Of a DNA stretch of 64,000 nt, positions 1 through 64,000 are shown one piece after another (positions within the stretch are counted from its first letter, which is position 1; each line of letters opens with the position of its first letter). Origin of the DNA: Micromonospora carbonacea (GTDB lineage Bacteria; Actinomycetota; Actinomycetes; Mycobacteriales; Micromonosporaceae); the NCBI RefSeq assembly GCF_014205165.1, contig NZ_JACHMZ010000001.1, forward strand, positions 7,050,501-7,114,500. Direction: 5' to 3'. The translations under genes and the position numbers were made by a program. The notes under the pieces are model-generated. The model did not search any database. It saw only the letters and a program-made list of their open reading frames with translations, and was not told where the DNA came from.

Positions 1-399
1 CACCGTCGGCTCGTCGGCGTGCCGGGTGACCACCCGGATCTCGTCGGCCACCAGGAAGCAGGAGAGCAGCCCGATGCCGAACTGGCCGAGGAACTCGTGC
101 CGGGAGAAGCCCAGCTCGTCGCGCTTGGAGCTGCGGCCGATGGTGGCCAGCAGCTCGTGCACCTGCGCCTCGGTGAGGCCGATGCCGGTGTCGTGCACCC
201 GCAGCGTCCCGTCGCCGGTCAGCTCGGGCGGGAAGATCCGCACCAGCGCCGGGGCGTCGGGCTCGCCCGCCCGGCGCGCGGTGATCGCGTCGACGGCGTT
301 CTGCATCAGCTCACGGACGTAGACCCGTGGGCTGCCGTACAGGTGATGACTGAGCAGGTCGACCACACCCCGGAGGTCGACCTGGAAGGTGCGGTCCAA
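1..399 (-). CDS. HSP90-family chaperone, N-terminal part (cut by window edge)
   Basis: Cytosolic ATP-dependent chaperone of the HtpG/HSP90 family; only the first 133 codons are in the window. The GHKL ATP-binding fold is visible: RELMQNAVDA near residues 29-38 (nucleotide-binding Asn34), HDTGIG near 69-74 and QFGIGLLSCF near 106-115. The start is a TTG preceded by GGGGAG at about eight bases; no in-frame ATG gives a better N-terminus. The opening DRTFQVDLRGVVDLLSHHLY is typical of the shorter actinobacterial HSP90 group rather than classical HtpG, so middle and C-terminal domains may differ from E. coli HtpG. The gene continues beyond base 1. Confidence 0.9.
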   Translation of the reverse strand, partial: MDRTFQVDLRGVVDLLSHHLYGSPRVYVRELMQNAVDAITARRAGEPDAPALVRIFPPELTGDGTLRVHDTGIGLTEAQVHELLATIGRSSKRDELGFSRHEFLGQFGIGLLSCFLVADEIRVVTRHADEPTV

Positions 400-633
400 C
401 GCTGCTGCTCCCCGGTCCGATGCCGGCGCCCACCGTACCGGTGATCACCGACGCCCGGCTGCCCCCATTCGCCCGGAACTTGACCCTCGACCGGTGACCC
501 GTACCGCTCCCCTTCGCCGTGGACGCCCCGACCTTCGCCCTCTCCACCCTCCTGCTCCTCTGCCTGCCGGGTTCGCCGCCCACCCCCAAGCGGCGATCTT
601 GCACTTCCGGCCGGGCGGTTCGGCACGCTGCCC
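400..633. other. Intergenic stretch upstream of the HSP90 gene
   Basis: No convincing gene. A short GTG-started frame (519 onward, VDAPTFALSTLLLLCLPG) has a hydrophobic start and could be the original N-terminus of the broken small membrane protein that follows, which would need a further frame change near 585-600. The HSP90 promoter should lie here, but no clear -35/-10 pair was found. Confidence 0.4.
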
Positions 634-815
634 GTGCTGCGCCTGGTGCTGGCCGGGCTGGTGACCGCGCCCGTCGGGGCGACGTTGGCCGGGCTCGCCG
701 GGCACACGTACGGGATGCCGCCCGTCGCCTGGGGGGGCCGCCTCGGTGTTCTCGGTGGCCGCCGCCGTCGGCTGGCGGACCCTGCGGGGAGTCGACCCCG
801 GCTCCCCCCGCTGAT
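634..815 (+). pseudogene. Small membrane protein interrupted by a G7 frameshift
   Basis: From GTG 634 the frame reads LRLVLAGLVTAPVGATLAGL and continues to MPPVAWG, a convincing hydrophobic segment. At the run of seven G near 731-737 it then turns into Arg/Gly-rich noise. Removing one G restores a second hydrophobic segment (AASVFSVAAAVGWRTLRG) ending at TGA 813-815. I infer a short two-helix membrane protein that is either truly frameshifted or carries a homopolymer sequencing error. Function is unknown. The true N-terminus could lie further upstream (GTG 519), which would need another frame change. Confidence 0.4.
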
Positions 816-925
816 CGGGGGACACCCGGCCGGGCGGCCCCTAGCCTGAAGCCCAGAGGGGGCGGAGCCGAATCCGGGGAAACGGCCGGGCCGTGGCCCT
901 CGGGAACGGCCGGACGGGGGGCACC

Positions 926-1315
926 GTGGTCGACGGCGGCACGAACGAACGCCCGCTGGTGCTGGCGGGGATCCTGCTCGGCGGGGCGGGCGTCTTCGAC
1001 GTGCTGGCCGGCGTCGGCGACCTCGTCGGCGACCCGTACGTCTCCATCGAGGGCGGCGCGATGTACCACTACGACGTCACCGGCTGGGCCTGGGCGAGCC
1101 TCGCCGCCGGGGTGCTGCTGGTGGTGGCGGGGGCGCTCGTCCCGCTGGGCCGGCGCTGGTCCGCCCGGCTCGCGCTGTTCGCCGTCGCCGCAGCCGTCGC
1201 GACGCACCTGCTGATCCTGACCTACCACCCGCTCCGGGTGCTGATCGTCCTCGGGCTGGCCCTGGCCGCCGCCCGCCTGGTGCTGCGGCAGCGGCGCTCG
1301 CCGACGCGCGCCTGA
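926..1315 (+). CDS. Four-helix membrane protein, DUF7144-like
   Basis: Predicted integral membrane protein of about 129 residues. Four hydrophobic segments are visible: LVLAGILLGGAGVFDVLAG, ASLAAGVLLVVAGALVPL, ALFAVAAAVATHLLIL and VLIVLGLALAAARLVL. Between helices 1 and 2 lies a polar loop with YHYDVTGWAW, a pattern I recall from the actinobacterial DUF7144 family of unknown function. I prefer GTG 926 because GGGGGG sits five bases upstream; an in-frame GTG at 893 would add eleven residues. The C-terminus is basic (RQRRSPTRA). No neighbour suggests a pathway. Confidence 0.7.
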   Translation: MVDGGTNERPLVLAGILLGGAGVFDVLAGVGDLVGDPYVSIEGGAMYHYDVTGWAWASLAAGVLLVVAGALVPLGRRWSARLALFAVAAAVATHLLILTYHPLRVLIVLGLALAAARLVLRQRRSPTRA

Positions 1316-1359
1316 CCACCGCACCGGCTCACCGGGCCGGTCGGGCCCGAGCACCGGCG

Positions 1360-3006
1360 CTACCCGGGTTCCCGGGTCGGCTGGCAGACCTTGCCGGTCA
1401 GCGCCGGGTCCGGCTGCTCGCTCTCCTCCCACACCGGGTTGGCCGAGATCGCCAGCGGGGGCGCCTGCCAGGCGGCCCCGAGCCGCTGGAACAGGGAATA
1501 CTCCCGCCGGGTCCGCTGGACCGGCTCGCCACGGAGGAAGTTGACCAGCCGGTCCTGGACGAGGGACCGGTTGAGCAGGCCGCCGTGCACGCCCGGCGTC
1601 TGGAAGACCGGGATGCCGGCGTAGTCGCCCGGCGGCGCCTCGGCGGCCGTCGTGTACGGCAGGAAGGCGACGATCCGCACACCGGGCACCGGGCACATGA
1701 GCTGGTTGCGGTAGAACGGCGCGTCGTCGAGCAGCGACCGGATGAACGGCTCGTCCGGCCCGTTGCCGGGCGCGCCGGCCAGCCGCCCCAGCCCGAACAT
1801 GGCCCGCAGCGTCCAGCCGGTGACCACGCCCCACCCGTGCTCCCGCCCCCGCGGCGGGTAGTAGGCCCGGCCGGCGTTGATCAGCGGACTGAACATGACA
1901 AGCGCGTCCACCGCCGGATGGGGCCGCCGGGCGAGGTAGGTGCGGGCCACGACCGCCCCCTCGCTCTCCCCGACCAGGGCCACCTTCCGGCCGGTACGCC
2001 GGTGCAGCCGCTCCACCTGCGCGGCGAGCAGCCCGACACTGTCCGCCACCGAGATGGTGGTGTCCTGCGGCCGGTAGGGCAGGGGACGGCCGTCGGGGCC
2101 CAGCCCCCGATAGGAGAACCGTTCCACCCTCGGGTCGCGGGGCTGCTCGCCCCCGTACGCCGAGCCGTAGCCGGCCAGCACCACCACCGCCTCGGTGACC
2201 CCCGCCGGCAGCGGCCGGGTGAGCAGCACGTCCTCGGTGCGCAACTGGTTGCCGGGCACCGTGCTGACCAGCGACGGGATCAGCAGCGGCACGACGAGCG
2301 CCAGCAGCGCCGCGATCGGGGCCACCGGCACCCGGGCCCACCGCAGCCGGGGCGCGAGCACCGCCGCCCGTACCGTCCGGTTCCACAGCACGCCGTTGAG
2401 CACGCCCGCCGCCGCTGCCACCGGCACCGTCCACCAGCCGGGCACGCTCCACGCCACCGCCCCGGCCATCGTGAGCACCACGAAGTTCAGCAGCGTCCAC
2501 CCCACCAGGGACAGCGAGGGCAACCCCCGCCACCACGGCCCGACGGCGGCGGCCCGTTGCAGGAACGGCGCGAGCAGGAACATCGGCAGCAGGGACGCGA
2601 GCAGCACCCAGGACAGCGCCACCACCGACGCGGCCACCGAGATCACCGCCCACGGCACGACGAGGACCGTGACCGCCACGGAGATGCCGACGTTGCGCTT
2701 CAAAAGCTGGCGTACGGGCGGCCGGGGCACCACCTCGACCGGCCAGGCCAGCACGACGAGGACGGTGGTCAGCGCGCCCCGGGTGAGCGCCACGTAGACC
2801 AGCCAGAGGACGAACTCCGGCCACCACTGGTGGTAGACGAACAGCCACCGCAGGTCGTGGTACGTGTCGTACGGCCAGACGGCACTCACCTGGGGCGCGA
2901 TCCCCTCGGCCGCCACGAAGCCCATGGCGACCAGGACGGTGGCCTCGACCGCCGGGAACACGGCGGTCAGCACGAGCAGCGCGACGAGCCTGCGATCCAG
3001 GGTCAA
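1360..3006 (-). CDS. Membrane protein with C-terminal alpha/beta-hydrolase domain
   Basis: A 548-residue protein. Residues 1 to about 255 form a multi-helix membrane domain (for example LVALLVLTAVFPAVEATVLV at the N-terminus). The rest is a soluble, probably extracytoplasmic, alpha/beta-hydrolase-like domain. The nucleophile elbow GESEG (GxSxG) follows RRTGRKVALV, and a late GVHGG is a plausible catalytic-His region. The start is TTG 3006 with GGAGG six bases upstream. The substrate cannot be read from the sequence; lipase or esterase activity is a family-level guess. It runs in the same direction as the sulfurtransferase gene, with about 180 bases and a terminator-like hairpin between them. 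Confidence 0.75.
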   Translation of the reverse strand: MTLDRRLVALLVLTAVFPAVEATVLVAMGFVAAEGIAPQVSAVWPYDTYHDLRWLFVYHQWWPEFVLWLVYVALTRGALTTVLVVLAWPVEVVPRPPVRQLLKRNVGISVAVTVLVVPWAVISVAASVVALSWVLLASLLPMFLLAPFLQRAAAVGPWWRGLPSLSLVGWTLLNFVVLTMAGAVAWSVPGWWTVPVAAAAGVLNGVLWNRTVRAAVLAPRLRWARVPVAPIAALLALVVPLLIPSLVSTVPGNQLRTEDVLLTRPLPAGVTEAVVVLAGYGSAYGGEQPRDPRVERFSYRGLGPDGRPLPYRPQDTTISVADSVGLLAAQVERLHRRTGRKVALVGESEGAVVARTYLARRPHPAVDALVMFSPLINAGRAYYPPRGREHGWGVVTGWTLRAMFGLGRLAGAPGNGPDEPFIRSLLDDAPFYRNQLMCPVPGVRIVAFLPYTTAAEAPPGDYAGIPVFQTPGVHGGLLNRSLVQDRLVNFLRGEPVQRTRREYSLFQRLGAAWQAPPLAISANPVWEESEQPDPALTGKVCQPTREPG

Positions 3007-3119
3007 CCCGGCCTCCTCGCCACCGTCGCGGATCCTGCTCCTCTCGCAGGTTCCACCGGTGGCGGGCCCGGTGTCGGCGCATCCGGCACATTGCCCACCG
3101 GAGGACCCGACCGGGCCGT

Positions 3120-3167
3120 CGCCGTCCCCGTCCCGGGCCGCTGGTCGTGCCCGGGACAGGGACGGCG
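3120..3167 (-). terminator. Strong hairpin after the sulfurtransferase gene
   Basis: Arms 3120-3137 and 3150-3167 pair at 17 of 18 positions around a 12-base loop. It lies just beyond the stop of the minus-strand sulfurtransferase gene (3188). No U-tract follows, as is common in high-GC actinobacteria. Confidence 0.65.
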
Positions 3168-3187
3168 GGTCGCGCCCCGGCGGCAGG

Positions 3188-4090
3188 TCAGCCGGCCAGG
3201 CCGCCCGGCTGGTCGCCCTTCACGACGGGGGCCCGCACCAGGTTGCCCCACTCGGTCCACGAGCCGTCGTAGTTGCGCACCTGCGGGTAGCCGAGCAGGT
3301 GGTGCAGCACGAACCAGGTGTGGCTGGACCGCTCGCCGATCCGGCAGTACGCCACCACGTCGTCGGACGGGCTCAGCCCGAGCTGGTCGGCGTAGATGGC
3401 CCGCAGCTCGTCGGCCGACTTGAAGGTGCCGTCGTCGTTCGCCGCCGACTTCCACGGCTTGCTCACCGCGCCCGGGATGTGCCCGCCGCGCAGCGCGCCC
3501 TCCTGCGGATAGTCCGGCATGTGCAGCATCTCGCCCGTGTACTCGCCCGGCGAGCGCACGTCCACCAGCGGCCGGCCGGCGGCGACGTGCGCCATCACCT
3601 GCTCCCGGTACGCCCGGATCGGCGCGTCGTTGCGCTCCGGCACCGGGTACGCGGCGCGCGGCCGGGTGACCTTCTCCCGGGTCAGCTCCCGCCCCTCGGC
3701 GACCCACTTCTGCCGGCCGCCGTCGAGCAGCCGCACGTCGGCGTGGCCGAAGAGGGAGAAGACCCAGAGCGCGTACGCCGCCCACCAGTTGAAGTTGTCG
3801 CCGTAGAAGACGACCGTGTCGTCGCGGCCGATGCCCTTGGCGGCGCACAGCTCGGCGAAGCTGGCCGCGTCCAGGTAGTCCCGGGTCACCTGGTCGTTGA
3901 GCTCGGTGTGCCAGTCGACCTTCACGGCGCCCGGGATGTGCCCGGTGTCGTAGAGCAGCACGTCCTCGTCGGACTCGACCACGACGAGGCCCTCGTCGCC
4001 GAGGTGCTCGGCGAGCCAGTCGGTGGTGACGAGCCGCTGCGGGTCGGCGTACGACTGGAGGCGGGGGTTCGGATCACTCGGCACAGGCAT
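3188..4090 (-). CDS. sseA: Thiosulfate/3-mercaptopyruvate sulfurtransferase (two rhodanese domains)
   Basis: Transfers sulfane sulfur from thiosulfate or mercaptopyruvate to thiophilic acceptors. It is 300 residues with tandem rhodanese domains: an N-terminal one whose active-site position reads FYGDN (no Cys, inactive) and a C-terminal one with catalytic Cys249 in [13 protein letters not shown]. The CRIGERS loop is that of actinobacterial SseA/CysA enzymes. The start ATG 4090 gives [21 protein letters not shown], the usual N-terminus. A SufE-family gene, often adjacent to sseA in actinobacteria, lies about 4 kb away on the other strand. A short gap separates it from the amidohydrolase-like gene at 4137. 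Confidence 0.93.
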
Positions 4091-4136
4091 GACCCCAACC
4101 TACGCCGGTTCCCCCACCCCAGGGTGACGGTCGCGG

Positions 4137-4583
4137 TCAGGCGCGGCGGTGCACGAGGCGGCCGGCGACCACCGTGGCGAGGCAGCTCCCGTCGTCGGCG
4201 AAGACGGCCAGGTCGGCCCGGCCGCCGGCGGCCAGCTCGGGCGGGCGGGCGGACGCGAGCAGCGCGACCCCGTTGCGGGCGGCGGCGGCCCGCACCCCGG
4301 GGTCGGTCACCTGATCGGCGAGCGCCGCGGCGGCCCCGAGCCGGAACAGGGCGTGCACCCGTTCGCGCGGGGTCGGTGCGGGCGGCAGCGGCCCGTCGTG
4401 CACCAGCGCCGGCCCGAGCACGCCGGCCCACCGCCGCACCCGCGCCCCCGGGTACGCGGCCGTCAGCTCGCCGGCCGACGCCACCGCCTCGATCCGGTCC
4501 CCCGTCACCAGCACCGCACCCTCGACGACCGGCCGGTCGTCGAGGGTGCGCCGCAGCAGCGGCGCGGCGTGGATGGTCCGCAC
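4137..4583 (-). CDS. Amidohydrolase-like protein lacking the catalytic barrel
   Basis: A 148-residue protein. Its two ends resemble the beta-sandwich composite domain of imidazolonepropionase/amidohydrolase enzymes: N-terminal VVEGAVLVTGDRIEAVASAGEL and C-terminal GGRADLAVFADDGSCLATVVAGRLVHR. In true amidohydrolases these flank a 300-residue metal-binding TIM barrel. Here the middle is a short helical stretch without the HxH metal motif, so hydrolase activity is unlikely. I recall such imidazolonepropionase-like-domain proteins in actinomycetes; their role is unknown. The upstream SGNH-hydrolase gene ends one base before this start, so the two are probably co-transcribed. Confidence 0.7.
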   Translation of the reverse strand: MRTIHAAPLLRRTLDDRPVVEGAVLVTGDRIEAVASAGELTAAYPGARVRRWAGVLGPALVHDGPLPPAPTPRERVHALFRLGAAAALADQVTDPGVRAAAARNGVALLASARPPELAAGGRADLAVFADDGSCLATVVAGRLVHRRA

Positions 4584-4584
4584 G

Positions 4585-5352
4585 TCAGTCGGCGACCGGG
4601 CCGAGCACGGGCCGCTTCGCGGTGACGGTGTCGCCGGACGAGCGGCCGGTGAGCCGGCGCTTGACCCACGGGGCGAGATGCTGGCCCGCCCAGCGCAGGT
4701 CGGCGGCGCGGGCGGCCAGCCACGGCGTCGGCGCGGGGTGCGGCGGGACCAGCAGCCAGTCCTCGTCGCAGCCGACGCCGAGGGCGCTCAGCACCTGCGC
4801 GGCGACCCGCCGGTGCCCCGCCGCCGACAGGTGCAGCCGGTCGGCGCTCCACAACATCGGGTTTCCGAAGGCGTCGTCGGCGTAGAGGTCGACCATGATC
4901 GCGCCGTGCCGCTCGGCGGTCTCCCCGACGGCCCGGTTGAGCACGTTCACCCGGGGCGCGACGAGCCGCTGCCCGGGCAGCCGGGCCATCAGGTCGGCGA
5001 ACCGGAACAGCACCACGTCCGCGCCCCCGGAACGGAGCTGTTGGACCACGTCGTCGAAGCGGGCGATCAGCGCGTCGGGGTCGAAGGTGCGGCGCAGCAC
5101 GTCGTTGCCGCCGGCCGCGAAGCTGATCAGGTCGGGCTTCATCGCCAGCGCCGCCGGCACCTGCTCGGCCACCACGTTGGGGAAGAGCCGGCCCCGGATC
5201 GCCAGGTTCGCGTACCGGAAGTCGGGGCCGGCCTCGGCGGCGAGCCGGGTGGCCACCAGGTCCGCCCAGCCCCGGTAGGTGCCGTCCGGGTACGCGTCGT
5301 CCATGCCCTCGGTGAAGCTGTCCCCCACCGCCACGAAACTGCGCCAGCCCAC
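4585..5352 (-). CDS. SGNH/GDSL-family hydrolase
   Basis: A 255-residue esterase/lipase-like hydrolase. Block I is VGDSFTEG with nucleophile Ser12; GGND forms the oxyanion block; SADRLHLSAAGH near the C-terminal third supplies the Asp-x-x-His. No signal peptide, so it is probably cytosolic. I chose GTG 5352 (VGWRSFVAVGDSF) because GGAGGG precedes it by five bases; a longer frame would run through the dispersed repeat at 5374-5425 and encode its typical peptide, so it is artefactual. The C-terminal tail is basic. It heads a two-gene unit with the amidohydrolase-like gene. Confidence 0.88.
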   Translation of the reverse strand: MGWRSFVAVGDSFTEGMDDAYPDGTYRGWADLVATRLAAEAGPDFRYANLAIRGRLFPNVVAEQVPAALAMKPDLISFAAGGNDVLRRTFDPDALIARFDDVVQQLRSGGADVVLFRFADLMARLPGQRLVAPRVNVLNRAVGETAERHGAIMVDLYADDAFGNPMLWSADRLHLSAAGHRRVAAQVLSALGVGCDEDWLLVPPHPAPTPWLAARAADLRWAGQHLAPWVKRRLTGRSSGDTVTAKRPVLGPVAD

Positions 5353-5373
5353 CGAACCCTCCGCCTCGCCAGC

Positions 5374-5425
5374 AAGGAAGGGCCCCCTGTTAACGCATCC
5401 GGTTGTGCTGGGGCCCCTGCTCAAC
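5374..5425. repeat. Dispersed GC-rich palindromic element, copy 1
   Basis: A 52-base element beginning AAGGAAGGGCCCCCTG followed by TTAACGCATCCGG and ending in a related half (GGGGCCCC near 5410-5417, then CTGCTCAAC). Copies 2 and 3 (7826-7877, 16881-16932) share the layout: a palindromic AAGGGGCCCCTT-like block, GTTAACGC, a CCGG spacer, then a second palindromic block and TTAAC or a variant. Here it lies upstream of the SGNH gene, between it and proS. Confidence 0.8.
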
Positions 5426-5571
5426 GTCAGACAGTCTGGCACCGGCCACCCGCGCACATCGTCCCGGCACCGGGAACGTGAGGGAGTTCATCGACGGCGG
5501 CGCGGCCTCGGCGGCCCGGCCCGCCGCAAACCGCGTCGCCCGACCGGTCACCGCGGCCGTACGCTGCGCTG

Positions 5572-7341
5572 ATGTTGTTGCGCATGTCGACCCTGCTGCT
5601 CCGGACCCTGCGCGAGGACCCGGCGGACGCGGAGGTGCCGAGCCACCGGCTCCTGCTGCGCGCCGGCTACGTCCGTCGCGCCGCCCCGGGCGGCTACACC
5701 TGGCTGCCGCTGGGCAAGCTGGTGCTGGACCGGGTCACCGAGATCGTCCGCGGCGAGATGACCGCCATCGGCGACCAGGAGGTGCACTTCCCGGCGCTGC
5801 TGCCGGCCGAGCCCTACCGCACCAGCGGCCGGTGGACCGAGTACGGCGACGACATCTTCACCCTCGCCGACCGCCGCGGCGCGGAGCACCTGCTCGCCCC
5901 GACCCACGAGGAGCTGGCCGCGCTGCTGGTGAAGGACCTGTTCACGTCCTACCGGGACTTCCCGGTGACGCTGTTCCAGGTGCAGACGAAGTTCCGCGAC
6001 GAGGCCCGCCCCCGCGCCGGGCTGCTGCGCGGACGCGAGTTCCTGATGAAGGACGCGTACTCGTTCGACCTGGACGACGCCGGGCTCCAGGCCGCCTACG
6101 GCCGGCACCGGGCGGCGTACCGGCGGATCTTCGACCGGCTCGGGCTGGAGTACACGGTGGTCCACGCGACGTCCGGAGCGATGGGCGGCTCGGCGTCGGA
6201 GGAGTTCCTGGCCGCCACGGACGTCGGCGAGGACACCTTCGTCGGCTGCACCGCCTGCGACCACGCGGCCAACACCGAGGCGGTCGTCACCCGGCCCCCG
6301 GCGGCCGGCGACCCCGACGCGCACCCGGCGTCGGCCGTGCACGACACCCCGCAGACGCCGACCATCGCCGCGCTCGTGGACCTGGCGAACACCCGCCGGC
6401 TCGCCGGCCGCGCCGACTGGACGGCCGCCGACACCCTGAAGAACGTCGTGCTGACCGTACGCCGGCCGGGCGCGGCCGAGACCGAGCTGCTGGTGGTGGG
6501 CCTGCCCGGGGACCGCGAGGTGGACCTGAAGCGGGTCGGGGCGGCGCTCGCCCCGGCCACCGTGGCGGTCTTCGACGACTGGGCCGCCCGCCCGGAGCTG
6601 GTACGCGGGTACATCGGGCCGCAGCGGCTGGCCGGGCTCGGCGTCCGCTATCTCGTCGATCCCCGGGTGGCCCCCGGGACGGCCTGGCTGACCGGGGCCA
6701 ACGAGCCGGGCCGGCACGCCACCGACGTGGTCTGCGGCCGGGACTTCACCCCGGACGGGACCGTCGAGGCGGCCGAGGTGCGCGCGGGCGACCCCTGCCC
6801 CGCCTGCGACTCCGGCACCGTGACCATGCGGCGCGGGATCGAGATCGGGCACATCTTCCAGCTCGGCCGGCGCTACACGGACGCGTTCGCCGTCGACGTG
6901 CTCGGCCCGGCCGGCAAGCCGGTCCGCCCCACCATGGGCTGCTACGGCATCGGGGTGTCCCGGGCGGTCGCCGCGATCGCCGAGCAGCACCACGACGACC
7001 GGGGCCTGGTGTGGCCGGCGGCGGTCGCCCCGTGCGACGTACACCTGGTGGCGGCGGGGAAGGGGCCGCAGTTCGACGCGGCGCTGGAGCTGGGCGGACG
7101 CCTCGCCGCCGCCGGCCTGCGGGTGCTGGTCGACGACCGCACGCACGTCTCCGCCGGGGTGAAGTTCACCGACGCCGAGCTGATCGGCGTCCCGCGCGCC
7201 GTCGTGGTCGGCCGCCGCCTCGCCGACGGGTACGTCGAGCTGCGTGACCGGGCCACCGGCGAGCGGACCGAGCTGCCGCTGGCGGGGCTGGTCGACCGGC
7301 TGCGCGACGAGGCGCTACGCGCCCGGGGCGAACTGGTGTAG
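5572..7341 (+). CDS. proS: Prolyl-tRNA synthetase, bacterial type with editing insertion
   Basis: Charges tRNA-Pro with proline in the cytosol. It is 589 residues, the usual length for the bacterial form with an INS editing domain. Class II motifs are visible: motif 1 region [17 protein letters not shown], motif 2 [20 protein letters not shown] and motif 3 GCYGIGVSR near residue 460. The middle third (about 225-390) is the YbaK-like INS domain, and the C-terminal anticodon-binding domain follows [12 protein letters not shown] 5572 gives [20 protein letters not shown], matching actinobacterial ProS starts. No clear Shine-Dalgarno precedes it, so leaderless translation is possible. A free-standing YbaK homologue lies nearby (9089-9649). 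Confidence 0.95.
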
Positions 7342-7399
7342 CGGGCGGCGCACTGGGTACCGGTTACCGATCGGCACAGGTGTGTATTCGGAGGCTCAG

Positions 7400-7825
7400 A
7401 TGACCGGTTACCGGGTCAGCGACGTGATGACCAGGCAGGTGGTCTACCTGCCCGCGGAGACCACCCTGGACGAGGCGGCCAGGGTGATGAAGGAGGCGGA
7501 CATCGGCGACGTGGTGGTCACCGACGGCGCGAGCCTCGCCGGCATGCTGACCGACCGCGACATCGTGGTCCGGGCGGTGGCCGAGCGCAGCGACCCGGCC
7601 ACCACCACGATCGGTTCGGTCATCACCCGGGAGGTGGTGATGATCGAGCAGCACGCGACCGCCGGGGAGGCCGCGGCGCTGATGCGGGAACGCGGCATCC
7701 GACGCATTCTGGTGTGCGACGGCGAACGCAAGCTCGTCGGCATCGTCTCCCTCGGCGACCTCGCCATGCAGCTCGACCCCAACTCGGCGCTGAGCGAGAT
7801 CAGCGAGCAGGCCCCGACCGTGTGA
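7400..7825 (+). CDS. Tandem CBS-domain protein
   Basis: A 141-residue protein made of two CBS motifs with no attached enzyme. The first half contains RVSDVMTRQVVYLPAETTLDEAA and AGMLTDRDIVVRAVAE; the second GSVITREVVMIEQHATAGEAA and KLVGIVSLGDLAMQ. CBS pairs bind adenine nucleotides; stand-alone forms act as cytosolic energy or ligand sensors, but the partner here is unknown. The start is ATG 7400 with GGAGG (7390-7394) six bases upstream. It is the relative of the minus-strand CBS gene at 16938. Copy 2 of the dispersed repeat begins at its stop codon. Confidence 0.88.
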   Translation: MTGYRVSDVMTRQVVYLPAETTLDEAARVMKEADIGDVVVTDGASLAGMLTDRDIVVRAVAERSDPATTTIGSVITREVVMIEQHATAGEAAALMRERGIRRILVCDGERKLVGIVSLGDLAMQLDPNSALSEISEQAPTV

Positions 7826-7877
7826 AAGGAGGGGCCCCCTGTTAACGCCTCCGGTAGGGCAGGGGCCCCTTCTTAAC
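7826..7877. repeat. Dispersed GC-rich palindromic element, copy 2
   Basis: A 52-base copy beginning AAGGAGGGGCCCCCTG, with GTTAACGCCTCCGG in the middle and AGGGGCCCCTTCTTAAC at the end. It starts one base after the CBS gene's TGA and could serve as its terminator because both halves are self-complementary around GGGGCCCC. Confidence 0.85.
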
Positions 7878-7944
7878 CACCGTCGGGCTGCCGCCGATAC
7901 CACCGTCGGGCTGCCGTCGCCCGACCGTCGGTAGCCTGACGGGC

Positions 7945-8373
7945 ATGCCCGAGATGCCGACCAAGCTGGCCGAGATCGTCGACGAGTTCGCCGCAGCACC
8001 CCGCGACGTGGTGCTGGAGATGCTGCTGGAATACGCCGACGTCATCCCGCCGCTGCCCGAGGAACTCGCCGGCCGGGAGGGCATGGAGCAGGTTCCCGAG
8101 TGCCAGACCGCGTTCTTCCTGCGCGCCGAGGTCAACCCGGACCGGACGGTGACCACCTGGTTCGACTGCCCGCCGGAGGCGCCGACGACGCGCGCCTTCG
8201 CCGGCATCCTCGCCGAGGGGCTGGCCGGGGCGAGCGCCGCCGAGGTGCTCGCCGTGCCGGACGACCTCTACCAGCGGATGGGGCTGGCGCAGGCGATCAG
8301 CCCGCTGCGGGTCCGGGGCGGCACGGCCATCCTGGCCCGACTCAAGCGCCAGGTCCGGGAACAGATCTCCTGA
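7945..8373 (+). CDS. sufE: SufE-family cysteine desulfurization protein
   Basis: SufE proteins accept sulfane sulfur from a cysteine desulfurase or rhodanese and pass it to Fe-S cluster assembly. This 142-residue protein opens MPEMPTKLAEIVDEFAAAPRD and has the family core LLEYADVIPPLPEELAGREGMEQVPECQ; Cys53 in VPECQ is the expected sulfur-accepting residue. A second Cys (Cys75, WFDCPPEAPTTRAFAGIL) sits before the conserved RAF/GIL helix. ATG 7945 is used; ATG 7954 is an alternative. The DsbA-like gene starts 20 bases downstream, suggesting an operon. SseA at 3188 is a likely functional partner by family association. Confidence 0.9.
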   Translation: MPEMPTKLAEIVDEFAAAPRDVVLEMLLEYADVIPPLPEELAGREGMEQVPECQTAFFLRAEVNPDRTVTTWFDCPPEAPTTRAFAGILAEGLAGASAAEVLAVPDDLYQRMGLAQAISPLRVRGGTAILARLKRQVREQIS

Positions 8374-8393
8374 TCGACGGGTTGTCGCTGGTC

Positions 8394-9020
8394 ATGGAGA
8401 TCGAGATCTACGCCGACGTCGTCTGCCCCTGGTGCTGGATCGGCAAGCGCCGGCTGGAACAGGCGCTGGAGTCGTACGACGGTGAGGTGACCGTCCGGTA
8501 CCGGCCGTTCCAGCTCGACCCGTCGCCGGTTCCCGAGCCGAAGCCGCTGGTGGAGGCGCTGGCCGCGAAGTTCGGTGGCCGGGAGCGGGCCGAGGGCATG
8601 TTCGCCCAGGTGACCCGGGTCGCCGCCGGTGTGGGGCTCGACATGCGCTTCGACCGGGCGGTGCACGCCAACACCTTCGAGGCGCACCGGCTGATCCGGT
8701 TCGCCGCCGAGCGGGGCCGCTCCGCCGAGCTGGTCGAGGCGCTCTACCGGGCGCACTTCGCCGACGGTGTCGACATCGGCTCGCGGGACGCCCTGGTGAG
8801 GCTGGCCACCGCGGTGGGCCTGGACGAGACCGAGGCCCGGGAACATCTGGATTCGAACCTCGGCCGCCCCGAGGTGGCCGCCGACCTGGCCGCCGCGCGC
8901 GAGCTCGGCGTCTCCAGCGTGCCGACCTTCGTGCTGGCCGGGAAGTACGCCGTCACCGGCGCGCAGGAGCCGGAGACCCTGCTCGCCGCCCTGCGCGAGG
9001 TCGAGCAGCGCGAAGCCTGA
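8394..9020 (+). CDS. DsbA-family (FrnE-like) thiol oxidoreductase
   Basis: A 208-residue thioredoxin-fold protein of the DsbA/FrnE group. The redox motif CPWC is at residues 11-14 in MEIEIYADVVCPWCWIGKRR. The helical insertion with FEAHRLIRFAAERG and FADGVDIGSRDAL is typical of FrnE, and the cis-Pro loop is GVSSVPTF. There is no signal peptide, so it is cytosolic, unlike periplasmic DsbA. ATG 8394 follows a weak CGACGGG; the frame extends further upstream inside sufE but without family similarity. It is probably co-transcribed with sufE. FrnE-type enzymes are known as disulfide isomerases and stress proteins; the substrate here is unknown. Confidence 0.88.
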   Translation: MEIEIYADVVCPWCWIGKRRLEQALESYDGEVTVRYRPFQLDPSPVPEPKPLVEALAAKFGGRERAEGMFAQVTRVAAGVGLDMRFDRAVHANTFEAHRLIRFAAERGRSAELVEALYRAHFADGVDIGSRDALVRLATAVGLDETEAREHLDSNLGRPEVAADLAAARELGVSSVPTFVLAGKYAVTGAQEPETLLAALREVEQREA

Positions 9021-9065
9021 CGCGCAGGGTCACGACCCGGGCGGCCAACGATCAGCGTCGACCTC

Positions 9066-9079
9066 GTTCCACGTGAAAC
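9066..9079. promoter_or_regulatory. Outlying parS-like site
   Basis: GTTCCACGTGAAAC differs from the consensus GTTTCACGTGAAAC by one base and matches the variant found twice near parB (46529, 46992). It lies between two convergent genes about 35 kb from parA/parB. Confidence 0.7.
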
Positions 9080-9088
9080 GACATCGAG

Positions 9089-9649
9089 CTACGCCGTGGG
9101 CTGGGCGGGCCTGGCCAGCCCCTCCACCACCCGGGCACCGGGGAGCGCGCCGAGCGCCGGCCCGGGCAGGGCGATCTTGCTGTGCCGCACGCCGGAGCCG
9201 ACGATCACGTGCGGTGCGGCGACCACCCGCGCGTCGACCAGGATCGGCCAGTCCCCGGGCAGCCCGATCGGGGTGATCCCGCCGTACTCCATGCCCGTCA
9301 GCTCCACCGCCTCGGCCATCGGGGCGAAGCTCGCCTTGCGCACGTCCAACGCCCTGCGGGCCACCCCGTTGACGTCGGCGCGGGTGGTGGCGAGGACGAC
9401 ACAGGCGGCGTACCGGGTCTCGCTCCCGCGCTTCCCGGCGATCACGACGCAGTTGGCCGACACCTCCAGCCCCACCCCGTACGCGGCGCAGAACGCGGCG
9501 GTGTCGGCGAGGTCCGCGTCGATCGGCGCGACCAGCACCTGATCGACGTCCACCGGCGCGTCGGCGGGCCACTGCCCGAGCGCGGCGGCCACCGGCGACG
9601 CCAGCAGGTCCGATCGGTTCCGGGCGGGCTCGGTCTTCAGCGTTCCCAT
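9089..9649 (-). CDS. YbaK/EbsC-family aminoacyl-tRNA deacylase
   Basis: Free-standing editing domain related to the INS domain of ProRS; family members hydrolyse Cys-tRNA-Pro or Ala-tRNA-Pro. Visible features: CVVIAGKRG (YbaK strand with the catalytic-type Lys), DVNGVARRALDVRKASFAPM, the ELTGMEYGGITPIGLP loop with GGxxPxG, and ILVDARVVAAPHVIVGSGVRHSKI. Length is 186 residues from ATG 9649; GTG 9652 is nearly equivalent, and GAGGA lies about 13 bases upstream of the ATG. Its closeness to proS (5572) fits joint quality control of tRNA-Pro, though they are on opposite strands. Confidence 0.88.
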   Translation of the reverse strand: MGTLKTEPARNRSDLLASPVAAALGQWPADAPVDVDQVLVAPIDADLADTAAFCAAYGVGLEVSANCVVIAGKRGSETRYAACVVLATTRADVNGVARRALDVRKASFAPMAEAVELTGMEYGGITPIGLPGDWPILVDARVVAAPHVIVGSGVRHSKIALPGPALGALPGARVVEGLARPAQPTA

Positions 9650-9712
9650 CACGGCTGTGATCCTCGCACCCCCGGACGCCACCCGCCCGTGGGACGCCCA
9701 CCACAGGTGATG

Positions 9713-9760
9713 GCACCGCGGGGCCGGTCCAGCCCCGTGCCCGGACCGGCCCCGCGGTGC
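9713..9760 (-). terminator. Perfect 18-bp hairpin
   Basis: Arms 9713-9730 and 9743-9760 are perfectly complementary around a 12-base loop. It lies between the small membrane gene (stop at 9821, minus strand) and the YbaK gene, so it most likely ends transcripts of the former. Confidence 0.75.
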
Positions 9761-9820
9761 GTCCCCCCGCCCCGCCGGGGGAGTCGTCCGGCCCCGCCCC
9801 CCGTGGGGACCGGCGCCGGG

Positions 9821-10015
9821 TCAGCCGTTCGCGACGAACGGGTTCTCCCGGACGAACGTCCGGTCCTGCGCGGCGGCGACCTCCTGGGAGCGCAGCAGGC
9901 CGGGCCGGCGGGCCTCCAGGTCTTCGAGGGCGTGCCGTACGGCGAGCCGGATCACCCCGTAGAGGAAGACGAAGCCGGCGACGTAGAGGATCACGGTGGA
10001 GACGAGGACCAACAT
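9821..10015 (-). CDS. Small single-helix membrane protein
   Basis: A 64-residue protein: one transmembrane segment (LVLVSTVILYVAGFVFLYGV) followed by a charged cytosolic tail, IRLAVRHALEDLEARRPGLL and ending RENPFVANG. ATG 10015 is the only good start; no Shine-Dalgarno precedes it, and the frame continues upstream without another start close by, so the N-terminus is uncertain. I do not recognise a named family. It lies 3' of the MFS transporter gene on the same strand. Confidence 0.6.
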   Translation of the reverse strand: MLVLVSTVILYVAGFVFLYGVIRLAVRHALEDLEARRPGLLRSQEVAAAQDRTFVRENPFVANG

Positions 10016-10172
10016 GGCGACACGGTAGGCAGACGTCGAACGGGGGGACTTCTCATCTACGGTCGGTTCCCCCGTACGTGGCGGCGAGGTGGTCCGCCCA
10101 GGTTCCGGGTGCCCGTCGGGGTCGCGGCGGTGGCGGGGCCGCCCGCCCGCCGGGCGGCTCGCCGCCCGGGGC

Positions 10173-11702
10173 TCACGGCAGGGAGCGCGCCGCCGGCCCC
10201 GCCGGAACGACCCGGCCGGCGAGCAGGACGCCCAGCCCCGCCAGGGCCGCCGCCAGGACCAGGGTCGCCGCGTAGCTCGACCGGCCGGGATGGGCGCTCG
10301 CCGCGAGCACCGCACCGGTCAGCGCCAGCACGGTCGCCGCGAACAGCGAGTCGCCCAGTTGCAGGGAGGAGCTGTTGCGGCCCTGCTCGCCCGGGGCGGA
10401 CAGCTCCAGGGTGAGCACCGACAACGACGGGTAGAGCAGCCCCATCCCGAGCCCGGCGGCGGCCCAGCCGAGCACGCACACCGCCAGCGGCACCGCCGGC
10501 CACACCGCGAGCGCCACCGTGGCGGTCCCGCCGGTGATGCACGCCAGCCCGGCGCGCACCAGCGTGGCGGACGACCGGGGCGCGAGCCGGCCCCGCAGCC
10601 CGGGCAGGAGACCGCGCCGGGAGACCGGTGCCGTGACAGGCGCTGCGGAGCCGGGCGCGGGCGCTGCGGAGCCGGGCGCGGACTTTGCGGAGCCGGGCGC
10701 GGGCAGCCGGCCCTGCAACCAGGAGCCGGCCGACCAGGAGAGCGCGCCCACGGTCAGGACCAGGCCCGCGCCGGTCGGCGTGAGCCCGCGCTCCCGGGAG
10801 AGCATCAGCGGGATCACCACCTCCGCGCCGGCGAACGCGGCCGAGGCCAGCCCGCGCAGCCCCACCACCGTGGGCAGGCCCCGCCCGGCCCGCAGGAAAC
10901 CGGCCGGCAGCAGGCGTGGGGCGCAGCAGAGCAGGCCCGCCAGCGCGGCACCGACCAGACCGACCGCGAGCACGCCGCGCTGCTGCCCCCCGTAGTGCAG
11001 CAGTGCGGCGCTCGCCCCCGCCCCGAAGGCCCAGCCGACCCGGGCCCCCGCGCCGGTCGACGGGCGGGTGACGGCGGACGGTGCGAGGCTGCGCAGGCCC
11101 GGCTGGACGAGCAGCAGCGCCGGCACCGCCACCGCCGGCACCGCCAGGAAGACCCACCGCCAGCCGAGGTGCTCGACGACGAGCCCGGCGATCGCCGGCC
11201 CGACCAGCGACGGAACCACCCACGCGGCCGCGAACGCGGCGAAGATGCGCCGGTGCAGCGCCTCCGGGTACGCCCGCCCCACCACCACGTAGAGGGCCAC
11301 CGACAGCAGGCCCGAGCCGAAGCCCTGCACCATCCGGCCCGCCACGAGCACGCCCATCGTCGACGTGGTGCCGGCGATGAGCAGTCCGGCCACGAACCAG
11401 GCCACCCCGTGCCACACCGGTGCCCGGGGGCCGCGCGCGTCGCACCACACCCCGGAGACCACCATCCCCACCACGCCGGAGGCGAACGCGCCGCCGAACG
11501 CGAGCCCGTAGAGGGACAGCCCGTCGAGGCTGCGGGCGACGGTCGGCATGGCGGTGCCGACGGCCAGCGCCTCGAAGGCCAGCAGCGACACCAGGGCCAC
11601 CACGCCCACCGTCATGGCGCGCAGCGCGGGGGCGAACAGGTGCTCCGGGGCGGCCGGGGGCGCGAGGGCGGTCACCGCCGGCCGGCCGTGCGGAAGACCC
11701 AC
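10173..11702 (-). CDS. Major facilitator superfamily transporter
   Basis: A 509-residue polytopic membrane protein, probably a proton-coupled drug or metabolite exporter. The first helix follows LRAMTVGVVALVSLLAFEAL. MFS motif A-like sequence appears as GMVVSGVWCDARGPRAPV, and AGRMVQGFGSGLLSVALYVVVG resembles the helix-4 region of DHA-type exporters. A central cytosolic loop contains a tandem-repeat peptide (PGSAKSAPGSAAPAPGSAAP) encoded by three 21-bp repeats. ATG 11702 is the start; the substrate cannot be deduced. No regulator gene is adjacent. Confidence 0.88.
   Translation of the reverse strand: MGLPHGRPAVTALAPPAAPEHLFAPALRAMTVGVVALVSLLAFEALAVGTAMPTVARSLDGLSLYGLAFGGAFASGVVGMVVSGVWCDARGPRAPVWHGVAWFVAGLLIAGTTSTMGVLVAGRMVQGFGSGLLSVALYVVVGRAYPEALHRRIFAAFAAAWVVPSLVGPAIAGLVVEHLGWRWVFLAVPAVAVPALLLVQPGLRSLAPSAVTRPSTGAGARVGWAFGAGASAALLHYGGQQRGVLAVGLVGAALAGLLCCAPRLLPAGFLRAGRGLPTVVGLRGLASAAFAGAEVVIPLMLSRERGLTPTGAGLVLTVGALSWSAGSWLQGRLPAPGSAKSAPGSAAPAPGSAAPVTAPVSRRGLLPGLRGRLAPRSSATLVRAGLACITGGTATVALAVWPAVPLAVCVLGWAAAGLGMGLLYPSLSVLTLELSAPGEQGRNSSSLQLGDSLFAATVLALTGAVLAASAHPGRSSYAATLVLAAALAGLGVLLAGRVVPAGPAARSLP
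10640..10702. repeat. Three 21-bp tandem repeats inside the MFS gene
   Basis: Units at 10640-10660, 10661-10681 and 10682-10702. The first two are identical and the third diverges only in its first bases (ACTT for GCGC). They keep the frame and encode the flexible Pro-Gly-Ser-Ala linker of the transporter's central loop. Confidence 0.85.
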
Positions 11703-11948
11703 GCCGGTGGCGCGACCGGAGGCTTCCGCCGCCGATCGCCGGCCGGTCGTTCCCGGCTCGCCTCGATCCTCAGCAGTTCGATAAGCATGCGCCCAGCCTG
11801 CGACCTCAACCCGGATTCAGGTCAAGCCGGACGTGACCGGGCTCTCACACCCCGCGAGCGGTCCACGCCACGAAGGGCGGCACCCGGGAACACGAGCGGC
11901 CCACCAGGAGGACGTCGCGCGGGCCCCCGGGGAGGGGCGTCGCGCGGA
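11703..11948. other. Intergenic region upstream of the MFS gene
   Basis: Contains the presumed promoter of the transporter. A less GC-rich patch (about 11780-11790, TTCGATAAGCATG) is the only promoter-like composition; no motif pair was convincing. I see no gene. Confidence 0.4.
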
Positions 11949-12209
11949 TCAGGCGGACTCCAGCGCCTCCCCGACCCCCTTCGCCAGCCCGGACAGGTGC
12001 TGGTCGGCGAGCAGGTGCCCGGCGGTGATGACCAGCGCGAGCGGCCACTCGATGACCTGGAGCGCGGCGAGCACCCCGAGGCCCGCGTAGTAGGCGATCT
12101 TGTCGGGCGGCGGCACGGCCACCTCGCCCAGCATCGGCACCTCCACCCGCCGGCTGTACGTCCGCACCATCTCGTGCGCCCCGCTGAGGTGTCGCGTGAT
12201 CGTGCTCAT
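11949..12209 (-). CDS. Small helical membrane-associated protein next to CtpI-type ATPase
   Basis: An 86-residue protein starting MSTITRHLSGAHEMVRTYSR. A moderately hydrophobic segment (YYAGLGVLAALQVIEWPLALVITAGHLLAD) could form one or two short helices. ATG 12209 has GGGGAGG six bases upstream; ATG 12242 would add eleven residues without a comparable site. It diverges from the large P-type ATPase gene. I do not recognise a characterised family; short proteins of this look are common beside CtpI-type ATPases in actinomycetes, but I cannot confirm that here. Confidence 0.65.
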   Translation of the reverse strand: MSTITRHLSGAHEMVRTYSRRVEVPMLGEVAVPPPDKIAYYAGLGVLAALQVIEWPLALVITAGHLLADQHLSGLAKGVGEALESA

Positions 12210-12458
12210 CCCGGCCTCCCCTGTGTCGTCCGCGCTGGCCATGACCCGAGCCGCGTTCCACCGTCGGCCGCGTCCATGCCGGCGACGGAGCAGCTTTCGC
12301 CCGCAGCGCCGAAGAAATTCCCGGACGAAGGGGGCATGACGCCCGGGCGGGCGGGAAGTCAGCCCGCCGGGACCGAGCGGGGGAGGCGAGATGGCGTACG
12401 GCGGGAGCAGCGGCGGCACCGGGAGAGCCCGGCGGCGGCGCTCCGGCCGTACCGCTCG

Positions 12459-15400
12459 ATGACCTCGCTGGGCCGGCTCGCCGGCCGCCTCCTGCCGTCG
12501 GTGACGATGCCCCTGGTCGGCGACGCGACCCGGACGGTGCCGCACCTGGTGGGTGACGCGTCCCGGAGCGTCGGCGGCACCGCGACCCGGCTGGCCCGGG
12601 CGGCCGGCCTGACCAGTCGCCGGGTCTGGTCCCGGCCGGGCCGCCACCACATCGAGGTGCACGGCGTCGGCCAGGACGGCGGGGACCGGCTCGCCCGCCA
12701 GGTGGAACGCACGCTGGAACGGCTGCCCGGGGTCGCCTGGGCCCGGGTGAACTCGCCCTCCGGCCGCGTGGTCGTGGCCGTCGAGGATCCGGAGCCGAAG
12801 CTGCGCGACCTCATCACCACGATCGCCCGCTGCGAACGCACCTGCGACCACGAGCCCGACCCGGAGATCCCACCCCCGCACCCGCCCGAGGACGGGCCGC
12901 GCACCCCCCGCACCCTCGGCGCGCTCGCCTCGGACGCGCTCGGCCTGACCATCTCGGCGGCCACCCGGATCCTGCCGTTCACCCCGGTCCCGGGCGAGGT
13001 GTCCGGCCTGCTCACCGCCGTCGACCTGCACCCCAAGCTGCACGCCCTCGCCGGGCGGGGACTGCGCGCCGACCCGCGCGCCGACATCCTCTTCCCGCTC
13101 GCCGAGGCGGTCGTGCAGGGCCTCACCGGCGGCTGGGCCGGGATCGTGCTGGACGGCGCGCAGCGCGTCGTGCAGTGGGGCGAGGCCCACGCCCAGCTCA
13201 GAGCCTGGGCGAAGGCGGAGCCCCGGCTCACCGGCGACCCGGACCGGGCCGTCGCCCGGGTCCCGACGGCCGAACGCCCGAACGCGAAGCCGGACGGTCC
13301 CGTCGAGCGCTTCGTCGCCCGGATGCTCTCGGCGGGCACGGCGGCCGGGGCGGCGGCGGTGCCGGTGCTCGGGGGCAAACGGGCCGCCGCGCTCGGGCTC
13401 TCCAGCCTGCCCAAGGCCCCGGGCAGCGGCCGCGAGGGGTACGCCGCCCAACTCGGCCGCATGCTCGCCCGGCGCGGCGTCATCGCCATGGACCGCAGCG
13501 TGCTGCGGGAACTCGACCGGATCGACACGGTGGTGCTGGACGCCGCCGTGCTCGGCTCGCAGCGGGCGGTCCTCGCCGACCTCGCCCCGCTGTCCGGGGC
13601 GGACACCGGGCAGGTGGCCGCCCGCGCCTTCGCGCTGTTCGACCCGGCCACCCCCGGCCAGGTGCGGCGGGCCGACGGGTGGCGGCTCGGCCCGCTGGAC
13701 GCCGTCGGCGCGACCGACCCGGGCGACACCGACGACAGCCGACGGCTGCGCTCCGGCGGCGGCACGCTGCTCGGCCTCGCCGAGGCGGACCGCCTCGTCG
13801 CGCTGCTCCGGGTGGAACCGGAGCCCGCCCCCGGCATGGACGCCCTGCCCACCGCCGCCCGGCAGGCCGGCCTGCGGCTGGTGGTCGCCGGAGACGACGA
13901 CGGCCGGTACGCCTTCGCCGACGCCGTCCTGCCCGGCGGCCCGCGGACCGTCGACACCGTGCGCCAGTTGCAGCGCGACGGCGCGGTGGTGCTGCTGCTC
14001 TCCGCCGACCGGGCGGCGCTGGGTGCGTCGGACTGCGGGCTCGGGGTGGCCGGGCCCGACGACCTGCCGCCGTGGGGGGCGCACCTGCTGGTGGGCACCG
14101 ACCTGCGGGTCGCCGCCCTGATCATCGAGGCGGTGGGGGTGGCCCACCGGATGACCGCGCAGAACATCCGGCTGTCCCTGGCCGGCACCGGGCTCGGCGC
14201 GCTCGGCGCGTTCACCGCCGACCCCCGGCAGCTCCCGGGCCGGACGCTGGCCGCCGTGAACGGGGCCGCCGCCCTGGCCTTCCTCAACGGCGTGTGGCGG
14301 GCGGGCCGGCTGCCGGACCGGGCCGACAGCGCGCCGCCGGCCCCGACCGCGTGGCACCTGATGCCGGCCGACGCGGTGCTCCACCAGCTCGGCACCGGCC
14401 CCGCCGGCCTCGACGACGCCGAGGCGCAACGCCGCCTGGCCGGCCGCACCGGGGACACGCCGGGCCAGTCCGGGCTGCTGCGCGCGTTCGTCGACGAGTT
14501 GGCCAACCCGCTCACCCCCGTGCTCGCCGCCGGCGCGGTGCTCTCCGCGAGCTTCGGTTCGCTCGTCGACGCGGCCCTCGTCGGCGGGGTGGTCGGCGGG
14601 TCCGCCCTGGTCGGGGCCGTCCACCAGCGCAACACCGAACGGTCGCTGGCCGAGTTGCTGTCCCGTTCGGCGGTCACCGCCCTGGTCCGCCGGGGCGGCA
14701 CGGAACGGACCGTCGCCGCCGAGGAACTGGTCCGCGGTGACGTGATCGTCCTCGGGCCCGGCGACGCCGTGCCGGCCGACTGCCGGCTGCTCGCCACGGA
14801 CGGGCTGGAGGCGGACGAGTCGTCGCTGACCGGCGAGTCGCTGCCGGTGGGCAAGTCCACCGACCCGGTGGTCGCCGCCGCCGTCGCCGACCGGCGTTCC
14901 ATGCTGTACGAGGGCACCACCGTCGCCACCGGCCACGGCACCGCCGTCGTCGTCGCCACCGGCGCGGACACCGAGGCGGGACGCAGCCTCGCGCTGGCCC
15001 GGCAGTCGCCCCCGGCCAGCGGGGTGGAGGCCCGGCTCGGCAACCTCACCAGGTCGGCCGTCCCGTTGGCCGCCGGATCGGCGGTGGCGGTGGCCGGGGC
15101 GGGACTGCTGCGCGGCGTACCCCTGGCGGAGACGGCGGCGACCGCCGCGAACCTGGCGGTGGCGTCGGTGCCGGAGGGCCTGCCGTTCCTGGTCAGCGCC
15201 GCCCAGCTCGCCGCCGCCCGGCGGCTGGCCGAGCACGGCGCGCTGGTCCGCAACCCCCGCACCATCGAGGCGCTGGGCCGCGTCGACGTGCTGTGCTTCG
15301 ACAAGACCGGCACCCTCACCGAGGGCAAGCTGCTGCTCGCCGGCGTCGGCGACGGCAGCGGCACCCGGTACGCCGCGCCGGAGGCGCTGGACGGGCCGCT

Positions 15401-16937
15401 GCGGACGACCCTGGCCACCGCGCTGCGCGCCACCCCGGCCGGCGACCCCGACGAGCTGCCCCAGCAGACCGACCGGGCGGTACGCCGGGGCGCGGCGGCG
15501 GCCGGGGTCGACGAGCGCACCGGTGCCGACGACTGGCAGGCGGCGGGGGGCCTGCCGTTCGAACCGTCCCGGGGCTACCACGCCACCGTCGGCCGGGCCC
15601 GCGTCGGGCTGCTGCTCAGCGTCAAGGGCGCCCCGGAGACGGTGGTGCCCCGCTGCGCAGCCCGGCGCGCCGCCGACGGGCACGACCGGCCACTGGACGA
15701 CGCCGGCCGGGCCGAGCTGCACCGGATGCTCGCCGAGCGGGCCGGCGCCGGGCACCGCGTCTTGGCCGTAGCCGAGCGTCCCGTCACCGCCGAGACGGTG
15801 ACCGACGACGACGTGACCGGCCTCGTCTTCGTCGGCCTGCTGGCGATCGCCGACGGGGTACGCGAGTCCGCCGCGCCCGCCGTCCGCCGGATCCGGCAGG
15901 CCGGCGTACACACCATCATGATCACCGGGGACCACCCGGCGACGGCCGAGGCGATCGCCGCCACCATCAGCCCCGACCACGGCGAACAGCGGGTGGCCAC
16001 CGCCACCGACCTGGACCGGCTCGACGACGACGCGCTCGCCGAACGACTGACCCGCACCGACGTGGTGGCCCGCTGCACCCCCGCCCACAAGGTACGCATC
16101 ATCCAGGCGTTGCAGCGCAACGGCCGGACCGTGGCGATGACCGGCGACGGGGCCAACGACGCCCCGGCGATCCGGCTCGCCGACGTCGGCATCGCCCTCG
16201 GCCAGCGGGGCACCCCCGCCGCCCGCGCCGCCGCCGACCTGGTGGTCACCGACGACCGGCTGGAGACCATCATCGCCACCCTCGTCGAGGGACGGGCCAT
16301 GTGGTCATCCGTCCGGCACGCGCTGAGCATCCTCGTCGGCGGCAACCTCGGCGAGATCGCGTTCAGCGTGCTGAGTGCGGCCAGCACCGGCCGGTCCGCG
16401 CTCAACGGTCGGCAGTTGCTCCTGGTCAACCTGCTCACCGACCTGGCGCCGGCGCTGGCCATCGCGGTCCGGCCACCCGCCGACGGCCACGCCGACCACC
16501 TGCTGCGGGAGGGCCCGGACAGCTCCCTCGGCGAGACACTGACCCGGGAGATCGCGCTGCGGGCGGCGTCCACCACGCTGGGCGCGACGATGGGCTGGAC
16601 GCTCGCCCGGTACACGGGGCGACGACGGCGGGCCGGCACGGTCGCGCTCGCCTCGCTCGTCGGCACCCAGCTCGGGCAGACGGTGCTGGCCGGCGGCACC
16701 AGCCCCACGGTGCTCGTGTCGACCGCCGCCTCCGTCGGGGCGCTGGTGCTCGTGGTGCAGACGCCGGGGGTCAGCCAGTTCTTCGGCTGCACCCCGCTCG
16801 GGCCGGTCGGCTGGAGCATCGCGGCGGGCTCGGCGCTCGGCGCGACCCTGGCCAACGGCACCCTCACCCGCCTCCTGAGTAAGGAAGGGCCCCTTGTTAA
16901 CGCCTCCGGTCGAGAAGGGTCCCCTTCTCACACCTGA
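12459..16937 (+). CDS. Large P-type cation-transporting ATPase, CtpI type
   Basis: A 1492-residue P-type ATPase, far longer than standard ones and similar in layout to mycobacterial CtpI. Phosphorylation motif DKTGTLTEGK at Asp948; actuator TGES at 791-794; hinge TGDGANDAP at about 1228-1236; KGAPE in the nucleotide-binding domain; PEGLP in the fourth membrane helix, as in P2-type Ca/Na/K pumps. The N-terminal 450 residues hold an HMA-like fold (HHIEVHGVGQDGG) without CxxC, and a degenerate second half-domain. ATG 12459 was chosen; ATG 12336, preceded by GAAGGGGG, is an alternative. The last 20 residues (KEGPLVNASGREGS...) are encoded by the dispersed repeat at 16881. The ion is unknown. Confidence 0.88.
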   Translation: MTSLGRLAGRLLPSVTMPLVGDATRTVPHLVGDASRSVGGTATRLARAAGLTSRRVWSRPGRHHIEVHGVGQDGGDRLARQVERTLERLPGVAWARVNSPSGRVVVAVEDPEPKLRDLITTIARCERTCDHEPDPEIPPPHPPEDGPRTPRTLGALASDALGLTISAATRILPFTPVPGEVSGLLTAVDLHPKLHALAGRGLRADPRADILFPLAEAVVQGLTGGWAGIVLDGAQRVVQWGEAHAQLRAWAKAEPRLTGDPDRAVARVPTAERPNAKPDGPVERFVARMLSAGTAAGAAAVPVLGGKRAAALGLSSLPKAPGSGREGYAAQLGRMLARRGVIAMDRSVLRELDRIDTVVLDAAVLGSQRAVLADLAPLSGADTGQVAARAFALFDPATPGQVRRADGWRLGPLDAVGATDPGDTDDSRRLRSGGGTLLGLAEADRLVALLRVEPEPAPGMDALPTAARQAGLRLVVAGDDDGRYAFADAVLPGGPRTVDTVRQLQRDGAVVLLLSADRAALGASDCGLGVAGPDDLPPWGAHLLVGTDLRVAALIIEAVGVAHRMTAQNIRLSLAGTGLGALGAFTADPRQLPGRTLAAVNGAAALAFLNGVWRAGRLPDRADSAPPAPTAWHLMPADAVLHQLGTGPAGLDDAEAQRRLAGRTGDTPGQSGLLRAFVDELANPLTPVLAAGAVLSASFGSLVDAALVGGVVGGSALVGAVHQRNTERSLAELLSRSAVTALVRRGGTERTVAAEELVRGDVIVLGPGDAVPADCRLLATDGLEADESSLTGESLPVGKSTDPVVAAAVADRRSMLYEGTTVATGHGTAVVVATGADTEAGRSLALARQSPPASGVEARLGNLTRSAVPLAAGSAVAVAGAGLLRGVPLAETAATAANLAVASVPEGLPFLVSAAQLAAARRLAEHGALVRNPRTIEALGRVDVLCFDKTGTLTEGKLLLAGVGDGSGTRYAAPEALDGPLRTTLATALRATPAGDPDELPQQTDRAVRRGAAAAGVDERTGADDWQAAGGLPFEPSRGYHATVGRARVGLLLSVKGAPETVVPRCAARRAADGHDRPLDDAGRAELHRMLAERAGAGHRVLAVAERPVTAETVTDDDVTGLVFVGLLAIADGVRESAAPAVRRIRQAGVHTIMITGDHPATAEAIAATISPDHGEQRVATATDLDRLDDDALAERLTRTDVVARCTPAHKVRIIQALQRNGRTVAMTGDGANDAPAIRLADVGIALGQRGTPAARAAADLVVTDDRLETIIATLVEGRAMWSSVRHALSILVGGNLGEIAFSVLSAASTGRSALNGRQLLLVNLLTDLAPALAIAVRPPADGHADHLLREGPDSSLGETLTREIALRAASTTLGATMGWTLARYTGRRRRAGTVALASLVGTQLGQTVLAGGTSPTVLVSTAASVGALVLVVQTPGVSQFFGCTPLGPVGWSIAAGSALGATLANGTLTRLLSKEGPLVNASGREGSPSHT
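16881..16932. repeat. Dispersed GC-rich palindromic element, copy 3 (inside ATPase 3' end)
   Basis: Begins AAGGAAGGGCCCCTTG, then TTAACGCCTCCGG, then GAGAAGGGTCCCCTTCTC. It is read in frame as the C-terminal tail of the ATPase, whose stop codon TGA lies just after it at 16935-16937. Stop triplets in other frames just upstream (CTCCTGAGTAA) suggest the natural end was close to 16877 before insertion. Confidence 0.85.
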
Positions 16938-17375
16938 TCACAGCGTGCGCTCGGAGATGGCCTCGATCAGATCGCCCACCGCCCCCTCGGGCAGCGCCCG
17001 GGCCACGTCGGCGACGGCGACGATGCCGACGAGGTCGTGGCCGTCGACGACCGGCAGCCGGCGCACCCGGTGCCGACCCATCGTGCGCAGGACCTCCGCG
17101 GCGTCGTCGTCCGCGTCGATCGTCACCGCCTCGCCCTGGGCCAGCTCGCCCGCCGTCACCATGGCCGGGTCCCGGCCCTCGGCCAGCACCTTCACCACGA
17201 TGTCCCGATCGGTCAGCATGCCCGTGAGCCGGTTGTCGTCGCCGCGGATCGGCAGCGCACCCACGCCCAGCCGGGCCATCTGCCGGGCGGCCGTCCGGAG
17301 GTCGTCCTGCTCGCTGACGCAGGTCACGTCGCTGGTCATGATGTCGCGTGCGGTCGGCGTCGGCACGCACCTCAC
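16938..17375 (-). CDS. Tandem CBS-domain protein
   Basis: A 145-residue pair of CBS motifs, paralogous in layout to the gene at 7400. CBS1: TARDIMTSDVTCVSEQDDLRTAA and TGMLTDRDIVVKVLAEG. CBS2: GELAQGEAVTIDADDDAAEVLR and DLVGIVAVADVARALP. GTG 17375 is used; GTG 17366, with GGAAGTGAGG just upstream, is a real alternative. It converges with the P-type ATPase gene, their stops abutting at 16937/16938. Likely a cytosolic nucleotide-sensing regulator; the partner is unknown. Confidence 0.85.
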   Translation of the reverse strand: MRCVPTPTARDIMTSDVTCVSEQDDLRTAARQMARLGVGALPIRGDDNRLTGMLTDRDIVVKVLAEGRDPAMVTAGELAQGEAVTIDADDDAAEVLRTMGRHRVRRLPVVDGHDLVGIVAVADVARALPEGAVGDLIEAISERTL

Positions 17376-17420
17376 TTCCGGGAGGGTGTCCAGGGGTCGC
17401 CGCCGCTTCTCCTACCCCGG

Positions 17421-17476
17421 CCCCGCCGGCCCATGCGCGACCCGACCGCCCCGCCGGCCCATGCGCGACCCGACCG
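17421..17476. repeat. Two perfect 28-bp tandem units
   Basis: Units 17421-17448 and 17449-17476 are identical, each starting CCCCGCCGGCCCATGCGCGA. They lie between the CBS gene and the threonylcarbamoyl-AMP synthase gene, outside any coding frame I support. Confidence 0.85.
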
Positions 17477-17504
17477 CCGCGAGGGCCCGCCCGACCGCCC
17501 CGCG

Positions 17505-18494
17505 TCAGCCGTCCGACCGCCAGGTCGCCGCCGCCCGACCCAACCGGTCGTTGACCGCCCGCCCCACCCCGACGTCCGGCACCCGCTCCGCGACGATCTC
17601 CGCCACCCCGGCCGCGTCGAGCCGGTGCAGCGCGTCGAAGAGCCGGGCCGCCGCCACCGTCAGGTCACCCCCGGGCGACAGCACCTCGACCGCCGCCCAG
17701 TCGCCGCCCGCCGGCCGCTCCCGGAAGGCCAGCAGACCCCGCCGGGCACCGTCGCCGGCCGCCGGCTCCGCGCCGTCCACCACCCGCAACGGGGTACGCG
17801 GGGCGTAGTGCGCGGCCAGCGTCCCGGGTGCCACCGGCTTGCCGGAACTGCCCGGGCGTACGGTCACCGGGCCCACCGCCTCGACCAGGGTCTCCACCGG
17901 CAGCGCGCCGAGACGCAACACCACCGGCCGCCCGCCCCGGGCGTCCACGATGGTCGACTCGATGCCACAGCGCGTCGGCCCGCCGTCGAGCACCACGTCG
18001 ACCGCGCCGCCCAGCCCGGCCACCACGTGCTCGACGCGGGTGGGGCTGAGCTGCCCGAACCGGTTGGCGCTCGGCGCGGCCACCGGCACTCCCGCCGCCG
18101 CGATCAGCGCCCTCGCGGACGCCTCGTCCGGCACCCGCACGGCCATCGACTCCAGCCCCGAGGTGACGATCGGCGGGATCGCGGCGGGACGGTCCACGAT
18201 CAACGTCAGCGGCCCCGGCCAGAACCGCTCGGCCAGCGCCGCCACGACCCCGGGCACCGGCCCCACCAGCCCGGCCAGGTCGGCCGCGTCGGCGAGGTGG
18301 GTGATGAGCGGATCGAAGCTCGGCCGCTGCTTCGCCTCGAAGATCCGGGCCGCCGCGCGGGCGTCGAGGGCGTTCGCGCCCAGCCCGTAGACGGTCTCGG
18401 TGGGAAACGCCACCAGCCCCCCGGCCCGCAGGACCGAGGCCGCCTCGGCGATGCCGCTCTCGACGGGCAGGACGCGCGGGGATCCGGTGCTCAC
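17505..18494 (-). CDS. L-threonylcarbamoyladenylate synthase, Sua5 type
   Basis: Makes threonylcarbamoyl-AMP from threonine, bicarbonate and ATP for the t6A modification of ANN-decoding tRNAs. It is 329 residues, so it has the YrdC domain plus the C-terminal Sua5 domain. The YrdC part shows GGLVAFPTETVYGLGANA, KQRPSFDPLITH (KxR), RFWPGPLTLIVDR and SANRFGQLSPTRVEHV. The C-terminal domain begins after PGTLAAHYAPRTPLRVV. ATG 18494 gives MSTGSPRVLPVESG. It diverges from the HAD hydrolase gene. A second short YrdC gene elsewhere cannot be excluded. Confidence 0.95.
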   Translation of the reverse strand: MSTGSPRVLPVESGIAEAASVLRAGGLVAFPTETVYGLGANALDARAAARIFEAKQRPSFDPLITHLADAADLAGLVGPVPGVVAALAERFWPGPLTLIVDRPAAIPPIVTSGLESMAVRVPDEASARALIAAAGVPVAAPSANRFGQLSPTRVEHVVAGLGGAVDVVLDGGPTRCGIESTIVDARGGRPVVLRLGALPVETLVEAVGPVTVRPGSSGKPVAPGTLAAHYAPRTPLRVVDGAEPAAGDGARRGLLAFRERPAGGDWAAVEVLSPGGDLTVAAARLFDALHRLDAAGVAEIVAERVPDVGVGRAVNDRLGRAAATWRSDG

Positions 18495-18573
18495 CCCCCG
18501 ACGCTAACCTGCCCGTCCCGGGGGCGGCGGCTCGCCCCTTCTCCTCTCCCCGCCGGTACGAAAGGATGCGGGC

Positions 18574-19341
18574 ATGCTCCGGACACCGCGTGCGCTCCTG
18601 CTCGACTTCGGTGGGGTCCTCGCGGACGCGCCGTCACCGCCACCGGACCCGCCCGAGCTGGTCCAGCGGCTGTTCCGGCTCGTCGACGGCGCGGTCCCCG
18701 CCGAGCGGATCGCCCGCGACCTGACCGCCGGCGCCCACGCGTACGGGCGGTGGCGCGACGAGGAGAGCGCCGGGGAGCACCCCGTCGAGCTGGGCCACCG
18801 GCAGGTGTGGGCCAGGTTCGTCACCGGCGGCTGGCCGGCACCGGCCCGGGCCGCCGTCGACCGGGAGGCGACCCCGCTGGCGTACGCCTGGACGTGGCAC
18901 CCCGAGTGGGACGTGCGCCCCGGCATCCCCGCGGCCCTCGCCGCCGCCACGCGCGCCGGCCTCCCGCTCGCGATCGTCAGCAACACCACCTGCGGTGCCG
19001 CCCCCCGCGACTTCCTGGCCGCCGCCGGCCTCGGCCCGCTGTTCACCGCGCAGCTCTACAGCGACGAGGCGGGCGTGCGTAAGCCGAACCCGGAGCTGGC
19101 CCGGCTCGCCGCCCGGGCGCTCGGCGTGCCGGTCGCCGACTGCTGGTTCGTCGGCGACAGCCGGCACCGCGACGTCGCCTGCGCCCGCCGCGCCGGAGCC
19201 GGGGCGGCGGTGCTGATGCGCTCGCCGCGCACCGACCGCGAGGAGCCCCTGCCCGAGCTCGCCCCGGACGCCGTGGTCGAGGACGGCCACGGCCTGCTGG
19301 CCCTGCTCCGCGACGCCGGAGTCACCGACCCGGCCGCCTGA
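18574..19341 (+). CDS. HAD-superfamily hydrolase
   Basis: A 255-residue haloacid-dehalogenase-like hydrolase. Motif I is LLLDFGGVLAD with nucleophile Asp11; the second motif-I Asp is replaced by Gly, as in DFGGVL subfamilies, which are not always phosphatases. Motif II is IVSNTT, motif III lies at VRKPNPEL, and motif IV is CWFVGDSRHRDVACARRAGAGAAVLM. The alpha-helical cap follows motif I (HAD-IA arrangement). Start ATG 18574. The substrate is unknown. It converges with the erythromycin-esterase-like gene. Confidence 0.88.
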   Translation: MLRTPRALLLDFGGVLADAPSPPPDPPELVQRLFRLVDGAVPAERIARDLTAGAHAYGRWRDEESAGEHPVELGHRQVWARFVTGGWPAPARAAVDREATPLAYAWTWHPEWDVRPGIPAALAAATRAGLPLAIVSNTTCGAAPRDFLAAAGLGPLFTAQLYSDEAGVRKPNPELARLAARALGVPVADCWFVGDSRHRDVACARRAGAGAAVLMRSPRTDREEPLPELAPDAVVEDGHGLLALLRDAGVTDPAA

Positions 19342-19350
19342 CGGGCGCCG

Positions 19351-20508
19351 TCACTCGTCCCGACGACCGGCCGCGTCGCGCGCCGTGGCCGCCGAGAGTG
19401 GGTGGACCGCGCTGACCGTGGGGACGACCACGACGACGTCGAAACTCTCGCGGGGCGAGGGCAGGTCGAGGTAGTGCCTCTCGTCCTGCCCAGGGTCGTA
19501 CACGCCGGAGACCACCCGGGTCCGCGCCGGTCGATCGAGCAGCGCAGCGGCCTCGGCGGCAGCCGGCGAGCGCAGGTCCACGATCCGCACGCCATCCGCG
19601 CCGCCGGCCAGCAGCGCCCTCTCCAGCGAGTTCGGGCTCGGGTCGGGCAGGTCCATGCCCGGGATCCGCCCCCGGCCGAAGGCCAGATGGACGGCGGCGT
19701 ACCCGTCGGCGAGGGCGGCCCGAAGATGAGCGCCCAGCATCACCCCCCGATGCGCGGCGACGTGGGCACTGCCCTCCCAGAGGACGATGCGCTCGCCCGT
19801 CCGCCGCTGGTGCGCCAGGAGCCGGTCGGCGGCGGAACGCTCCTCCCGGACCATGTCGTGCCCCGCACCGATGGCGTCGGCGTGGTGCTCCACGATCGCG
19901 TCGAGCACCAGCAGCACCTCGTCACGGTCCGGGCCGCCGTCGAGTCCGAGGACCAGATCGCGGGCGGTCCGGGCGAGTTCGACGAACGGCGTACCCGGGT
20001 GGGTGCCGTGCGCACGCTGGACGTGTTCGCCGCTGTCGTGCGCGGTGCGGATGACGTCGAACAGCCCCTCGACCCGCGTCGCCGTCGACGCGTCCAGCCG
20101 GGCGAGCAGCCCCACGGCGCGGTCGTAGTCGGCGGGCAGCACCCGCGACCCACCGACTGCGACGATCCGCACCGGATCCGTCCGCCGCTGGTTGTGCCGG
20201 CGCAACCAGCCGAGCGCCGCGCGCATCTCGGTCGTCCGCCAGGGGCCCCACGCCTGACCGAGCACCGCGTCGAGATCGATGTCCGCGCCCCGGACGAACT
20301 CGTCGTACAACTCGCCGACCCGCTGGTTGTCGAGCACCGCGACGACCCGGTACCCGCGACGGATCAGGGCGCGGGTGGCGTGTTCGACGAGGCCGAAGAG
20401 CTCGTGCGCCGCGCGGGTGGAGGTGCCCAGGCCCACGATCGTGGCCCCGTCGACAAGGGAGGCAAGCCGCTGTCCGGCCCGCTGGAGATCGCCTGCCTGT
20501 TCGCTCAT
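19351..20508 (-). CDS. Erythromycin-esterase-family protein with altered active site
   Basis: A 385-residue protein with the fold signature of the erythromycin esterase family: TIVGLGTSTRAAHELF near residue 25, YRVVAVLDNQRVGELYDEFVRG, and IVLWEGSAHVAAHRG near 260. In active Ere enzymes the first motif reads GLGExTHGxxE, and the second carries an Glu. Here the Glu and His of the first motif are Thr and Arg and the second-motif Glu is absent, while the late His (SAHVA) remains. Macrolide esterase activity is therefore doubtful. ATG 20508 is used; ATG 20520 would add four residues, and neither has a clear ribosome site. Its upstream region is the left edge of the tRNA-Ala island. Confidence 0.75.
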   Translation of the reverse strand: MSEQAGDLQRAGQRLASLVDGATIVGLGTSTRAAHELFGLVEHATRALIRRGYRVVAVLDNQRVGELYDEFVRGADIDLDAVLGQAWGPWRTTEMRAALGWLRRHNQRRTDPVRIVAVGGSRVLPADYDRAVGLLARLDASTATRVEGLFDVIRTAHDSGEHVQRAHGTHPGTPFVELARTARDLVLGLDGGPDRDEVLLVLDAIVEHHADAIGAGHDMVREERSAADRLLAHQRRTGERIVLWEGSAHVAAHRGVMLGAHLRAALADGYAAVHLAFGRGRIPGMDLPDPSPNSLERALLAGGADGVRIVDLRSPAAAEAAALLDRPARTRVVSGVYDPGQDERHYLDLPSPRESFDVVVVVPTVSAVHPLSAATARDAAGRRDE

Positions 20509-20607
20509 GCGACGAACCATCACAGTTGAACGTGCGTTGAGGTCAAGCCCTTGCGAAACCTCGGACCGGAGAGCAGCAAGGGCAACCACAGCGCTGCACG
20601 ACTTTGA

Positions 20608-20651
20608 GTGGAGCCCAGGGGACTCGAACCCCTAACCCCTGCCTTGCAAAG
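20608..20651 (-). repeat. attL-like tRNA-Ala 3' fragment
   Basis: 44 bases identical to 24294-24337: acceptor 3' strand, T arm, variable loop and part of the anticodon arm of tRNA-Ala(UGC), reverse strand. Beyond 20651 identity stops (GATCAAG versus GGCAGTG), so no functional tRNA is encoded here. Confidence 0.9.
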
Positions 20652-20878
20652 ATCAAGACTCTTGTCGGCCAGCGTCGGTGACTGCCGCTGGCCTGCTCGC
20701 CGTGTCGCCTCTCGTCGCCCCCGGACCGTGTCCGTCGGCGGGCTTGGCTGTACGAATGGCTGTACAGCCATCTTCCGACCCTGCGTTCCGGGCGGCCCAG
20801 TTGCATGCATTCGCCTGAGTTGCGGCCCATCGACAGGTGCCCTACGGCCCTGTCGCACGGGCGTCGTAGCCTCGGCCG
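20652..20878. other. Left arm of the island, no gene
   Basis: 227 bases between the left tRNA fragment and the HNH gene. It holds the TGGCTGTAC motifs and a perfect 16-bp palindrome (ATGGCTGTACAGCCAT, 20756-20771). No coding frame is supported. Confidence 0.5.
20745..20770. repeat. Paired TGGCTGTAC motifs, left end of island
   Basis: TGGCTGTAC at 20745-20753 and 20757-20765, with an inverted copy GTACAGCCA at 20762-20770. The same pair with the same 12-base period recurs at 24242-24262 near the right end. Short repeats flanking an att core on both sides are the usual form of tyrosine-recombinase arm sites. Confidence 0.6.
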
Positions 20879-21859
20879 GTGACCCTCGCCGATGTAACCC
20901 GTGCCAGTGTGCTTGCCGCGGTAGAAGAATTCGACCGGCTCGGCCGAGATGCCTTCCTCAAGTCGACCGGTTTTGGCAGGTCGCGAGCCTACTACCTCGA
21001 CTATCAGGGGAGCCTCTACGACTCGAAGGCGATCATCGGGTACGCACACGGCGTCAGCACTGGAACGGCTTGGGGTCCCGCTAACTTCAGCGGCGGCGAC
21101 AAGACAGTTGCCCAACGACTAGAAGCACTCGGCTTCATGGTCGCCTTCCTGCCGAATCCGGACTGGACTCGGGACGAAATCATTCTCGCGTGCGACCTCG
21201 TACTGACCAACGGTTGGCGACAGCTCGACGCCAACGACGAACGAGTACGAGCCCTATCAGAGCTACTGCAAAGCCCTGCTATCCACCGCGGTCGTCGGAA
21301 TCCAGACTTCCGCAACCCAGCCGGCGTCGCCCTGAAGACCTACAACATCGTGGCCGACAGCAGCAACGGCAACCAACTAGACAAGCTGGTACGCCAGGAG
21401 TTCCAGGATCAACCGACCGAGATGCAGGCGCTGGCTGCCCGTATCCGTGAGCTGCTTCGCGAAGAAGCCGAAGCCGAGCCAGTAAGCAACGATCCCGACC
21501 TCGACGAGATGTCGGCGCGCGAAGGCGGGGTCACCTTGCGGGCTCACCTTCGCCGAGAGCGCAACCCGAAGCTCCGACGCCAGAAGCTGGCCGACGCCAA
21601 ACGCCGCGGCGTCGCCATCGCCTGCGAGGTATGCGGATTCGACTTCCAACGCGTCTACGGCGACAGAGGACGCGACTACATCGAGTGCCACCACCGGACT
21701 CCACTGCACGTCTCCGGCGAGACCCACACCCGGCTCAGCGACCTCGCCTTGATCTGCTCGAACTGCCACCGGATGGCCCACCGCGGCAGCCCCTGGCTGA
21801 CGGTTGAACAGCTGAAGGCGCTGGTGGCCACGTCATCAGCATCTATAGGAACCGCCTAG
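20879..21859 (+). CDS. HNH endonuclease with ScoMcrA-like N-terminal head (putative type IV restriction)
   Basis: A 326-residue nuclease. Residues 1-85 (VLAAVEEFDRLGRDAFL, then SLYDSKAIIGYAHG and FSGGDKTVAQRLEALGF) match my recollection of the N-terminal head domain of ScoMcrA, a type IV enzyme that cuts modified DNA. Residues about 95-170 (NPDWTRDEIILACDLVL, LSELLQSPAIH, FRNPAGVALK) resemble a domain common before HNH cores. The HNH zinc finger is intact: CEVC (249-252), ECHHRTPL (His271/272) and CSNCHRMAH (Cys293/296). Start GTG 20879 without a Shine-Dalgarno. Codon use is less GC-biased than in neighbours. No sulfur-binding or SRA domain is obvious, so the modification read, if any, is unknown. 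Confidence 0.8.
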   Translation: MTLADVTRASVLAAVEEFDRLGRDAFLKSTGFGRSRAYYLDYQGSLYDSKAIIGYAHGVSTGTAWGPANFSGGDKTVAQRLEALGFMVAFLPNPDWTRDEIILACDLVLTNGWRQLDANDERVRALSELLQSPAIHRGRRNPDFRNPAGVALKTYNIVADSSNGNQLDKLVRQEFQDQPTEMQALAARIRELLREEAEAEPVSNDPDLDEMSAREGGVTLRAHLRRERNPKLRRQKLADAKRRGVAIACEVCGFDFQRVYGDRGRDYIECHHRTPLHVSGETHTRLSDLALICSNCHRMAHRGSPWLTVEQLKALVATSSASIGTA

Positions 21860-22029
21860 CCGCCTGCACCTGGCCCCGGAGCGGGCTGAACTCTTCGTCC
21901 CGAACGCCGATGTGGCGCACCATCGACTGCAAGCCGTTGCCTTCTGGTGCTGCTCAGGTGGCCATGGTGCACGGCCGGCCCCGGGCACCATCAACGACTG
22001 GCAACCGTTTCGCTGCCTCTGCGCTGCCC
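21860..22029. other. Stretch between the HNH gene and the CRISPR array
   Basis: 170 bases without a supported gene. If the array is transcribed leftward, as inferred from the repeat, this is its trailer side. Confidence 0.45.
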
Positions 22030-22484
22030 GGATCACCCCCGCATGCGCGGGGAACAGGACGGGATGCTCGACGAGCTGGCGCGCGATCTGGGATCACCCC
22101 CGCATGCGCGGGGAACAGCTGGGCCGGGCGGTGGCGGACACAGGCTGCTCCGGATCACCCCCGCATGCGCGGGGAACAGCAGGTGGCACTGACGTTGCGC
22201 TCCAGCATGTAGGGATCACGCCCGCATGCGCGGGGAACAGGACCTTCTGTGCCTTGCCGGTCCGCTTCGGGAGGGATCACCCCCGCATGCGCGGGGAACA
22301 GGCCAGCCCACGCGGCGACCATCGATCGAATGGCGGATCACCCCCGCATGCGCGGGGAACAGGACAGCTCGCCGTTGGACGGCGGCTCGGAGCGGGGATC
22401 ACCCCCGCATGCGCGGGGAACAGCTCGTCGACGGGACCGGCACGGTGATCTTCCAGGGATCACCCCCGCATGCGCGGGGAACAG
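22030..22484 (-). CRISPR. Type I-E-like CRISPR array, 8 repeats and 7 spacers, no cas genes
   Basis: Eight 28-bp repeats start at 22030, 22091, 22152, 22213, 22274, 22335, 22396 and 22457, with a constant 61-bp period and 33-bp spacers. The repeat starts GGATCACCCCCGC and ends GCGCGGGGAACAG, with a 6-bp stem CCCCGC/GCGGGG. Only the repeat at 22213 differs (G for C at position 8). Its reverse complement starts CTGTTCCCCGCG like E. coli-type I-E repeats, so transcription is probably right to left with the leader to the right of 22484. All spacers are unique. Cas proteins would have to act in trans. Confidence 0.96.
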
Positions 22485-22580
22485 ACTTCCTGACCTGGAC
22501 CGCTAAAGATCAACAGCGCCGATTTCATTCACTTGCCCGACCAAGATCCTCTCCGCCCGTGCCGCCCTGGTTGCTGGTGA
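22485..22580 (-). promoter_or_regulatory. Probable CRISPR leader
   Basis: The stretch right of the last repeat includes a comparatively AT-rich patch (CTAAAGATCAACAG, then ATTTCATTCACTTG, about 22503-22534). Its position matches the leader expected from repeat orientation. Promoter elements were not resolved. Confidence 0.45.
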
Positions 22581-22629
22581 CAAGGTACCGCCGACTCGCC
22601 GCGCTTGGCGCGCACCGCGCCCCCGCTGT

Positions 22630-22775
22630 TGCCATCCCGTCCGCCGCCGACCCACACACCGTGGAGCGGGCCAGGGCCAGGGTGACAAGGTGGAGCGCCC
22701 TACCGGACGAACGACCTTGTCGCCCTGGCCCTGGTCTGCTCGGCTCTGCCTGGGTCGGCGGTGGACGGGATGGCA
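22630..22775. repeat. Two-tier 146-bp imperfect inverted repeat
   Basis: Outer arms 22630-22653 and 22752-22775 pair at 23 of 24 positions. Inner arms 22671-22691 and 22714-22734 pair at 20 of 21 around a 22-base loop. The unpaired spacers are 17 bases on each side. No coding frame explains it. Confidence 0.85.
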
Positions 22776-23489
22776 TCCCACCCCAACCACCCACGACCGC
22801 AACCGTTCGGCAACTCCATCCCGGAGTCGTTGGGCCCCCGCCGGAGGCAGCCTTAACCCCAACCCCGCCCCTCACCCGCCGCCCCCTCTCCCACCTTCAC
22901 CTCTTCCCCACACCGGCCCGGGAGCGGCCAACGGTGTTCCGTTCGGCAACTCGCCCAGGCCGACCGTCGACCGGTCCGCGGTGAGGTTCACGAGGATGAA
23001 GAGCTCGACGGGAGAGATGTCGCGTGGTCCCGGTCAGTCCGGGACTCGTCACCGGTTCCTCACGGAACCAGGGGTGACGCGCGGGGCGGGGCGTGGTTTG
23101 CGGGCCGGCTGACTTTCCGCCCCGGCGCCGTAGGCGGCCGGGGCGGCGGCTCCGTAGGAGCCGGTTGCCGCGCCCCGGCCCGCGCCGCGCGGAGCGCCTT
23201 GATCTAGTACAGGCCAATTCGGCAACAGATCACAGGCAGCTCCGAGCCGACCAAGCCCAACACGACACTCACCTCGAACGTTCGCCCTCCGGATCGCCTC
23301 GCGCAGGTTCCGTTGGCCGCCTACTCGGCGCTCGGCTTGCCCTTGGCCATCTTCATCAACGAACGCTGCTCCGAGCGCTTAGTTCACCAGGCACTCCGGG
23401 CTCACGCCTCCCTTGCGCTCCTCACCGATCCCATACCACTCTGCCGGGACGACTTGTCCCGCTCGGGACGCCAGAGGTAGCATCGGGAC
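22776..23489. other. Gene-poor centre of the island
   Basis: About 700 bases without a convincing gene. Overlapping open frames occur in several frames, but none shows recognisable domains or a good start. It includes Pro-rich CCCC tracts (22850-22900), a hairpin cluster (23047-23163) and a stretch with mixed composition (23200-23480) that could be decayed coding sequence. Confidence 0.5.
23047..23163. repeat. Three consecutive hairpins
   Basis: Hairpin 1: 23047-23079, arms CGTCACCGGTTCC and GGAACC-AGG-GGTGACG. Hairpin 2: 23117-23146, ten-base arms CCGCCCCGGC/GCCGGGGCGG with a small inner GCC-GTAG-GC stem. Hairpin 3: 23147-23163, CGGCTCC-GTA-GGAGCCG. Hairpins 2 and 3 abut directly. They could be terminators or remnants of an origin or transfer site. 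Confidence 0.7.
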
Positions 23490-23852
23490 ATGGGCAAGCG
23501 CCAGCGTCGACGTGATCGACAGGAGACCCCCGAGACGACCGGCACGCCAGCACCCGAAGCGGGCCACTCGTTCACTGCCGGGCGCTACCGCTACGAGGTA
23601 ATCCCAACGCCGGACCTGCCCGAGCAGGAGCGGGCAGCGGCGGTCAGCAGGATCGCCGGCTTCGGAGCAGAACGCCTGCGGCTACTGAAGGAGCTAGAGC
23701 AGGTTGACGAGGCGCTACGGCCGCGCGTCCTGCACGCGGTAGCCGCCGGGGTTCCTTACCGGCGCATCGCGGAGTTGACCGGCTACTCCCGCTCGGCGAT
23801 CAGCCGCTGGGGCCAGCCCACCAACGGTGGTCACGAGGTGACAGCCACATAG
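23490..23852 (+). CDS. Small protein with C-terminal helix-turn-helix
   Basis: A 120-residue protein. The N-terminus is basic (MGKRQRRRDRQE), the middle is a charged helix (RLRLLKELEQVDEALRPRVL), and the C-terminal AAGVPYRRIAELTGYSRSAI looks like a sigma-region-4-type helix-turn-helix. It is likely DNA-binding and may be a regulator of the island; no named family is recognised. ATG 23490 has CGGGA just upstream. Similar small HTH proteins are common on actinomycete integrative elements. Confidence 0.65.
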   Translation: MGKRQRRRDRQETPETTGTPAPEAGHSFTAGRYRYEVIPTPDLPEQERAAAVSRIAGFGAERLRLLKELEQVDEALRPRVLHAVAAGVPYRRIAELTGYSRSAISRWGQPTNGGHEVTAT

Positions 23853-23916
23853 AGAAGTGGGGCCACGGCCGCTGCAACGGACGTGACCCCGTGACCGATT
23901 CGAAGGAGTCCAAGCC

Positions 23917-24105
23917 ATGTCGAATCAGCCGTCCACCATTCTGGTCGAGACCGAGCAGGGATGGCAGCCCTGGCTAGTGTGCACCGACTGCGCAGGCAAC
24001 GGCGGACGCAACGAGTGGGTGTTCGCGTCGCCGGAGACGGGAACCGAGATACTTGAGTGGATCCCCTGCCGATCGTGCCGGGCCATGGGAGGCCGTCGTC
24101 CCTGA
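23917..24105 (+). CDS. Small zinc-ribbon-like protein
   Basis: A 62-residue protein with two CxxC pairs, LVCTDCAGNGG and IPCRSCRAMGG, spaced like a DnaJ-type or ribbon zinc site. AAGGAG lies eight bases before ATG 23917. It probably forms a unit with the HTH gene 64 bases upstream. Function is unknown; small CxxC proteins of this kind recur on actinomycete plasmids and integrative elements. Confidence 0.65.
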   Translation: MSNQPSTILVETEQGWQPWLVCTDCAGNGGRNEWVFASPETGTEILEWIPCRSCRAMGGRRP

Positions 24106-24293
24106 CGACATCCAGGTTGAACGTCCCCGGTCCTGGCACAGACCATTCACCTGGACCGGGGATCCTGTCACCAGCGGAACGAGGTGCTTCGCTGCACGCA
24201 CGCCGGTCGACACGGGTTTGCCACTGGATGGGCGAGTCGCTTGGCTGTACAGATGGCTGTACTCGGAGTCGAGATCAACCGGTGTTCGTGCTG
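24106..24293. other. Right arm of the island, no gene
   Basis: 188 bases with the right-hand TGGCTGTAC pair and a GTCC/GGAC-rich inverted segment (24117-24162, GGTTGAACGTCCCCGGTCC and GGACCGGGGATCC) that can fold into a hairpin. An integrase gene would be expected here or at the left end, but none is present. Confidence 0.45.
24242..24262. repeat. Paired TGGCTGTAC motifs, right end of island
   Basis: TGGCTGTAC at 24242-24250 and 24254-24262, the same orientation and period as the left pair at 20745. The flanking bases GCTTGGCTGTAC are also shared. Confidence 0.6.
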
Positions 24294-24294
24294 G

Positions 24295-24367
24295 TGGAGC
24301 CCAGGGGACTCGAACCCCTAACCCCTGCCTTGCAAAGGCAGTGCTCTGCCAGTTGAGCTAGGGCCCC
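24295..24367 (-). tRNA. tRNA-Ala (anticodon TGC)
   Basis: Read on the minus strand: acceptor GGGGCCC pairs with GGGCTCC; D arm AGCTCAACTGGCAGAGC; anticodon loop CTTTGCAAG with TGC; T arm GGGGTTCGAGTCCCC; discriminator A. An encoded CCA follows at 24292-24294. Bases 24294-24337 are duplicated at 20608-20651, so this copy is the intact tRNA rebuilt at the island's right end. Confidence 0.97.
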
Positions 24368-24410
24368 GAGGGCGGGCGGAACCGCCCGGAGCTGGCAGTC
24401 GAAGAGACGG

Positions 24411-24539
24411 TCAGCGCAGGTCGGGCGCGGTGGTCGCCTCGTGCCACAGGGCCCGCTCGTCGTTGGAGGCCTTGACCTTCCGAGCGACCAGGGCAGCCAC
24501 ACCGACGACGCCGGCCAGAATCAGAAGCTTCTTGAACAT
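24411..24539 (-). CDS. DLW-39 family small membrane peptide
   Basis: A 42-residue peptide with one N-terminal hydrophobic segment (MFKKLLILAGVVGVAALVAR) and the tail KASNDERALWHEATTAPDLR, which ends in the D-L-W-type motif region that names this actinobacterial family. AAGGGG lies about ten bases before ATG 24539. It lies between tRNA-Ile and tRNA-Ala downstream of gyrA, its usual location in actinomycetes. Function is unknown. Confidence 0.85.
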   Translation of the reverse strand: MFKKLLILAGVVGVAALVARKVKASNDERALWHEATTAPDLR

Positions 24540-24582
24540 GGGGCGACCCCTTGCGCTCGACAGCCGTCGGAACGATGTGCGG

Positions 24583-24656
24583 TGGGGCTAGCTGGAATCG
24601 AACCAGCGACCTCAGAGTTATCAGCTCTGCGCTCTAACCGACTGAGCTATAGCCCC
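24583..24656 (-). tRNA. tRNA-Ile (anticodon GAT)
   Basis: Minus strand: acceptor GGGGCTA pairs with TAGCCCC; D arm AGCTCAGTCGGTTAGAGC; anticodon loop CTGATAAC with GAT; T arm CTGGTTCGATTCCAG; discriminator A. CCA is not encoded (ACCG follows). tRNA-Ile beside gyrA is typical for actinobacteria. Confidence 0.97.
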
Positions 24657-24758
24657 GCGTGGCGACGGCCAAGGTTAACGCATCCGCCCGCCGCGCCCCA
24701 AATCGGGGGCCGCCGAGCAGCACGCGCCCCGCCGTACCCCGAAACTACCCGGACGCAC

Positions 24759-24798
24759 GACGCCGGGGCGACCGCTTTACGCGGCGCGCCCCGGCGTC
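24759..24798 (-). terminator. Hairpin after the DUF3566 gene
   Basis: Twelve-base perfect arms GACGCCGGGGCG (24759-24770) and CGCCCCGGCGTC (24787-24798) directly beyond the minus-strand stop at 24807. Likely end of the gyrB-gyrA-DUF3566 transcript. Confidence 0.75.
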
Positions 24799-24806
24799 GG
24801 ACGCGG

Positions 24807-25718
24807 TCAGTCCCGCTCGGCGAGCGTCAGCTCGATCCCGCCGACCAGGTCGGCGCAGACGTTGTAGACGAACGCGCCGAGAGTCGCCAGCGCGGTGAAC
24901 AACACGACGTTGACCAGGCCGATCAGGGCGGAACTCAGGATCACGCCCTTGGCGGTGATCTGGAAGGTGCTGCTGCCCTGCCCGCCGGCGGCCACCAGGT
25001 CGGTCAGGCTGTCGTTGACGCTCTGGAACACGCCCATCGCGTCGAGCGCCAGGTAGAGCACCGACGTGGCCACGACCACCACGATGAACAGCACGACGGA
25101 GACGGCGAACGCGAACTTCATCACGGACCACGGGTCGATCCGCTTGAGGTTCAGCCGGGCCCGGCGGGGCCCGCGCGACGCGGCCGAGCTGACCGACGTA
25201 CGCGCCGCGCGCACCGCGTCACCCACGCGGGCGGCCCCGACGGCCGACGCGCCGGCCACCCCCGGCGGCAGCCCGCCCCCGGTGGCGGGACGACCGAGGC
25301 CGGCCGGCCGAGCGCCGTCCGGCTGCGGCTTCGTGGCGCCGCCCCCGATGCGCGGCAGGGTGCCCGTGACGGCGCTGCTGCCCGCCGCCGGCTGCCCGCC
25401 GCCGGTCCTGATCGGCTGGGTCGTCGCCGGGCGGGCCGCACTGCCCGCCGCCACGGCCGGAGCCGCCGCGGAGGTGGGCGCGTCGATGCCGGATGTCTCG
25501 GTCTTGTCGCTCGCCCCCGAATCGTCGCCGGGTGAGTCCGGCGGCGGCGCCATACCGGGCGCCCGGGTGAACTTCGGGGCAGGCGCGTCGGCGGGGACGG
25601 TTGCCCGGCCCACGGCCGCGCGGCCGGTCGCTGGTGCGCCGCCCTTCGCGGCGGCCTCCTCGTCGACCGGGTTGGCCGAGGTCCCCTTGTTCCCCGACTT
25701 CGCCTGTGTCTCCGTCAT
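24807..25718 (-). CDS. DUF3566 membrane protein
   Basis: A 303-residue protein starting three bases after the gyrA stop, so translationally linked to gyrA. Residues 1 to about 185 are a low-complexity Ala/Pro/Gly/Thr-rich cytosolic region. The C-terminal third is the DUF3566 domain with RIDPWSVMKFAFAVSVVLF opening the first helix and SALIGLVNVVLFTALATLGAF the second, ending in a short charged tail. DUF3566 proteins sit next to gyrA across actinobacteria; their role is not established. ATG 25718 is used; TTG 25721 directly before it is possible. Confidence 0.9.
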   Translation of the reverse strand: MTETQAKSGNKGTSANPVDEEAAAKGGAPATGRAAVGRATVPADAPAPKFTRAPGMAPPPDSPGDDSGASDKTETSGIDAPTSAAAPAVAAGSAARPATTQPIRTGGGQPAAGSSAVTGTLPRIGGGATKPQPDGARPAGLGRPATGGGLPPGVAGASAVGAARVGDAVRAARTSVSSAASRGPRRARLNLKRIDPWSVMKFAFAVSVVLFIVVVVATSVLYLALDAMGVFQSVNDSLTDLVAAGGQGSSTFQITAKGVILSSALIGLVNVVLFTALATLGAFVYNVCADLVGGIELTLAERD

Positions 25719-25721
25719 CAA

Positions 25722-28700
25722 CTAGTCCTGTTCGTCAGGCTCGTCGGCATTGCGAGCAATCGCCACGATAGTCACGCCGTCCGGGAGGTCCATCAGCTTG
25801 ACCCCCATTGTGTTCCGGTCACGCGTACGGCGTACAGGCTTCACCGGAGTCCGGATGACGCCACCGTTGCTCGTGATCGCGAACAGCTCGTCGTCCGGGT
25901 GGATCACCACAGCGCCGACCAGACCACCGCGGCGCTCGGTGATCTTCGCAGTCAGCACGCCCTTACCTCCCCGGCCCTGCACCGGGTATTCCTCGATCGG
26001 GGTACGTTTCGCGTATCCCCCGTTCGTGGCCACCAGAACGTCCAGCCCCTCGCGGACCACCTCCATGGCCAGCAGGACGTCGTCGTCGCTGAACCGCATG
26101 CCGATCACGCCCGACGTGGCCCGGCCCATCGGCCGCAGCGCCTCGTCCGTGGCGTTGAAGCGGATCGCCTGCGCGTTCTTCGACACCAGCAGCAGATCGT
26201 CGGACGGGGCGACGAGGGCAGCACCGACCAGCTCGTCCTCATCGCGCAGGTTGATCGCGATGACTCCGCCGGAACGGTTGGAGTCGAACTCCTCGAGCCG
26301 CGTCTTCTTCACCAGGCCGTTCTTCGTGGCCAGTACCAGGTAGGGGGCCACCTGGTAGTTCGGGATTTCGATGATCTGCGCGATCTGCTCGTCCGCTTGG
26401 AACGCGAGCAGATTGGCCACGTGTTGGCCCTTGGCTACCCTACTGGCTTCCGGAAGCTCGTACGCCTTGGCCCGGTACACCCGGCCCTTGTTCGTGAAGA
26501 ACAGGATCCAGTCGTGCGTCGAGCACACGAAGAAGTGGCTGACGATGTCGTCCTGCCGCAGCGTGGCCCCGCTGACGCCCTTGCCGCCGCGCCGCTGCGA
26601 GCGGTACAGGTCGACCTTCGTCCGCTTCGCGTATCCCGTCCGGGTGATCGTGACCACCACGTCCTCGCGGGCGATCAGGTCCTCCATCGAGACCTCGCCG
26701 TCGAACGGCACGATCTTCGTACGCCGCTCGTCGCCCCACTTCGCGACGATCTCGCCCAGCTCCTCCGAGACGATCCGCCGCTGCCGCTCCGGCTTGGCCA
26801 GGATGTCCTTCAGGTCGGCGATCTCCAGCTCCAGCTTCGCCAGGTCGTCGAGGATCCGCTGCCGCTCCAGGGCCGCCAGCCGGCGCAGCTGCATGTCCAG
26901 GATCGCGGTCGCCTGGATCTCGTCGATCTCCAGCAGCCGGATCAGGCCCTGCCGGGCGTCCTCCACCGTCGGCGACCGCCGGATCAGAGCGATCACCTCG
27001 TCCAGGGCGTCCAGCGCCTTGCTCAGACCGCGCAGGATGTGCGCCCGCTCCTCGGCCTTGCGCAGCCGGAACGCCGTCCGCCGCCGGATCACCTCGATCT
27101 GGTGCTCGACGTAGTAGCGCAGGAACTGGGCCAGGTTGAGCGTGCGCGGCACCCCGTCGACCAGCGCCAGCATGTTCGCGCCGAACGTCTCCTGGAGTTG
27201 GGTGTGCTTGTAGAGGTTGTTCAGCACCACCTTCGCGACCGCGTCGCGCTTGAGCACGAGCACGATCCGCATGCCCGTACGCCCGGAGGACTCGTCCCGG
27301 ATGTCGGCGATGCCGGCGAGCTTGCCCTCCTTGATCAGCTCGGCGATCCGCTCGGCCAGGTTGTCCGGGTTCACCTGGTAGGGCAGCTCGCTGACCACCA
27401 GCGCCGGGCGGCCCCGCTTGTCCTCCTCGACCTCCACCACGGCCCGCATCCGGATCGACCCGCGACCCGTGCGGTACGCGTCCTGGATCGCCTGGGTGCC
27501 CACGATCAGACCGTGGGTGGGGAAGTCCGGGCCCTTGACGATCTCGATGAGCGCGTCGAGGGTCGTCGCCTCGTCGACGTCCGGGTTCTCCAGGCACCAC
27601 TGCACCGCCGCGCCGATCTCGCGCAGGTTGTGCGGCGGGATCTTCGTGGCCATGCCGACCGCGATGCCCTCGGAGCCGTTGATCAGCAGGTTCGGGATCC
27701 GCGACGGCAGGATGGTGGGCTCCTTGGCCCGGCCGTCGTAGTTGTCCTGGAGGTCGACGGTGTCCTCGTCGATGTCCCGCAGCATCTCCATCGCCAGCGG
27801 GTCGAGCTTGCACTCGGTGTTGTGGCTGACGAAACCGTCGGAGACGAACGAGTGGTCGTCCGTGTCCACCCGGATGCTGTAGACCGGCTGCACCCCGGCG
27901 TCCGTGACGCTGGCCACCTCGGCGTAGTAGAACCGGCCGTCGACCAGCGGCTCGACCACGTCGAGCACCTCGCGCTCGGTGATCCGGGCCACGATCTCGT
28001 CGCGGTCCCGCTCCCAGCGCTCGATCCGGTCCACGTTGTGCCGGCGCAGCCAGTCCCGCTCGGTCCACCGGGTGGCGCCGTGCTCGCGGACGAAGTCGCC
28101 GACCAGCGGCACGTGGTCGCCGGAGAGGGCGGTGCTGCTCGCCGGCACCTGGGCCAGCTCCGACTCCAGCTTGGCCTGCTTGCGGCCGAGGAAGCCGACC
28201 TGCTGGGCGAAGATCCGGGCGTCGCGGCGGTTGGTCACCACGACCTTGATCTCGCCGTTGTCGTACCGGCACTGCCGGCTGATGACACCGAACTCCAGCA
28301 GTAGCTGCTGCACCTCACGGGCCAGCCGCTCGCTGCGGGTCGAGTACGAGACCTGGATGGTGTTGCGGGGCAGCAGCGAGGACGAGCCGTCCCCCTCGAA
28401 GAGCGCCTGGAGGAAGGCCCGCTTGATCGCGGCCGGCCCCCGCCAGACGAACTCCGGCACGAACTTCGCCGCACTCCGCGCCCCGACCAGCTCGCCGAGG
28501 ACACTCTCCCGCAGCGCGGAGAGGTTCTGGACATCGAGCTCGTGCAGCAGGCTGCCGGAGGCGATGGTGCGCTGGCTGACGTAGCGCGGGCCGCCGACGG
28601 CGAGGTCGTAGGCCGCGAGGACCCGGACGAAGAACTCGCGGTCGGTGTTGTTGAAGCCGGCCCGGCCCTCGGACACCCAGCCCTCGCTGACGAACGCGCC

Positions 28701-29504
28701 GGCGAGGACGGCCGCCTCGACGTGCTCCAGCATCGGGTAGCCGATCTCGTCCGGCACCGTCCGCTGGATGACCACCCGGTCGCCGGGGCCGATCTCGGCG
28801 AGCAGCTTCCACAGCAGGGTCGGCACGCCGGCCACGTCGACCAGGCAGAGGACCGGGTGGTTGTGGGTGCCGGTCAGCTCGTACCCCTCGCGGGTGCGCA
28901 GCCGCAGCGTCGGGTGCTCGCCGGAGTGGAAGAACTTGGAGGCCCGCACCAGGTCGCCGTTGCGGTCGCGGACCTTCAGCTCGATGTCGGTCTCGCTGCT
29001 CGGCGCGGCGTCGGGAACGATGTCACCGATCCGGACCGCACCATCGGCGGTACGAATACGAACATTTGCGGTTACACAATATCTCATGGCCGCAGCCGGG
29101 TCGTTTCCGGGCGAACCGAAGTTGCCGTTGCCGTCGACCAGCGGGTAGCGCAGCGACCAGGGCTGCGCCATCCGGACGAGCGCGTCGTAGATCGCCGAGT
29201 CGCCGTGCGGGTGGAACTGGCCCATCACGTCGCCGACGACCCGGGAGCACTTCACGTAGCCGCGGTCCGGCCGGTAGCCGGAGTCGAACATGGCGTAGAG
29301 GATCTTGCGGTGGACCGGCTTGAGCCCGTCCCGGACGTCCGGCAGCGCCCGCCCGACGATGACGCTCATGGCGTAGTCGAGGTAGGAGCGCTGCATCTCC
29401 ACCTCAAGGCCGACCGGCTCGATCCGGTCGTGCGCCACGACTGCGGCGGCGGGGGTCTCGGGGACCTCGGGCTCGCTCGGGGTGGACTCGGGGGAATCGG
29501 TCAC
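25722..29504 (-). CDS. gyrA: DNA gyrase subunit A with in-frame intein
   Basis: Breakage-reunion subunit of gyrase. The 1260-residue precursor holds a 420-residue intein (residues 143-562); the spliced protein would be 840 residues, a normal actinobacterial length. Catalytic Tyr142 is the last residue before the intein (AAMRY, then TECKL after splicing). The quinolone-resistance region [10 protein letters not shown] carries Ser103 and Asp107, the susceptible-type residues. The GyrA box QRRGGKG is present in the C-terminal DNA-wrapping domain. The start is GTG 29504 preceded by AAGGG. DnaA-box-like sequences lie in the gap to gyrB. Arg141 and Tyr142 use AGA and TAT codons, unusual here. Confidence 0.97.
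27819..29078 (-). other. GyrA intein with LAGLIDADG homing endonuclease
   Basis: 420 residues from Cys1 (TGT at 29076-29078) to the terminal His-Asn (Asn at 27819-27821); the +1 extein residue is Thr. Splicing blocks: block [22 protein letters not shown], trimmed here to its first 20 or so residues; block B GTHNHPVL with the conserved His; C-terminal block [15 protein letters not shown] and FVSHN. Between them lie two dodecapeptide-type motifs, [12 protein letters not shown] and [14 protein letters not shown], of a LAGLIDADG endonuclease. Insertion right after the catalytic Tyr is the same site as in mycobacterial GyrA inteins. Key splicing residues appear intact. Confidence 0.96.
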
Positions 29505-29540
29505 TGTTAACCCTTATCAGAATCAGAGTCGGTTTCGTGC

Positions 29541-29592
29541 TGTGGATAACCGCTGTGGAAACCGGCCGAGCTGTGGATAACTCTGTGGATCG
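29541..29592. promoter_or_regulatory. DnaA boxes between gyrB and gyrA
   Basis: Two perfect boxes TGTGGATAA (29541-29549 and 29572-29580) and a degenerate TGTGGATCG (29584-29592) occupy the 129-base gyrB-gyrA gap. They could let DnaA modulate gyrA transcription or read-through from gyrB. Confidence 0.7.
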
Positions 29593-29633
29593 GCGGGCCG
29601 CCGGTGGACGGCCGGGCGGGCCCGCCGGCTCCG

Positions 29634-33362
<3,729 letters not shown>

Positions 33363-33373
<11 letters not shown>

Positions 33374-34496
33374 GGCGCACCTCCCCCTCCCCGACCGAGT
33401 AGCGGACGCCGTGCAGGCCGGCCGGCACGTCGTCGTCGACGGCGCAGGTCACCAGCAGTTGGCTCGCCCCGCCGACCAGCCCCGCCAGCCGCTCGCGGCG
33501 GCCCGCGTCGAGCTCGGCGAAGACGTCGTCGAGCACCAGCACGGGCTCGATGCCGTCGGAGCGGAGCAGGTCGTATCCGGCCAGTCGCAGGGCCAGGGCG
33601 AACGACCAGGACTCGCCGTGGCTGGCGTACCCCTTGGCGGGCAGCGGGCCGAGGGTGAGGGCCAGGTCGTCGCGGTGCGGGCCGACGAGCGTGGTGCCGC
33701 GCTCCACCTCGGCGGACCGGGACTCGGCCAGCGCCGCGAGCAGCGCCTCGGCCAGCGCCGCCCGGTCCGCCACCGGGTCGGCCAGCTCCACCGACGGCCG
33801 GTACGCGATCCCCGCCGCGCCCTTGCCGGCGGCGACCGCGTCGTAGGCCTTGGTGACGTGCGGGCCGAGCGCGGCGACGAGTTCCAGCCTGCCGGCGAGC
33901 AGTTCGGCACCGTGCCGGGCGAGGTGGGTGTCCCAGACGGCGAGGGTGGACAGGTCGCCGCCGCGCGACCCGCCGGTCTTCCGGGCCAGGTACGCGGTCC
34001 GCAGCAGCGCGTTGCGCTGCTTGACGACCCGTTCGTAGTCGGCGCGCACCCCGGCGTACCGGGGTTGGCGGCTGACCAGCAGGTCGTCGAGGTAGCGGCG
34101 GCGTTCTCCCGGGTCGCCACGGACGAGTTCCAGGTCCTCCGGGGCGAACAGCACCAGGCGCAGCGCGCCGAGGACGTCGCGGGCCCGCCGGGCCTGTGAA
34201 CGGCCCAACCGCGCCCGGTTGGCCTTGCCGGGGACGATCTCCAGCTCGACCAGCAGCTCCCGCCCGTCGTGCGCCACCGCGCAGCGGATCACGGCCGAGG
34301 TGGCCCCCAGCCGGACCAGCGGGGCGTCCGTGGCGACCCGGTGCGAGCCCAGGGTCGCCACGTAGCCGAGCGCCTCGACGAGGTTGGTCTTGCCGGTGCC
34401 GTTGGCGCCGACCAGCACGTTGGGGCCGGGTTCGAGGTCGACGGCGACCCGCTCGTAGGAGCGGAAGTCGACCAGTTCGAGCCGGCGGACGTACAC
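33363..34496 (-). CDS. recF: DNA replication and repair protein RecF
   Basis: SMC-like ATPase of the RecFOR gap-repair pathway, 377 residues. Walker [15 protein letters not shown] follows LEPGPNVLV; the signature region is [20 protein letters not shown] and Walker [14 protein letters not shown]. The start is GTG 34496 ([14 protein letters not shown]), 16 bases after the gnd stop. In the canonical order dnaA-dnaN-gnd-recF-dciA-gyrB-gyrA. Confidence 0.96.
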
Positions 34497-34512
34497 GGGT
34501 GGTGGACGCCGC

Positions 34513-35385
34513 TCAGCGCTTGTGGACGGCGTGGCCGCCGAACTGCTGGCGCAGGGCGGCGACCGCCTTCATGGCGGGGGAGTCCTCCTGCCGGGAGGTG
34601 AACCGGGCGAACAGCGAGGCGGCGATGACGTTCAGCGGCACGGCCAGGCGGATGGCCTCGTCGACCGTCCACCGGCCCTCGCCGGTGTCCTCCGTGTAGC
34701 CGCTGAGGTCGGACAGGTCCGGGTCCTCGTCGAGGGCCCGGTCGAGCAGGTCGAGCAGCCAGGACTGGACGACGGTGCCCTCGCGCCAGGACTTGAACAC
34801 GCCCGGCACGTTGGTGACCAGCTCGGACTTGGTCAGCAGCTCGTAGCCCTCGGCGTAGGCGTGCATGAGGCCGTACTCGATGCCGTTGTGCACCATCTTG
34901 GCGTAGTGGCCGGCGCCGACGGGGCCGGCGTGCACGAAGCCGTGCTCGCCGGCCGGCTTGAGCGCCTCGAAGATCGGCATCAGCCGGTGGACGTGCTCCT
35001 GCGCGCCGCCGACCATCAGGGCGTAGCCGTTCTCCTTGCCCCAGACCCCGCCGGAGACGCCGACGTCGAGGTAACCGATGCCGCGGGTGGCGAGGCGCTC
35101 GGCCCGGGGGGCGTCGTCGCTGAACCGGGAGTTGCCGCCGTCGATGATGAGGTCGCCGTCGCCGAGGTGCTCGGCGACGGCGTCGATGGTGGTGTCGGTG
35201 ACGCCGGCGGGGACCATCACCCAGACGGCCCGGGGGCCGTCGAGCTTCTCGGCCAGCTCGGCCAGGCTCGTGACGTCGCTGCGGTCGGCGTTGCGGTCGT
35301 AGCCGACCACCTCGTGACCGGCGGCGCGCAGCCGCTCGCGCATGTTGCCGCCCATGCGGCCGAGTCCTACGAGGCCGAGCTGCAT
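34513..35385 (-). CDS. gnd: 6-phosphogluconate dehydrogenase, short decarboxylating form
   Basis: Oxidises 6-phosphogluconate to ribulose-5-phosphate in the pentose phosphate pathway. It is 290 residues, the short NAD-type class common near actinobacterial oriC, not the 470-residue NADP form. Rossmann motif [12 protein letters not shown] at the N-terminus; substrate-binding [21 protein letters not shown]; catalytic-Lys helix [23 protein letters not shown] 35385. It is inserted between dnaN and recF, as in Streptomyces and Micromonospora. Confidence 0.94.
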
Positions 35386-35425
35386 GTGTTCCTACCTCCG
35401 CTGCGTCCGGGTCGGGTGTGCGCGA

Positions 35426-36559
35426 TCAGCGGGAGACGCGGATCGGCATGATGAGGTACCGGTACCCGGGGATGACCTCGCCATCCTCGCCTGCGGGGGA
35501 AATCACCGCCGGCTTGAAGGCGTCGACGAACGCGAGCTGCGCGAACTGGGCTCCCAGGTTGGCGAGCCCGTCGATGAGGTACTGCGGATTGAAGCCGATG
35601 GTCAGCGGGTCGCCGGTGAAGGTGGCCTCCATGGCCTCGCTGGCCCGCGCCTCCTCGGTGCCGCCCGCCTCCACCACGAGGCCGTCGCTGCTGAAGCTGA
35701 GCAGCACGGGGGTGGTGCGCTCGGCGACCAGCGCCACCCGCTTGACGACCTCGATGAGGGTGCTCACGGCGAGGCGGGCCTCGGCGTTGTGGCTGGCGGG
35801 GAAGAGCGACCGCACCGGCGGGTAGTTCGCGCCGTCGAGCAGCCGGCTGGTGGTGCGCCGGGTGCCGCCGGAGAAGCCGATCATGCCCTCGCCGGCGGCC
35901 CCCTGGGAGAGGGCCATCGTCACGTGGCCGCCGAGCGGGCCGAGGGCCTTGGCGGTGTCGTGCAGGGTGCGCGCCGGCACCAGGGCGTTGACGCTCACGT
36001 CCGGGTCGTCCGGGTGCCACTCCATCTCGCGCAGGGCGAGGCGGTAGCGGTCGGTGGCGAGCATGGCCAGGTTGCCGCCGGAGAGCTCGATGCGGACGCC
36101 GGTCATCATCGGCAGCGTCTCGTCCCGACCGGCGGCGACGGCGACCTGGGCGACGGCGGCGGCGAACGCGGCCGCGTCGACCGTGCCGGTGCTCTCCGGC
36201 ATCTCGGGCAGGGCGGGATAGTCCTCCACCGGCATGGTGGGCAGGGTGAACCGGGCGCTGCCGCAGACCAGTTCGAGGTGCGCGCCGACCGCGGCGATGT
36301 CCACCGGCTTCGCCGGGAGCGCCTTGGTGATCTCGGCGAGCAGCCGGCCGGAGACCAGGGCGGCCCCGTCGGCGTCGCCCTGCACCTCGACGGTCACCTG
36401 GCTGGAGACCTCGTAGTCGAAGCCGGAGACCTGCAGGTTGCCGTCGGTCACCCGGAGCATCACGCCGGCCAGGACTGGCACGGACGGCCGGTTGGGCAGG
36501 CTCTTCGCGGTCCACGCCACGGCCTCGGCGAGCGCGTCGCGCTCCACTCGGAACTTCAT
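35426..36559 (-). CDS. dnaN: DNA polymerase III beta sliding clamp
   Basis: Ring-shaped processivity clamp, 377 residues in three similar domains. MKFRVERDALAEAVAWTAKSLP opens domain 1; FTLPTMPVEDYPALPEMPE and the C-terminal GYRYLIMPIRV (partner-binding groove end) are characteristic. ATG 36559 has GGAGG five bases upstream; a longer open frame into the origin region lacks similarity. gnd follows after about 40 bases. It is separated from dnaA by oriC. Confidence 0.97.
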   Translation of the reverse strand: MKFRVERDALAEAVAWTAKSLPNRPSVPVLAGVMLRVTDGNLQVSGFDYEVSSQVTVEVQGDADGAALVSGRLLAEITKALPAKPVDIAAVGAHLELVCGSARFTLPTMPVEDYPALPEMPESTGTVDAAAFAAAVAQVAVAAGRDETLPMMTGVRIELSGGNLAMLATDRYRLALREMEWHPDDPDVSVNALVPARTLHDTAKALGPLGGHVTMALSQGAAGEGMIGFSGGTRRTTSRLLDGANYPPVRSLFPASHNAEARLAVSTLIEVVKRVALVAERTTPVLLSFSSDGLVVEAGGTEEARASEAMEATFTGDPLTIGFNPQYLIDGLANLGAQFAQLAFVDAFKPAVISPAGEDGEVIPGYRYLIMPIRVSR

Positions 36560-37439
36560 CAATGCCTCCGCGTCGACGTCAGCGACAACTCTCTCATGCC
36601 GACCGCTGCCCACCGTCCCGCCCGACTGTGCGGGTTCCCATCGCACCTTAGGGCGCGCGGGCATCGGCTGTGCGCCCGACCCCGTGGATCGGGCCGGTGC
36701 CGGAGCGACCGTCTCCGGCCGTTCCGGCCCCATCCACAGGAAGTCCAACGGTGATGATTGGTTTTTGTTCTCTTAGAAGAACAAACTCATCGTCTTCGTA
36801 GCACCTGTGCAAACTGTGGAAAACCCGCGTCTGCGCAGGTCAGACACGTTATCCACCGGTGGTTAGCCTGTGGAGAACCCGGGGGGAAACCCGGCCGGTC
36901 GTCCACAGGCCCGCCGATCCACCGAGTTGTCCACCGCCGTCCACCGGTTATCCACCGGTTATCCACCGACTTTCTCCCCAGTCCTGTGGACGGGCCGTAA
37001 CGGTCTTCACGTCGTTGTCCCCAGAACCTTCAACAGGAAGCCCACAGCCCTCCGCCCGCCTGTGGGCGACGGGCGTCGTCGTCCACAGCCGTCCACAGGC
37101 GTCCACAGGACCGTCCCCAGGGTTTGTCCACAGCCTGTGGGTAACCGAGGTCGGACCGTGCGTAGTTTTCCACCGCCGGTGGACAACCGGCTGTGGACAG
37201 CGTGTGGAAACTGTGGACGGGCATGCGCCGATCCTGGGGCCTGAACCGGGTCGAGGGTCAACACGAGGCGTCCCGGCACGCCTGTGGACGACGGCTCCGG
37301 GGGTGGGAAGTGACCGGCGTCACGGCGATCCGGGTGGTCGGGCGCGGGGGTCGACGCCGCCCCGGAATGCGAGAACGCCCGGCCGTGGTCGGCCGGGCGT
37401 CGGTCGCCGCTGCGGGCGAGGGCGTGGTGGGCGTACGCC
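36560..37439. other. Chromosomal replication origin (oriC)
   Basis: 880 bases between dnaN and dnaA crowded with DnaA boxes. TTATCCACC at 36849, 36948 and 36959; TTGTCCACC at 36927; a perfect TTGTCCACA at 37124-37132; the reverse form GGTGGACAA at 37178-37186; and many one-off GTCCACAG/CTGTGGAC copies from 36985 to 37220. An AT-rich patch at 36751-36795 (GTGATGATTGGTTTTTGTTC) with an 8-bp inverted repeat TTTGTTCT/AGAACAAA is a candidate unwinding element on the dnaN side. No gene is supported inside; open frames there only read through the boxes. Confidence 0.93.
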
Positions 37440-39335
37440 TCAGGTGGTCTGCTTGATCCGGTTGGTCAGCTCGGCGATCTGGTTGTAGAGCGAGCGGCGC
37501 TCCGCCATCTGCTGACGGATCTTGCGGTCGGCGTGCATGACGGTCGTGTGGTCCCGACCGCCGAACGCCTGCCCGATCCGGGGCAGCGACAGGTCGGTCA
37601 GCTCCCGGCACAGGTACATGGCGACCTGGCGGGCGTTGACCAGCACCCGGGAGCGGGAGTGGCCGCGCAGGTCCTCCAGGCTGACCCCGAAGTAGTCGGC
37701 GGTGGAGACCATGATCTGGTCGGCGGTGATCTCGGGGCCGGCGCCGTCGGGGATGAAGTCCCGCAGCACCTCCTCGGCCAGCGACAGCTCGACGGTGGAC
37801 CGGGTGAGGCTGGCGAACGCGGTGACCCGGATCAGCGCCCCCTCCAGCTCCCGGATCGAGTTCGACACCCGGGACGCGATGAACTCCAGCACGTCCGGCG
37901 GCGCGTAGAGCCGCTCCTGGGCCGCCTTCTTCTGCAGGATCGCGATCCGGGTCTCCAGGTCGGGCGGCTGGATGTCGGCCAGCAGCCCCCACTCGAACCG
38001 GGTGCGCAGCCGGTCCTCCAGCGTCGCGAGCTGCTTCGGCGAGCGGTCGGAGGTGACGACGATCTGCTTGTTGGCGTTGTGCAGCGTGTTGAAGGTGTGG
38101 AAGAACTCCTCCTGGGTCCGCTCGCGGTTCTCCAGGAACTGGATGTCGTCGATCAGCAGGATGTCGACGTCGCGGTAGCGGCGCTGGAACGCGCTCGTCT
38201 TGTCGTCGCGGACCGAGTTGATGAAGTCGTTGGTGAACTCCTCGGTCGAGACGTACCGGACCGAGCGGGCGTTGCCGAGCGTCGTGGCGTAGTGGCCGAT
38301 GGCGTGCAGCAGGTGTGTCTTGCCCAGCCCCGAGCTGCCGTAGATGAACAGCGGGTTGTACGCCTTCGCCGGCGACTCGGCGACCGCGACGGACGCGGCG
38401 TGCGCGAACCGGTTGGACGAGCCGATGACGAACGTCTCGAACATGTACTTCGGGTTGAGCCGGTTCCCCCCGGTCTCCGCCCCGCCGGGCAGCCGCCGGT
38501 CGTCCCGGCCGCCCGGACGGTGATCCATGCCACTGCGACCCGGTCCGCTGTCGGTGCCGCCGTCGCGCGGCAGCCGCTGGGGCCCCGGCCCGGCGGCCGC
38601 CGGGTACCGCACGTCGTAGGGCCGGGCCCCGCCGCCGACGTCGAGCCGGGGCCGCTCCTCGAAGCCGCGGCGGTCGGCGCCGGGCAGCAGCGGTTCGGCG
38701 AAGGCGTCGCCGAACAGGGGCTCCTGGGCGTCGCGGGCGGCCGGGACGAGCCCGGGGCGGTGCCCCTCGTCGGCGGGGGCCGGCCCCGCCTGCCCGGGCT
38801 CCGCGTCCCCGGGCCCGGGATGCCCGGGGGCGTCGCCCTGACCCGGGCGGGGTGGCCGCGCGTGGTCGACGCCCGACTCGTCGTGACCGGGGTGGGCCGG
38901 GGCGGGAAAGCCGAGCGCCGGCCCACCCCGGCCCGCGCCGGGCTCGTCGTAGCCCCGGGGGTCGAACGCCGGCGGGACGGCGAAGCCGACGGACCCGTCG
39001 AGGGCGGGCTGTTCGCCCGGACCGCCGTCCGGGGCGCTGCGGTAGACCGTGCCGGCGGGGCGGCCCGAGGGGTCCTCGGCGACCCGGACGGTCACCGCCA
39101 CCTGGATCGGGCGGCCCAGCCGCCGGGTCAGCGCCTCGGTGATGGCCGGGCGCAGCCGGGACTCGATCACGTCGCGGGTGAAGGCGTCGGGCACGGAGAG
39201 CAGGGCGGTGTCCTCGACGATCGCGCGGAGCCGGGTGAGCCGCAGGTACGCGCGTTGCTGCGCGGAGATGATCTCGTCGGCGAGTTCGTCCGTGGTCGCC
39301 GTCCACACCGCGGCTAGGTCGGTCGTACCGGCCAC
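37440..39335 (-). CDS. dnaA: Chromosomal replication initiator DnaA
   Basis: Binds DnaA boxes and opens oriC. 631 residues, longer than the E. coli protein because domain II (about residues 95-310) is a Pro/Gly/Asp-rich linker, common in high-GC actinomycetes. Domain [21 protein letters not shown]. Domain [23 protein letters not shown] (Walker A), [11 protein letters not shown] (Walker B), [11 protein letters not shown] (sensor 1). Domain [16 protein letters not shown], the DnaA signature for box recognition. GTG 39335 ([15 protein letters not shown]) has GAGGGGGG about 12 bases upstream. A DnaA box just upstream suggests autoregulation. Confidence 0.97.
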
Positions 39336-39729
39336 CGTCGTGCCACCCCCCTCGCTTCTGCTCCCGACCGCCGCGGTGGTCCAGCCGGACGACTCACCGG
39401 CCGTCGTCCACAAGTTATCCACAGCCTGTGTGTACTGACCGATTGTGGCCCCCCGCCCGAAGCGGGTGGGACCTGCCCCCTGTCTGAACGGGCGCTGAAG
39501 CGGGTTTCACCGTGCCGAACGATTCACTGCCTGGTCGGGTCTTGCCCGAGTCCGGTCCTGCTCGACGACGACCGTCTCGCCCGACGACGGGAACGGGGCG
39601 ACGACGCCGACCGCAAACGCGCACGCTAACAGCGCGGGGCCGGGGCCATCAACCGTCGACGCGGTGGCGCCCTTGGCGACATCAGTGAAAAGCAGCGCTT
39701 CGGTCGTGGTCAGGGGCGTTGCGGGATGT
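39336..39729. other. dnaA-rpmH divergent intergenic region
   Basis: Contains the dnaA leader with its DnaA box and no supported gene. The segment 39430-39500 includes a GCCCCCCGCCCGAAGCGGG-type inverted stretch. No dnaA promoter pair was convincing. Confidence 0.5.
39415..39423 (+). promoter_or_regulatory. DnaA box upstream of dnaA
   Basis: A perfect TTATCCACA, with a degenerate TCGTCCACA at 39404-39412 beside it, about 80 bases upstream of the dnaA start. This is the usual position for DnaA autoregulation. Confidence 0.8.
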
Positions 39730-39758
39730 TTGACGCTCATTGCCCCGCTGCGTAGGCT
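39730..39758 (+). promoter_or_regulatory. Likely rpmH promoter
   Basis: TTGACG (39730-39735) and TAGGCT (39753-39758) with a 17-base spacer, a good housekeeping sigma-factor match, about 190 bases upstream of rpmH and reading toward it. Confidence 0.7.
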
Positions 39759-39944
39759 GGAACGGCTGCTCTGCCGCCCTCTGCTAGGGTGGTGCGTGCT
39801 TGCTGTCCGCGGTCGCCTGCCCCGCATCGTCGAGGTCCCGCGCCGCCGGGCAGCACCGATCGGGGGCCACCGCCGAGGTGGCCTGGACCACCACACGACC
39901 CCGGCGGTCCTGCGCCCGGGGCGTACGAAAACGGAGAGCCTGAC

Positions 39945-40082
39945 GTGAGCAAGCGCACCTACCAGCCGAACAACCGCCGGCGCGCGAAGACCCACGGCTT
40001 CCGGCTGCGCATGCGCACCCGGGCCGGCCGCGCCATCATCTCGACCCGTCGCGCCAAGGGCCGCACCCGCCTGTCGGCCTGA
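39945..40082 (+). CDS. rpmH: Ribosomal protein L34 (bL34)
   Basis: 45-residue, highly basic ribosomal protein: [19 protein letters not shown] to [11 protein letters not shown], full length for bL34. The start is GTG 39945 with GGAG nine bases upstream. First gene of the rpmH-rnpA-yidD-yidC-jag-rsmG cluster. Confidence 0.98.
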
Positions 40083-40118
40083 GGCCGACCGAGGCCGGTC
40101 CGGGGGACGTGGGCAGTC

Positions 40119-40535
40119 GTGCTGGCCGCCGCGCAACGACTGCGGCGCAGCAGTGACTTCGCCGCAGCGGTCCGGGCTGGTCGCCGGGCGGGCCGTGGCG
40201 TGCTCGTCGTCCACCTGACCCTGCCCGGCACATCGGGGACACCGACGGACGTCTCGCCGGAGCCGGCGCGGACCACCGCTGCGGAGCACACCGCCGCAGC
40301 GACCCGCGCCGGCTTCGTCGTGTCCAAGGCCGTCGGCCCGGCCGTGGTCCGTAACGCGGTCCGGCGTCGGTTGCGGCACCTGGTCCGCGAGCGGCTCGCG
40401 GCCCTGCCCGAAGGCAGCACCCTGGTCGTACGGGCACTCCCGGCCGCAGCCGAGGCGTCCTACCCCCGGCTCGGGGCCGACCTCGACGCGGCGATCGCCG
40501 CAGCCCGCGCCCCCCGGGGGCGGCGGCCCCGATGA
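40119..40535 (+). CDS. rnpA: Ribonuclease P protein component
   Basis: Protein cofactor of RNase P in tRNA 5' maturation, 138 residues. RNA-binding motif [19 protein letters not shown] (RNR motif) is intact; [11 protein letters not shown] precedes it. The N-terminal core [20 protein letters not shown] is standard. An Ala/Thr-rich insertion ([17 protein letters not shown]) lengthens the central loop. The start is GTG 40119. The stop overlaps yidD by four bases (ATGA). Confidence 0.96.
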
Positions 40536-40819
40536 GCAGCGATTCCACCGCTTCGCGGCCGACGGGCTTGGGTGCCCGGGTGCTGACCGGCCCCATCGTC
40601 GCGTACCGTCGTTGGATAAGCCCGGCGCTGCCGGCCCGCTGTCGGTTCTACCCGTCGTGCAGTGCGTACGCCCTTGAGGCCGTGGCCCGGCACGGCGCGA
40701 TCCGGGGGGTCGGCCTGACGGTCCGACGGTTGTTGCGCTGCCACCCCTTTCACCCTGGTGGACACGACCCGGTGCCCGAGCCGGGCGGTCGCCGCCGTGC
40801 CGAAGTGACTGGAGCCTGA
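40532..40819 (+). CDS. yidD: Membrane protein insertion efficiency factor YidD
   Basis: A 95-residue small membrane-associated protein that aids YidC/Sec-dependent insertion. Family core: [26 protein letters not shown] with the conserved FxPSCS, then [20 protein letters not shown] 40532 overlaps the rnpA stop, so coupled. The N-terminus is extended by about 18 residues relative to the minimal family domain. Confidence 0.96.
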
Positions 40820-40822
40820 GAA

Positions 40823-41806
40823 TTGTTCAGTCTGGACTGGATCTACTACGCGATCTCGTGGATCCTGCTGACCTGGCACTCGGCCTGGGACGCCATCGGA
40901 GTGCCGGTCGACGCGGTGATCGGGACGAACTGGGCCTGGATCCTGGCCATCGTCTTCCTGGTGGTCACCGTCCGGGTGATCCTGTTCCCGGTCTTCGTCA
41001 AGCAGATCAAGTCCCAGCGGGCCATGCAGGCGCTCCAGCCCAAGGTGAAGGAGCTCCAGGAGAAGCACAAGGGTGACCGGGAGACGCTCCAGAAGGAGAT
41101 GATGGAGCTCTACCGGAAGGAAAAGGCCAACCCGCTCATGGGCTGCCTTCCGATGTTCCTCCAGATCCCGGTCTTCCTCGGCCTCTTCCACGTGCTGCGC
41201 CGCCTCGACCCCGCCAAGGTCAACAAGACGCTCTACGGCTGGACGGTCGAGCAGTTCGACAGCGCCTCCAGCGCCAAACTCTTCACCGCGCCGATCGCCG
41301 GCAAGTTCGGCTCGACGGCCGACGAGCTGGCCCGCCTCGGGGCCAACGGCACCACCGTGAAGGTGATCGCCGGCATCCTGGTCCTGGTGATGATGGGCAC
41401 CACCTACCTCACCAGCCGCCAGATGATCCTCAAGACCGGCTGGGCGGAGGACCCGCAGCAGAAGATGGTGCAGCGTCTGATGCTCTACGGCATCCCGCTG
41501 TCGCTGCTCGTCTCCGGCGCGATCTTCCCCATCGGTGTGATCATCTACTGGGTCACGAACAACCTCTTCACCCTCGGCCAGCAGCAGTGGGTGCTGCGCA
41601 AGTACCCGCCGCCGCCCACCCCGGGCCGCACCGGCGTCAAGTCCACCAGCCCGGTCCAGCCGGCCAAGACCGCCGGCCTGTTCGGTCGCAAGGCCGCCCC
41701 CGCCCCGGTCAAGCAGGCCCCGGCGACGCCGAAGGTCGCCGGCCCGAAGCCGGGCGCCAAGCCGGTCAACCCGAAGAAGAGCGGCCCGGCCAAGCGCCAG
41801 GGCTGA
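40823..41806 (+). CDS. yidC: Membrane protein insertase YidC
   Basis: Oxa1/YidC-family insertase, 327 residues, without the large periplasmic domain of Gram-negative YidC. WILAIVFLVVTVRVILFPVF places the groove Arg in the first core helix; the cytosolic hairpin AMQALQPKVKELQEKHKGDR is typical; later helices are VIAGILVLVMMGTTYLT and IPLSLLVSGAIFPIGVIIY. The C-terminal tail is Lys/Pro-rich. TTG 40823 has GGAG eight bases upstream. It lies three bases after yidD. Confidence 0.95.
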   Translation: MFSLDWIYYAISWILLTWHSAWDAIGVPVDAVIGTNWAWILAIVFLVVTVRVILFPVFVKQIKSQRAMQALQPKVKELQEKHKGDRETLQKEMMELYRKEKANPLMGCLPMFLQIPVFLGLFHVLRRLDPAKVNKTLYGWTVEQFDSASSAKLFTAPIAGKFGSTADELARLGANGTTVKVIAGILVLVMMGTTYLTSRQMILKTGWAEDPQQKMVQRLMLYGIPLSLLVSGAIFPIGVIIYWVTNNLFTLGQQQWVLRKYPPPPTPGRTGVKSTSPVQPAKTAGLFGRKAAPAPVKQAPATPKVAGPKPGAKPVNPKKSGPAKRQG

Positions 41807-41813
41807 CGCCTCC

Positions 41814-41845
41814 CCCGTCCGCGCCGGCCGCCCGGCGCGGACGGG
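41814..41845 (+). terminator. Hairpin after yidC
   Basis: Perfect 14-bp arms CCCGTCCGCGCCGG (41814-41827) and CCGGCGCGGACGGG (41832-41845) with a 4-base loop, seven bases after the yidC stop. It may attenuate or end transcription before jag, which would then need its own promoter in the 170-base gap. Confidence 0.75.
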
Positions 41846-42019
41846 ACCGGGCCCTGGCCGCCGTCCGTGGGGCAGCGCCGGGCCCGACCCACCGCGCGCA
41901 GCGCGGCCGCGGGCGACAGCCGCCCGTACAGACGTGCCCGTGGGCACCGGCGACCTCCCGCCGGCCCCGGGGAACCAGCGGACCCGACGGTCCGGCCGAG
42001 CGAGTACGGAGATGAGACC

Positions 42020-42610
42020 GTGACCGAGACCAGCATCCCCAGCGCTGACAAGTCAGTGGACGAGGAGAGCGCGCCGATCGAGGCCACCGACGACACCGAG
42101 GAGGAGGCCGAGACCGGGGCCGCCCCCCGGGAGAAGAAGGCGCCGGCCGAGAGCGAGCTGTTCCGGCAGAGCGAGATCGCCGCCGACTACGTCGAGGGGC
42201 TGCTCGACATCCTCGACTACGACGGGGACATCGACGAGCTGGTGTCCGGTGGGCGTCCGGTGGTCGAGGTCGTTGGCGGCCGGTTGCAGAACCTGGTCGG
42301 GCAGCGCGGGGCCACCCTGGAGGCGCTCCAGGAGCTGGCCCGGCTGGCGGTGTTCCGGCAGACCGGGACCCCGAGCCGGCTGCTGCTCGACGTCGGCGGA
42401 TACCGCGCCACCCGGCGCAAGGAGCTCGCCGCCGTCGCCAAGAACGCGGTGGAGAAGGTCAAGGAGTACGGGGAGCCGGTGCGGCTCGAACCGATGTCCG
42501 CCTTCGAGCGTAAGTGCGTCCACGACGTCGTCAACGCGATGAGCGGCGTGGAGAGCGAGTCCGAGGGCGTCGAGCCGAACCGTCGCATCGTCGTCCGGCC
42601 CGCGGACTGA
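42020..42610 (+). CDS. jag: RNA-binding protein Jag/KhpB (KH and R3H domains)
   Basis: A 196-residue RNA-binding protein of the SpoIIIJ-associated family. The acidic N-terminus (DEESAPIEATDDTEEEAE) precedes a KH domain with GxxG-type loop LVGQRGATLEALQELARLAV, then an R3H domain with MSAFERKCVHDVVNAM (Arg-x3-His). It lacks the full Jag_N domain of Bacillus. GTG 42020 has GGAG eight bases upstream; the open frame extending upstream crosses a terminator and is not supported. rsmG follows after four bases. Confidence 0.93.
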   Translation: MTETSIPSADKSVDEESAPIEATDDTEEEAETGAAPREKKAPAESELFRQSEIAADYVEGLLDILDYDGDIDELVSGGRPVVEVVGGRLQNLVGQRGATLEALQELARLAVFRQTGTPSRLLLDVGGYRATRRKELAAVAKNAVEKVKEYGEPVRLEPMSAFERKCVHDVVNAMSGVESESEGVEPNRRIVVRPAD

Positions 42611-42614
42611 CCGG

Positions 42615-43523
42615 GTGACCCACGACGACACCACGGCTGACACCGTGTCCGGCCCGGGCGGCGCGCTGCCCGGGCCGTCGCCTGCCCGGCCCGGGTCGGC
42701 CGACGAGGTGCCCCGCGCCGGGGCCGCGCCGTCCGGCGTGACCGCACCGGTCCCCGGGGACGATTCGCCCCACCCGACCGGAGAGACGCCGGATCCGGCG
42801 GCCGCGACGCTGCCGCCGGAGCTGGCGGAAGCCGCCCGTGCCCTCTTCGGCGACCGGCTCGACCTCGCCGCCGCGTACGCGGAAGTGCTCGCCACCGACG
42901 GGGTGGTCCGCGGCCTGATCGGGCCACGGGAGGCGCCGCGGATCTGGGACCGGCACCTGCTCAACTGCGCCGCGGTGGCGGAACGGATCCCGCCGGACGC
43001 GTCGGTGCTCGACGTCGGCTCGGGTGCCGGCCTGCCCGGGCTGGTGTTGGCCATCGCGCGGCCTGACCTGACGGTCACCCTGGTCGAGCCGCTGTCCCGC
43101 CGCACCTCGTTCCTCGTCGAGGTGGTCGAGGAGTTGGGGCTGGCGAAGACGGTCCGCGTCTTCCGGGGGCGGGCCGAGGAGGCGGCGACCGGCTCCACCG
43201 GGGTCGGTCCCTTCAGCGCGGACGTCGTGACCGCCCGCGCCGTCGCCCCGCTCGACCGCCTCGCCGCGTGGTGCCTGCCGCTGACCGTGCGCGGGGGGCG
43301 GCTGGTGGCCATGAAGGGTGTGTCCGCCGCCGAGGAGATCGCGGAACACGCCGAGGCCGTCGCGAAGCTGGGCGGCGGCGAGCCGAGCGTGCAGCTCTGC
43401 GGGGTCGGCGTGATCGAGCCGCCGGCGACGGTGGTGGAGATCGTGCGTGAGCGGGTGGTGAACCAGCCCCGCGTCAAGTCGGCGGCGAAGCGCTCGCGCG
43501 GCGGGCGTCGCCGGGGCCGCTGA
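42615..43523 (+). CDS. rsmG: 16S rRNA G527 N7-methyltransferase RsmG (GidB)
   Basis: Methylates G527 of 16S rRNA with SAM; loss gives low-level streptomycin resistance in other bacteria. SAM-binding VLDVGSGAGLPGLVLAIARP near residue 140, preceded by IWDRHLLNCAAVAERIP. 302 residues: about 70 residues of Pro/Gly/Ala-rich N-terminus are extra compared with typical 230-residue RsmG, so an internal start is possible, but the GTG 42615 start is directly coupled to jag. The C-terminus is basic ([11 protein letters not shown]). Confidence 0.94.
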   Translation: MTHDDTTADTVSGPGGALPGPSPARPGSADEVPRAGAAPSGVTAPVPGDDSPHPTGETPDPAAATLPPELAEAARALFGDRLDLAAAYAEVLATDGVVRGLIGPREAPRIWDRHLLNCAAVAERIPPDASVLDVGSGAGLPGLVLAIARPDLTVTLVEPLSRRTSFLVEVVEELGLAKTVRVFRGRAEEAATGSTGVGPFSADVVTARAVAPLDRLAAWCLPLTVRGGRLVAMKGVSAAEEIAEHAEAVAKLGGGEPSVQLCGVGVIEPPATVVEIVRERVVNQPRVKSAAKRSRGGRRRGR

Positions 43524-43787
43524 GCCCGCTTCCTCCCCTCGGTCGGCTTCCCACCGCAGCTCGGGTCGTTGATCCGGGTGCGGATACGCGCGGCCGGGAA
43601 AACCCGGCGTGGACCGGCCGCGCCCGTCCGCCGTAGGCTGACCGCGCGTCGATAGTGTGGAGCGGACGGCATCTGGCCGCCAGGGGGTCCCGGCCGCTCC
43701 CGCCGGGCCGTAGGCTCCGTGATGCGAATGAGCGTGGCCAAGACGACGGGGTGCGGACCGACCATCCGGAGCGGGTAGGGATGACAG
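43524..43787. other. rsmG-parA intergenic region
   Basis: 264 bases, no supported gene. TAGTGT near 43652 is a possible -10 for parA but lacks a good -35. Confidence 0.4.
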
Positions 43788-45140
43788 GTGCATGACGACG
43801 GCAGGTACGACGATCCACGGGTGAACGGGCGCGGAGAACGGTCCGCAGTTGGCCCTGTTTCACGTGAAACAGGCGCGCCCGGCTGGCCCGGTGACCCGTA
43901 CGGGGCTGCGGCGTACCCGCACGGCAGCGACCCCGTTCCCCGCGGCGACGCCCCGCCAGCCGGCCCCGGCGCGGGAGGCGGTGCCGCCTCGCAGGCGGAG
44001 GCGACCGGGACGGTGTACGGCAGGGCCGGTCAACCCGGCGATGCTCCGGAGGCCGACCGTCCCGATCCCGGGTTCTCCGCTCACGTCGGGTCGACACCCC
44101 GGCCCGCCGCCGTCCTGCCCCAGCAGTCCGCACCGCACGTGGTGCCCGGCGCGACCCCGAGGGCCGCCGTTCCAGTCGACACGCCGGCGTCGCCGGGCGG
44201 AGCCTATGGCGCCGAACCGGCCGATGCCGCGTACGTTTCACGTGAAACCCCGACGCGCGAAGAGGATGACCCACCGTTGGCTATGGAGGCAATGCGCGCC
44301 GTGCAGATCCTTAATCCGAGTGGCGAGGTGACCATGCCGCGTCCGGAGCGGACCCGGGTGATGTGCGTCGCCAACCAGAAGGGCGGCGTGGGGAAGACCA
44401 CGACCACGGTGAACCTGGCGGTGGCGCTCGCCCTGCACGGCAACCGGGTCCTCGTGGTCGACCTCGACCCGCAGGGCAACGCGTCGACCGGGCTGAACGT
44501 CCCGCACCACACCGGGGTGCCGGACGTCTACGACTGCCTGATCAACAGCGTTCCCCTGGAGGAGGTGGCCCAGGGCGTCGAGGGCATCCCCAACCTGTGG
44601 TGCGTGCCGGCCACGATCGACCTGGCGGGCGCGGAGATCGAGCTGGTGTCGGTCGTCGCCCGTGAGTCGCGGCTGTCCCGGGCGATCGAGGCCTACCCCG
44701 GCCACTTCGACTACGTCTTCATCGACTGCCCGCCGTCGCTGGGCCTGCTCACCGTCAACGCGCTGGTGGCCGCGCAGGAGGTGCTCATCCCCATCCAGTG
44801 CGAGTACTACGCGCTGGAAGGGCTGAACCAGCTGATCAACAACATCAACCTGGTCCGGAAGCACCTCAACCCCAGGCTCGACGTCTCCACCATCCTGCTC
44901 ACCATGTACGACCGGCGGACGCGGCTGGCCGACGCGGTGGAGCAGGACGTCCGGAACCACTTCGGCGACAAGGTCCTCCAGGCGGTGATTCCCCGCAACG
45001 TCAGGGTCTCCGAGGCACCGAGTTACGGCCAGTCGGTCATGACCTACGATCCCGGATCACGGGGGGCGACGAGTTACTTCGAAGCCGCCCAGGAGATCGC
45101 CGAGCGTGGGGTCAAGGAGCCGGTGAGCCGGAATGCGTAG
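43788..45140 (+). CDS. parA: Chromosome-partitioning ATPase ParA
   Basis: Walker-type ATPase that moves ParB-parS complexes. 450 residues: an N-terminal ~185-residue Pro/Gly/Ala-rich extension and a canonical ParA core. Deviant Walker A ANQKGGVGKTTTTVNLA; Walker A' VVDLDPQGNASTGL; Walker B YVFIDCPPSLGLLTVNAL. The extension encodes VSRET twice (residues about 24 and 149), each from a parS site read in frame; the mycobacterial ParA I recall has the same VSRET feature, which supports the long start at GTG 43788. Shorter starts (ATG 44284, ATG 44334) are possible. parB starts 30 bases downstream. Confidence 0.94.
   Translation: MHDDGRYDDPRVNGRGERSAVGPVSRETGAPGWPGDPYGAAAYPHGSDPVPRGDAPPAGPGAGGGAASQAEATGTVYGRAGQPGDAPEADRPDPGFSAHVGSTPRPAAVLPQQSAPHVVPGATPRAAVPVDTPASPGGAYGAEPADAAYVSRETPTREEDDPPLAMEAMRAVQILNPSGEVTMPRPERTRVMCVANQKGGVGKTTTTVNLAVALALHGNRVLVVDLDPQGNASTGLNVPHHTGVPDVYDCLINSVPLEEVAQGVEGIPNLWCVPATIDLAGAEIELVSVVARESRLSRAIEAYPGHFDYVFIDCPPSLGLLTVNALVAAQEVLIPIQCEYYALEGLNQLINNINLVRKHLNPRLDVSTILLTMYDRRTRLADAVEQDVRNHFGDKVLQAVIPRNVRVSEAPSYGQSVMTYDPGSRGATSYFEAAQEIAERGVKEPVSRNA
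43856..43871. promoter_or_regulatory. parS site (perfect 16-mer)
   Basis: TGTTTCACGTGAAACA, the full palindromic ParB-binding consensus, located inside the 5' part of parA where it encodes VSRET. Confidence 0.95.
44235..44248. promoter_or_regulatory. parS site within parA
   Basis: GTTTCACGTGAAAC, the 14-base core consensus, again read as VSRET in the ParA frame just upstream of the ATPase core. Confidence 0.93.
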
Positions 45141-45170
45141 TGGTGCGGACAAGTCGCTGGGAGGCATCGT

Positions 45171-46202
45171 ATGAAGAACCGTCCTCGGGGCGGTCTGGGT
45201 CGAGGGCTCGGGGCACTGATCCCCACCGGCCCGGTCCAGCCCGTCGAGACGACGACGGCGATGCCCGAAGACGACGAGGCATTCGTCCCGGCCTCGGCGC
45301 CGGCCCCGGTGATGACGCCGGCCGACGTCGAAGTCGCCGCGGCCGTGCCGCTGTCCGAGCCGCAACTCAGCCCGGTGCCCGGTGCCCGGTTCGCCGAAGT
45401 GCCGGTCGATGCGATCGTCCCCAACCCGAAGCAACCTCGCCAGGTCTTCGACGAGGACGCCCTGGAGGAGCTGAAGACCTCCATCCAGGAGGTCGGCTTC
45501 CTCCAGCCGATCGTGGTGCGGGCCCTGGACGGCGAGAAGTACGAGCTCGTCATGGGCGAGCGCCGGTGGCGGGCGGCGCAGGCGGTCGGCCGGGAGAACA
45601 TTCCCGCCATCGTCCGGGACACCCGCGACGACGCCATGCTCCGGGACGCGCTGCTGGAGAACATCCACCGGGCCAACCTCAACCCGCTGGAGGAGGCCGC
45701 CGCATACCAGCAACTGCTGGAGGAGTTCGGCGCGACCCACGAGGAACTGGCCCGCCGGATCGGCCGGAGCCGCCCCCAGATCTCCAACACCATCCGGCTG
45801 CTGAACCTGCCCGCGCAGGTGCAGCGGCGCGTCGCCGCCGGGCTGCTCTCCGCCGGCCACGCCCGCGCGCTGCTGAGCCTGGACGAGGCGCAGGCGCAGG
45901 AGCAACTCGCGGCGCGCATCGTCGCCGAAGGGCTCTCCGTCCGCTCGACCGAGGAGATCGTCGCGCTGGCCCTGGCGGACGGGCCGGCGAAGGCCCCGGC
46001 CGCGAAGCGGCGGACCACGGCGCACGCCCCGGCCCTCACGGACCTCGCGGACCGGCTCTCCGACCGGTTCGACACCCGGGTGAAGGTGGACATCGGCCGG
46101 AGCAAGGGCAAGATCACCATCGAGTTCGCCACGGTCGACGACCTGGAGCGAATCGTCGGCATCATCGGGGTCGGCCAGGAGGAGGAGACCCCCGAGGACT
46201 GA
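45171..46202 (+). CDS. parB: Chromosome-partitioning protein ParB
   Basis: parS-binding CTPase clamp, 343 residues. The N-terminal [13 protein letters not shown] is the ParA-interacting box. CTP-binding region: [31 protein letters not shown] and [13 protein letters not shown] (GERRxRA). The helix-turn-helix [20 protein letters not shown] binds parS. The C-terminal dimerisation domain is present ([21 protein letters not shown]). ATG 45171. Ends at a terminator hairpin. Confidence 0.97.
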
Positions 46203-46219
46203 GCCCGCCCCTGCCCGCC

Positions 46220-46259
46220 CGTCGGCCGCGCCGTCCCACCCGGGACGACGCGGCCGACG
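46220..46259 (+). terminator. parB terminator
   Basis: CGTCGGCCGCG and CGCGGCCGACG pair perfectly, extended inward by CGTCCC/GGGACG after one unpaired base on each side. It lies 18 bases after the parB stop. Confidence 0.75.
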
Positions 46260-46528
46260 CGTCCCGGGCGACTGCGCCGGGCAGGGCTGCCGTCGGGGCG
46301 GGCGGGACCGCCGGGCCGCGCTGCGGGACACCGCCGCGATGAGCGCGTAGGCGGCGTCGATGCGGAACGCCCCGGCCGTCCTGCGGAGCGCCGCCTGTGG
46401 CGGGGCATCCCCCGCATCGGCCGGTGCCAGGCGACCCGGGCATGTTGCTGGGGCGGTGAAGGGTTCGCCACCCTCGCCCCGGCCCTTCCTCCGGTGCGGC
46501 GAGGTCCGCGCGTCGCGGTTGCCGGCGC

Positions 46529-46542
46529 GTTCCACGTGAAAC
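46529..46542. promoter_or_regulatory. parS-like site
   Basis: GTTCCACGTGAAAC, one mismatch to the consensus. Confidence 0.8.
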
Positions 46543-46696
46543 CTTCCGGCCGTCGGTGGGCGGGCTCGGTCCCACGATGCCAGGAGACGGGACAGGCCCG
46601 GCCGGCGATCGGCTCCGGGCTCATGGGGTACGGCCACAGCGTTGGCGACGGTCGTTGGCGACAGGGCGAGCCGGTGCGCCTCTCGGCCGGCCCTGG

Positions 46697-46759
46697 CGCC
46701 CTGTCGGCGACATGGGGGTGTCCCGAGGCCCCGGACACCGCAACGTCGCCGACAGGGCG
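46697..46759. repeat. Nested hairpin in the parS region
   Basis: Outer arms CGCCCTGTCGGCGAC (46697-46711) and GTCGCCGACAGGGCG (46745-46759) are perfect; inside them GGTGTCC (46717-46723) pairs with GGACACC (46733-46739). Confidence 0.8.
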
Positions 46760-46991
46760 GCGGGCCGCCGGGCGACCCCGGACGCCACCCGCAGTCCGCT
46801 CGCCCAGCAGGCACCGAATAGCACCCGCAGCGCCGCCCGGCCGGGTCCCGGAGCCAGGTACCGGGTCCGGGCCGGCCCCGGGCCGAACACCGCCTCCCGG
46901 ACGCGGCGTCCCGGCTCTACCCTGCCGGTGGACTCCGTATGGCCGCCCAGTCGGCGCGCGCACCCGTTTGCCTCGGTCCTGCCGCCCGCTG

Positions 46992-47005
46992 GTTCCACGT
47001 GAAAC
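46992..47005. promoter_or_regulatory. parS-like site
   Basis: GTTCCACGTGAAAC, one mismatch to the consensus. Confidence 0.8.
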
Positions 47006-47205
47006 GGGCCTCCGTCGCTCCGGGGCTCGGTGCCGCAGGTGGGGCCTACGGTCGCTGCAGGCGCAAGGAGAACGTCGACGGTGGTGACCCGTGACGGCGC
47101 CTGGCTCCGGGCCCCCTCTGCTCGGGTGAGCCGTCCGACTCGTCCAGCGCCGGAAGGCGACGCAGGGGCGGCGACCCCGGCCGTGCGGGGCGAAGCGCCG
47201 CCTCC

Positions 47206-47219
47206 GTTTCACGTGGAAC
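47206..47219. promoter_or_regulatory. parS-like site
   Basis: GTTTCACGTGGAAC, one mismatch to the consensus, the mirror image of the variant at 46529. Confidence 0.8.
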
Positions 47220-48235
47220 CGAGAGCCGGAAGACCCCACCGCCGAGATCGCCGACGCGCAGCACGCCAGACCCAGGGTCGCGCCCAGAGGTCGGCTCCGG
47301 CAGTGCTGTCCGCCCACCGGAGTCCACGGGTCCGGACGCATCCGATGCGCAGGCGCACAGGCGGCCGGGGGCGGAGTGCCCAGATCAGCGAGATGCCGCG
47401 GGGCCGGGGGCGCGGAGGGCGGAGGGCAGCGCGCAGGGCACAGCACGGAAGGACGTTGCTTGGGAACTCCGCCTGACGGCCTGGGGCCGGGAAGGCAGGC
47501 CCCCTAGGACGACGCCAGCGGCGGCGGCCCTCGTGCCCCGTCCGGCGGCCCCAAGGAGAGCTGGGCTCGGCATCCCGGCCTCGATCCCCCGCGGCCCCTG
47601 CCGGCAGACACACTTGCGCCCGCATCAGCGCGACCCGAGGGGGCAGGAGTGGGCCAAGGCCGGCACCCGTGAGGCGGCAGACCCCAGATGGTCCTCACGC
47701 CGTCGCGGGCTGCGTCCCCATCCCCGGGGCACCCGGCTGGCCGGTTCGGACCCGCACGGCCCTCTCAGCCGGCTGGCCCGATCTCTCCCGTGCGATCGCG
47801 CCGCGACGGGTCGTTCGCCGCCGCGCCGACGGCGCTCTCTCCGCCCGCCCTCGGCGGTCCTCGGCGGGCCCGCCGCATCCGACGATGACGAGTTCCCACT
47901 GACCGACGACCACTGAAGGAAGGTCGAGCACCCAGATCGGGCACCGGCACCGTCGCCTGGCACCTGTTCGGCCGGCCGCCCACGGAGAGCCGGGGCTGTC
48001 AACACCGCCGACGACCGCTTTCCGTGGCCCTCGCGGCGTCCGGCACGTCGGCCGGCGCACCAGACGACGCGGCTCGGCACCCCTGCGGCGGCGAAAGGAC
48101 GGCGTCGTCCGGCCCGGAAAGAGGCCGGCGATCGGGATCATGTTCGGGCGCTCAGGCAGCGACCCACAGGCCGCCGGCTCGTTAGGAACGAGGGAGACAA
48201 GAGGCTGTGCACAACCCTCGCCGAACGGCGTGGAG

Positions 48236-48361
48236 TTATCCACAGCGGTTTTCCACAGCCCCACCCCGTTTCACGTGAAACCCCGCGTGAAACGCGTTGT
48301 CAGCCTGTGGACGACGGGTAGTGGCGACCGCCTCGACGGCCTGTGGATAACGTGTGGACAA
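48236..48361. promoter_or_regulatory. Second DnaA-box cluster with parS
   Basis: Perfect boxes TTATCCACA (48236-48244), TGTGGATAA (48342-48350) and TGTGGACAA (48353-48361), plus TTTTCCACA near 48249. A consensus parS, GTTTCACGTGAAAC, sits among them at 48268-48281. The cluster is about 11 kb from oriC. Confidence 0.8.
48268..48281. promoter_or_regulatory. parS site (perfect core)
   Basis: GTTTCACGTGAAAC, the exact consensus, followed by a half-like GCGTGAAACGCG. Confidence 0.92.
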
Positions 48362-48515
48362 CGGTGGGGGACGCGCCCGGGGCGGACCTGCGCGGTGCCG
48401 CGACGGGCGCCTCGCCCGGCGGTTGCCACCGGGTCCGACGAGGGGCCGGGCCGCCCCTGGACGCTGGACGAATCAGGTAGGGACAGGGCCCGTCTGCTCG
48501 GTTAGGGTCAGCGTC

Positions 48516-49220
48516 GTGCACGACACCCCTCCCGCAGTCCCCGACTTCACCTCCTGGCCCTCCTTCCCCTTCGAGGGCGACCTTCGGGTCAAGCACCTTG
48601 ACGACCCCGTCCCGGTGGAACCTCCGCGCAAGGGCGAGGGGAACCGGGAGTGCACGGCCTGCGCCGCGCCCGACGACGCGTACATCTGGGTCGGCGAGCG
48701 GTGGCGTGTCCGCGCCATGGACCGGCCTACCGGGCTGCCGATGGTGCTGATCCTGGAGTCCCGCTCCCACCTGGACCTGGGCGACCTGCCCAACCTGCTC
48801 GCCGCCGAGCTGGGCGTGATGACGGTGCGGCTGGAGAAGGCCATCCGCTCGCTCGACGGCGTCGCCCGCGTCCACGTGAACCGGTGGGGCGACGGCTCGG
48901 CCCACCTGCACCTGTGGTTCCTTGCCCGGCCGTACGGGCGGCTCCAGTTGCGGGGCACGTTCCTGTCGCTGTGGGACTCCATCCTCCCGCCCATCTCCGA
49001 GCAGCAGTGGCGGGAGAACCTGGCCATGGTGGCCGCCTGGCTGGCGGAGTTCGGTGGCCGGCCGCTGGCCGAGCCGCCGCGCATCCAGTGGCAGGCGCCG
49101 TCGAGCATCGGCACCCAGGCGTCCCCCGACCCGGTGGGCGAGGACGACGGCATCGGCGTGATCGAGGCCGCCGAGGAGATCCCGGAGCCGGTGGACGGAC
49201 CGACCGACGCCGCCCGGTAG
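48516..49220 (+). CDS. HIT-like protein of unknown substrate
   Basis: A 234-residue protein with a histidine-triad-like signature: RVHVNRWGDGSAHLHLWFLA (HxHxW) near residue 125, and an upstream CTACAAPDDAYIWVGE segment. It lacks the complete HxHxHxx triad, so nucleotide hydrolase activity is uncertain. A conserved-looking acidic C-terminus (DDGIGVIEAAEEIPEPVDGP) follows. GTG 48516 is the preferred start; it begins just after the DnaA-box cluster. A gene of this kind near parB is familiar to me from Micromonospora, but its role is unknown. Confidence 0.7.
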   Translation: MHDTPPAVPDFTSWPSFPFEGDLRVKHLDDPVPVEPPRKGEGNRECTACAAPDDAYIWVGERWRVRAMDRPTGLPMVLILESRSHLDLGDLPNLLAAELGVMTVRLEKAIRSLDGVARVHVNRWGDGSAHLHLWFLARPYGRLQLRGTFLSLWDSILPPISEQQWRENLAMVAAWLAEFGGRPLAEPPRIQWQAPSSIGTQASPDPVGEDDGIGVIEAAEEIPEPVDGPTDAAR

Positions 49221-49263
49221 CCCGGAGACAGCAGGGGCGGGCGGCGTCGGAGGCGGAGACCGG

Positions 49264-50262
49264 TCAGCCGCGCCCGGCGGCGGCCCGGGTGACCAGGGAG
49301 CCGATCAACCGGCCGAAGTCCAGCCCGGCGGCCTGGACGGCGAGCGGCAGCAGCGACGTCTCCGTCATGCCCGGCGAGACGTTGACCTCCAGCACGTGCG
49401 GCCGGCCCTCGGTGTCCACGATCAGGTCGACCCGGGACAGGTCGCGCAGTCCCAGCGCCGTGTGGGCCGCCACGGCCACCTGGGCCACGGTGGCGGCGAC
49501 CTCCGGGTCGAGCCGCGCGGGGGTGTGCCAGGTGGTCCGGCCTGCGGTGTACCGGGCGGCGTAGTCGTACACGCCGTTGCGGGGGACGATCTCCACGGCG
49601 GGCAGCGCCTGCGGGCCCTCCCCGAGGTCGACCACCGACACCGCCACGTCCATGCCGGAGACGTACCGCTCGACCAGCGCCGTCGAGTCGTACGCGAAAC
49701 AACCGACCATCGCAGCCGGCAGCGCCGCGGCGTCCCGGACCACGGCGGCGCCCAGGCCGGAACCGCCCTGCGCCGGCTTCACCATCAGCGGCAGCCCGAG
49801 GCGGTCGACGATGCGGTCCAGCACCGCCACCGCGCCCAGCTCGGAGAAGCGGTCGTGCGGCAGGGCCACCCAGTCCGGGGTGGGCAGGCCGGCCTCGCGG
49901 AGCACCGCCTTCGCCGACGGCTTGTCCCAGGCGACGCGGGACGCCCGGGCGTCGCAGCCGACGTACGGGACGTCGCACAGGTCGAGCACGCCGCGCAGCG
50001 AACCGTCCTCGCCGGTCGCGCCGTGCAGCGCGATCACCACGGCGTCCGGCGGGTCGGCGACCAGGGCCGGCAGCAGGGCCACGTCGGCGTCCCGCAGCTC
50101 CGCCTCCACCCCGACGGCGCGGAGCGCGTCCAGCACCCGGCGACCGGAACGGAGCGAGACGTCCCGCTCATAGGAGAGTCCACCGGCGAGCACCAGTACG
50201 TGCAGCTCGGTGGTGCTGGCGGGGTCGGTCACGGTGATTCGCTCGGCAGGGATCGCAGCCAT
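49264..50262 (-). CDS. D-alanine-D-alanine ligase family ATP-grasp protein
   Basis: A 332-residue ATP-grasp ligase. N-terminal LHVLVLAGGLSYERDVSLRSG is the Ddl signature; ATP-grasp parts include LPLMVKPAQGGSGLGAAVV and the metal-binding VDLIVDTEGRPHVLEVNVSPGMTETS. Ddl joins two D-Ala for peptidoglycan. The usual ddl lies elsewhere with mur genes in actinomycetes, so this origin-proximal copy may be a paralogue with another substrate; that is inference. ATG 50262. The aminotransferase gene ends eight bases away on the same strand. Confidence 0.85.
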   Translation of the reverse strand: MAAIPAERITVTDPASTTELHVLVLAGGLSYERDVSLRSGRRVLDALRAVGVEAELRDADVALLPALVADPPDAVVIALHGATGEDGSLRGVLDLCDVPYVGCDARASRVAWDKPSAKAVLREAGLPTPDWVALPHDRFSELGAVAVLDRIVDRLGLPLMVKPAQGGSGLGAAVVRDAAALPAAMVGCFAYDSTALVERYVSGMDVAVSVVDLGEGPQALPAVEIVPRNGVYDYAARYTAGRTTWHTPARLDPEVAATVAQVAVAAHTALGLRDLSRVDLIVDTEGRPHVLEVNVSPGMTETSLLPLAVQAAGLDFGRLIGSLVTRAAAGRG

Positions 50263-50269
50263 GCCGGAA

Positions 50270-51586
50270 TCATGCCAAGTCGGGTCCCGGGGTGTCCGCG
50301 CCGGCCTGCCCCCGCCGCGAACCGGGACGACCGACGGTGTTCCCGAAGACCCGGCGCATCGCGATCTCCTGCTCCATCACGCCGGCCAGCCGGCGCACCC
50401 CCTCCCGGATCCGCTCGGGCGTGGGGAAGGAGTAGTTGAGCCGCATGTTGCCGGTGCCGGTGCCGTCGGCGTAGAAGCCGGTGCCCGGCACGTACGCGAC
50501 CCGGGCCGCGATCGAGCGCGGCACCATCGCCTTGGCGTCCAGGCCGTCGGGCAGGCTCGCCCAGACGAAGAGGCCGCCGGTAGGCCTGGTCCAGGTGGTG
50601 CCGGCCGGCATCAGGTCCTCCAGCGCGGTCAGCAGGGCGTCGCGGCGCTCCCGGTAGACCTCCCGGTAGGCCTTGAGCTGCTCGCGCCACGGCATCGTCC
50701 GCAGGTAGGTCGAGACGGCGGCCTGGGCGAACCCGCTGGGGCAGAGGATGTTGGCCTCGCTGGCGATGACCAGCTTGTCGCGGACCGCGTGCGGGGCCAG
50801 GATCCAGCCGACCCGCAGCCCCGGGGCGAACGTCTTGGAGAAGGTGCTGAGGTAGAAGACGCCGTCGCGCCGCCGGGCTCGCAGCGGCAGCGGCGCGTCA
50901 CCCTCGAAACCGAGCTGCCCGTACGGGTCGTCCTCGATCACCAGCAGGCCCGCGCGCTCGCAGATGTCGAGGACCCGTTCGCGCCGTTCCTCGCTGAGCG
51001 TCACGCCCATCGGGTTCTGGTAGGTCGGGATGGTGTAGAGGAACTTCACCCGCCGCCCGGCCCGGGCCAGCTCGGCGACCGCCGTCTCCAGCGCCTCCGG
51101 GATCAGCCCGTCGTCGTCCATCGGCACGTGCACGACCTGGGCCTGGGCGGCCTGGAACACCCCGAGCGCGCCGACGTAGGTCGGCCCCTCGGCGAGCACC
51201 ACGTCACCCGGGTCCAGGAAGAGGCGGGCCACCAGGTCGAGCGCCTGCTGCCCGCCGACGGTCACCACCACGTCCTCGGGGGAGGCCCCGCACGACGCGT
51301 CGATGCCGGAGAGGGCCATCACCTCGCAGATCCGCTCGCGCAGCTCCAGGGAGCCCTGCCCGATGCCGTACTGGAGGGTGGTGACGCCGTGCTCGGAGCC
51401 GAGCCGGCCGAGCATCTCGCCCACCGCGTCCAGCGGCAGCGCGGCGATGTACGGCGCGCCGCCGGCGAGGGAGACCACCTCGGGCCGGCTGGCCACCGCG
51501 AACAGCGCGCGGATCTCCGAGGCGGTCATGCCCCGGACGCGCCGGGCGTACCGGTCGGTGTAGTCGTCGAGCGTCGTGCCGGTCAT
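50270..51586 (-). CDS. PLP-dependent aminotransferase, fold type I
   Basis: A 438-residue class I/II aminotransferase of the 2-aminoadipate/LysN-like group (no N-terminal GntR domain, so not MocR). LQYGIGQGSLELRERICEVM, VTVGGQQALDLVARLFLDPGD, TYQNPMGVTLSEERRERVLDI and the PLP-Lys loop YLSTFSKTFAPGLRVGWI are all present. ATG 51586 gives MTGTTLDDYTDRYARRVRGM. It probably forms an operon with the downstream Ddl-like gene, hinting at a D-amino-acid or dipeptide product, which is speculative. Confidence 0.88.
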   Translation of the reverse strand: MTGTTLDDYTDRYARRVRGMTASEIRALFAVASRPEVVSLAGGAPYIAALPLDAVGEMLGRLGSEHGVTTLQYGIGQGSLELRERICEVMALSGIDASCGASPEDVVVTVGGQQALDLVARLFLDPGDVVLAEGPTYVGALGVFQAAQAQVVHVPMDDDGLIPEALETAVAELARAGRRVKFLYTIPTYQNPMGVTLSEERRERVLDICERAGLLVIEDDPYGQLGFEGDAPLPLRARRRDGVFYLSTFSKTFAPGLRVGWILAPHAVRDKLVIASEANILCPSGFAQAAVSTYLRTMPWREQLKAYREVYRERRDALLTALEDLMPAGTTWTRPTGGLFVWASLPDGLDAKAMVPRSIAARVAYVPGTGFYADGTGTGNMRLNYSFPTPERIREGVRRLAGVMEQEIAMRRVFGNTVGRPGSRRGQAGADTPGPDLA

Positions 51587-51892
51587 GACATCACCTCGAT
51601 CGCGTGTCGGGCGGCTCCCGCCCCCCGGGGGTACCCGGGACACCGCAGACCATGGCGGCACGGGACGCAGACCACCGATGGTAGTCCCTCCCCGCCCGGC
51701 CGGGCCGATCCATTTACCGGCCGTCCACATCCCGGACCGGCCGCGCGGCGGAACGGCAGGCCCGGATGGGCGGTGCGGGGTGTTTCGCGCATCCCCTCCC
51801 ATACCGTCGTCCGGCGGCGTACGATCGCTCGTCGGAGGTACCGAAGGCGGCGGCGTCGATCTCGCCTCCGAGCCTATTGTGGGGATGCGCCG
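51587..51892. other. Divergent intergenic region
   Basis: 306 bases between the aminotransferase and the GNAT gene. It contains GC-rich sequence and a TCGGAGG/CCTCCGA pair (about 51832 and 51865) flanking the GNAT leader. No gene seen. Confidence 0.4.
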
Positions 51893-52558
51893 ATGTCGCG
51901 ACGTCTGGTCAGTTTGACCCTCGACACCCTGGAGGACCTGCCCCGGCCGTGCCGGCAGTGCGTCCACTGGGAGCTTGATCCGGTTTCGGCCGACCGGGCG
52001 TGCGCCGCCGGCGACCCGGGGCTGGAGAAGGAGGCCTGGGTCTCGCAGACACTGCTGGAGTGGGGCTCCTGCGGCAAGCTCGCGTACGTCGACGGCATGC
52101 CCGCCGGGTTCGTGATGTACGCCCCGCCGGCCTACGTGCCCCGGTCGATGGCGTTCCCCACCTCCCCGGTCTCCGCCGACGCGGCGCTGCTGATGACCGC
52201 GCACGTGGTCGCGCCCTTCGCGGGCGGCGGGCTCGGCCGGATGCTGGTGCAGGGCGTCGCCCGGGACCTCACGAAGCGCGGCATCAAGGCGATCGAGGCG
52301 TTCGGCGACGCGAAGTTCGGCGACGAGGGCGACCCGGCGGGCGGCTGCGTGGCCCCCGCCGACTTCTTCCTGTCGGTGGGCTTCAAGACGGTCCGTCAGC
52401 ATCCCCGCTTCCCCCGGCTGCGGCTGGAGCTGCGCACCGCGCTGAGCTGGAAGTCCGACGTCGAGTACGCCCTGGAGAAGCTGCTCGGGTCGATGAGCCC
52501 GGAGACCCTGCTCCGGCCGGTCCGGCCCGCCCCGGCGACCCGCTCCACCGGCGGCTGA
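51893..52558 (+). CDS. GNAT-family acetyltransferase
   Basis: A 221-residue protein with a GNAT core: AHVVAPFAGGGLGRMLVQGVA (acetyl-CoA loop Gly-rich), followed by KAIEAFGDAKFGDEG and VAPADFFLSVGFKTVRQHPRFPRL. The N-terminal half has CRQCVHWELDPVSADRAC, a Cys-rich insertion that may bind metal. ATG 51893 has GGGG eight bases upstream. It converges with cwlM, their stops four bases apart. Substrate unknown. Confidence 0.85.
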   Translation: MSRRLVSLTLDTLEDLPRPCRQCVHWELDPVSADRACAAGDPGLEKEAWVSQTLLEWGSCGKLAYVDGMPAGFVMYAPPAYVPRSMAFPTSPVSADAALLMTAHVVAPFAGGGLGRMLVQGVARDLTKRGIKAIEAFGDAKFGDEGDPAGGCVAPADFFLSVGFKTVRQHPRFPRLRLELRTALSWKSDVEYALEKLLGSMSPETLLRPVRPAPATRSTGG

Positions 52559-52562
52559 CGGC

Positions 52563-53732
52563 TCAGTTCGCGCCCACCCGGCGGCCGGCGGCGACCGCCG
52601 CGCGCAGCGCGCTGACGTCGATCGAGCCGGTGGGCACGTCCCGTTCGATCGGGAAGTACATGCGCTGGACGGCGGCGACGATCGCCTCGACCAGCCGGTC
52701 CCGGAACCGGGGGTCGACCAGCCGTCCCCGGTCGGTGGGCGACGTCAGGTAGCCCACCTCCACCCGCACGGCCGGCATCCGGGTCAGCCGCAGCAGCTCC
52801 CACGTCTTGGCGTGCGTACGGCAGTCCCGCAGGCCGGTGCGCGCCACGATCTCCCGCTGCACCAGCCCGGCCAGCCGCTCGCCGGTCGCGGAGGTGACCC
52901 CGTTGCCGGTGCCGTAGTGGTAGGTGGCGACCCCCTCCGCCTCCGGGTTGGCGTGCCCGTCGGTGTGCAGCGAGATGAACACGTCGGCGCCGAGGGAGTT
53001 GGCCAGGTGCGCCCGCTCGGCGTCCGGCAGGCAGCTCTGCGGCGTCGGGCCCCGGGTGAGCTGCACCCGCACGCCGGCCGCCGCGAGCCGCCCCTCCAGC
53101 CGGCTGGCCAGGTCGTGCACCAGGTCGGCCTCGGTCCAGCGCAGCGGGCCGTCCGGCACCACCACCCCGGGATCGGTGCCGCCGTGCCCCGGGTCGACGA
53201 CCACGGTCCGGCCGACGAGGGTCGGGCCGGCCTGCCGGATCGCGTCGGACTCGCGCAGCCACTGCGGCCGCCCGCCCACCACCTTCCGCCCCAGCCTGCG
53301 CAGCGCCCCCATGGTCTGCGGGCCGCAGGAGCCGTCCGGCTTGAGCCCCATCTCGCGCTGGAACTGGGCCACCGCCCGCGAGGTGCGTACGCCGTAGACG
53401 GCGTCGGCGCGTCCCACGTCGTACCCCATCTCCAGCAGGCGTTCCTGGAGCGACCGGACGTCCTCGCCGGCGAGCGGCTCCGGGACCGCGTGGTAGAGGG
53501 TGCGCGCGCCGAGCCGCCAGCGGGCGGCGTCCAGGGCGCGCCAGGTCTCCGCGCCGACCCGCCCGTCGACGCTGAGCCCCCGGGACTGCTGGAACGCCCG
53601 CACGGCGCGTTCGGTGTCGGCGTCGAACTCGTCGCCGGCCGGGGGCCCGGCCGCGAGCAGGTCGAGACCGGTCAGGACCGCGCGGATCTCGCGCACCGCC
53701 GGTCCGCGGTCACCGGGTCGGATCGGACGCAC
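52563..53732 (-). CDS. cwlM: CwlM-like N-acetylmuramoyl-L-alanine amidase homologue
   Basis: 389 residues: two N-terminal peptidoglycan-binding repeats (RPGDRGPAVREIRAVLTGLD; SLQERLLEMGYDVGRADAVYG) and a C-terminal Amidase_3 domain. Zn/catalytic residues look intact: DPGHGG (His183), WTEADLV (Glu201), ISLHTDGHA and VRVEVGYLTS. There is no signal peptide, as in mycobacterial CwlM, which is cytosolic and regulates MurA when phosphorylated. Position next to trxA/trxB matches that locus. Whether this protein is enzymatic or regulatory cannot be told. ATG 53732. Confidence 0.9.
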   Translation of the reverse strand: MRPIRPGDRGPAVREIRAVLTGLDLLAAGPPAGDEFDADTERAVRAFQQSRGLSVDGRVGAETWRALDAARWRLGARTLYHAVPEPLAGEDVRSLQERLLEMGYDVGRADAVYGVRTSRAVAQFQREMGLKPDGSCGPQTMGALRRLGRKVVGGRPQWLRESDAIRQAGPTLVGRTVVVDPGHGGTDPGVVVPDGPLRWTEADLVHDLASRLEGRLAAAGVRVQLTRGPTPQSCLPDAERAHLANSLGADVFISLHTDGHANPEAEGVATYHYGTGNGVTSATGERLAGLVQREIVARTGLRDCRTHAKTWELLRLTRMPAVRVEVGYLTSPTDRGRLVDPRFRDRLVEAIVAAVQRMYFPIERDVPTGSIDVSALRAAVAAGRRVGAN

Positions 53733-53835
53733 GCTCGCCCCCTTCGCAGGGTCGCCGGCCGGCGGCTCCCGGGTTGAGGCTATGCGGTCCGGCCGCCCGG
53801 GGTGGCGGTGTCCGCGCAGGTCAGGGCCGGGAAAC

Positions 53836-53870
53836 GCGAAACCCCGCGCCCAACGGACGCGGGGTTTCGC
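53836..53870 (-). terminator. Perfect 13-bp terminator after trxA
   Basis: Arms GCGAAACCCCGCG (53836-53848) and CGCGGGGTTTCGC (53858-53870) with a 9-base loop, ten bases beyond the minus-strand trxA stop. Confidence 0.88.
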
Positions 53871-53880
53871 ACGGCGGCTG

Positions 53881-54204
53881 TCAGAGCGCGGACTGGATCA
53901 GCTTGACCAGCTCGCCCTTCGGCTTGGCGCCGGCGATCGACTGGACCGGCTCGCCGTTCTTGAACACGGTCAGGGTCGGCACCGACATCACCCGGTACGC
54001 GCGCGCGGTCTCCGGGTTCTCGTCGATGTTGAGCTTGACGATGCTGACCTGGTCGCCCATCTCGCCGGCGATCTCCTCGAGCAGCGGCGAGACCTTGCGG
54101 CACGGGCCGCACCACTCCGCCCAGAAGTCGACGAGCACCGGCTTGTCGGACTTGAGCACGTCGACGGCGAAACTCGCGTCGGTGACCGCCTTTGTCGCTC
54201 CCAC
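53881..54204 (-). CDS. trxA: Thioredoxin
   Basis: 107-residue cytosolic disulfide reductase. Redox motif WCGPC with Cys32 and Cys35 in VLVDFWAEWCGPCRKVSP; cis-Pro loop MSVPTLTVFKNGEP. The start is GTG 54204. It follows trxB on the same strand with a 77-base gap and ends at a strong terminator, so it is the last gene of the trxB-trxA unit. Confidence 0.97.
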   Translation of the reverse strand: MGATKAVTDASFAVDVLKSDKPVLVDFWAEWCGPCRKVSPLLEEIAGEMGDQVSIVKLNIDENPETARAYRVMSVPTLTVFKNGEPVQSIAGAKPKGELVKLIQSAL

Positions 54205-54281
54205 TATGACCCTCCTACGGTCTTGCGATGTGTTCCTTCAGTCGTTTCGGTGCGCCGCCCGGGAAGCCCGGGGCACGGCGC

Positions 54282-55235
54282 TCAGCCTTCGAGCGTGGCG
54301 ATGAAGCGCTCGGCGTCGAGGGCGGCGGCGCAGCCGGTGCCGGCCGCGGTGATGGCCTGCCGGTAGGTGTGGTCCACCACGTCACCGGCGGCGAACACGC
54401 CCGGGACGCTGGTGCGGGTGCTGGGGGCCTGCACCTTCACGTAGCCCTCGTCGTCCAGCTCCACCTGGCCCCGGAAGAGCTCGCTGCGCGGGTCGTGGCC
54501 GATCGCCACGAAGACGCCGGTGACGTCGAGGACCTTGCTCTCCCCGGTGTGCACGTTGCGGACGCGGACGCCGGTGACCTTGCCGTCGTCGCCGAGGACC
54601 TCCTCGACCACGCTGTTCCACTCGACCTTGATCTTCTCGTTGCCGAGCGCCCGCTCGGCCATGATCTTGCTGGCGCGGAACGAGTCGCGCCGGTGGATGA
54701 TGGTGACCGACTCGGCGAACCGGGTGAGGAAGCTGGCCTCCTCCATCGCCGAGTCGCCGCCGCCGACGACCACGATGTGCTGGTTGCGGAAGAAGAAGCC
54801 GTCACACGTGGCGCAGGACGACACGCCGTGGCCGAGGTATTCCTGCTCGCCCGGCACGCCCAGCGGACGCCAGGCGGAGCCGGTGGAGAGGATGACCGCC
54901 TTCGCCCGGTAGGCCGTCTCGCCGACCCACACGGTGCTCACCGCGTCGGAGCCGATCTTGCCGGTGTCGGTCAGCTCGACCCGGGTCACGTCGTCGGTGA
55001 GGAACTCGGCGCCGAACCGCTCGGCCTGCTTGCGCATGTTGTCCATCAGCTCGGGGCCGAGGATGCCGTCGGCGAAACCGGGGAAGTTTTCCACCTCGGT
55101 GGTCGTCATCAGCGCGCCGCCGGACTGCACGCCCTCGATGACCAGGGGCTTGAGGTTGGCGCGCGCGGCATAGACCGCCGCCGTGTAACCGGCCGGCCCG
55201 GAGCCGATGATGATCAGGTTGCGGACCTCGTCCAC
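54282..55235 (-). CDS. trxB: Thioredoxin reductase
   Basis: FAD/NADPH-dependent reductase of thioredoxin, 317 residues. FAD site [19 protein letters not shown] at the N-terminus; redox CATC at Cys141/Cys144 in [16 protein letters not shown] site [16 protein letters not shown]; second FAD motif [22 protein letters not shown] 55235 ([13 protein letters not shown]) has GGGAGA six bases upstream; the longer frame upstream lacks similarity. Adjacent trxA is the substrate. Confidence 0.97.
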
Positions 55236-55447
55236 TGCCGTCTCCCGATGTGTGTGGTCGCCATCGGCACGCGCACCGATGCCGGTCGGAGCGTCGACGC
55301 CGCGCGGACGCCGACTACTGACTTGCAGAACGTCATCGTACGAAGTGGGGATTCCCGAGCCGGTCATCCGGTGGGTCACGTCACGTGGAAGAACGGCAGA
55401 GGTGAATCAGGCGCAGCCGGTGGAGGCCCGCCAGGCCGGCGGCGGCC

Positions 55448-56410
55448 TCACCCTACCCGCGTCCGGTAGCGGGTGTCGGCACCGGACCCGGGCACCCCGC
55501 ACTCGGGGCCGCTCACCCACGCCCAGCGCTCCCCGGACGGGTCGACGAAGCGCACGACCAGCGCCGGCGCGCCCTGGAAGCGCGCATAGTCGACGAGGTC
55601 GACGGTGAGCGGACCGGCACCGTGCTCGGCGCTGACCGCGGTGAGGCAGTCGGCCAGGGCGCCGGTGCCGGTGAGCCGGCCCAGGCCGCCGACGGCCGGC
55701 AGCCGTTCGCCGTCGTCGCCTCCGGCCGGCGCGTCCGGCCCCGCCCCGAACGACCTCGGCGGCTCGCTGGCGGGAGACAACCGGCTACCGGCGGCCAGGG
55801 ACTCCGGCGTCCAGTCGGTGCCCGAGCGTCGTGGCGTGCCGGCGAGGGTGAACCCGCCGCCGCCCGACTCCGCCTGCGCGCTGATCGGCCGGTCGGCCGC
55901 GCCGCCGCTCTGGTCGCTGCCGCCGACCACCTGGTTGAGCCCGAATCCGACGGCGACGACCGAGGCCGCGGCCAGGGCCACCGGCCCGGCGAGCCGCGCC
56001 CAGCGTCGCCCGCGGCCGCCGGGGCGGCCGGTCGTCGGGCCGGGACCACCGGCGGGCCGCCGCGTGCCCCCGGTGGGCTGGGCGGGCACCCGGCCGAGCC
56101 GGGCCTGGTCGGTGAGGCCCGCCCGGGTCGGCTGGTCGGTGGCCTGCGTGCCGGGGCCGGCCCCGGCCAGCGCGGCGGTGATCCGGTCGGCGACGACCGG
56201 CGGCATGTGCGGCGTCGGCCCTGCCCAGGCCGCGAGGGCGTCGCCGACGGGAGCCAGGGCCGCCGCCAGCGCGTCGTGGGCCCCGGCCCAGGCCGGGTCC
56301 TCCGCGACGAGCCGCGCCACCACCGCCTCGTCCGGGGTGCCGTCCAACGCGCCGCCGAGGTAGTCGGCGAGCAGGTCGAGGTCGACCTCGCTGAACCCCC
56401 CGGCAGTCAC
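55448..56410 (-). CDS. Membrane-anchored anti-sigma factor
   Basis: A 320-residue protein. The N-terminal ~90 residues (SEVDLDLLADYLGGALDGTPD) form a helical sigma-binding-like domain without the HxxxCxxC zinc motif. A Pro/Gly/Arg-rich linker precedes a single transmembrane segment at about 134-157 (ARLAGPVALAAASVVAVGFG), then an extracytoplasmic domain ends LVVRFVDPSGERWAWVSGPE. GTG 56410 overlaps the sigM stop (GTGA), so the two are translationally coupled, the standard arrangement for an ECF sigma and its anti-sigma. Confidence 0.85.
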   Translation of the reverse strand: MTAGGFSEVDLDLLADYLGGALDGTPDEAVVARLVAEDPAWAGAHDALAAALAPVGDALAAWAGPTPHMPPVVADRITAALAGAGPGTQATDQPTRAGLTDQARLGRVPAQPTGGTRRPAGGPGPTTGRPGGRGRRWARLAGPVALAAASVVAVGFGLNQVVGGSDQSGGAADRPISAQAESGGGGFTLAGTPRRSGTDWTPESLAAGSRLSPASEPPRSFGAGPDAPAGGDDGERLPAVGGLGRLTGTGALADCLTAVSAEHGAGPLTVDLVDYARFQGAPALVVRFVDPSGERWAWVSGPECGVPGSGADTRYRTRVG

Positions 56411-57180
56411 GGTTCCTCCTGGTTGGCGACGCGCCGGGAGCGTCCCGACCCCGATCGGACGCCGTCGGTCGACCGGGGGTTCCCGTGGGTGACGGCCGGC
56501 ACGTCCGGGCCGTCGGCACCGGCGCGCGGCGAGGCCAGCCGCACGGCCGGGCCGGGCTGTCGGCCCGGCCCGGCGGCGTCACCCGCCGGGGAGTCGGGCA
56601 GTGCGCCCATACGCAGGTGCCCGAGCGCCACGGCGAGCCGGGCCCGGCCCCGGGCGCAGCGGCTCTTGACCGTGCCCTCGGCGACGTCGAGGATGCGGGC
56701 CACCTCGGCCACCGGGTAGCCCTGCACGTCCACGAGGATCAGCGCTGCCCGCTGCTCGACGGGCAGCTCGGCGAGCGCCTGCCGGACCACCAGGGCGGTG
56801 TCGTGGTCCTGGACGGGGGCGGCGGGCTCCGCGCCGCCGGTCGACGGGCCGCCGTCGACGCCGTGCGTGCCGTCGGGCAGCGGGACGGTCGGGTGCGCCT
56901 GCCGGCGGCGGATCCGGTCGAGGCAGGCGTTCACCACGATCCGGTGCAGCCAGGTGGTCACCGCCGAGTCGCCCCGGAACCGGGCCGCCGCCCGGTGGGC
57001 GGACAGCAGCGCGTCCTGGAGGGCGTCGGCGGCCTCCTCGCGGTCGCCGAGGGTCCGCAGAGCCACGGCCCAGAGCCGGTCCCGGTGCCGGTGGAACAGC
57101 TCGGTGAAGGCGTCCCGGTCACCGGTGACGTGGGCGCGCAGCAGGTCGGCGTCGCTGGCGCGCTCGTCGTGACCGTCCAT
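56407..57180 (-). CDS. sigM: ECF RNA polymerase sigma factor SigM
   Basis: Directs RNA polymerase to stress promoters. Region 2: DRDAFTELFHRHRDRLWAVAL and ADALQDALLSAHRAAARFRG, then VTTWLHRIVVNACLDRIRRR. Region 4: LPVEQRAALILVDVQGYPVA and ARILDVAEGTVKSRCARGRA (HTH). 257 residues, about 60 longer than usual because of a Pro/Gly-rich C-terminal tail. ATG 57180; GTG 57183 is directly in front. Location beside murJ and trx genes matches mycobacterial sigM. Confidence 0.93.
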   Translation of the reverse strand: MDGHDERASDADLLRAHVTGDRDAFTELFHRHRDRLWAVALRTLGDREEAADALQDALLSAHRAAARFRGDSAVTTWLHRIVVNACLDRIRRRQAHPTVPLPDGTHGVDGGPSTGGAEPAAPVQDHDTALVVRQALAELPVEQRAALILVDVQGYPVAEVARILDVAEGTVKSRCARGRARLAVALGHLRMGALPDSPAGDAAGPGRQPGPAVRLASPRAGADGPDVPAVTHGNPRSTDGVRSGSGRSRRVANQEEP

Positions 57181-57223
57181 CACCGCGCCCGATCGCTGCG
57201 GTGCCCCGTCACCGGGCCCCGGT

Positions 57224-58828
57224 TCACGACCCCTGGACCGTGATCTCCTGGACGCCGATCTGGTAGCCCCGGTCGTTCGGGGGCAGCTCGGTGATCCAGA
57301 ACAGCAGGTAGCGGTATTTCGAGTCGGCGTCGAAGCCGTTGAAGGTCATCGTGGTGCCGTCGTGCTGCTCGAAGGGCTGCCCGATCGGGTTCTTCTTGTA
57401 GTTGTTGAAGAGCTCCTTGTCGCCCGACGAGGTGGGCGGCGGGTCGACGGTGCCCGCGAAGAGCTGGGCGGAGGCGCCGGTCGCGGAGAGGCTCACCTGC
57501 ACCGACTTGACGGTGCGCTCCTCGCCGAGGTCGATCCAGACGCCCATGCCGCTCTTGGTGTTGCCGAAGTTCGACCGCGTGTAGGTGTCGGTGTCCCAGC
57601 CCTTGTCCGCATCGCCGTCGATCACCTTCTCGGCGCCGCCCAGCTCGTCGCGGAGCTTGCTGTCCGGGTCGACGATGCGGACCTCGGTCACCGACAGCTT
57701 GCGGACGGCGGCGGCGGGGGTGGCCTCGGTGGCCGGGGCGCTGCTGGACGGCCGGGCCACCGGCTCGGTCTGCGGCGTGTCCTCGTCGTTGCCGAGGACG
57801 CTGATCCCGATGAGCAGGCCGACGAGGGCGACCGCCAGGAGGCCGGCGATGCCGACGGCGACCTTCCGCCCGGCGACCGAGGCCAGCGGCGACGGCTCCT
57901 CGCCGTTGTCGGCGGCGAACCGCAGCGGGCCGGTGGGCTCCAGGTAGGTGTCGTCCTCGACCGGGATGTCCAGGCGGGCCAGCTCGGCCGAGAGCACGTC
58001 CGACGGCGGCGGGGCGATGCCGGCGTCGAGCAGGTCCATGGTGAGGTCGTCGAGATAGGCCGGCACGCCGGCCCGGACCTGGCGGGGCGCGGCGATCGCG
58101 CCGCTGGCGTCGCGGACGGCGTCGGGGATCGCGGCCCGGCCGTGGCCGGCGGTGGCGCCGTGCAGCGGGGCCTCGGCGTGCGGCCAGTGCCCGGTGAGGG
58201 CGAAGTAGAGGATGCCGCCGATCGCGCGGACGTCGTTCTCCTGGCTGTCCGCGCCGTCGGTGCGGGCGTCGGCCAGGACCACGCGGCCCTCGTCGCTGAT
58301 CATGACGGTGCCGGGGTGCACGTTGCCGTGCACCATGCCGGTGGCGTGCACGGCCGCCAGGGCGCTGGCCACGGCGTTGCCGACCGCGGTCGTCCGGCCC
58401 GGGTCGAGGGGGCCGTCGGCCACCATCTCCCGCAGGGACCGCCCGTCGACCCACTCGCGGACCACGTACGCCCGCTCGGCCTCGTCGATCGCGTCGTACA
58501 CGCCGACCAGGTTGGGGTGGATCACCCGGCTGGCCGCGACGGCCGCCTGGAGCATCTCGGTGGCCGAGTCGCCGCCCGGGTAACGCAGCACGACCGCGAC
58601 CGGGCGGCGCAGCACCACGTCGACCCCGCGCCAGACCAGCCGGCCCGCGCTGTCGTTGTTGATGTGCTCGACCAGCTCGTACCGCTCGGCGAGGATCTCA
58701 CCGGCCGTGGGAGCACCGAAGGTCATGATCGGCGGAGCGCTCTCCTCCGCCTGCTGACCCTCGCCGACCTGGGTCACCCGTCCTCCCTCGGTGATCGTGT
58801 CGATCGATGGACCCGCGCTGCTGGGCAT
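57224..58828 (-). CDS. Membrane pseudokinase with extracellular sandwich domain (MurJ partner candidate)
   Basis: 534 residues. Residues ~45-270 have a Ser/Thr-kinase fold (AERYELVEHINNDSAGRLVW) but lack catalysis: the VAIK Lys is Leu (VAVVLRYPG), HRDxKxxN reads HGNVHPGTV, and DFG reads DAR. A transmembrane helix (VAVGIAGLLAVALVGLLIGI, about 325) separates it from a C-terminal beta-sandwich (GVWIDLGEERTVKSVQVSLS; YLLFWITELPP), similar to discoidin/carbohydrate-binding folds. Mycobacterial MviN carries such a pseudokinase and outer domain fused to MurJ; here they are a separate gene beside murJ. ATG 58828. It is likely a regulator of peptidoglycan precursor flipping that recruits a FHA protein, by analogy. 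Confidence 0.85.
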   Translation of the reverse strand: MPSSAGPSIDTITEGGRVTQVGEGQQAEESAPPIMTFGAPTAGEILAERYELVEHINNDSAGRLVWRGVDVVLRRPVAVVLRYPGGDSATEMLQAAVAASRVIHPNLVGVYDAIDEAERAYVVREWVDGRSLREMVADGPLDPGRTTAVGNAVASALAAVHATGMVHGNVHPGTVMISDEGRVVLADARTDGADSQENDVRAIGGILYFALTGHWPHAEAPLHGATAGHGRAAIPDAVRDASGAIAAPRQVRAGVPAYLDDLTMDLLDAGIAPPPSDVLSAELARLDIPVEDDTYLEPTGPLRFAADNGEEPSPLASVAGRKVAVGIAGLLAVALVGLLIGISVLGNDEDTPQTEPVARPSSSAPATEATPAAAVRKLSVTEVRIVDPDSKLRDELGGAEKVIDGDADKGWDTDTYTRSNFGNTKSGMGVWIDLGEERTVKSVQVSLSATGASAQLFAGTVDPPPTSSGDKELFNNYKKNPIGQPFEQHDGTTMTFNGFDADSKYRYLLFWITELPPNDRGYQIGVQEITVQGS

Positions 58829-59028
58829 CTGGCTTCCCGCTCTGCCTGTTGAGGAACCGGCCGACGGTCTCGACGCGGAGCGCCGGGGTCAGCCGTACCC
58901 GTCGAGAGCGACCTTACCCGGGTTGCCGGCCTCCCCGACATGTCATCTTCCCGGCGTACCCGGCTGAGGTGCCGGGAGTGGCCGCGCCTGTCCGGTTACG
59001 ACCGTTGTCGGCCGCGTTGCTGGCACAT

Positions 59029-59057
59029 GTACTAGCCAATCTAGAGGTTGACGGCAA
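59029..59057 (-). promoter_or_regulatory. Candidate pseudokinase promoter
   Basis: On the minus strand TTGCCG (59057-59052), 17-base spacer, TAGTAC (59034-59029). The -10 lacks the final T, so it is a moderate match, about 200 bases upstream of the pseudokinase start. Confidence 0.5.
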
Positions 59058-59149
59058 GTAGTCGTTGCAGGGGCCACGCCGGTGTGGCGTCCGGGTGGCG
59101 ACGGGGGATTCCCCGCCGAACGGCCCGCCATGCTCAGCCTTACGGTTGG

Positions 59150-59201
59150 TTGTCCACAGGGACTTATGGCTGCTGACCGGCGAATCGCTGAGTTATCCAC
59201 A
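59150..59201 (+). promoter_or_regulatory. Pair of DnaA boxes upstream of the pseudokinase
   Basis: Perfect TTGTCCACA (59150-59158) and TTATCCACA (59193-59201), about 22 kb from oriC, between murJ and the pseudokinase gene. Confidence 0.75.
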
Positions 59202-59312
59202 GGGCTGTCCCCAGCCTGGTGATCCTCGATCACGCTCCGTGTCTGCCGGTCGGAGCGCCCGATGCGACCGGGGCGTCGGCCCGGTCGGCGGGATCGGCCG
59301 GCGGGGCGGCGG

Positions 59313-61058
59313 TCAGCGGCCGAGGCGGCGGCGGACCATCCCGACCACCTCGGTGATCTCGCCGATCCGCAGCACCATGGCCAGCCCGAGGTACGTCCCG
59401 ACGATCACCGCCCCGCCGAGGACCAGCCGGAACACGGCCTGCGGCCAGCTCAGCGTGTCGCCGCCGGGCAACAGGTTCACCACCAGCAGACCGACCAGCG
59501 CGGCGCCGAGCGCGGCCACCACGACCTTGCCGAGCGTACGCATGATCGCGCCCAGCCCGATCCGGCCGACCCGGGGCCGCAGCAGCAGCGCGGAGAACAC
59601 GGCGGCGGCCAGGTAGGAGACCGCGTTGCCGATCATCATCCCCGCCGCCGCGAAGGTGGCGGAGAAGGCGGCGAACAGCCCGATCTGCACGCCGATCCGC
59701 AGCGCCACCACCGGGATGTTGATCAGGGCCGGGGTGCGGGTGTCCGGGAGCGCGTAGAAGGCGAAGGTGAACAACTGGCTGACCGCGAACGGGACCAGCG
59801 CCAGCGCCGCCACCAGCAGCACCAGCGAGGTGGCGGTGGCGTTCTCGTCGCTGAACGCCCCGTAGCGGAACAGCGTCACCGACAGCGGGCCGGCGAGCAC
59901 CGCGTAGCAGACCGCGATGGGGGCCAGCACCGCCGTGACCGTGCGGGTGCCCCGGGACAGGTCGGCGGCGAGGTCGGCGTACCGGCCGTCGGCGGCGGCG
60001 GCGCTCATCCGGGGCATCAGCGCCGTGATGATCGACACCGCGATGATGCCGTGCGCCATCATCAGCAGCAGGAAGACGTTGTTGTAGATCAGCGGGCCGG
60101 CGGCGTTCTCCCGGCCGGCGCGGTTGAGCAGGTTGAACAGGACGATCAGGCCGATCTGGCTGACCGCCACGTAGCAGAACATCCACGCGCCGAGCCGGCC
60201 CAGCTCTCCCAGGCCCAGGGCCCGGAAGTCGAACCGCAGCCGCCAGCGGAACCCCACCTTGCGCAGGGCAGGCAGCAGCCCGGCCGCCTGGATCGCCACC
60301 CCGAGCAGGGTGCCGCCGCCGATCAGCAGGATCCGTCCGGTGGTCATCTGCTCCGGCTCGACGATCTCCGCGCCGAAGATGGCGATGTAGAGGCCGGCGG
60401 TGCCGATCACCACGATGTTGTTCAGGATCGGCGCCCACATCGGGGCGGCGAAGTGACCCCGGGTGTTGAGCACCGCGCTGATCAGCGCGCTGAGGCCGGT
60501 GAAGAAGATCATCGGCAGCATCAGGTACGACAGCTTGGTGACCAGCGACTGGTAGTCGCCGCTGGACTTGTCGCTCGCGTACAGCGAGGTCAGCAGCGAG
60601 GCTCCCGCGACGGCCAGCAGCGCCGCGACGGCCAGGGTGAGCACCGCGAGCGTCAGCAGCCGCTGGGAGTAGGCCTGCCCCTGGTCCGCGTCGGCCTTGC
60701 GGCGGCGCACCAGCACCGGGATCAGGACGCTGGTGAGGATGCCGCCGAGCAGGAACTCGTAGACCATCCCGGGCAGGATCTGCGCCGTGGTGTACGCGTC
60801 GCCGACCAGCGCCCCGCCCAGCGCGGCGGTCAGCGCCAGCGTGCGCAGGAAGCCCGTGCCCCGGCTGACCAGGCTGCCGATCGCCATCACCGCGCTGTTC
60901 GTCGCGGCGCTGGCCTCGGCGACCTGCTCCTGCGGCGGCGCGGTCGACTCGATCGCGGGCTGGTTCAGCGGCTCCGCCGAGATGAAGGTGGCGTCGTCGC
61001 CGGGGGGCCGGCCGCCGCCCTGCGCGGCGTTCGCGCTGCGGTAGAGACCGCCGCTCAT
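59313..61058 (-). CDS. murJ: Lipid II flippase MurJ
   Basis: MOP-superfamily transporter that flips lipid II across the cytoplasmic membrane, 581 residues. Characteristic segments: SLVSRGTGFLRTLALTAALG, GMVYEFLLGGILTSVLIPVL, AAPMWAPILNNIVVIGTAGLY and LNRAGRENAAGPLIYNNVFL. An N-terminal cytosolic extension (~55 residues) is acidic/Pro-rich. ATG 61058 has GGGAGG six bases upstream. Unlike mycobacterial MviN, it stops after the membrane domain (MVRRRLGR), and the pseudokinase part is encoded by the adjacent gene. Confidence 0.95.
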   Translation of the reverse strand: MSGGLYRSANAAQGGGRPPGDDATFISAEPLNQPAIESTAPPQEQVAEASAATNSAVMAIGSLVSRGTGFLRTLALTAALGGALVGDAYTTAQILPGMVYEFLLGGILTSVLIPVLVRRRKADADQGQAYSQRLLTLAVLTLAVAALLAVAGASLLTSLYASDKSSGDYQSLVTKLSYLMLPMIFFTGLSALISAVLNTRGHFAAPMWAPILNNIVVIGTAGLYIAIFGAEIVEPEQMTTGRILLIGGGTLLGVAIQAAGLLPALRKVGFRWRLRFDFRALGLGELGRLGAWMFCYVAVSQIGLIVLFNLLNRAGRENAAGPLIYNNVFLLLMMAHGIIAVSIITALMPRMSAAAADGRYADLAADLSRGTRTVTAVLAPIAVCYAVLAGPLSVTLFRYGAFSDENATATSLVLLVAALALVPFAVSQLFTFAFYALPDTRTPALINIPVVALRIGVQIGLFAAFSATFAAAGMMIGNAVSYLAAAVFSALLLRPRVGRIGLGAIMRTLGKVVVAALGAALVGLLVVNLLPGGDTLSWPQAVFRLVLGGAVIVGTYLGLAMVLRIGEITEVVGMVRRRLGR

Positions 61059-61184
61059 CTCCAGCCTCCCAGGGGTACGTCGGAGCCGGGCACCGGCCCG
61101 CACACCATGACCATAGTCAACACCTGCTGCCTACCCGCGCCCGGCGGATCAGGCCCCCGACCCGACCGATAGGCTGGCGATCCC

Positions 61185-62645
61185 ATGTCCGAAGCCTCCG
61201 CACCCCACGCCGCCGACCGCCGCGAACTCACCGCCGCGCAGCGCAACGCCGTCGCCGAACTGCTCCGCGTCTCGCCGGTCGCCGACGAGCTGGGCCGCCG
61301 GTTCGCCGACGCCGGCCACGAGTTGCACCTGGTGGGCGGTTCGGTGCGCGACGCCCTGCTCGGCCGCCTCGGCGACGACCTCGACTTCTGCACCGACGCC
61401 CACCCCGACCAGACCCTGCAGGTCGTCAAGGGCTGGGCCGAGTCGATCTGGGAGACCGGGCGCGAGTTCGGCACCATCGGCTGCCAGCGCGACGGGCTGC
61501 GGCTGGAGATCACGACCTTCCGCGCCGAGGCGTACGACCAGGTCAGCCGCAACCCCGTCGTGGAGTACGGCACCAGCCTCACCGAGGACCTCAGGCGGCG
61601 CGACTTCACCATCAACGCGATGGCGGTGAGCCTGCCCGCGCACCGGTTCACCGACCCGCACGGCGGCCTCGACGACCTCGCCGCCCGGGTGATCCGCACC
61701 CCCGGCACCCCCGCCGAGTCGTTCGGCGACGACCCGCTGCGGATGCTGCGCGCCGCCCGGTTCGCCGCCCAGCTCCGCTTCGCGGTGCACCCCGACGTGC
61801 GGACCGCGATGAGCAGGATGGCCGCCGACCTGGACCGGATCACCGCCGAGCGGATCCGTGACGAGTTCACCAAGCTGCTCTGCGGCGCGGACCCGATCAC
61901 CGGCCTGCGGCTGCTGGTCGACACCGGCCTGGCCGACCGCTTCCTGCCCGAGCTGACCGGGCTGAAGCTGGAGATCGACGAGCACGCCCAGCACAAGGAC
62001 GTCTACGAGCACACGCTCACTGTGGTCGCCAACGCCGTGTCGTACGAGACCGACGGGTGCGACTTCGTCCTGCGGATGGCCGCGCTCATGCACGACGTCG
62101 GCAAGCCGGCCACCAAGGCCGTCGGGTCGGACGGCCGGGTCAGCTTCCACCACCACGAGGTCGTCGGCGCCCGGCTGACCAAGGCCCGGATGAAGGCCAT
62201 GCGCTACCCGAAGGACGTCACGGCCCAGGTGGTCAAGCTGGTGGGCCTGCACCTGCGCTTCTACGGATACGGCCGGGGCGAGTGGACGGACTCGGCGGTG
62301 CGCCGCTACGCCACCGACGCCGGTGACCTGCTGGCCCGCCTGCACAAGCTGACCCGTTCGGACTGCACCACCCGCAACCGGCGCAAGGCGGCGGCCCTCG
62401 CGGCCGACTACGACGCGCTGGAGGAGCGGATCGCCCGGATCGCCGCCGAGGAGGACCTCGCCCGGGTCCGCCCCGACCTCGACGGGAACGCCATCATGGA
62501 GCTGCTCGGCGTGCCGCCGGGGCCGGTCGTGGGCCGGGCCTGGAAGCACCTCAAGGAGCTGCGCCTGGAGCGCGGCCCGCTGGACCGCGACGAGGCCGAG
62601 GCGGAGCTGCTGCGCTGGGCCCGCGAACAGGGCATCGGCGGCTGA
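61185..62645 (+). CDS. CCA-adding tRNA nucleotidyltransferase with HD domain
   Basis: Adds or repairs the 3' CCA of tRNAs; needed here because, for example, tRNA-Ile lacks an encoded CCA. 486 residues. Class II head: HELHLVGGSVRDALLGRLGDDLDF (DxD), RRDFTINAMAVSL and DPLRMLRAARFAAQLRF. The HD domain is ALMHDVGKPATK with HHHEVVGARLTKARM. ATG 61185. It diverges from murJ, matching the mycobacterial pcnA-mviN arrangement. Confidence 0.95.
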   Translation: MSEASAPHAADRRELTAAQRNAVAELLRVSPVADELGRRFADAGHELHLVGGSVRDALLGRLGDDLDFCTDAHPDQTLQVVKGWAESIWETGREFGTIGCQRDGLRLEITTFRAEAYDQVSRNPVVEYGTSLTEDLRRRDFTINAMAVSLPAHRFTDPHGGLDDLAARVIRTPGTPAESFGDDPLRMLRAARFAAQLRFAVHPDVRTAMSRMAADLDRITAERIRDEFTKLLCGADPITGLRLLVDTGLADRFLPELTGLKLEIDEHAQHKDVYEHTLTVVANAVSYETDGCDFVLRMAALMHDVGKPATKAVGSDGRVSFHHHEVVGARLTKARMKAMRYPKDVTAQVVKLVGLHLRFYGYGRGEWTDSAVRRYATDAGDLLARLHKLTRSDCTTRNRRKAAALAADYDALEERIARIAAEEDLARVRPDLDGNAIMELLGVPPGPVVGRAWKHLKELRLERGPLDRDEAEAELLRWAREQGIGG

Positions 62646-62863
62646 TCACGGGGCCTGCGGACCTGGGGCCCGCCGGCGTGGCCTGTCGGGAAACTGACGA
62701 CGCGACGGTAGCGTATCGACCGATCGGCTGAGGTAATTCCGTTCGACCAGCGTCCATGATGATGCAACATCATCGTGGCCTCCTGTCCATTTCAGTGTGA
62801 GGCCGGATTCATTGTTCTCGGCCGTCCGAGGTGGACGGCCGAAGTTGCAACGGGGAGATCTCT
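62646..62863. other. Intergenic region before the subtilase gene
   Basis: 218 bases, lower GC than the surroundings around 62745-62830 (GATGATGCAACATCATC, an inverted repeat GATGATG/CATCATC). Probably the promoter region of the secreted protease; no gene seen. Confidence 0.45.

Positions 62864-64000
<1,137 letters not shown>

Follow-up and report, generated by a model that had tools for sequence, protein, structure and literature searches.

Does a CRISPR array without cas genes, enclosed by copies of a tRNA sequence, represent a compact transferable immunity island, or a single array that came to lie within the remains of another kind of mobile element? This question is raised by a 3.7-kb island in a 64,000-nucleotide stretch of the Micromonospora carbonacea genome (hereafter, the window). 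The original prediction, made from the sequence alone, described a type I-E-like array, an HNH protein with a ScoMcrA-like head and small HTH and CxxC genes between two copies of a tRNA-Ala fragment, with no integrase, and proposed that the element would depend on host Cas proteins and a foreign integrase. These contents were all found as described, whereas the proposal of a transferable class of immunity islands fared less well.

The insertion at the tRNA-Ala gene

The 3' part of the tRNA-Ala(TGC) gene is duplicated, with positions 20608–20651 and 24294–24337 identical at 44 of 44 nucleotides and a start-to-start distance of 3,686; the chance expectation for such a repeat in the window is approximately 7e-18 under uniform base composition, a rough figure in GC-rich DNA. 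Because an intact tRNA-Ala(TGC) is present at 24292–24367 on the minus strand, the left copy, on the same strand, corresponds to the tRNA 3' part, starting at the anticodon loop, and is thus a displaced fragment marking the left attachment remnant, with the intact gene as the right attachment site. Rfam matches above the curated thresholds comprised two tRNAs and nothing else.

The exact empty site, which the original prediction had suggested seeking in relatives, was identified in one of the 160 genomes of the genus (G089), with a single complete tRNA-Ala and a single alignment of 3,819 columns running through the join at 95.4% identity. The island is a real insertion, and its absence from G089 could also be a clean loss.

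Just inside the attachment sites lie two arms held in common with actinomycete integrative and conjugative elements (AICEs). The left arm (20652–20775) contains repeats of GGCTGTACNNATGGCTGTACAGCC and is an end block of AICE-type elements, with 70–85% identity in loci L064–L069; it also occurs in modules that are not associated with tRNA genes. The right arm (24239–24293), which likewise carries repeats, is 82–93% identical in L064–L068 and, in complete AICEs, is located a few bases past the integrase stop codon, as seen from its context in L102 and L064.

Related elements at the same site

The six related loci L064–L069 carry elements of 1.9 to 13.6 kb at this tRNA-Ala site, which therefore varies in length across genomes. 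In two of these, L064 and L065, the same arms enclose an integrase gene, confirmed with Pfam, together with FtsK/TraB-like and RepSA-like genes; the Rep, Tra and GntR names are presumptive assignments from the sequences. L227 encodes all three core proteins together with both arms. At the other extreme, the L275 integrase reads in two pieces, only the C-terminal end of the gene product remains in L068, L067 retains a weak integrase trace (E 0.004), and the short island in L069 has no integrase match. In the window island, tblastn with the L065 integrase, Rep-like and Tra-like proteins gave no match at E 0.01, and Pfam detected no integrase in its three ORFs.

Given that two related elements at the same site are complete AICEs, the island is most readily interpreted as a decayed AICE that lacks an integrase, that is, a cis-mobilizable element (CIME). 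It possesses the tRNA attachment sites and arm repeats of complete AICEs and has kept both attL and attR, with the site-specific tyrosine integrase, the replication initiator and the FtsK/TraB-type transfer protein all absent by the searches above. Counting against this reading, the two small genes on the plus strand were not found in the complete AICEs L064 and L065. One (23490–23852) encodes a 120-aa protein with a Pfam HTH_23 domain, for which 10 proteins were found, the five bearing an organism name being from actinomycetes. The other (23917–24105) encodes a 62-aa protein with two CxxC motifs, for which five proteins were found, one being the window's own cluster; Pfam, PADLOC and NCBIfam assign it to no family.

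It is unlikely that the island is instead an active, integrase-less satellite with immunity cargo that is regularly mobilized by AICEs targeting the same tRNA. Both arm sites are indeed kept, other short islands (L067 and L069) occupy the site, and unbroken integrases of the helper type are encoded at the same tRNA near similar arm sites in L064, L065, L102 and L227. However, these helpers, which the original prediction had suggested looking for, were found in other genomes only; the host itself encodes no close AICE integrase (best identity 40%), and the fusion of the array to the element described below has no second copy among the 160 genomes.

The CRISPR array and its junction with the element

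The array (22030–22484, minus strand) consists of eight 28-nt repeats and seven 33-nt spacers with an exact 61-nt period, the arrangement typical of type I-E. Its leader region lies to the right (22485–22630, minus strand) and is 92% identical to L229, 90% to L011, 85% to L014 and, over 110 bp, 71% to L018; similar leaders were recognized by eye at 9 of the 12 array groups of the same genome. Also as predicted, the host encodes a type I-E system elsewhere, with matching arrays: a single complete set with all eight genes detected by Pfam (Cas3, Cse1, Cse2, Cas7, Cas5, Cas6e, Cas1 and Cas2). At the gene level, the cognate Cas proteins are available in the cell, and they would be expected to read and use the window array.

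The spacers yielded no exact 24-mer match in viral contigs (0 of 7). When concatenated, they produced formal matches (E <= 0.01) in 143 of the 160 genus genomes, the host included, the best beyond self being 84% over 44 bp (E 8e-6); we treated these as GC-rich noise, with no credible target among the 160 genomes. The array matched 41 and 388 records in the phage and plasmid searches, and the 20 matches listed from each look repeat-derived. No protospacer was found in the viral contigs, the 160 genomes or the listed phage and plasmid matches.

Elsewhere, another array lies at 458 kb near a tRNA-Tyr gene, and a leader remnant is found beside a tRNA-Phe gene. Neither locus showed a duplicated tRNA fragment, so that arrays in tRNA islands gained no support as a general theme.

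To the right of the leader lies an imperfect, MITE-like palindrome (22631–22776) with two 71-nt arms that are 80% complementary. It is dispersed in many copies across the genomes of the genus, with 98.6% identity to L009 and 91% to the G089 array locus, and is followed by the remainder of the dispersed repeat (22777–22868), which also occurs both in array flanks and in AICE modules. Beyond this come an AICE right module with a GC-rich hairpin block ending in CTTGATC (22869–23205) and further AICE sequence (23206–23274) that is 93% identical to L065. The window's module is 93% identical to L009 in the same genome, one of the copies away from tRNA genes, which is part of a 9.3-kb insertion that carries a direct repeat of 41 bp.

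We compared four array-type loci (three arrays and one leader remnant) with 12 AICE modules. The leader region is present in all four array-type loci and in none of the modules; the hairpin block shows the reverse distribution (0 of 4 versus 11 of 12), as does the block preceding it (0 of 4 versus 10 of 12). The palindrome belongs to both groups, occurring in two of the four array-type loci and in all modules except L010 (28 bp). As to a target-site duplication of the MITE kind, a short CATCCC repeat at the L014 junction is compatible with either precise loss or deletion of the palindrome. The island is a mosaic split around the dispersed palindromic repeat, with a leader side matching array-type loci and a far side matching modules only, for which reason the array was probably captured by recombination at the shared palindrome, a new observation as far as such a split is concerned. 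Independent insertions of the palindrome, one next to the array and one within the AICE, are also conceivable.

That the array is instead ancestral to the right module of this AICE family, and was lost from the other sampled members, is distinctly improbable. The palindrome with its adjoining bases does occur beside array leaders (L011 and G089 C95) as well as in AICE modules, but none of the 12 modules gave a leader match, no CRISPR repeats were found in any other fetched locus holding the left arm or the hairpin block, and, in a survey of 160 genomes that scored a small number of candidates per genome, the span from leader to module end was detected in the window only. An old tRNA duplication with content gathered by chance merits virtually no credence, as nothing specific favors it, 6 of the 15 mapped tRNA-Ala loci in other genomes carry the same fragment and arm at other distances, and the exact empty site in G089 rules it out.

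We therefore return to the decayed AICE with a captured array, which we consider a likely account of the locus as a whole. A conjugative element of the AICE type that targets tRNA-Ala(TGC) would have integrated, duplicating the tRNA 3' part, and then lost its integrase, replication and transfer genes while the attachment sites and arm repeats remained, leaving a CIME. The array and leader would have entered through recombination between copies of the dispersed repeat, one beside the leader of a chromosomal array and the other in the AICE module. The captured array may be used by the host type I-E Cas proteins, and the island would be movable only in trans, if an integrase with matching specificity arrived from outside. 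Because the fusion was seen in 1 of 160 genomes, it looks like a single capture rather than an established class of immunity island. The junction nevertheless suggests a concrete route, at the sequence level, by which an array could leave its chromosomal place, through fusion at a dispersed repeat beside its leader, and come to be carried as cargo by an integrative element.

Nuclease, accessory slot and comparison with known systems

The array shares its slot, between the left arm and the palindrome-plus-hairpin module, with the HNH protein (20879–21859, plus strand), which consists of a ScoMcrA-type head, a middle domain and the HNH part. Residues 249–302 correspond to Pfam HNH, residues 1–89 match a PADLOC type IV model, and residues 4–92 match ScoMcrA (5zmm, E 7e-14); PF26345, the head domain, is precomputed for this protein. 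Its nuclease function is predicted from these domains. In several other elements, the same slot holds defense genes, including DarT with a macro-domain protein, ImmA/IrrE, and a type II restriction enzyme with its methyltransferase. PADLOC (E 1e-5) returned 246 models over 64 cargo ORFs (the window HNH ORF and 63 from 24 slots, of which L231 extends past a second attachment site) and 47 over 63 flank ORFs (from the first-listed loci, a non-random part of 136 collected), both being counts of models rather than proteins, inflated by related models and obtained with different length cut-offs (100 and 120 aa). When 10 cargo proteins were scanned singly, six had a PADLOC match at 1e-8 and four had none. 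Tentatively, the conserved blocks (the left arm and the palindrome-plus-hairpin module) might serve as recombination handles for the exchange of defense cassettes among Micromonospora AICE-type elements, the window slot having been loaded with a whole leader and array. If so, acquired immune memory would have become cargo of a tRNA-specific mobile element. The slot is also a defined place in Micromonospora AICEs in which to look for defense genes.

The closest known systems are pSAM2-type AICEs, with which the island shares integration at a tRNA 3' part and arm repeats, and whose integrase, RepSA-like and FtsK/TraB-like genes are present between these flanking blocks in L064 and L065. None of the three is retained in the window copy, which has a CRISPR array instead. 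In the portion of the AICE survey available (PMC3218068), CRISPR is mentioned in connection with a T4SS-type ICE that has Cas components and not in connection with an AICE. As in the excerpted CIME definition (PMC5704250), integration and transfer genes are gone and attL and attR are retained, but the cargo here is a leader and array with a type IV-like nuclease, and mobilization in trans is putative. ScoMcrA, described in the accessible text of PMC6224610 as a type IV restriction enzyme, shares the head domain and the HNH end. That text gives it 561 residues, however, compared with 326 in the window protein, in which the interval from head to HNH is only about 155 residues, which speaks against its containing both a sulfur-binding and an SRA-like domain. 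Neither was matched at the sequence level: residues 93–236 had no PDB match at E 0.1 (42-row profile), and Pfam found no SRA domain at E 0.1. Finally, the array shares its repeat, spacing and leader with the type I-E arrays beside the host's own cas operon and differs from those located away from cas genes in lying inside a tRNA island, fused to an AICE module.

An insertion at tRNA-Ala(TGC)

The locus at 20608..24337 is a real tRNA island, without a counterpart in the close relative G089, and is best read as the remains of a pSAM2-type actinomycete integrative and conjugative element (AICE) into which a CRISPR array was probably captured. Every feature described in the original prediction was found where it had placed it: the 44-bp repeat, the HNH gene, the array and both small genes. 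The window covers positions 7,050,501-7,114,500 of the host genome, a single contig of 7.53 Mb, and the closest proteins with an organism name come from Micromonospora. The tRNA-Ala(TGC) is complete at the right end of the island, and the left end holds only the 3' part of the tRNA, from the anticodon loop onward. Just inside each tRNA copy lies a 24-bp repeat, GCTTGGCTGTACNNATGGCTGTAC (20742-20765 and 24239-24262); the two repeats look like putative integrase arm sites.

The two host flanks were joined and used as a query against 160 genomes of the genus, the host's own included. Among the matches listed, G089 matched over the full length (95%), and the others, the window's own two pieces aside, covered the right part of the query only; genome G129 gave no match to it. 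The G089 alignment (3,819 columns) continues across the join at 95.4% identity; G089 has a single intact tRNA there and lacks the island, which makes it the empty site sought in a relative. A search covering 61 genomes, of which 36 belong to the genus in addition to the host's own, supplied 15 tRNA-Ala loci (L064-L078), picked for a match beyond the bare tRNA. Six (L064-L069) share the tRNA fragment and left arm of the window, with the intact tRNA lying 13.6, 12.5, 7.7, 2.4, 2.5 and 1.9 kb away, respectively. Invariant presence of the 3.7 kb in all relatives, which would have spoken against a mobile element, was not observed: the site holds 1.9–13.6 kb in these six loci and no island in G089. 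Nineteen further loci (L084-L102) showed no second tRNA fragment within the 3–6 kb examined; for one of them, in G009, a fragment is present on another contig.

In genome G128 (locus L231, 3582-6895), an island that has the fragment, arms and the remnant of an integrase terminates at an incomplete tRNA copy, with the intact tRNA-Ala ~17 kb further on, which suggests tandem accretion at this site. Separately, the gyrA ORF of the window (25722-29504; 1,260 aa) appears by eye to be interrupted behind its conserved AMRYC stretch by an insert resembling an intein, and to resume at HNTECKL.

The nuclease, the array and the host cas genes

Residues 4-92 of the HNH protein match the head of the type IV restriction enzyme ScoMcrA, and residues 248-303 match the HNH region of EcoKMcrA. 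From residue 93 on, the protein is conserved in distant bacteria, and residues 93-236 have no sequence match to any solved structure. According to PMC6224610, the ScoMcrA head has no known function. Sensing of sulfur or base modifications by the HNH protein is therefore putative.

The array repeat occurs 134 times in the whole host genome (≤3 mismatches; reversed control, 0), and the fetched regions contain 12 array groups of at least two repeats each, 9 of which, including that of the window, have a like leader adjoining the first repeat, as judged by eye. Type I-E cas genes, sought elsewhere in the genome, are present as a full set (Cas3, Cse1, Cse2, Cas7, Cas5, Cas6e, Cas1 and Cas2), with one Cse1 match; given this set, the island array could be served in trans. 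None of its seven spacers is common to the other arrays read in this genome, and searches for their targets yielded no credible match within the genus genomes, 0/7 in viral contigs (exact 24-mers) and no credible one among the matches listed for phages and plasmids.

Array-related sequences also occur in other settings. A leader remnant without an array adjoins tRNA-Phe in the host genome (L018, 8652-8823). At least 16 Streptomyces phage records, some of them duplicate entries, matched in the array search of phages, and in phage Eklok (L291, 659-853) four degenerate I-E-like repeats, possibly a phage mini-array, lie between two genes.

The junction between array and AICE module

Five consecutive window segments were compared with twelve AICE-type palindrome-plus-hairpin modules and with four loci of array type, namely L011 and L014 (arrays of the host genome), L229 (the array of G089) and L018 (the leader remnant). 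The leader region (22485-22630) is matched in all four array-type loci (71–92%) and in no module, the palindrome (22631-22776) in two array-type loci and 11 modules (L079 in two pieces; the twelfth module, L010, matches over 28 bp only), and the next 92 bp in part in all four and in 11 modules. The following segment (22869-23089) and the hairpin block (23090-23205) are absent from the array-type loci and present in 10 and 11 modules, respectively, the sole miss for the latter, L230, stopping at a contig end. Four own arrays outside this comparison (L012, L015, L016 and L017) match the window only up to ~22,554, that is, over the leader proper. The window palindrome is 98.6% identical to the AICE copy in L009, versus 91% to the array-side copy in G089. 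On the simplest reading of these sequences, the array would have entered by crossover within, or at the left edge of, a dispersed palindromic repeat. The G089 array locus has a palindrome copy that its host-genome orthologue L014 (95.3% over 6.8 kb) lacks, so the presence of such copies beside arrays changes over time. With three first-look candidates scored in each of the 160 genomes, the leader-to-module-end span was found in the window only.

The module also occurs away from tRNA-Ala, and one own-genome copy (L009) is part of an insertion of 9.3 kb that has a 41-bp direct repeat and whose site is empty in G089, suggesting that the module is common to more than one element family. This insertion (L009, 6464-15795; ~6.62 Mb) is a second island without a recognised integrase, in which ImmA/IrrE-like, AAA plus HNH (Septu-like), IS110-type, NUDIX and XRE genes were noted by eye. 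At L010 (7989-11570), an integrase gene adjoins tRNA-Arg, and behind it the left-arm block occurs twice in tandem; G089 has the same tRNA and integrase, with a different adjoining slot of 1.5–2 kb. The outer flanks divide the left-arm and hairpin module copies outside tRNA-Ala (L079-L083 and L272-L290, L275 excepted) into two groups, and in one of these a hairpin is conserved upstream.

Relationship to AICEs and CIMEs

Two loci, L064 and L065, hold complete elements between the same arms as the window island. At the left, cargo is followed by the palindrome-plus-hairpin module; next come genes for a GntR-type regulator and an FtsK/TraB-like protein, then small genes, and finally those for a RepSA-like protein and a tyrosine integrase. 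The integrase, which has the Pfam domain Phage_integrase and a SAM-like domain, stops just short of the right arm; the regulator, RepSA-like and FtsK/TraB-like names are presumed assignments. All three core proteins (integrase, RepSA-like and FtsK/TraB-like) have matches in L227 as well.

The slot between left arm and palindrome carries DarT with a macro-domain partner in L064, an ImmA/IrrE protein in L065, a type II restriction enzyme paired with a methyltransferase in L285, an OLD/Gabija-like ATPase in L273, and other cargo in further slots. Across all cargo, Pfam matches comprise a single BsuBI/PstI-type enzyme, which is probably the L285 one, as well as transposases (Transposase_20 in 4/64), among others. 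The PADLOC tally, an uncalibrated comparison of 246 models on 64 cargo ORFs versus 47 on 63 flank ORFs, supports a defence-rich slot.

Candidate helper integrases, close and unbroken, are encoded at tRNA-Ala in L064, L102 and L227 (that of L275 is in two overlapping pieces). In the host, the best match to the L065 integrase is a partial-length one at 40% identity. A helper would need to come from outside this genome.

A search of the window island with the L065 core proteins found no core gene. Elsewhere, the integrase is reduced to its C-terminal end in L068 and to a weak trace in L067 (E 0.004), remnants that look like stages of decay. Among the papers listed on AICEs, Salinispora and Micromonospora ICEs, orphan arrays and genomic islands, arrays distant from cas genes and cis-mobilizable elements (CIMEs), no title or abstract opening describes an AICE with a CRISPR array. 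The component parts of the island are of known kinds, and, as far as searched, their combination and the proposed capture route are new. L064 and L065 have the layout of pSAM2-type AICEs, and the window island has the left arm, module and right arm in common with them. Its integration and transfer genes are lost and attL and attR kept, so that it fits the definition of a CIME in PMC5704250.
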